IMG/VR virus record: IMGVR_UViG_3300025577_000067
Coordinates: 1-21,890 of that record
Length of the DNA: 21,890 nucleotides
Direction: 5' to 3' (one strand)
Source of the DNA: a virus
This document shows, piece by piece, positions 1 through 21,890 of the stretch; within the stretch, counting starts at the first letter, position 1; each line of letters opens with the position of its first letter. The notes under the pieces were generated by a model that worked only from the letters and a program-made list of their open reading frames with translations, was not told the origin of the DNA and did not search any database. A program made the position numbers and the translations under genes.

Positions 1-3
1 CAC

Positions 4-34
4 AAAAAAGCGCCACCCGTTGCCAGGTGACGCC
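4..34 (-). terminator. Intrinsic terminator closing the head-gene operon
   Basis: Read on the minus strand, an eight-base-pair stem (GCGTCACC against GGTGGCGC, one T-G wobble) closes an eight-base loop and runs straight into six T residues. It lies about 20 bases past the stop of the last head gene. This is the classic layout of a Rho-independent terminator and implies that the tail genes beyond the window have their own promoter or depend on antitermination. Confidence 0.8.
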
Positions 35-54
35 TTGAGTTGTTATGAATAAAC

Positions 55-264
55 TTATTTGCTTTTCTTAGCTGCTTTCTTAGCTGCCGGAGGCGAGCTG
101 TTTACCTTGCGCTTGTCGTGCGGGTTTTTGATCCATAGTTGGACTTCGCCTGCCTCATCGCAATTCTTGAAAGCATCAAGTGCAACGTCAGCGTTGTCAG
201 AAACCGCCAGCAACTTGTAGTCGCCGTTCGGCTTCTTAATGATAGTAATGCTTGGCTTGTTCAT
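55..264 (-). CDS. Small lysine-tailed head protein, unknown function
   Basis: This 69-residue protein starts two bases after the major capsid stop codon (TAA-TC-ATG). Residues 1-50 look like a compact alpha/beta fold with alternating hydrophobic residues. The last 20 residues are Lys/Ala/Pro-rich and end in AAKKAAKKSK, like a flexible nucleic-acid-binding tail. Its place right after the capsid gene is where lambda keeps its small head-completion gene FI, but no sequence match to FI can be seen, so that role is inference from position only. It is the last gene before a terminator. A similar Lys/Ala run occurs in the small terminase of this phage. Confidence 0.7.
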   Translation of the reverse strand: MNKPSITIIKKPNGDYKLLAVSDNADVALDAFKNCDEAGEVQLWIKNPHDKRKVNSSPPAAKKAAKKSK

Positions 265-266
265 GA

Positions 267-1151
267 TTAAGCTGTGGTTACGCGAACGCCGTAGTCTACA
301 CCCTTAGCAACGCCGTAAAGGAGGTTGCAGTTGTAGTATAGGATGCCGTCAGAGTCATACCAGCGACGGAACTGGACAGGAAGTCCAAGGCCTGGGATAG
401 TGACTGTTTCAACTTCGATGCCTGCTTGTGCAGCCATTTCAGAATCAACTGTGCGTCCAGCCATGAGAAGAGCGTTCTTCTGGAAGGCGAAGGCGGCGAG
501 GTTCTCAGCATTGGCATCAGCCAAGTCTGTTTCGTGAACGTCGAAGCGTGCAACGCGTGGAACGGTTGCGTTCTGCTTGTCAGCGATGATTCCTGGAATC
601 TCTGCGCTGTTCATGCTCTTAACGAGTGAAGCGTAGTAGCTAGGATTCATGAAGATGCTGCGTCCATCCTTGGATGCTTTCTTGGTGTCGGTCAGAGTAG
701 CTCCAAGATCAGCGAGGTCGTCGCGATCAAAGTTTGCTGCAGTAATTACCGACGATGTTGAAAAATTGGCCACAGTGACCAAATTCCAAATATCGCCGAA
801 CACCTTGTCACCCAAAGCCTGCAATGCTGGCTCGATGAAAAGAGCGTTTAGGTTGATAGCGGATTTGCTGCGCTCTACGTCGGTGAAGCCATAGGTGAAA
901 CCATAGTGAGTTCCGAGCGTGATTGTAGCGGCGGTCGTTACCACATCGGCTGATGCTGTCTTGTAGCCTGTGCTCATGTCAGCAGCAGTCGGCTTGGTTG
1001 GGTAACGAGTTGTTACTGATTCGCCGGCGTCTCTTACGTCTGAAGAGAAGTCAGTGGTCAGTGCGGAAAGAGGAGCAAAGCAGGATTGAAGTCCATTTAA
1101 GCTCTCTTGTGCGATTTCTGCTAGGTTTGCCCCAGCGATTGTATTAGCCAT
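267..1151 (-). CDS. Major capsid protein (HK97-fold type, probable)
   Basis: This 294-residue protein should form the icosahedral shell. The call rests on position (portal, then protease/scaffold, then this gene), length and general sequence character: a short helical N-terminus, a Thr/Ser/Ala-rich beta region around residues 40-90, a long helix near 95-125, and a C-terminal part rich in beta strands with Tyr/Gly-rich ends. It resembles P22-coat-like proteins more than lambda gpE, though this cannot be settled by eye. No cleavable delta domain is evident, which fits scaffolding being supplied by the neighbouring protease fusion. The leader before the ATG is rich in AACC and CAAA repeats and has no Shine-Dalgarno sequence. 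Confidence 0.85.
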   Translation of the reverse strand: MANTIAGANLAEIAQESLNGLQSCFAPLSALTTDFSSDVRDAGESVTTRYPTKPTAADMSTGYKTASADVVTTAATITLGTHYGFTYGFTDVERSKSAINLNALFIEPALQALGDKVFGDIWNLVTVANFSTSSVITAANFDRDDLADLGATLTDTKKASKDGRSIFMNPSYYASLVKSMNSAEIPGIIADKQNATVPRVARFDVHETDLADANAENLAAFAFQKNALLMAGRTVDSEMAAQAGIEVETVTIPGLGLPVQFRRWYDSDGILYYNCNLLYGVAKGVDYGVRVTTA

Positions 1152-1181
1152 AATATGTTATTTTGGTTTGTGGTTGGTTGG

Positions 1182-2255
1182 TTATGATTTGCGATGCTTA
1201 TTCTCGGCATACCAAACGTTTTTAGCGTCAAGCCCTTGCTCGTCGCCAACTCGTTTGTATTCTGCCCAAAACTCATCGCTTGAGATTTTGTTGTTTTCTT
1301 CGTCGCCTAAGTCGGCAACTGGTGCGTGTGCGGTCACTTGGACAAGCTCGGCTGCCTTAGCTGCCACTGCCTCTTCGGTGATTTCCTTGGTTTGCTCGAT
1401 CTCAGCGTCTTTAGCTTCAAGCTCTGCCGCCTTGGTTTCTGCCTCGGCTGCTTTAGCTTCAAGCTCGGCTGCAACCTTCTCAAAGGATGCCTCTGCGGCT
1501 TCCATTGTCAATGCTGCTGAAGCAAGCTCAGTGGTGATTTCCTCAACCTTAGCTTCAAGAGCCTGATTGATGACAACCTGCTCAAGTAGGTCTGCGGAGA
1601 TTTCTGTGCTTGCCTTGCTGATTGCGTCGATCTGCTTGGTCAGTGAAACGACTTGCTTCTCGGCTGGCACTTTGATCTCTGCACCTTCTGCCATTGCTGT
1701 GATATCGCCGGCTGCTGCGCGTAGGCCTGTGCTGATGTGATCAACAAACCCAGCGTCAAATGCTTCTTGTGCTGTGAACCAGGTTTCCTCGTCCATGAGG
1801 TTTTTTAGTTCGTCAGCCTCGTATTGACTGCGACCGTATGAGCTGAGGATGCTGGCGCTCATCTTGTCGAGCAAGTCAGCGTCGGCACGTAGTTCGTCAG
1901 CGTCACCCATTGAGAATGTCCACGGGTTGTGAATCATTAGCAGGGCGTTGTCTGCCATGTGCACTTCGTCGCCTGCCATAGCGATGACTGATGCCATGCT
2001 GGCAGCCAATCCATCAATGTGAGTGATCACTTTTGCTGGGTGGCGTTGGAGTGCATTAAACATTGCGTTGCCGTCAATGACTGATCCACCTGGAGAATTG
2101 ATCCTGAGGTTGATTGTGTCTGCGTTAATGTCTTTCAGCTCGTCAACGAATTGCTTCGCATTAACATCAAATGACCCAATAGCGTCATAGATGCTGATTT
2201 CAGCGGAGGTTTCACCCTCGGCTGCTGTCATATTATACCATGTATTATTGGTCAT
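1182..2255 (-). CDS. ClpP-like prohead protease fused to scaffold
   Basis: This 357-residue protein is probably a head-maturation protease with an internal scaffold. Residues 15-180 carry the ClpP/crotonase fold: INSPGGSV near 52-59, the likely nucleophile Ser86 in GLAASMASVIAMAG, and His109 in MIHNPW. From about residue 200 to 320 the sequence becomes a long Ala/Glu/Lys coiled coil with repeated AELEAKxAE units, typical of scaffolding proteins. Lambda makes protease C and scaffold Nu3 from one overlapping gene; here the two functions appear to be one protein, and an internal start could release scaffold alone. The gene overlaps the portal end by 11 bases and precedes the capsid gene, so it acts inside the prohead before DNA packaging. 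Confidence 0.93.
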   Translation of the reverse strand: MTNNTWYNMTAAEGETSAEISIYDAIGSFDVNAKQFVDELKDINADTINLRINSPGGSVIDGNAMFNALQRHPAKVITHIDGLAASMASVIAMAGDEVHMADNALLMIHNPWTFSMGDADELRADADLLDKMSASILSSYGRSQYEADELKNLMDEETWFTAQEAFDAGFVDHISTGLRAAAGDITAMAEGAEIKVPAEKQVVSLTKQIDAISKASTEISADLLEQVVINQALEAKVEEITTELASAALTMEAAEASFEKVAAELEAKAAEAETKAAELEAKDAEIEQTKEITEEAVAAKAAELVQVTAHAPVADLGDEENNKISSDEFWAEYKRVGDEQGLDAKNVWYAENKHRKS

Positions 2256-3741
2256 CTGTTGTATCTGTGTTGTTGTTGTTGTCTGTTTCTGGCAAAATGT
2301 CGCCAGGTTTAGTGAGAATTGATAGCTCTGCCACGTTGTGGCCGTAGTCTTCAGCGACCTTTTTAAGTAGTGCTAATTCCTTGGCGCGTTGTATTACGAT
2401 ATCGTCATAGCTCTCGCCTCTGCGCTCAGTGATGTCGGTTGCTGTAATTAAGCCTGCTCGCAAATCTTCAATATCGGCAGAGCGCATTCTGCCCTCGTCA
2501 ACTGTAAATTCTGCCGGCTTGGTGAAGGTTACTTTCCACCAGTCTTTTGGTAATGAGTAAACGCCCATCTTGGCACGCTTGGCAATGATGTATTGAGCGC
2601 ATCGCTTGTATCCGCCTTCTAGTGTCTCGCGTCTAGCTGCTATTGATTTGTTAATGTCTGCGCTGAAACCACGCACGCCAGCACCGCCAACGGCTGAACT
2701 GTCTAGCATTTCTCTGCGCCATCCAAGGGCGTAGAATGCCGATTGCTCGACAAGCTGAGTGAACTTTAACCAACCCTCTGGTGGGTCGTTAGCTGTGTGT
2801 GCTTTGAGTGAGCCGCCGTTCTTAATGATGCGGATCATGCCACTGTCCATGTAGGTTGTTGCTGGTGTGCTTGAACCTCCACCGATGCCTAGTGCATTGC
2901 GCCCGATGTCGCGTGTGCCTGACTCGGTTGACTCAACAAGCGTTAATATGCTGTTGATTTTTTGCTTCATCTTCTGCGCGTCTCTCGTCTCTGATAAATC
3001 ATACCAGTCGAGAATTGCCGCCGCGATTGTTGGCGTGCCACGCCCTTGGCTGAACCATTCCATGTCGGTGAAATGAACCACTGAATTTGCTGGAATATCT
3101 TGGAAGCCTTTGGCCCTGCTGTCGTCTTTAACTCGGTAAGCAATCGGTGCCATGTAGTCATCGACAATAACGCCTGTAAGAATCCTGCGCCCGTTGTATG
3201 CTGGGTTGTCGCTGATATATCCATCACGGCAATCACCCCAGTCGCCAACGCGGTGAGCTTCTAAAAATTGCAGCTTGGGAAAACCCGTGTCTGGCTGCTC
3301 GGTAAGTATCACAAAGAAGTCACCATCCACGTCGAGCAACTTGCTGCCGCGCCAGATGTTCTTTCTGAATCCAAAGTTGCTGCCCCTCAAGTCGAAGGCT
3401 TGATCGAGCTTTTTAAAATCCTCTTCGACTGCAAGGGCAAAGTCAGTATCAGCGCTAAGTGATTGCAGCCGCCAGCTTCCGCCATAAACGTAGTTTGCTT
3501 TTTGCTTAACTGCGCCGGCAATGCTGCTGAATGATTGGTAAATGTAGCGACTGTCACCGAGCATCATCTTATGACGATGCGCCGTCATCATGTCGGCAAT
3601 GTCGTTTGACAAGTTGTTGGTGTTGAGCCTGCGCTGGTCGTTACGCCCGCCACTGTAAAACTCGCTGCTGCCGCCTCGATATTGTTGCGTGTTGCGTGCG
3701 CTCGCTCTGCCGTATGTCGATTTAAGTGGTGAGACTGCCAT
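2245..3741 (-). CDS. Portal protein, lambda gpB family
   Basis: This 498-residue protein should form the dodecameric ring at one capsid vertex through which DNA is packaged. It matches the lambda portal family in length, order and motifs: an N-terminal region with an AHRHKMM segment near residues 53-59, a DVDGDFFVIL strand near 132-141, the FLEAHRVGDW segment and the later HFTDMEWFSQGRGTP stretch that is characteristic of the family. The C-terminus is Asp/Asn/Thr-rich and probably disordered. It begins two bases after the upstream stop codon (TAA-TC-ATG) and overlaps the protease start. The low-complexity Asn/Thr/Asp tail comes from a CAACAA-type repeat in the DNA. Confidence 0.93.
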   Translation of the reverse strand: MAVSPLKSTYGRASARNTQQYRGGSSEFYSGGRNDQRRLNTNNLSNDIADMMTAHRHKMMLGDSRYIYQSFSSIAGAVKQKANYVYGGSWRLQSLSADTDFALAVEEDFKKLDQAFDLRGSNFGFRKNIWRGSKLLDVDGDFFVILTEQPDTGFPKLQFLEAHRVGDWGDCRDGYISDNPAYNGRRILTGVIVDDYMAPIAYRVKDDSRAKGFQDIPANSVVHFTDMEWFSQGRGTPTIAAAILDWYDLSETRDAQKMKQKINSILTLVESTESGTRDIGRNALGIGGGSSTPATTYMDSGMIRIIKNGGSLKAHTANDPPEGWLKFTQLVEQSAFYALGWRREMLDSSAVGGAGVRGFSADINKSIAARRETLEGGYKRCAQYIIAKRAKMGVYSLPKDWWKVTFTKPAEFTVDEGRMRSADIEDLRAGLITATDITERRGESYDDIVIQRAKELALLKKVAEDYGHNVAELSILTKPGDILPETDNNNNTDTTDDQ

Positions 3742-3743
3742 GA

Positions 3744-4094
3744 TTAACTGCGGTTATTATAAAAAGCGATGCGAGCTGTCATTGTGTCAGTGACCTCGTC
3801 GTTAGCATCAAGCACGTAAGTTTGCAACTCAGCATCTGTCATCTGCCCACCTGATGCGCCGCCAAGTGATATGCGTTTGTATGCCAATCGAATCATTTCT
3901 GTGAAATCAAATGCGCCCCAATTAGGAGGCAGTTCATAGCTGAAACTTTTTCCGCTTAGTGATGCATTAATCATGCGAGCGCCGCCCTGTTGCACCGTCT
4001 CTAGCTGTGCTGCGGTTAGCTGCTCAAGCAGTGACAGTGTAGCGGTAACAGATTTGTCGGCTTGTAGCCAGACTGTGAAGAGCAATGCACGCAT
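3744..4094 (-). CDS. Probable gpW-like head-tail joining protein
   Basis: This 116-residue protein sits between terminase and portal, where lambda has gene W. The middle holds a segment (residues about 30-75) with a leading helix, a short beta hairpin around SLSGKSFSYEL and a following helix with an EMIRLAYKRI core, which is similar in pattern to gpW. It is longer than lambda gpW, which has 68 residues; the extra sequence is at both ends. The function is inferred mostly from gene order. An alternative is a small structural protein unrelated to W. The 49-base gap before it contains AT-rich sequence and no clear ribosome-binding site. Confidence 0.65.
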   Translation of the reverse strand: MRALLFTVWLQADKSVTATLSLLEQLTAAQLETVQQGGARMINASLSGKSFSYELPPNWGAFDFTEMIRLAYKRISLGGASGGQMTDAELQTYVLDANDEVTDTMTARIAFYNNRS

Positions 4095-4143
4095 ATTGTG
4101 AAACTATTTAAAGCCTTAAATTTATAATTTGTCAATGATCGAA

Positions 4144-5037
4144 TCATTCAACGGCTACCACGGTGACCGTGACCAGACCCGTGTCTGATGTGCTAGTCAT
4201 GGTTAGCGTGTCGAGAATGGTTGCTGCGTCTGGGTAACTAAGAACCAAGTTGGATGATTGAGTTGTGCTTGCTGTCATCCTGCCACTGTATTCCGTGCCG
4301 ATGGTGTAGTTCATCGTTTGCCCGTTAGCGTCCTCGGTTGTGTGGTCAATGGCCACTGCATAAACCGCCGTTGGTGATGCTAGCGCGAAGCCTTCAAAGT
4401 CAATGTCATCGTTCCAGATGTATGCGCCGTCTGCTGCCACGCCTGCAGTGGTGTTGGCTGATGTGGCTGCTGTGGTGATGCCTGTGCTGGTGTCGTTGTC
4501 GAGCGCAATGTTTAGCGTGGCATCGTTAGCGAATGCCGCAACGATTGTTTCGCTGCCGACGACATAAGAGCCAACTGCTTTGCGAGTCAGCACGATAGCG
4601 GTGTTTGTGCCGCTTACATCAAACATGGCTGCCACATCTGTGTTGGCTGCAATGGCAGTTCTAGCAAGTGCCGCCCAGTCTGCTGCCACCTCATCAGTGA
4701 CGGCAAACGTGATGTTAAGGGGTGAACCTGTTAAGCCTGCCGCTGTGATGGTAGCTTTGCCATTTCCAGCGCCGGTGACTGTGCCCGCTGCGGTTGCTGT
4801 TTCGACTTGCTGCACGGGTGCTGTCCAAGCGTCGCCAGCGGCATCACCTGTTGTCATGTTGAGCGTTGCCGCCGTTGTCGTGCCAGCCAACAAGAAAAAG
4901 GTTTGGTAGGCTTGGTCTGCTGTTGAGTAACTAGCTTTAACGCCTGAGTTAATAGAGACTGATCCAATGTAGCCTGGGCGCGTAGTGTTACCTGTTGCCG
5001 TAAGGCTAAGGTTTGCGGAAGCGTTCGAGATGTTCAT
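4144..5037 (-). CDS. Thr/Ala-rich beta-structured virion-like protein
   Basis: This 297-residue protein is rich in Thr, Ala, Ser, Val and Asp, with almost no Lys or Cys. The central part (about residues 80-205) holds the pattern of a GxAxITAAGLTGSPLNITFAV strand, a helix with WAALARTAIAAN, then IVLTRKAVG and NDATLNIALDN strands. I recognise this as a module widespread in phage virion and tail proteins, whose exact role is unknown to me. The C-terminal 80 residues look like another beta sandwich. It lies between large terminase and the gpW-like gene, an unusual place for such a protein; it could be a capsid decoration protein or a displaced tail component. No signal peptide is visible. Confidence 0.75.
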   Translation of the reverse strand: MNISNASANLSLTATGNTTRPGYIGSVSINSGVKASYSTADQAYQTFFLLAGTTTAATLNMTTGDAAGDAWTAPVQQVETATAAGTVTGAGNGKATITAAGLTGSPLNITFAVTDEVAADWAALARTAIAANTDVAAMFDVSGTNTAIVLTRKAVGSYVVGSETIVAAFANDATLNIALDNDTSTGITTAATSANTTAGVAADGAYIWNDDIDFEGFALASPTAVYAVAIDHTTEDANGQTMNYTIGTEYSGRMTASTTQSSNLVLSYPDAATILDTLTMTSTSDTGLVTVTVVAVE

Positions 5038-5081
5038 GCTGAGTCAGATTACACAAGGTAACTTATTTTGCAATAGTGGAA

Positions 5082-6887
5082 TTACGCATCGTCCTCGCTG
5101 TTGTCTGCGCCGCTCACTCCAACTAAGCCAGCCATTGCCGCGCATACCACTTGCTGTTGCTCTGCGTCACCGTAGTGGTCATCCTTGCTGTCTCGGTTGA
5201 TGAAGTCATAAAACCGCTTGCCGTCTGGCGCTGTCTTGCTTATCCTGTGCCATGCGTTTATCTGGCGCTCATAGACTGAGCCGGCGTTGTCTGCATACGT
5301 CCACACCATCTTGTCGTCTTCTGTTTTGATTGAGCGAATGAGTGAGAGCCTGTTGAGTGCTGAATGTTTACTGAATCGCACTTGCCCAGCATAGCGCCCA
5401 CCCTTAGCTTCTCGCGTGCCTTCTCCGATGTCGATGTATTGAACGTCTGAATAGATGCGCCGCAGCCCGTCCTGGTGTCGGAAGTCCATTGCTTTATCAC
5501 CACGGAAGACCATCCACCCGTTATCGGCTGCGATGCGTTGCACCTGTCCTGTGTTATAGTTGCCGTCCATAAAGACGCGCGAGCCTCGTATGCCGTTCTG
5601 TGTGATCTGCCATTTATCGGCAAGGTCACGAATAGCGCCAACGCTGACAACCTTCTCGCGTTCAATGAGGCGAGATTGCAACACACCATTGATGACGCAC
5701 CAGGCCCTGACCACGACATAGTAGTGATCCTTCTGAACGTCGCAAGTGAGGAACAGCAGAGGCTCTTCACCGCCTTCCGGCTCCCACTTCTCTCCGAGCA
5801 GATACCCGCCGCGTGCGTTCTCTTGCACCTCGTCAGACATATAATCGGATTCGTTCCACGCTTCAGCGAGCTGCTTTCTAACGAAGTTCTCAAGCTTTGA
5901 TAAATCACCGCGTGATCTGGCAATAGTGGCTTCTTTCCACTTTGTGACAAGCTCAGGCCACGGCACATGCACCATTGCATTGTAGTGGTAGAACTCAATG
6001 TCAGGGTCGCCGTTCTCATTCATCTGGATGTAACGCCCTTCCATGTTGCGCCTGTCTTGATCTGCTGGGTTCCACTCAAGCCTGCCCTCGCAAAGCTGGC
6101 ATTGGTAATACACTGAATCGCGCAGCTTTACCCAGTCAATCATTCCTTCCTCATCTATTATTTCCTTACTCGATGCGTAGCGCATACCGCCTGGCGGCAC
6201 CTTGCCATTCACCGCTGGTAGTTTCCAAATGTAAGGTATTTCTTCACCGCAGCAGTCGCATTTGACATGCCATGTTCTCTGCGTCGACTTGCGCCAGAGT
6301 TGGTCGAGTTGACTGCCTGCTGTCTGGCCTGATGATGGCAAGAACATCTGCCAGGACCATGTGAATGAACTCTGCCTGTCATGGATCTGCTCAAGCCATG
6401 ACTCGTCATCCTTGTAAGCCCATGATTCATCAGCGGTAATGCGCTCTAATGTCTTTGAGTTTCTGTTGGCTAATATGCCAGCGGATAGCAGGCGCAGGAA
6501 ACCTTGTGGCGTGCTGGTGTAAAACTTTGTTCTACGCCTCGGCTCGTCTGGAATAATCCTTGTTATTCTCTCCGTGTTATCAATAAGCGGCATAAGCTTA
6601 TCATCGCTTAGCTCTTTTAACGCCTCGGCAGTCAAGTCATAGTGCGCGGCATTGCATGGTGATGTTCCCATGCCATAGAGCTGAATCAGTTGAGCGCATA
6701 AGGTTTTGATATGCTGGACCGAGCCAATCAGACCAACGTAGCCGCCGCGCTTAGTTGCGCCCATTCGCAATGGCTCAAGTAATAACGGGTGGTGTTCCCG
6801 TTTAAAGTTACCATAGTCCAACTGTATGGCTTCCTCAATCCAAACAATGGGGTCGGCTTCTTCGTAATGCTCGACCTCATCTTTCAT
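5082..6887 (-). CDS. Large terminase subunit, lambda gpA family
   Basis: This 601-residue protein is the DNA-packaging motor and nuclease. An N-terminal ATPase region has a degenerate Walker A near residues 55-62 (GSVQHIKT) and a Walker B ITADE at 150-154. A zinc-knuckle pair follows (C210/C213 and C263/C266), a feature of gpA proteins. The C-terminal nuclease domain shows acidic residues in LTCDVQKDHYYV (D383) and VFMDGNYN (D441), with a later DSKDDHYGDAEQQ segment. Its length is slightly below lambda gpA (641). It overlaps the small subunit as ATGA. The gpA family usually implies cos-type cutting and unit-length packaging, but no cos site could be identified in the window. Confidence 0.95.
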   Translation of the reverse strand: MKDEVEHYEEADPIVWIEEAIQLDYGNFKREHHPLLLEPLRMGATKRGGYVGLIGSVQHIKTLCAQLIQLYGMGTSPCNAAHYDLTAEALKELSDDKLMPLIDNTERITRIIPDEPRRRTKFYTSTPQGFLRLLSAGILANRNSKTLERITADESWAYKDDESWLEQIHDRQSSFTWSWQMFLPSSGQTAGSQLDQLWRKSTQRTWHVKCDCCGEEIPYIWKLPAVNGKVPPGGMRYASSKEIIDEEGMIDWVKLRDSVYYQCQLCEGRLEWNPADQDRRNMEGRYIQMNENGDPDIEFYHYNAMVHVPWPELVTKWKEATIARSRGDLSKLENFVRKQLAEAWNESDYMSDEVQENARGGYLLGEKWEPEGGEEPLLFLTCDVQKDHYYVVVRAWCVINGVLQSRLIEREKVVSVGAIRDLADKWQITQNGIRGSRVFMDGNYNTGQVQRIAADNGWMVFRGDKAMDFRHQDGLRRIYSDVQYIDIGEGTREAKGGRYAGQVRFSKHSALNRLSLIRSIKTEDDKMVWTYADNAGSVYERQINAWHRISKTAPDGKRFYDFINRDSKDDHYGDAEQQQVVCAAMAGLVGVSGADNSEDDA

Positions 6888-7693
6888 GGTTTAAGGTAGA
6901 ACTTGCGCTCAGTCTGCACGCAATCAATGAACCACTGTGGCAGGTTAATCTCACCTGGCACCTTAGCCATGCGCTTTAAGCCTTCAAAGACGAGCAAGCC
7001 TGTAAGCATTGGTTTAAGTATCTTACGAACCTCAGCGGGCGGCTTGTTACTTAGCCGCTGGGCGATTTGTTTTGAGTATTTATCGCAGCACGCATTGCCA
7101 CCCCAAATCCAATTTTTAAGAATGCGCTCAACCTCTGGCCGTGGCAATGTCTCGCCACTATCTAAGCCGAGCTTTTTATTGTGCGCTTCCTGTTCGCGTA
7201 TCTGTTTATCAATCTTGAGGTAAGCATCTAGTGCGATTTTCTCCCGTGCGTCGTCTCCTGCCTCTTTGGCTTCCTGAAGCTCAACAAAGTATTCATCGCG
7301 CAGCTCCTCGGCCGTCTTGGTTGCTGTTTTCTTTGCTGCTTTCTTGGCGGTTTTCTTTTTCGGGAACTTGCCTGGGTTGGCGTCCCGGTAAGCACGCTTC
7401 CAATCTTTGCCGCCGGTGATCTTGCTATTAACCATCCATTGGTAAACATCCGCGTCCTTGCCGTCGAAAGGCGCTTTCATTTTCTTCCACCGCACAATGG
7501 TGTCACGAGTAACGTCAAATTCTTTTGCCGTCTCTGATTCAGTTTGCTGCGGCCTCAAGCCTTGCTCCATGCGCTTGAAGTTCTCCACAGCCCTGCGGTC
7601 AGATGCCGTGAGTGTCTTGCCAGCCTTTACCTTCTTGGCGATGTTGCTGATGTTTATTTCCTCAAGTTGTAGGTATTTATCTTTATTTTCCAT
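6884..7693 (-). CDS. Probable small terminase subunit (Nu1-like role)
   Basis: This 269-residue protein precedes and overlaps the large terminase as ATGA, the standard place for the DNA-recognition subunit. Around residues 57-75 the segment TAKEFDVTRDTIVRWKK reads as a helix-turn-helix. A Lys/Ala/Thr-rich linker (KKTAKKAAKKTATK) follows near 112-126, then a helical region with many charged residues and a C-terminal hydrophobic domain that may contact the large subunit. It is longer than lambda Nu1 (181 residues). The ATG at 7693 is chosen because it follows the upstream stop after one base (TAA-T-ATG); an upstream in-frame start would overlap the methyltransferase. Subunit identity is by context and the HTH. 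Confidence 0.75.
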   Translation of the reverse strand: MENKDKYLQLEEINISNIAKKVKAGKTLTASDRRAVENFKRMEQGLRPQQTESETAKEFDVTRDTIVRWKKMKAPFDGKDADVYQWMVNSKITGGKDWKRAYRDANPGKFPKKKTAKKAAKKTATKTAEELRDEYFVELQEAKEAGDDAREKIALDAYLKIDKQIREQEAHNKKLGLDSGETLPRPEVERILKNWIWGGNACCDKYSKQIAQRLSNKPPAEVRKILKPMLTGLLVFEGLKRMAKVPGEINLPQWFIDCVQTERKFYLKP

Positions 7694-7694
7694 A

Positions 7695-8342
7695 TTATTT
7701 TTTTTCAATTACATATCCCGCAAAGTCACCAAAGCGGAAGATTTCAACGGATGGTTGAACCTCTTTCATCGCTAGTGGTCTTTGAACCCCAGCAAGTGAT
7801 AGCTCTTTTGCTAGTATCTCATCAGAGGAAACGCCCGCCGCCGCTTTACCAGCCAAAGCAAGCCGCCATAAAACCGTCGAAATGTAGCCACCCTCAGGTT
7901 CAAATTTATCAAAGATAATTATTGCCCCGCCAGGCTTAATTAAGCCCCTCAATTTGATCATAAAAACCTCCCTCTTTGATGGGGGGATGAACATGAGGCT
8001 CAAATACATTACCGCCAAATCGAAAGGCTTGAAGTCATACTCAGTTGCGTCTGTTACGATTAGCTTGCTTGGCCCATCGTATATGTCAGACATTGCATCC
8101 GAATTATCCAAAGGGATAAACTCTGCTTGCCTATCATTAAGTGTATCAGATAGGGCTTTGCCTATGTTCCCAGTACTTGCCCCTATGTCATAAACTAACC
8201 CATTTTGAGGGATGTAGTGCCGAGCAACGTGAGAGACAACCCCCGTGGTCAAATCATACCAAGGCAATTGTTCCCTTACGTGACGATCAAACTCGTCAGC
8301 AACGTGAGCGGTTTTGAATGTCCAATCTCTAGGAATTTTCAT
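7695..8342 (-). CDS. CmoA-like SAM-dependent methyltransferase
   Basis: This 215-residue protein is a class I methyltransferase. The SAM-binding motif I is VYDIGASTGN (residues 50-59), the acidic residue of motif II lies in PLDNSDAM, and later segments YLSLMFIPPSKRE, IKPGGAIIIFDKF and the final FRFGDFAGYVIEKK match the layout of CmoA, the carboxy-SAM synthase of tRNA wobble modification. No NPPY-type catalytic motif of amino-methyltransferases is seen. The substrate is unknown; DNA, tRNA, or a modified nucleotide are all possible. The start overlaps the cytosine methyltransferase by 14 bases, so the two are probably translated together. The CmoA resemblance is by eye and not proof of carboxy-SAM chemistry. 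Confidence 0.85.
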   Translation of the reverse strand: MKIPRDWTFKTAHVADEFDRHVREQLPWYDLTTGVVSHVARHYIPQNGLVYDIGASTGNIGKALSDTLNDRQAEFIPLDNSDAMSDIYDGPSKLIVTDATEYDFKPFDLAVMYLSLMFIPPSKREVFMIKLRGLIKPGGAIIIFDKFEPEGGYISTVLWRLALAGKAAAGVSSDEILAKELSLAGVQRPLAMKEVQPSVEIFRFGDFAGYVIEKK

Positions 8343-9558
8343 CTGTTACCTTGGTTAAAATTTCATCGTGAATCGTCTGCGCAATATGTGACATCATCAC
8401 CGGAGGGACTGACCTACCTAGTCGTTCCCATTGTTTAACATAATCACCCTTCAAAACAAAGTCATCCGGAAAACCACAAATTCTTTTTAGCTCTTGAATA
8501 GAAAATTTACGGCACTCTGTCGGGTGAGATACGCTAGCACACCCAGGCGAGCCACCCATTGCTGTAACCGTCTGACATGGTTTATCTAGTGATGACCTCA
8601 CAAGGTTGAAATACTTATCTGATGACTGCCCCTGTTTGAGTTTCTTCCATTCCTTGCCAGTTGCGTATTTTTTAAGGCAAGCCCCTTTTTCTATTATCAG
8701 ATCACTGTGTGATTCAGTAATTATTTTTTTTGACTCGTCTTTATTTTCCTTCAGAACTTGAAAGTGTCTTGAGTTTACACCATTGACCCCAACTGTGATT
8801 GTTGGCGAAGTCCTGTTTGTTATTTCACCTGTTGACCATAAACCGCTAGTGTCGTGAACCACTTTTAGTATCCACGGGCAAGCGTCACTAATGCTGTATT
8901 GATAGGATAACGGTGAAGGGTGAACTGGGTTGAGCTTCAAGTCCTCCCTTACTCCAATGAATATTGTCCTCTGCCGACTCTGTGGGACTCCCAACCACTT
9001 AGCATCCAAGACTCTGCAGCTAACCTTGTATCCGCAATCCTTTAGTTCTTTTAAGATTTCCTTGAAATATCCTTTTGCTGATCCCTTCACTAAGCCGGAA
9101 ACATTCTCGGCCACAAAAACCTTGGGCTTCATTTCTCTTATTAGCCGAGAGTATTGAAAAAACAAGTCATCCGTTCTTTGGCTTGAGTCGGAGTATTTTT
9201 TAACAGTTCCCCAACCCTTTTGTCTTTTGCCCGCCGTACTGAATGAAGCGCACGGAGGTGAACCGTCAAGGATGTCTAGCTCACCGACTTTAAGCCCAGC
9301 CTTTTCAAGTAGCTCCGAACCCTTTACTTCTCTGATGTCTCTCGGGTCAAGAATTGCTTTACTGTTCGCCGCATAGCTTTCCCTTGCCGCAGGGATGAAC
9401 TCATTAGCGAGCAGGACTCGATAGCCTGCCATGCGGTATCCTAGCGAAGAACCTCCGCAACCGGAGAACGTAGATATGACATTATATCCATTCCACTTAA
9501 TTGCCTTGATGTCCTTCATTGAGGGCACGGCATATTTTGGCTTATCAGCTCCACTCAT
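8329..9558 (-). CDS. DNA cytosine-5 methyltransferase
   Basis: The protein has about 409 residues and should methylate cytosine C5 in phage DNA. It shows the ordered family motifs: I (TFSGCGGSSLGYRMAGY, near residue 30), IV with the catalytic Cys in GSPPCASFS (near 103), VI (AENVSGL), VIII (QSRQRTIFIG), IX around KPCQTVTAMGGSPG, and X near the C-terminus (GRSVPPVM). The region between VIII and IX is the expected target-recognition domain. No cognate restriction enzyme is adjacent, so it is probably an orphan that protects phage DNA. The ATG at 9558 overlaps the ParB-like gene by 14 bases; upstream in-frame starts at 9579 or 9591 are possible. Confidence 0.93.
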   Translation of the reverse strand: MSGADKPKYAVPSMKDIKAIKWNGYNVISTFSGCGGSSLGYRMAGYRVLLANEFIPAARESYAANSKAILDPRDIREVKGSELLEKAGLKVGELDILDGSPPCASFSTAGKRQKGWGTVKKYSDSSQRTDDLFFQYSRLIREMKPKVFVAENVSGLVKGSAKGYFKEILKELKDCGYKVSCRVLDAKWLGVPQSRQRTIFIGVREDLKLNPVHPSPLSYQYSISDACPWILKVVHDTSGLWSTGEITNRTSPTITVGVNGVNSRHFQVLKENKDESKKIITESHSDLIIEKGACLKKYATGKEWKKLKQGQSSDKYFNLVRSSLDKPCQTVTAMGGSPGCASVSHPTECRKFSIQELKRICGFPDDFVLKGDYVKQWERLGRSVPPVMMSHIAQTIHDEILTKVTDENS

Positions 9559-10057
9559 AACCGCATTTTGGACACTCATGATTGGTGTCAATATCTTCGT
9601 TCATTTCTGGGAACTCATCTGGCGCTGGTGGCGCTGCGGTCATCAACTCCTCGAGATCGGGCACATCAAAGCCGGTAAGCTCCAAGTCTAAATTCCCCGT
9701 ATCAAGTTCCCCTATAATATCGGCCAGTCCCGAGCGGTCAATCTCCGCAAGCTCAGCAATGCGATTGTCTGCCACAAGGTGCGCCAACTCGTCGGCCTCA
9801 GTCTTAAAATCCTGCACATCCACCGGCACCTTCTCAAGCCCTAGCTGCTCAGCGGCCATCAGCCTGCCGTGGCCAGCCACAATGAAGCCTGAGCGTTTAG
9901 AGACTACAATCGGGTTGCGCCATCCCTGGTGTTTAATGATCTTGGAGAGCAATCTTATTTGCCCTTCGTTATGGGTGTTTGGATTTCGAGGGTGAGCTGT
10001 CATGTTGACCACATCCCGGAGCTCATCGTGGGCGCAGTTGATTTTTGGTTCGTTCAT
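9545..10057 (-). CDS. ParB/sulfiredoxin-domain protein with zinc-knuckle tail
   Basis: This 170-residue protein has a ParB N-terminal-like domain in residues 15-105: HPRNPNTHN, QIRLLSKIIKHQGWRNPIVV, then the diagnostic GFIVAGHGRLMAAEQLG (about 57-73). No helix-turn-helix follows, unlike partition ParB. The C-terminus ends in HECPKCGYEW (160-169), a single CxxC knuckle that might bind zinc in a dimer. Proteins of this type commonly sit beside phage DNA methyltransferases, as here; CTP-binding, nuclease or adaptor roles are possible and unproven. It is the first gene after a structured 121-base intergenic stretch, so it may start the modification and packaging operon. Confidence 0.88.
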   Translation of the reverse strand: MNEPKINCAHDELRDVVNMTAHPRNPNTHNEGQIRLLSKIIKHQGWRNPIVVSKRSGFIVAGHGRLMAAEQLGLEKVPVDVQDFKTEADELAHLVADNRIAELAEIDRSGLADIIGELDTGNLDLELTGFDVPDLEELMTAAPPAPDEFPEMNEDIDTNHECPKCGYEWS

Positions 10058-10080
10058 AAATTTATAAATTTTTGTATTAG

Positions 10081-10137
10081 GTTATTTGATTTGTAAAAAG
10101 CGTAGAAAAACGAGCGAATGACGCTAACCCAAATAAC
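10081..10137 (-). other. Nested inverted repeat between replication and modification genes
   Basis: The 121-base gap between genes holds an outer perfect 8-bp repeat (GTTATTTG at 10081-10088 with CAAATAAC at 10130-10137) around an inner perfect 5-bp repeat (AGCGT at 10099-10103 with ACGCT at 10121-10125). On the minus strand the inner stem is followed by T runs (CGCT then CGTTTTT; ACGCT then TTTT), so it could be a weak terminator or attenuator. It might equally be a protein-binding site. A TATAAT on the minus strand (about 10172-10177) lies upstream without a good -35 box. Confidence 0.4.
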
Positions 10138-10178
10138 TCTTATTATTAAAAGATTCCTTTACGGGGGGCTTATTATAA

Positions 10179-10451
10179 TTAATCAGAGTAAACATGGTAG
10201 TATTGTTTAAGGTTGTGATCACACCATGACTCATGAGTGCCTCTGCTGTTCTGATTAAACTTCACCCACTTGCCCTCTGGTCTGATGAACAGTGGATTGT
10301 TGACGCTGCCGATGTATCTGTATTCCCTCTTGATCGTTGCCGCATCTTTTGGCTTGCCAAAGATCCTGTCATGCCCTTCTCGGTATGCTTGGCTGCTGGC
10401 TTTAGTCTTAATAGCATCACCTGTAATATCATTGCTTGCTATGTTGTTCAT
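10179..10451 (-). CDS. Hypothetical 90-residue protein
   Basis: I do not recognise this small soluble protein. It has a polar N-terminal half with Lys/Arg/Asp and a C-terminal half rich in aromatic residues and Asn/His (for example a WVKFNQNSRGTHESWC stretch), suggesting a compact fold that could bind nucleic acid or another protein. No signal peptide or membrane segment is seen. It begins with TAATG overlap to the 57-residue gene before it and is the last gene before the intergenic inverted repeat, so it closes the replication operon. Confidence 0.7.
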   Translation of the reverse strand: MNNIASNDITGDAIKTKASSQAYREGHDRIFGKPKDAATIKREYRYIGSVNNPLFIRPEGKWVKFNQNSRGTHESWCDHNLKQYYHVYSD

Positions 10452-10624
10452 TATCTTATCCCTTTCAGCGGTTTAATCAGTTCTTTCCTCATTGTTTCGT
10501 GCCGCTCAATCTGCCAATCATAGCTCTGTATCGACCTCAACCATGCCGTGCCTCGGTGCATCGCTGCAATCTCTCTGCTGGTCCATGAATGGAATATGTC
10601 CGAGTCTTTGTTTTTATCGCTCAT
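10451..10624 (-). CDS. Small hypothetical protein, 57 residues
   Basis: This short gene fills the space between the endonuclease and the 90-residue gene and overlaps both: ATGA with the gene before (start at 10624) and TAATG with the gene after. The product is charged, with a TSREIAAMHRGTAWLRSIQ segment (residues 15-33) that reads like a helix-turn-helix, and a basic C-terminal helix. The overlaps and sensible composition support it as real. It might be a small DNA-binding protein, but no family could be named. Confidence 0.7.
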   Translation of the reverse strand: MSDKNKDSDIFHSWTSREIAAMHRGTAWLRSIQSYDWQIERHETMRKELIKPLKGIR

Positions 10625-11085
10625 TTATTATAATATGTGTCTAAAATGTCCCAGTTGTTTACCGGCTTGTCCTCATTCCAGCGCCAGGTCGATTGGTGGC
10701 AGATATCCTCGATGCGCCAGAATGAAAGACCGTGCTCGCCAAGGTCGATGACCAGGATGTCAAAGTCTTTTTCGGTATAACGGCTATACCGTGGCGTATC
10801 GCTTGGAAGCCTGTTGGATGACTTAGCGGAGCCAACTAGCACTTTGTAGGTTGGCCGCCGGCAGTCACCGAGCCTCGTTCCCTTCTTGACTTGGCAGGTG
10901 ACCGGTTTCATGCCCTGCTTGTGTAGAATGATGTCAATCTTGGTGTTGTGGGTGTGAGGCGTGAAGACAGTGTAGCCCTCACGCACCGCCGCAAGAGTAA
11001 AAACAATTTCGGATATCTCGCCCGCTTGATTCACATTGGCGATGTTTCTAGCACAATTACAGAAAATATCTAGGTAAATATTCAT
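10621..11085 (-). CDS. PD-(D/E)XK endonuclease-like protein
   Basis: This 154-residue protein resembles the PDDEXK_5 group of small endonucleases. The core runs GEISEIVFTLAAVREGYTVFTP (Glu23 or Glu26), KIDIIL (Asp51) and TCQVKKG (Gln65-x-Lys67), in the usual alpha-beta-beta-beta order with metal-binding Asp and catalytic Lys. The C-terminus is Trp-rich and ends in basic and aromatic residues. In phages such proteins occur as Holliday-junction-type or homing-like nucleases; the exact substrate is unknown. It overlaps the metallopeptidase-like gene as ATGA and the next gene as ATGA, so it is part of the replication operon. Confidence 0.8.
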   Translation of the reverse strand: MNIYLDIFCNCARNIANVNQAGEISEIVFTLAAVREGYTVFTPHTHNTKIDIILHKQGMKPVTCQVKKGTRLGDCRRPTYKVLVGSAKSSNRLPSDTPRYSRYTEKDFDILVIDLGEHGLSFWRIEDICHQSTWRWNEDKPVNNWDILDTYYNK

Positions 11086-11381
11086 TTATTTTTCAGGTGA
11101 ATATTATCCATAATCCAAGGGATCACTAACGACTCAATACACCTCACATAAACCTCTTCGCTGTTGCTTTCCATGTATGCAATACCAGCCATGCCGAAAA
11201 TCATATGGGTAACCTCATGAACAAGAGTTGCCCAGTGCTGCTCGTCATCCTTTAGGCATTGCCGTGAGAGTTTGATTGACCTGTTGTCCAAGTCACATGA
11301 CCCCCATTGCCCGTCGTCCCAGGTGGTGTATTCGATTTTAATTTTATGCCCTAATACAATGACAGATTTAATTTGCTTCAT
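11082..11381 (-). CDS. HExxH metallopeptidase-like phage protein
   Basis: This 99-residue protein contains LVHEVTHMIFGMAGI (residues 53-67), a zinc-binding HExxH motif (His55, Glu56, His59), and a later Glu in the ESNSEE segment (about 75-76) that could be the third ligand. The N-terminal half has beta strands ending in SIKLSRQCL, as in SprT- or ImmA-like minimal metallopeptidases. A role in removing a repressor or a host protein is possible but not shown. It overlaps the endonuclease gene as ATGA. The leader before the ATG is AT-rich with ACAAACAAAT and has no Shine-Dalgarno sequence. Confidence 0.8.
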   Translation of the reverse strand: MKQIKSVIVLGHKIKIEYTTWDDGQWGSCDLDNRSIKLSRQCLKDDEQHWATLVHEVTHMIFGMAGIAYMESNSEEVYVRCIESLVIPWIMDNIHLKNK

Positions 11382-11407
11382 GATATATTTGTTTGTGTAT
11401 TACATTG

Positions 11408-11737
11408 TTATACAGAATCGGTTTTTATCTTTGCCATTACCTGCTCAATCAGCGGCCCGATGTGTGGATATTTCCTCGCCTCATTCACAGCTTTAATGGC
11501 ATGAATAACCGTGCCGTGATCTCGATTATCGAAACACTCGCCAACTTGGTTTAAGCTCAAACTTGTTTCTTGGTATGCGAGCGCCATACAGACTTGCCTC
11601 GCAAAGGCATGAGGTTGCCTTCTGGTGCGTCCTAATATGATTTTGGACTCTATACCCCATATCGATGCTACGGCTCTTATAATGCCCTTTATTTGCGAAA
11701 TATCCTCGCTAATCGGTGTTAAGCCTCTTCCATTCAT
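11408..11737 (-). CDS. Stand-alone DnaA domain IV (DNA-binding) protein
   Basis: This 109-residue protein matches only the C-terminal DNA-binding domain of bacterial DnaA. Residues 40-80 carry RQPHAFARQVCMALAYQETSL followed by SLNQVGECFDNRDHGTVIHA, the latter close to the DnaA signature with RDHTTV changed to RDHGTV. There is no AAA+ domain. The ATG at 11737 overlaps the stop codon of the DnaC-like gene (ATGA) and has AAAGGGGG nine bases before it, one of the few Shine-Dalgarno-like sites here. It might direct the loader to phage or host DnaA boxes, or compete with host DnaA. That role is inference; the family match is clear. Confidence 0.88.
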   Translation of the reverse strand: MNGRGLTPISEDISQIKGIIRAVASIWGIESKIILGRTRRQPHAFARQVCMALAYQETSLSLNQVGECFDNRDHGTVIHAIKAVNEARKYPHIGPLIEQVMAKIKTDSV

Positions 11738-12453
11738 GATTTTGCCCCCTTTCCAGCCCTGTAGCTTGCCCAGTTGCAATGAACGATGCCGCCCGTTTCC
11801 TCAAACCTGCTCCATGCGCTCCTGCCAACCTCAGCCGGCGCTTGCTCAATCGGCGTGTTGGTGATGATCACCGTTGAGCGCTGTTCGCCATACCTGTGAT
11901 CCAGCAAATTCGTAAGCGTGCGTTTGTCGTATTCGCTGCCTGCCAGCTCAGAATACTCGTCGAGGACAAGGAAAGCGCACGCTTTTGCGTTCGCCATTGT
12001 TTCCTTGGCCGCAGCCGCGTCGTGCTTGTCATCGCTGAACTCGCCTCTAATCGCCCGCATCAAGTCATGAGCGCGGAAGTAACGCGTGTTTTTGATCTTG
12101 CTCGCCCAGTAAGTCGCTATCTGCGTCTTGCCTGGGCCTCGATCGCCGCAGAGAATGAGCATACAATCCCTGCCCGTGGCTCTCTGCTCAAGCTCCTGAG
12201 CCTTGGCAAGGCCTGGACCGTTCATGCCGCCAAGCGTGTTGATGTGCCTCTGCGGGAAGCCTCGCTCTGAAAGGTGTTCGCGCATAGCCTTAAAGGATGG
12301 GAACACTGATGCCTTCGCCGGCGTTGGTGTCACCTCTGGCGCTGCTGCGATTAGTGCGTCCAGAGAGTTTGTTATCTGATCCATCGCTTGGGAATAGCCC
12401 TTGCCATCCGTTTTGGATTGATCTGTTAATTGTTTCGATTGCGTCGTTTTCAT
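11734..12453 (-). CDS. DnaC-like helicase loader ATPase
   Basis: This protein (up to 239 residues) is an AAA+ ATPase of the DnaC/IstB kind that would load the host replicative helicase. It has Walker A GDRGPGKT (residues 103-110), Walker B FLVLDE (161-166), sensor 1 in VIITNTP, and an arginine-finger-like SRFEETGGIV near 215-224. The RGFPQRHIN segment (64-72) is the usual linker before the ATPase core. The start is uncertain: ATG 12453 gives a Thr/Gln/Ala-rich N-terminus but overlaps the gene before it by 164 bases, while ATG 12285 would begin four bases after that gene's stop codon. It overlaps the DnaA-like gene as ATGA. Confidence 0.9.
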   Translation of the reverse strand: MKTTQSKQLTDQSKTDGKGYSQAMDQITNSLDALIAAAPEVTPTPAKASVFPSFKAMREHLSERGFPQRHINTLGGMNGPGLAKAQELEQRATGRDCMLILCGDRGPGKTQIATYWASKIKNTRYFRAHDLMRAIRGEFSDDKHDAAAAKETMANAKACAFLVLDEYSELAGSEYDKRTLTNLLDHRYGEQRSTVIITNTPIEQAPAEVGRSAWSRFEETGGIVHCNWASYRAGKGAKS

Positions 12454-13045
12454 TTAGTTTTTTTAATTGGTTTAGTTGTTTCGTGGTTGTGAGCTGCGTC
12501 GGTGTCTTCCTTTTTTGTTTTAAATATGTCTGCCAATCAGCCCATGCCTCGGCAAACTCATCAGATAAAAAAGGGAGCGCAGCGACCGGCTCCTTGTTTC
12601 TTTTCTTTCCCTTCCCTTCCTTTACCTTTCTTTTCTTTTCGTTTAAGCAAATCGTATCCATATGGGTAACCAAGGCAGAACCTTGAGGTTTTTCTGCCTT
12701 ATTATCAATGACTTGCGGAACGCGCTTTTTTGGCCTCCCACCCTTTCTGCCGTTTTCTCTCAGTGTTTTAACCTTAGTTTCGGCCTCGTCTGGGTAGTAA
12801 TTAACCACGAGGTTATTACCCTCAAAACCAAACAGAAAGCTTTTGGTTTCTACCTCGCTTTTAGTCACCCCGCAGAGCTGTTGCCACATGCGATCCTTCC
12901 AGCCCTTGCAGTCGATTATTACGCCTCCATTCTCCTGAGCGCAGCACCAAGCCAGGAGGCTGAGCCATGTGGCTCTCTCGGTCGGTTCTGAGCCAAGGAA
13001 GTCCTCGGTTCTAAGTGTGTCTGTATGAATGTTTATCCAGTTCAT
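12290..13045 (-). CDS. Replication initiator/organiser protein
   Basis: This 251-residue protein precedes the DnaC-like loader, as lambda O precedes P. The N-terminus (residues 1-80) reads like a winged-helix domain of phage replisome organisers: WINIHTDTL, RATWLSLLAWCCAQENGG, then GVTKSEVET. A basic linker rich in Lys/Arg/Glu spans about 95-150. The C-terminal block with WADWQTYLKQKRK and a following repeat of helices up to NGWQGLFP is common in phage replication proteins. It probably binds the phage origin and recruits the loader. The start follows an ACAAACACAATG leader. Its last 55 codons are also read in another frame if the loader starts at 12453. Confidence 0.8.
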   Translation of the reverse strand: MNWINIHTDTLRTEDFLGSEPTERATWLSLLAWCCAQENGGVIIDCKGWKDRMWQQLCGVTKSEVETKSFLFGFEGNNLVVNYYPDEAETKVKTLRENGRKGGRPKKRVPQVIDNKAEKPQGSALVTHMDTICLNEKKRKVKEGKGKKRNKEPVAALPFLSDEFAEAWADWQTYLKQKRKTPTQLTTTKQLNQLKKLNENDAIETINRSIQNGWQGLFPSDGSDNKLSGRTNRSSARGDTNAGEGISVPIL

Positions 13046-13067
13046 TGTGTTTGTTTTATTGTTTTAT

Positions 13068-13409
13068 TTACTCATAAATCGTAGCCAGGCCCTCGTCGAG
13101 CAATAGCTGGTTGATATTAATATCATTCATGTAAATGGTGCCGAGCCAGCGCCCGTATTTGCCCGCACGATCCCTGTGGCTGGCTAGTATAATATCCTTA
13201 CCCTCAATTAGCTCTCTTAGCCTGTCGCGTGCTATCAAGCCAGATAGGCGCTCAGAGCCGCGTATCTCCGGCGTATTAATGCCAAGCAGGCGAACCTTCT
13301 GGTGCATCTTCCATGTGCTAAATCCAAGGTCAATGTCGAGCGTTACGGTGTCCCCGTCATAGACAGATTTGCACCTTGCTTTGTAATTATATAAATTCAA
13401 ATCTCTCAT
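13068..13409 (-). CDS. Staphylococcal-nuclease-like (SNase) protein
   Basis: This 113-residue protein has the SNase OB fold: VYDGDTVTLDIDLGF (calcium-binding Asp near 18-25), VRLLGINTPE with Arg40 and Glu48, and KYGRWLGTIY with Arg87. These are the three catalytic positions of staphylococcal nuclease (Arg35, Glu43, Arg87), so it should be active. No signal peptide is present, so it works in the cytoplasm, perhaps in host-DNA degradation or in recombination. The start overlaps the resolvase stop codon as ATGA. Phages carry such small nucleases now and then; the role in the infection cycle is not known. Confidence 0.92.
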   Translation of the reverse strand: MRDLNLYNYKARCKSVYDGDTVTLDIDLGFSTWKMHQKVRLLGINTPEIRGSERLSGLIARDRLRELIEGKDIILASHRDRAGKYGRWLGTIYMNDININQLLLDEGLATIYE

Positions 13410-13840
13410 TCTATTTCTAGCCCCTTAATTGTAATATCAACTCCAGCCATGTCCGGCGATTCGCTCCAACTCTTACAAGCATGCACTGACATTACTTGGC
13501 TATCATCTTTCCAGATATTAAGCACCGTTATCGCGTCCATGACGGCTTTAGTGAGGTTATCAATGTCTGGCGTGCTAATATGCTGAAACGGCGCTGTGTC
13601 CTTCAGAATGCCCGCGTATTTGCCAGTCCTGTAGTGTGACTTGGGCCTGGGAAGGTAAAAATCGAGCCTGAGAAAGAACGGGTTTCTTAGGTCACTGTTT
13701 GCATACCTCACAAGCCCATGAGCAATCTGAGCCTTCCACTCGTCTGCGTTATTCGGGTTGTAGATCCCAGCCCTGCCGCCCCGCGCAAATGCACGGGGAC
13801 GGGGTTGAGGCTTTGGGTGTCCGTAGATGAAAGCCTTCAT
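13406..13840 (-). CDS. rusA: RusA-like Holliday junction resolvase
   Basis: This 144-residue protein belongs to the RusA endodeoxyribonuclease family. The N-terminal FIYGHPKPQPRPRAFARGG and the core PDIDNLTKAVMDAI (residues 91-104) followed by IWKDDSQV (109-116) are diagnostic; Asp92, Asp94 and Asp112-113 form the metal site. It cuts four-way DNA junctions and helps resolve replication or recombination intermediates before packaging. The ATG at 13840 lies five bases after the SSB-like stop codon and gives the normal family length; an upstream in-frame start would only add a Gly/Arg-rich tail read from the previous gene's DNA. It overlaps the nuclease gene as ATGA. Confidence 0.94.
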   Translation of the reverse strand: MKAFIYGHPKPQPRPRAFARGGRAGIYNPNNADEWKAQIAHGLVRYANSDLRNPFFLRLDFYLPRPKSHYRTGKYAGILKDTAPFQHISTPDIDNLTKAVMDAITVLNIWKDDSQVMSVHACKSWSESPDMAGVDITIKGLEIE

Positions 13841-13845
13841 TAGTC

Positions 13846-14187
13846 CTAGAATGGGATTTCCTCTGCTTCCTCTGCGCTTGCACCTGCGGGTGCTGCCACC
13901 GGAGTTGATCCCATCTCTTGGCCCTCGAGCTTCCACGCTACCAGGTTGACGAAATATTTCTCATTCCATTCTCGGCCTCGGATGTTGATGTAAACCTTAA
14001 CGCGGTCACCGATGTTGTATTTGTCAATCAGGCTTGTCTTGTCTTTAACCAGCTCGAACTTGATATCTTGCGGGTAGTCACCATCATCCGTTGTCTTGAT
14101 GACAAACTCACGTTTAGTAAATCCGCTGTCAAAGGTGATGATGTCGTCAATGGCAATAATTGTGCCTTCTTTTGTTATGTCGCTCAT
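13846..14187 (-). CDS. DUF3127-type single-strand DNA-binding protein
   Basis: This 113-residue protein has an OB-fold pattern like the DUF3127 family: an N-terminal GTIIAID strand, [48 protein letters not shown] (about 62-88). The C-terminus is a flexible Ala/Gly/Pro linker ending in EEAEEIPF, matching the acidic tip (DDIPF) by which bacterial SSB recruits partner enzymes. Together these support an SSB role in the replication fork and recombination. DUF3127 is, to my knowledge, mainly found in Bacteroidota and their phages, which hints at the host. The gene follows a repeated RNA-like element at 14252-14343. Confidence 0.87.
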
Positions 14188-14251
14188 GTGTATTTTATTA
14201 TAGTTGTCCTGCTTGTTCGTGGTGAGGACTGTTACTTAACACCTTTTGGTT

Positions 14252-14343
14252 GTATAAAAGTTGCCCAGCTTTTACGCGGTTACTGGGCTGGCGATGAAAC
14301 TGACCAGGGCAATGAATAGACCCCGCCGCAATACCAGATTTTT
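14252..14343 (-). ncRNA. Repeated structured RNA element, copy 2
   Basis: The element begins at the TAA of the 122-residue gene and lies in the leader of the SSB-like gene. On the plus numbering the hairpin is GCCCAG (14263-14268), the 14-base loop CTTTTACGCGGTTA (14269-14282) and CTGGGC (14283-14288). A second pairing is GGCG (14290-14293) with CGCC (14324-14327), closing a GGG/CCC hairpin. The loop CGCGG can pair with CCGCA near 14326-14330. The transcript should be minus-strand. The same layout recurs at 14726-14812 with a different stem sequence. No known RNA class was recognised. Confidence 0.72.
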
Positions 14344-14710
14344 AATGGTCGCAATTTGCAATTTTCTCATGATTTGTAATAACTGCCCTATTGCCTGCAC
14401 CTAAAGAACCACCCAACAGGCAGTTATATTGGTATAGAGAATCCCTAGATGAAAAAGAAGCTAGATCAACATTAAGCCTGCCTTGCTCCCTCTTTTCTTT
14501 GAAATATTTGACCGCCTTTTCTACTTTTACCATGTCTGGGTGCTTTGCCTGCCTATCTGAGGCCTCTTGGATAAGTCTGCGTTGCGTTTTGCGCTTGCTA
14601 ACCGGGCATTCTACAAAGCGTGGATGCCACCGAGGAGGAACTACCTTTAGCCACTGCCTTTTATCATACTCGGTTGGCTTGCCGTTTTTGATGAAATTAA
14701 ATTGTAACAT
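14342..14710 (-). CDS. Unknown protein bracketed by two RNA-like repeats
   Basis: I do not recognise this 122-residue protein. The N-terminal 60 residues are basic with a WLKVVPPRWHPRFVECPVS segment (20-38), and a helical Lys/Arg/Glu stretch follows (60-80). The C-terminal third has Ser, Gly and Asn-rich sequence and ends in NCDH. The net charge is positive, so nucleic-acid binding is plausible. No catalytic motif is evident. It lies between the exonuclease and SSB-like genes and is flanked on both sides by the same structured element, which suggests it came in or moved as a cassette with one copy. Confidence 0.72.
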   Translation of the reverse strand: MLQFNFIKNGKPTEYDKRQWLKVVPPRWHPRFVECPVSKRKTQRRLIQEASDRQAKHPDMVKVEKAVKYFKEKREQGRLNVDLASFSSRDSLYQYNCLLGGSLGAGNRAVITNHEKIANCDH

Positions 14711-14725
14711 TATGTTTTCTTATAA

Positions 14726-14812
14726 GTATTAAAATTTGCAGGCTTTTACGCGGTTACCTGCAGGCGCTATGACTAACCAGGGAGTTACTCCCCGCCGCGA
14801 TACCAGATTTTT
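14726..14812 (-). ncRNA. Repeated structured RNA element, copy 1
   Basis: The element begins at the TGA of the exonuclease gene and lies in the leader of the 122-residue gene. The hairpin is TGCAGG (14737-14742), loop CTTTTACGCGGTTA (14743-14756, identical to the other copy) and CCTGCA (14757-14762). GGCG (14763-14766) can pair with CGCC (14793-14796) around a GGGAG/CTCCC hairpin (14780-14792). Loop CGCGG (14749-14753) is fully complementary to CCGCG (14795-14799), a possible pseudoknot that shares two bases with the GGCG/CGCC stem. On the minus strand the main hairpin is followed by AATTTT, as in the other copy. Confidence 0.72.
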
Positions 14813-15693
14813 CATATTGCTTCAGTCAATCCATCAATTTCCTCATCATCCATGTGCTGGCCAAACATGGCACGCCCTAAGAGAACCGGCTTCTCATACT
14901 TCATCGGCCACCAGTTTTTATCTGCTGCCCTTACCAGCTTGCCCAGGAGGTGCGAGAACATGTCAGCGCCCGCTTGTATATCAGCCGCAGGCATCTCTGT
15001 CACAGCCACCTCATAAGGAGCTGTTGACTGCTGCCAAACGATCTGAAATCGGTCGCGCTGGTCATCGGGGTGTAAACTATTCCAGAGGTTGAGATACAGC
15101 CCGGCTTGAACATTATAGCCAAACTTCGCCTGAGTCTTCTCAAAGCCGCCTGCCGAAAAGTCAGCGGTCGTTTTTAAGTCCATCAGGAATGGCTCGCCCT
15201 CCGGCGCTAGGTCAACAAGCCCTTTGACCTGCACCTTTCTATCAACGCTTGGGTGTTCCATTTTATTGAGTAGCATCACCTGGCGCTTGCTCTTCTCGAT
15301 CATCTTGGCTGCATACTTATGCGTTGACGTCAAGGTCTTCACCGCCTTCTGTGCCTCGTCAAGCAGCTCCTTGTTAATGATCGTCTTATGGTTTGCCTCC
15401 TGTTCTGCCTTCCATTCTCGCGCCTCTTTAGTTCTGAAGCTATCGAATGGGCTGATGGCAAACTCGGTCTGTAAGTCCTCTGGAGCCGTTATAATCGTAT
15501 CTACAAGTGAACCCCAAGCCATTGCTGTCGAGGGTTTAAACTCCCGTGGGAAGTAACGCCACTTGTAGAGGCTCGATTGATACAACTCGTAAACGCTTGA
15601 CTTGCTCAACCAGGAATCGGAGCCAAAGATATTCTCCCTGTTTAGAGTCAGCTCGCTATGGTATTGGCTGGGTAGTATTTCTAATGTATTCAT
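14812..15693 (-). CDS. RecE/exonuclease VIII-like nuclease
   Basis: This protein of about 293 residues resembles the PD-(D/E)XK exonucleases of the RecE type (DUF3799/PDDEXK_1). It shows KGLVDLAPEGEPFLMDLKTTADFS with Asp161, Asp172 and Lys174, and the QAGLY helix (196-200) that follows the active site. The AWGSLVDTIITAPED segment near 59-73 corresponds to the GxxxHxxxLEP motif, with the His replaced. It should resect double-stranded ends for phage recombination. No Beta- or RecT-type annealing protein is recognisable beside it; the preceding 135-residue gene may take that role. The ATG at 15693 follows the upstream stop by one base (TAA-T-ATG), as for the small terminase. Confidence 0.9.
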   Translation of the reverse strand: MNTLEILPSQYHSELTLNRENIFGSDSWLSKSSVYELYQSSLYKWRYFPREFKPSTAMAWGSLVDTIITAPEDLQTEFAISPFDSFRTKEAREWKAEQEANHKTIINKELLDEAQKAVKTLTSTHKYAAKMIEKSKRQVMLLNKMEHPSVDRKVQVKGLVDLAPEGEPFLMDLKTTADFSAGGFEKTQAKFGYNVQAGLYLNLWNSLHPDDQRDRFQIVWQQSTAPYEVAVTEMPAADIQAGADMFSHLLGKLVRAADKNWWPMKYEKPVLLGRAMFGQHMDDEEIDGLTEAI

Positions 15694-15694
15694 A

Positions 15695-16102
15695 TTACCC
15701 AAATTTAGCTTGTGGAATGTTACGCTTCACCCTTACGCATGGCCCTTGCTTGCCGCCTAAGTCTGGTCGCCTGTCGTTCTCAAGGCATAGCTCAATGCTC
15801 TGCCCGTGCCAGCCTTTGCCTATAGAGCCACAAGAAGCGATGATGCGCTTAATGTTCGTCTTAGCCAGCTTTAGCGGCTTATCGCTGCCTACAAAGTAAA
15901 GCAAGTAGCACTGCGCGTCTTTGCTGCCGTTCTCATATGTCAGCAGCTCGTGGTATTCTACGCGGTCAATCGTTACTTTTAACGTCTCACTGCCTGTCTT
16001 CTCTAATGCGCCTTGTAATACAATAGCGTTTAAAAATCGGCTATCAAGTGCGGCGGTCATGTCACCCTCGCAGGGTGTTCCTTTTGGTATTGGTTTACTC
16101 AT
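15695..16102 (-). CDS. Exonuclease-linked protein of unknown function
   Basis: This 135-residue protein directly precedes the RecE-like exonuclease. The central sequence is beta-rich (LKVTIDRVEYHELLTYENGS, CYLLYFVGSDKPLKLAKTNI) with a final basic segment (GPCVRVKRNIPQAKFG), compatible with an OB-like or small beta-barrel fold. I have the impression that proteins with KPLKLAKTNIK are common next to phage RecE-type exonucleases, but I cannot give a family name. It might be an annealing or single-strand-binding partner; this is inference from position. It starts after an ACAAACACAATG leader. Confidence 0.75.
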   Translation of the reverse strand: MSKPIPKGTPCEGDMTAALDSRFLNAIVLQGALEKTGSETLKVTIDRVEYHELLTYENGSKDAQCYLLYFVGSDKPLKLAKTNIKRIIASCGSIGKGWHGQSIELCLENDRRPDLGGKQGPCVRVKRNIPQAKFG

Positions 16103-16113
16103 TGTGTTTGTTT

Positions 16114-16254
16114 CTATTTGGTTTGGTGTTGTTTTTCGGTTTCTTTTTTCATCCTAATAAGGTTTGCCTGGTCTTGTAAATTAAAAATGTGAATAATTGT
16201 CTGCGTAATGATACCCAGGACAATCAGGCTCGTAATGATTATGAACAGGAGCAT
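16114..16254 (-). CDS. Mini membrane protein, 46 residues
   Basis: This short gene has a very hydrophobic N-terminal segment (LLFIIITSLIVLGIITQTIIHIF, residues 2-24 in broken form) followed by a charged tail with FNLQDQANLIRMKKE. It overlaps the HTH gene by 16 bases and leaves only 11 bases before the next start. The layout of one N-terminal membrane helix plus a short cytoplasmic helix with an IHxxxxxQDQ pattern matches the 63-residue protein at 16699-16890, so the two may be distant paralogues. Function unknown; superinfection exclusion or host-membrane effects are possible. Confidence 0.65.
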   Translation of the reverse strand: MLLFIIITSLIVLGIITQTIIHIFNLQDQANLIRMKKETEKQHQTK

Positions 16255-16451
16255 AGCCAGTATTGGGCAAATTGTTTCCCGTCCTTATCAATCATCTTTT
16301 TCCTTATGTCCCAGCCCTCTTTTTTAAGGTCTGAGATTCTAGCGGCTAACCTCATGCAGCCATATCTATTGAGCGCGTCAATAGGTGTCAGCTTGCGCCC
16401 TGCCTCCAGGTGCCGCAAGATTCGTTGTGTTTGTGTTGGTTTCTTTTTCAT
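16239..16451 (-). CDS. Small HTH_39-type DNA-binding protein
   Basis: This 70-residue protein fits the winged helix-turn-helix type I know as HTH_39: TQTQRILRHLEAGRKLTPIDALNRYGCMRLAARISDLKKEGWDI (shown here in part by its key residues Gln7-Leu13, Thr22, Ala26, Gly31, Leu35-Arg38, Leu41, Gly45). Such proteins are frequent in phage early regions and are thought to bind DNA. It follows the MarR-like gene by four bases, so both could be early regulators. The C-terminal WLCSCS end is not a clear metal site. Confidence 0.85.
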   Translation of the reverse strand: MKKKPTQTQRILRHLEAGRKLTPIDALNRYGCMRLAARISDLKKEGWDIRKKMIDKDGKQFAQYWLCSCS

Positions 16452-16455
16452 TGGA

Positions 16456-16698
16456 TCACTTAAGTATGTTTCTGCCTTTGTCGGTAATGCTCATGATAAC
16501 CTCGCGCCGGTCTTTCTTACCACGGCAGCGGGTGATTAATTGTTTGGCGAATAGCTTGTCTGAGATTGCCGTAATGGAGACTTTCGAAAGCATATCCGAG
16601 GCCATTGATGTTGCTGTCTGGTCACCCTTTTCGAGCATCTCCAGGACCAGCACCATTCGGGCATTCAGCCCGTGTTTAATCATATTAATTGGTGTCAT
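16456..16698 (-). CDS. MarR-like winged-helix transcription factor
   Basis: This 80-residue protein has a winged helix as in MarR regulators: a first helix ARMVLVLEMLEKG (13-25), a helix-turn-helix TATSMASDMLSKVSITAISDKL (28-49) and a beta wing with Lys/Arg (KKDRREVIMSITDKG, 61-75). It lacks the long dimerisation helices of full MarR proteins (about 140 residues), so it is a minimal version. It probably regulates phage or host promoters. It abuts the upstream membrane-protein gene exactly (TAA-ATG). Confidence 0.85.
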   Translation of the reverse strand: MTPINMIKHGLNARMVLVLEMLEKGDQTATSMASDMLSKVSITAISDKLFAKQLITRCRGKKDRREVIMSITDKGRNILK

Positions 16699-16890
16699 TT
16701 AGTTTGTTGGTTTGTGTTGTGTATCCCATAGGATTTGAATGATTCTGTTCTGAGCTTCAAGGTTGGCGCTCATGATTGCCTTCTGGTCTTGAATATTATT
16801 GTGAATACGAAAGACAAAATATGGCATAAATAAGGTAAGCACTGTAAGGATAGCTCCTAAGATAAATAGTGCGATGACGAGTAATTCCAT
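16699..16890 (-). CDS. Small membrane protein, 63 residues
   Basis: One hydrophobic segment spans about residues 3-28 (LLVIALFILGAILTVLTLFM, with aromatic residues at the end). A charged amphipathic helix follows (HNNIQDQKAIMSANLEAQNR), likely a short cytoplasmic coiled coil. No signal peptidase site is visible. It abuts the MarR-like gene and lies two bases after the 39-residue gene. Function is unknown; its form resembles small inner-membrane proteins that phages use for exclusion or regulation. Confidence 0.7.
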   Translation of the reverse strand: MELLVIALFILGAILTVLTLFMPYFVFRIHNNIQDQKAIMSANLEAQNRIIQILWDTQHKPTN

Positions 16891-16892
16891 TG

Positions 16893-17012
16893 TTATAGTT
16901 CTTCTATTGTTGTAATTATTAATTCATTTACTTGCTCAGCCGTGAGGCCTTGCCTTTCGATTAGGTAGCTAAGGGCCGCTAATACTGTTGCTGTTTTGTT
17001 TTCGTTTTTCAT
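16893..17012 (-). CDS. Hypothetical mini protein, 39 residues
   Basis: This short gene sits between two others with four-base and two-base gaps and fills the space fully. The product is acidic and helical, with a polar N-terminus (KNENK) and an amphipathic region LAALSYLIERQGLTAEQVNELI (in part: Leu11-Glu19, Leu22, Val26, Leu29). It may be a small helical-hairpin adaptor or inhibitor. The evidence is spacing, frame and composition only. Confidence 0.6.
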   Translation of the reverse strand: MKNENKTATVLAALSYLIERQGLTAEQVNELIITTIEEL

Positions 17013-17016
17013 TGGA

Positions 17017-17253
17017 TTATATGTCTGCTGAGAGTTTGCAAAGCCGGCGCACCAGGAAGTCACAATTAGTCATTGCTTGAATTGCCACTATCCTTGCCGC
17101 TTTAGTCAGCGGGATGAACTCGTCGTCTGAGTCTGAATAAACTTCATTCTCGGTAATGTTGTTGGAATGATTTGCCATGTCTTGCATGATGATATTGAGG
17201 ATGCTGCTGATTTCTTCCTTCAGCTCTTTCTTGTTTAGTTTCTTTGTTGTCAT
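17017..17253 (-). CDS. Hypothetical helical early protein, 78 residues
   Basis: I do not recognise this small helical protein. It begins with a Lys-rich stretch (TTKKLNKKELKEEI), continues with ILNIIMQDMANHSNNI and an acidic linker SDSDDEF, and ends with a helix carrying AARIVAIQAMTNCDFLVRRLC. A longer reading frame would start at 17304, but the ATG at 17253 has the AACAACACAATG leader seen before other genes here, and a separate 30-residue gene occupies 17262-17354. No membrane segment is evident. Confidence 0.7.
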   Translation of the reverse strand: MTTKKLNKKELKEEISSILNIIMQDMANHSNNITENEVYSDSDDEFIPLTKAARIVAIQAMTNCDFLVRRLCKLSADI

Positions 17254-17261
17254 TGTGTTGT

Positions 17262-17354
17262 TTAGTTTTGTAGTGGAACGATTATCACATATAGCGCAAG
17301 CCATGCGGTAAGCATTAAACAGAGTGATATCAGGTCGGTTATTGATTCTTTCAT
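17262..17354 (-). CDS. Single-helix mini membrane protein, 30 residues
   Basis: This micro-gene overlaps the stop codon of the NYATW-motif gene as ATGA and ends eight bases before the next start. About 20 hydrophobic residues (LISLCLMLTAWLALYVIIV, residues 8-26) form one likely transmembrane helix, with acidic and polar residues before it. Coupling and composition support it. Function unknown; together with the 46- and 63-residue genes it makes three mini membrane proteins in the early region. Confidence 0.6.
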   Translation of the reverse strand: MKESITDLISLCLMLTAWLALYVIIVPLQN

Positions 17355-17587
17355 TGTGCTACCCTTTCATTTACTGCTTCGCTTATTTCATACCAGTTGA
17401 CATCAGCAAGCCATGCCCGTGCGTAGCTTTCGGCTAAGCTGTCTTTCTCATCATCCGGGAATATGATTTCTAGGGCTAATTCCTCACAGCCTTCTGGTGT
17501 GGTTTCTATTTCCCACGAATCAAATAATTCTAGGTTGACCCGCCATGTGGCGTAATTTGTCCAGCCGTTGTATGTTGTATCTTTCAT
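17351..17587 (-). CDS. NYATW-motif phage protein (DUF7249-like)
   Basis: This 78-residue protein has the N-terminal motif YNGWTNYATWRVNLELFD, which recurs as NGWTNYETW in many small phage and plasmid proteins and which I recall as DUF7249. The function is unknown in the family. The rest is acidic and helical, with AESYARAWLADVNWYEISEAVNE in the second half. It is the first gene of the early operon, behind the 17607-17679 inverted repeat, and its start has an AAACAAACACAATG leader with no Shine-Dalgarno sequence. Such first-position early genes often act on the host, but there is no direct evidence. Confidence 0.8.
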   Translation of the reverse strand: MKDTTYNGWTNYATWRVNLELFDSWEIETTPEGCEELALEIIFPDDEKDSLAESYARAWLADVNWYEISEAVNERVAQ

Positions 17588-17606
17588 TGTGTTTGTTTTT
17601 AGTTGG

Positions 17607-17679
17607 TAACAAGCTGACTTGGTTTGCTCGGAGTTTTTTGACTTCCAGGTCGGGGAGCAATGGCCTCCTCAGCTTGTTA
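17607..17679 (-). ncRNA. Nested inverted-repeat leader RNA candidate
   Basis: A perfect 11-base inverted repeat (TAACAAGCTGA at 17607-17617, TCAGCTTGTTA at 17669-17679) encloses a second perfect 6-base repeat (TTGCTC at 17624-17629, GAGCAA at 17655-17660) and a third short stem (GGAGT at 17630-17634 with ACTTCC at 17641-17646, one bulge). The stems are nested, giving one extended rod. It lies in the leader of the early operon, 20 bases before the first start codon. It could be a leader RNA, a small RNA, or a paired operator. Confidence 0.5.
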
Positions 17680-17684
17680 AATAG

Positions 17685-17712
17685 AAATTAACCTAATTCT
17701 TTTAATAGTAAA
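17685..17712 (-). promoter_or_regulatory. Weak candidate promoter for the early operon
   Basis: On the minus strand TTTACT (17712-17707) and TAATTT (17690-17685) are separated by 16 bases in very AT-rich DNA, just after the lysis-operon terminator and just before the structured leader. The boxes match sigma-70 consensus only in part, and the Bacteroidota pattern (TTG then TAnnTTTG) is not met either. Position is the main support. Confidence 0.25.
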
Positions 17713-17741
17713 TAAAAAACTTTATCTTTTTTCACAGGCAC

Positions 17742-17764
17742 AAAAAAACCTCCGTTTCAGGAGG
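17742..17764 (-). terminator. Intrinsic terminator closing the lysis operon
   Basis: On the minus strand CCTCC, loop TGAAAC and GGAGG (optionally one more G-T pair) run directly into seven T residues. It lies 22 bases past the holin-like stop codon, and no other gene intervenes. It separates late lysis transcription from the early operon. Confidence 0.85.
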
Positions 17765-17786
17765 CTGGCGAAGTGTTAAGTAATGC

Positions 17787-18026
17787 TTAATCCTTCTTCC
17801 TTGCGATCTCCTTAGTCAACGCAAATATTGCGTCACTTAGTTTTCTGAAGCTAATGTCGTGGCGCTCCTCTGATCGTTCCCTCTGCTCTTCGTTCTTTTC
17901 TACGATCTTGCCAATCAGCCTGTCTTTCTTTTCAAGTGCTACAAGAAACCATCTGGACGTGGCAACAATACATCCGACGGCAAAGCCTGCGACACCGTAT
18001 TCGGTCAAAGTGTTTGGATCAGTCAT
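17787..18026 (-). CDS. One-helix holin-like protein (BhlA/XhlA-like layout)
   Basis: This 79-residue protein has one hydrophobic segment (YGVAGFAVGCIVATSRWFLVAL, about residues 10-31 in part) and then a long charged helix rich in Lys, Glu and Arg (KKDRLIGKIVEKNEEQRERSEER). This layout fits BhlA/UviB- or XhlA-type small phage membrane proteins that act as holins or holin partners. The gene overlaps the amidase as ATGA and is last in the operon. The holin role is inferred from topology and context. A two-component system with the 27-residue micro membrane protein upstream is possible. Confidence 0.75.
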   Translation of the reverse strand: MTDPNTLTEYGVAGFAVGCIVATSRWFLVALEKKDRLIGKIVEKNEEQRERSEERHDISFRKLSDAIFALTKEIARKKD

Positions 18027-18613
18027 ATCAATAAATGCTCCTCGATTCTAGCAACTCTCTGCTCTAACGTCAAGACTGAAGCGGTGTCTAGTCCCAGGTA
18101 TGCCAGCACGCCATCAGCTACGGCATGTGCCATTGCTTGCTTGTTCTGAATGATGAACGCCTCACCCGCCGGCGTGTGGATGAACTCACCCTCAATCAGC
18201 ACGGCAGGACATGCAGCCTTAGCAATCACTGTGAAGTTGGCTTCCTTCAAGCCTCTGTCCCATTGTGCGGGTAGCTGCTTGCGATGCGCTGACCATATCT
18301 TTGCTGCCAGCTTGTCGCTGTTGTTCTCTGGCGGCGTGGTGAAGATCTCGAACCCGTTGGCTGAGTCTTTGTCTGCACTGTTAAAATGGTAGCTGATAAA
18401 AACGTCGCTGTCGTTGCGGTTTGAGACCTCAGCCCGTGCCGTCAATCCCACATACTCATCGTCCGTCCGCGTCATGATCACGTTGCAATAAGGTGACAGA
18501 ATCTCACGCGCACGCAAGCACACGTCCAGCGTCTGATCGCTCTCACGCAGTGTCGGGCCGCAAGCACCTGGATCGCTGCCGCCGTGACCGGGATCTAAGC
18601 AAACAGTTTTCAC
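18023..18613 (-). CDS. N-acetylmuramoyl-L-alanine amidase endolysin (Amidase_3)
   Basis: This 196-residue protein is a zinc amidase that cuts the bond between MurNAc and the peptide stem. It shows CLDPGHGGSDPGACG (His10), TLRESDQ (Glu24), FISYHFNSA (His76) and the catalytic Glu141 in VLIEGEFIHTP, the ordered motif set of the Amidase_3 (CwlV/AmiC-type) family. No signal peptide or separate cell-wall-binding domain is present; about 25 C-terminal residues form a helix. Export therefore needs the adjacent holin. It starts with GTG overlapping the lipoprotein stop codon (GTGA). Confidence 0.94.
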   Translation of the reverse strand: MKTVCLDPGHGGSDPGACGPTLRESDQTLDVCLRAREILSPYCNVIMTRTDDEYVGLTARAEVSNRNDSDVFISYHFNSADKDSANGFEIFTTPPENNSDKLAAKIWSAHRKQLPAQWDRGLKEANFTVIAKAACPAVLIEGEFIHTPAGEAFIIQNKQAMAHAVADGVLAYLGLDTASVLTLEQRVARIEEHLLI

Positions 18614-18780
18614 TTAGCAGGCTCTATGATCTGAATTGCTGTTGGCACTTTTGGCATGATAACCAAGCCGCCTTTCGAGCTGTAAGAGCCTTCTAGCTTG
18701 TCGTTATTAATGCCAACGGTTAAGTCTGCACATGATGCGAGTGCGAGCGTGGCGATTGCTGTGATGATAAATTTAGTCAT
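18610..18780 (-). CDS. Small lipoprotein, possible outer spanin
   Basis: This 56-residue protein begins with a lipoprotein signal: MTKFIITAIATLALASC, a basic start, hydrophobic core and lipobox ending at Cys17. The mature part is about 40 residues with Lys, Gly and Pro. The ATG at 18780 is chosen because it starts the signal peptide; a longer frame begins in the DUF1353 gene. The gene overlaps the gene before it (ATGACTAA, 8 bases) and the amidase after it. In a lysis cassette a tiny lipoprotein is most often an outer-membrane spanin subunit, which would imply a Gram-negative host. No inner spanin is clear, so this is tentative. Confidence 0.75.
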   Translation of the reverse strand: MTKFIITAIATLALASCADLTVGINNDKLEGSYSSKGGLVIMPKVPTAIQIIEPAK

Positions 18781-19189
18781 GATGTATGTAGGTTGCGAAT
18801 TTTGGGGATTTCTTGCGGAATGCCAGCCGCCCGAATGTGCGAACTGACCAAAAAATGATGCGGCGTTTGATTGCGCCAACGCCATAGAGTTTCATTGCCA
18901 GCAACAGGAGCGTGTCAGCCCGCCGGCGTGAAATGTGTTCATGTGTCTCACACCTGCTATACAACCAGTCGTGTAAGATGCCTGCGCCAATCCACTGGGG
19001 TGCTTTCGGCGTGTTGATCAATGGGCGTGCTGCTGCGGGGATGGATAAGCCGTCACTGAGAAACTTGGGACTTACAATGATAAGCTGCCCGCCGACATCA
19101 TAGGCGATTGGCTCGCATGAGAAGAACAGGCGTTCGCCTAGTTCATTGTCGTAGTATGTGTGCAGTTCTGGATTCGGTGGGTTGTTCAT
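18773..19189 (-). CDS. DUF1353 protein in the lysis region
   Basis: This 138-residue protein has the pattern of DUF1353: a first beta region, FLSDGLSIPAAARPLI (about 43-58), and a helix with GAGILHDWLYSR (70-81), where His and Asp are conserved; then a helical C-terminus with RRADTLLLLAMKLYGV. DUF1353 proteins are common near phage tail and lysis genes; their biochemical role is not known to me, though the HD-like pair could bind metal. It overlaps a 27-residue micro-gene (ATGA) and the lipoprotein gene. Confidence 0.87.
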   Translation of the reverse strand: MNNPPNPELHTYYDNELGERLFFSCEPIAYDVGGQLIIVSPKFLSDGLSIPAAARPLINTPKAPQWIGAGILHDWLYSRCETHEHISRRRADTLLLLAMKLYGVGAIKRRIIFWSVRTFGRLAFRKKSPKFATYIHHD

Positions 19190-19269
19190 TGTCGTGAGAT
19201 AAGGTAAAGCACCACATACACCGCGAGCATTCCCGCAGTCAGCATGTAGATGGTGCGTTCTTCTTGCAT
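19186..19269 (-). CDS. Micro membrane protein, 27 residues
   Basis: This short gene starts within the stop codon of the gene before it (TAATG) and its own stop overlaps the DUF1353 start (ATGA). Residues 7-24 are hydrophobic (IYMLTAGMLAVYVVLYLI) between an acidic-basic start and an SRQ end, so one transmembrane helix is expected. Tight coupling on both sides supports it. It may be a pinholin-like or antiholin partner in lysis; this is inference from location. Confidence 0.6.
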   Translation of the reverse strand: MQEERTIYMLTAGMLAVYVVLYLISRQ

Positions 19270-19328
19270 TAGATAGTGATGCCCCATTTGTTGGCGAGGT
19301 GCATGGCGAGATATGGGTTGGGGGTCAT
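19269..19328 (-). CDS. Possible 19-residue micro-ORF in lysis region
   Basis: An ATG at 19328, four bases after the LamG-protein stop, opens a 19-codon frame that ends in TAATG, overlapping the next start. The product is mixed polar and hydrophobic without a clear membrane segment. The frame exactly fills the gap, which favours coupling, but so short a frame can arise by chance. Confidence 0.35.
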   Translation of the reverse strand: MTPNPYLAMHLANKWGITI

Positions 19329-19332
19329 GGCT

Positions 19333-20004
19333 TTAATCGTGTCCTTCTGCATTAAGCGTGCCAACTTCTGAGGCGGTTAGCTCGCGGTCGTAGATTCGCA
19401 CCGAATCCATGTCGCCGTTAAAAAGTTGTGTAACGTCTCCTCTTGCACCTATTCTCATATCCACGGTTGAGCTACCCCAAGTGTAAGTGCCATTCGTCAC
19501 CGCTGACGATGCCGCTGGCGACCCGTCAATGTATAGCTCGATGCCAGCAGAGTCACCTTCCGTGCCGTCCCATGTGCCGCAGACATGATGCCATGCGTCA
19601 TCGTCAACGGTTGCGGTTGATAGCTCACCGATGTATGCAGCAAAGTTGTCCGTTCCAAGAATCAATCGGAGTTTTGATCCCGTTACGTGGAAGTTAAAAC
19701 CGCCAAAAGAAGATGCGCCTTGATAATTACTCACAATCTGTCCGTCTGCTGCTGTTTTGATCCATGCTGATATTGAAAAGCCGCTGCCCATCGTATCATC
19801 AATGGCATTACCTATGGTTACATAATCGCCTGCCCCGTCTAAAGTTAAAATTCCGCTCGCTTGTGTCGCACCAACAATCGCGCCATCATAATTGCCCGCT
19901 TCATCCACTGCCGTAGAGCCTGTGCTGTCAAATAGGTATGCCGCACGGTAGTCGGTTGGGATGCCACCACCTGCTGCGCTGAAGCGATATGGGTTGATTA
20001 TCAT
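19333..20004 (-). CDS. LamG-domain virion protein 2
   Basis: This 223-residue protein consists of an N-terminal tag (INPYRFSAAGGGIPT) and one LamG/concanavalin-A-like jelly roll. Diagnostic stretches are YVTIGNAIDDTMGSGFSISAWIKT, the DDAWHHVCGTWDG strand, GIELYIDGSPA and the end VRIYDRELTASEV. Such domains bind carbohydrate, so it is probably a tail appendage that contacts host or environmental glycans. It abuts the 179-residue gene exactly (TAG-ATG). The tag is shared with the LamG protein at 20584-21357. Confidence 0.9.
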   Translation of the reverse strand: MIINPYRFSAAGGGIPTDYRAAYLFDSTGSTAVDEAGNYDGAIVGATQASGILTLDGAGDYVTIGNAIDDTMGSGFSISAWIKTAADGQIVSNYQGASSFGGFNFHVTGSKLRLILGTDNFAAYIGELSTATVDDDAWHHVCGTWDGTEGDSAGIELYIDGSPAASSAVTNGTYTWGSSTVDMRIGARGDVTQLFNGDMDSVRIYDRELTASEVGTLNAEGHD

Positions 20005-20544
20005 CTAGCTTGAGTGGAATTGACTATAGCAGTGAAGCCCGAAGGCGACTGCCTGTGTGCGAAACTCAGCGAGTGTCATACCGTGGCTTGCTCCGAAGCA
20101 GTCTTTTATCATCACCATCTCGGTGTCTGCCATGCCAGCCTCGTTAAGTAGAGTCATCATGTTGCTGAACGCTGCCTGTGATTGCAGGTCGGTCGCCATC
20201 TTGATGCCTGTGCTTGTCTCGTAATGCTCTGGGGTGCGCTCGTCAATCTCAGCCTGTGTGAGTGCGACGACTGTATACTCCGTGCGTGCCTCTTCATTGG
20301 CGACATCATACACGACTGCCTTCTCAAGCTTGTGCGTGTTGCTGTCGTAGTCTGGTCTGTCTTGAGTTGACTCAATGAGCCACTTGATGTTATCAGCAAG
20401 CCCTTGGATCATCTGAGACTTGTCCTCACTGCCCCATGCTCGTCTTGTCATCTTGCGTCCATTGCCGTCAGCTAATGGCTCGCCTGCCTCTGTGTCGTAG
20501 ACAGTGAACCTGTCAGCGTCTTGTATTGGATATGTTATTGCCAT
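20005..20544 (-). CDS. Tail-operon protein of unknown function, 179 residues
   Basis: The N-terminal half (YPIQDADRFTVYDTEAGEPL) and the middle helical part recall small tail-fibre-associated or chaperone-like proteins, but no family can be named. It contains no signal peptide or membrane segment. It is flanked by two LamG-domain genes in the same operon, so a role in tail-tip assembly or as fibre component is likely. The C-terminus has two Cys and His in AFGLHCYSQFHSS. It follows a leader with TTTAACAAACTAACATC. Confidence 0.7.
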   Translation of the reverse strand: MAITYPIQDADRFTVYDTEAGEPLADGNGRKMTRRAWGSEDKSQMIQGLADNIKWLIESTQDRPDYDSNTHKLEKAVVYDVANEEARTEYTVVALTQAEIDERTPEHYETSTGIKMATDLQSQAAFSNMMTLLNEAGMADTEMVMIKDCFGASHGMTLAEFRTQAVAFGLHCYSQFHSS

Positions 20545-20583
20545 GATGTTAGTTTGTTAAATTTTATGTATGCTGTTTCCATG

Positions 20584-21357
20584 TTACCAGAAGTCGGAAT
20601 AATAGCCGCCATTGCCAGAATTATACAATGCCGTTATGTCGTCTTGAGTTAGTGCCGCATCGAACAGACCAAAGGAATTGACATTGCCGCCCAGACTTAA
20701 TGATGTGGATGGTGTATCCCAAGCAATGTTGCCAATTCTAAAAGGCATGGTCGCAGTGGACTCAATCGACTCAAAAGAAGCATCAGTGTCCGTGCCTTCG
20801 CTTACTGCATTGACGTAAATCGTGGCGGTGTCTGTGCCGTCAAAGACTCCTACCATGTGAACCCAGCCAGCTCCCTCACCAGAGGAAGAGGTCGCCACGG
20901 CTGATACGTTGTCTTCGGTCGCGCCATCATCAAAGACGATGAATCTGCCAACATCTGGATTTGCGTTAGTAACACGGAAGTCAAGCAGTCGGTCGTTGGC
21001 TGCTGCCTCGTCACGCCATGAGATAATGGCTGAAAATATCGCCCCAATTGATTCTATCTTCGTCCACACACTAACCGACATTGCACCACTTGTGCCGTCC
21101 CATGCCTTCTCAGTCGATGTCTTAAGGTAGTCAAAAAAACTTGGAAACCTCACGCTGTCACTTGTTCCGTCTGGCGCGTCACCTGTATCTGTAACTGGTG
21201 TCCCGCCTGTTGTCAGCGTCATGTCATTCGTGCCAGCTTTTGAGCCGATGTCATCAAGCCCCGTGGTGAGATTATCAAGATCCCACCAATGAATAGGCGT
21301 AGGGATGCCACCTGCTGCCGCGAACGCTCTGCGTCTATGTGATAAGTAACTGCTCAT
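20584..21357 (-). CDS. LamG-domain virion protein 1
   Basis: This 257-residue protein begins with a short basic tag (HRRRAFAAAGGIPTP) and then one LamG-type jelly roll: FPSFFDYLKTS, TSGAMSVSVWTKI, WVHMVGVFDGTDTATIYVNA, and VNSFGLFDAALTQDDITALYN. These are the usual LamG landmarks. It would form a sugar-binding tail appendage. The ATG at 21357 overlaps the upstream stop by one base (TGATG); a TTG at 21366 is less likely. Confidence 0.88.
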   Translation of the reverse strand: MSSYLSHRRRAFAAAGGIPTPIHWWDLDNLTTGLDDIGSKAGTNDMTLTTGGTPVTDTGDAPDGTSDSVRFPSFFDYLKTSTEKAWDGTSGAMSVSVWTKIESIGAIFSAIISWRDEAAANDRLLDFRVTNANPDVGRFIVFDDGATEDNVSAVATSSSGEGAGWVHMVGVFDGTDTATIYVNAVSEGTDTDASFESIESTATMPFRIGNIAWDTPSTSLSLGGNVNSFGLFDAALTQDDITALYNSGNGGYYSDFW

Positions 21358-21890
21358 CAGTCCCAAGAAATAAGTAAATCGGTGTGCAAGCCCTTTGCGC
21401 CTGTGCCTCCGAATGTGTTAATGAGGAACGAGATTCTGTCACCTGCCGCAAAGCTGGTTGGTGATGTTGTCAATACGTGTGCCGTGCCTGTGCTGGTGCT
21501 GGTCTCTGTGCTGTCGATGATGCCCATCGTGCTGAGTATAGTCGTGCCGCCTTTCTGCACGTCAACTGTCAATGCACCGCCTGCTGTGGCTGTTGAGCAT
21601 CCGCTATGCACTGCGTGAATCTTGCCAGCCGCTGGTGCTACCCATGCTGTCTTCTCACCTGTGCCAGATGCGTCATCTGCCTCACTGCCCATCTTGGTAA
21701 CATACCAGTTCTGAATGAGGCTGTTGTCATAGTTAACACGCAGACCGAGAAGCTCTGCCTCTTGGCTCATCTGTGTCGCACCGCTTGCCGTGCGCTCAAT
21801 CTCAAAAAATACGCAGTCGCCATCTGCTGGCGTGCCTCCGACTGTGATTGCGCTGGCTTGGATGATATGAATGTCACCGCTGGCAATCAC
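21357..21890 (-). CDS. Phage virion protein, C-terminal part (5' end cut off)
   Basis: An open frame of 177 codons runs to the window edge, so the start lies outside. The visible sequence is a beta-rich Gly/Thr/Ala domain. The segment CVFFEIERTASGATQMSQEA plus AELLGLRVNYD, ending near residue 54, matches the F-x-RD-x-(A/D)-x-LLGVRVxY pattern I know from the ends of many phage virion proteins. A second sandwich follows (KIHAVHSGCSTATAGGALTVDVQKGG) with TSFAAGDRISFLINTFGG. It probably belongs to a tail appendage or head decoration protein. Confidence 0.75.
   Translation of the reverse strand: MIASGDIHIIQASAITVGGTPADGDCVFFEIERTASGATQMSQEAELLGLRVNYDNSLIQNWYVTKMGSEADDASGTGEKTAWVAPAAGKIHAVHSGCSTATAGGALTVDVQKGGTTILSTMGIIDSTETSTSTGTAHVLTTSPTSFAAGDRISFLINTFGGTGAKGLHTDLLISWD

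Follow-up and report, generated by a model that had tools for sequence, protein, structure and literature searches.

A pseudoknotted RNA family at phage gene boundaries and in Bathyarchaeal genomes

Introduction

The HK022 put RNA and the Bacillus EAR are processive antitermination RNAs (PMC9378689). Both are structured RNAs in early phage transcripts, and in this they resemble the element described here, which in one clade of phage loci often lies just before a terminator. Their fold and conserved sequence differ from those of the element, however, and unlike them the element has independent copies in archaea and relatives of its phage loci that retain the terminator without it. The small self-cleaving ribozymes (hammerhead, twister, pistol, hatchet, and HDV-like/theta) are alike in size, in combining helices with a pseudoknot, in their patchy occurrence in phages and archaea, and in their placement at gene boundaries, but the element has no CUGANGA/GAAA core, no nested double pseudoknot, and no Rfam match. 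For self-cleaving ribozymes, PMC10085705 lists as expected traits a length of 50-80 nt, conserved nucleotides, and either junctions or pseudoknots, and it reports that ten motifs of similar appearance did not cleave when assayed. Attenuation riboswitches likewise place an aptamer-like fold ahead of a terminator hairpin, as the element does before polA in one clade; the element differs in showing no alternative pairing, in that the terminator stays where the element is missing, and in having no common class of regulated genes beyond that clade. A further related group is the orphan structured RNAs of comparative genomics, which were found by covariation, have no assigned function, and are spread over phages and metagenomes (e.g., PMC2864571, PMC8040213); the element matches 0 of 4227 Rfam 15 models and occurs in Bathyarchaeal genomes too. 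Here we describe this new RNA family, with its fold, its strand, and its distribution.

Results

Two copies flank a small ORF in a phage replication module

The window, i.e., the whole stretch of DNA analyzed, is a linear IMG/VR virus record of 21,890 bases. A preliminary description had pointed out two hairpins with a common 14-nt loop and different stems, and we confirmed both, at 14263-14288 and 14737-14762; GCCGCRATACCAGATTTTT occurs exactly twice, against 0.01 occurrences expected by chance. Each hairpin proved to be the last helix (P4) of a larger element, and the features are as follows.

13846-14187, minus strand: gene of the DUF3127 ssDNA-binding-protein family, after copy 1 (DUF3127 1.8e-25; phrog_4932 1.5e-27)
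14255-14344, minus strand: copy 1, P1 to P1' (covariance-model core 14262-14340; model R1 85.2 bits, E 1e-20)
14263-14288, minus strand: copy 1 P4 hairpin, loop UAACCGCGUAAAAG (14269-14282), with the strongest covariation in the family
14289-14292, minus strand: copy 1 P2 3' strand GCCA, from covariation
14303-14306, minus strand: copy 1 internal-loop UGGU, invariant both in alignment A8 and in A11, the sample selected by protein
14307-14323, minus strand: copy 1 P3 hairpin, GGG 14321-14323 with CCC 14307-14309 (columns 20-22/88-90 covary)
14326-14330, minus strand: copy 1 pseudoknot 5' strand UGCGG, partner CCGCG 14275-14279 (compensatory changes among homologues)
14333-14336, minus strand: copy 1 P2 5' strand UGGU, partner GCCA 14289-14292 (columns 5/111 and 8/108 covary)
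14340-14344, minus strand: copy 1 P1 5' strand UAAAA, partner 14255-14259 (helix search with covariation over homologues)
14342-14710, minus strand: 122-aa ORF between the copies, without Pfam or PHROG match
14731-14811, minus strand: copy 2, P1 to P1' (core 14736-14809; model R1 69.3 bits)
14737-14762, minus strand: copy 2 P4 hairpin, loop UAACCGCGUAAAAG (14743-14756), from sequence and covariation
14780-14792, minus strand: copy 2 P3 hairpin GGGAG/CUCCC, from sequence and family covariation
14795-14799, minus strand: copy 2 pseudoknot 5' strand CGCGG, partner CCGCG 14749-14753 (compensation in homologues)
14802-14805, minus strand: copy 2 P2 5' strand UGGU, partner 14762-14765 with the outer pair mismatched, from alignment and covariation
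14807-14811, minus strand: copy 2 P1 5' strand AAAAU, partner 14731-14735 (helix search with covariation over homologues)
14812-15693, minus strand: upstream gene, PD-(D/E)XK exonuclease VIII-like, DUF3799 (Pfam DUF3799 3.8e-15; phrog_412 exonuclease VIII 9.3e-37)

The start of copy 1 coincides with the 122-aa ORF's stop codon, which its P1 strand takes in, and copy 2 begins immediately past the exonuclease stop codon at 14812-14814. The same two-copy layout around the same ORF was found in loci L029 and L368. Blastn with the window stretch as query found no match among cultured phages; the nearest cultured relatives of the exonuclease, at less than 30% identity, belong to Synechococcus phages.

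The element recurs in uncultured aquatic phages and some archaea

Scanning viral contigs with exact 15-mers yielded mostly chance matches in coding sequence, along with a few real homologues. Patterns built on the loop and the conserved box recovered true relatives in viral contigs, in the Bathyarchaeota MAG QDN_3, and in a Hermodarchaeon MAG. With R1, a covariance model that left out the pseudoknot, and looser scans, we obtained at least 176 matches in at least 94 distinct clusters, and 93 distinct elements were aligned (A8). Furthermore, a search of viral contigs that relied solely on the DNA polymerase protein encoded next to the element, with no RNA pattern (A10), found 80 loci; the element was present in 73 of them, comprising 52 distinct elements. 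Overall, the family spans more than 100 uncultured aquatic phages and some archaea. A phage contig usually carries one copy and rarely two; in L378, two elements whose P4 stems differ stand in direct tandem (23-98 and 123-200, minus strand), separated by 24 nt.

We did not find the element in 395 Bacteroidota genomes, and the two weak matches among 398 Pseudomonadota genomes lay inside coding genes and are due to chance. A random phylum-level sampling of archaea did not find it either. Archaeal copies are concentrated in one Bathyarchaeal family, in which 5 of 27 genomes carry one to eight copies each on chromosome-like contigs.

Compensatory substitutions define the fold and the strand

The element measures ∼70-100 nt, with ∼28 conserved nucleotides. 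Read on the minus strand, it consists of an optional outer helix P1; P2 (NGGN/NCCN); an internal loop between P2 and P3 with ANYGCGGCG on its 5' side and UGGUYA, followed by 5-9 nt, on the other; P3; and, after P2', P4 of 6 bp with the loop UAACCGCRUAAAA(G). In A8, 97.1% of the cells were paired, and 13 of the 18 pairs had changed on both sides. The covariation score was 0.633, against 0.151 for shuffled alignments and ∼0.1 or less when slid. As a further null, we used 40 alignments simulated along a tree (IQ-TREE/AliSim): the nine top-scoring column pairs all fell in P2, P3, or P4, and seven of them had scores never reached in the null. The element is thus a structured RNA whose compensatory substitutions go beyond phylogeny.

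P1 also covaries where it is present (matched mean 12.9, against 9.5 for the best of 2000 permutations). About half of the members have no P1 and keep the core, so an obligatory switch helix, which we had considered for P1, was ruled out. An extra C106-G134 pair (A8 numbering) is A-U in archaea, and where the P4 loop lacks its last nucleotide, C106 is usually missing too; with C106 immediately before P2' and G134 at the end of the P4 loop, the pair is probably tertiary.

Over the P2 to P4 pairs of 94 clusters, the minus-strand reading gave 1084 Watson-Crick, 82 G-U, and 13 A-C combinations, and reading the opposite strand would exchange the last two counts. Because G-U so exceeds A-C, we assign the RNA to the minus strand, in agreement with the direction of most flanking long ORFs. 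The preliminary description had been right in proposing a structured RNA whose stems covary and which contains a pseudoknot, and wrong in its strand. Neither of the two outcomes that it had named as refuting the idea came about, since its stems stayed complementary in homologues and no Rfam family gave a meaningful score. Its GGG/CCC hairpin is P3, as homologues prove. It had overlooked P1 (14340-14344/14255-14259 and 14807-14811/14731-14735), and the plus-strand 3' segment that it called a box is made up of P1, P2, and the pseudoknot strand. The GGCG/CGCC stem that it drew was not kept in homologues. Since the bases of that stem are divided between P2 (in copy 1, CUGG/CCAG) and the pseudoknot strand, the notion of alternative states sharing two bases is unsupported.

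The pseudoknot is compensated in sequences found without a pattern

The pseudoknot joins CCGCR of the P4 loop to YGCGG in the 5' strand of the internal loop between P2 and P3. This complementarity had been noted at the outset as CGCGG/CCGCR with one wobble, and homologues bear it out; the wobble is a U-G pair on the minus strand only. Our DNA search patterns had fixed GCGG and CCGC, and therefore we judged the pseudoknot on cases free of this bias. Relatives that the model recovered from Bathyarchaeal genomes had GAGG/CCUC (L406, L407, L408, and L410) or GCAG/CUGC (L409 and L411), and the compensated variants are GCGG/CCGC, GAGG/CCUC, GCAG/CUGC, and GUGG/CCAC. In the protein-selected sample of 52 distinct elements, pairing in the pseudoknot reached 99.2%, and all but one of its five pairs were altered on both sides, with a C-G to U-A change in 16 sequences. 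The consensus of this sample repeated the same invariant nucleotides in the internal loop and the P4 loop, confirming that their conservation is no artefact of the search patterns.

Phage copies lie between replication genes

In phages, the element sits between a stop codon and the following gene, almost always in replication modules of closely packed, mostly co-directional genes, and the next start codon is often 6-40 nt beyond it. Long ORFs near phage elements ran along the element in 174 cases and against it in 21. DNA polymerase genes were the most frequent downstream neighbors (21 of 72), besides genes for ssDNA-binding, RusA, Sak4, and replication-initiation proteins; primase/helicase, exonuclease, and HNH genes stood upstream. 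Further sites were near terminase, integrase, and glycosyltransferase genes, and in L156 (20-187) the element lies a few bases upstream of a tRNA gene.

In the PolA clade, a strong GC hairpin, in most cases with a U-rich tail, follows P4' by 0-12 nt, shortly before the polA start codon, which leaves no room for a promoter. The element was present in 73 of the 79 intact loci of this clade, and the six intact relatives without it retain the same terminator, which makes the element a separable module with no obligatory tie to the terminator. Its exact insertion boundaries cannot be read because these relatives are too diverged. Most loci next to other genes have no terminator.

The preliminary description had also raised an attenuator. 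We did not observe attenuation through alternative pairing: terminator arms paired with their own element no better than with others (-13.84 kcal/mol matched and -13.72 kcal/mol mismatched). A replacement of the Shine-Dalgarno sequence was rejected as well, as this sequence was no weaker at starts after elements than in genes of the same contig (p = 0.78). Across all phage loci, Shine-Dalgarno sequences at start codons were generally weak.

Archaeal copies resemble separate transcription units

Archaeal copies have an A/T-rich, TATA-like sequence ∼25-30 nt upstream of P1, placed by inspection, and their A/T profile is modestly peaked (0.74 at -25 to -21). Several of them (the L195 copy at 2523, L244, L413, and L415) are convergent with the 3' end of the next gene. 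This upstream sequence and the convergent neighbors suggest that archaeal copies may be transcribed as separate units. In QDN_3, the motif CYTTAAKCGGTGAT has 12 occurrences genome-wide; it precedes the element and sometimes follows it as well, and is possibly a promoter or a flanking repeat. At the QDN_3 loci L280, L281, and L232, CYTTAAKCGGTGAT often flanks the elements closely, both before and after.

Two side observations concern single archaeal loci. In L418, a degenerate and a good copy stand opposed to each other ∼460 nt apart (1501-1574, plus strand, and 2037-2110, minus strand), suggesting decay or mobility. In L416, an ORF at 7461-8804, ∼2 kb from the archaeal copy, resembles a tyrosine recombinase by eye.

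The fold differs from known RNA classes

The early impression that the hairpins fit no known class agreed with our comparisons, in which no Rfam family scored meaningfully. Rfam 15 (4227 models) gave no match to the window elements or to ∼35 loci, and scanning the window around the elements at lax thresholds gave nothing; lax scans of the loci returned only sR44 (E 3 and 0.79, far under the cut-off) and the tRNA adjoining an element. The main texts of the open-licence literature searched do not describe the motif. The A8 and A11 consensus contained neither the CUGANGA nor the GAAA box that the hammerhead has at its three-way junction, and there was no Rfam match. The nested double pseudoknot of HDV-like/theta ribozymes, in which the 5' P1 strand pairs 3' of P3, was not found; the supported pairs are instead P2, P3, P4, and a pseudoknot between loop and internal loop. 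The mutually exclusive terminator and antiterminator or aptamer pairing of attenuation riboswitches was also missing, the arms pairing equally.

Discussion

Our tentative reading, to which we give a probability of about 0.4, is that the element acts as an independent noncoding RNA, a small RNA complete in itself. In phages it would be transcribed within operons and set free at gene boundaries, with an intrinsic terminator following closely in one clade, whereas in archaea it would appear to have a promoter of its own. The pseudoknot and the extra C-G contact (A-U in archaea) would hold the invariant nucleotides ANYGCGGCG, UGGUYA, and UAA...UAAAA as a rigid surface, to which a protein or some conserved machinery of the cell might bind in the course of infection. 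We favor an autonomous small RNA because the element is gained or lost as a module and because of its arrangement in archaea: the core is kept without P1, PolA loci without an element keep their terminator, and archaeal copies are arranged as if they had their own promoters. On the other hand, the tightly packed co-directional genes of the phages fit cis-control or self-cleavage equally well, and cis-regulation and processing are both possible roles. As a cis element on the next gene, it could be an antiterminator of the put/EAR kind before polA, or a leader that senses a ligand or protein and gates termination or translation. The sense orientation (174 against 21 long ORFs), the terminator close before polA with no promoter room, the start codons 6-40 nt downstream elsewhere, and the share of DNA polymerases among downstream genes (21 of 72) are what such a role would predict. 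Yet we consider it somewhat doubtful: no alternative pairing of element and terminator is conserved, the terminator is unchanged in relatives without the element, most loci away from polymerase genes have none, and there is no Shine-Dalgarno effect. The archaeal copies that face the 3' end of the next gene also seem to argue against a purely cis-regulatory role.

A new self-cleaving ribozyme cutting transcripts at gene boundaries strikes us as unlikely. Its size, multi-helix layout, pseudoknot, and ∼28 conserved nucleotides, some of them among the traits listed for such ribozymes (PMC10085705), and the patchy spread over phages and archaea with no fixed gene partner would suit it, but the sequence boxes of known ribozymes are absent, ten look-alike motifs reportedly did not cleave (PMC10085705), and a stand-alone archaeal transcript starting at P1 would present no obvious substrate. 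We likewise think it improbable that a ribozyme class common to phages and archaea, with a pseudoknot-organized active site of its own, processes transcripts at these boundaries. A site acting as DNA in recombination, replication, or packaging, its hairpins being folded single strands, might account for the paired copies around an ORF (window, L029, and L368), the tandem in L378, the neighborhood of replication genes, and the opposed pair in one archaeal genome. Folded DNA would show no preference for G-U over A-C, however, and the counts of 82 and 13 are an RNA signature that fixes the strand; with the strong sense bias in phages and usually one copy per contig, a DNA site is very improbable. 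Least credible, with hardly any chance of being right, is a conserved short peptide encoded by the minus-strand small ORF ending ..VTA* in some copies. Frames of 20-30 codons are open in copy 1 and L029, but the frame joining the two conserved segments varies among homologues, the 3' strand of P4 lies beyond the stop, and substitutions keep base pairs; we rejected it.

What is new here is the RNA family and its fold, while its function is a prediction from sequence. It is uncommon for a new RNA class to combine such covariation with so many invariant nucleotides, and what lies behind it is usually catalysis, the sensing of a ligand, or a dedicated RNA-protein complex. The presence of the element in both aquatic phages and Bathyarchaeal genomes indicates that the same fold works in two domains.
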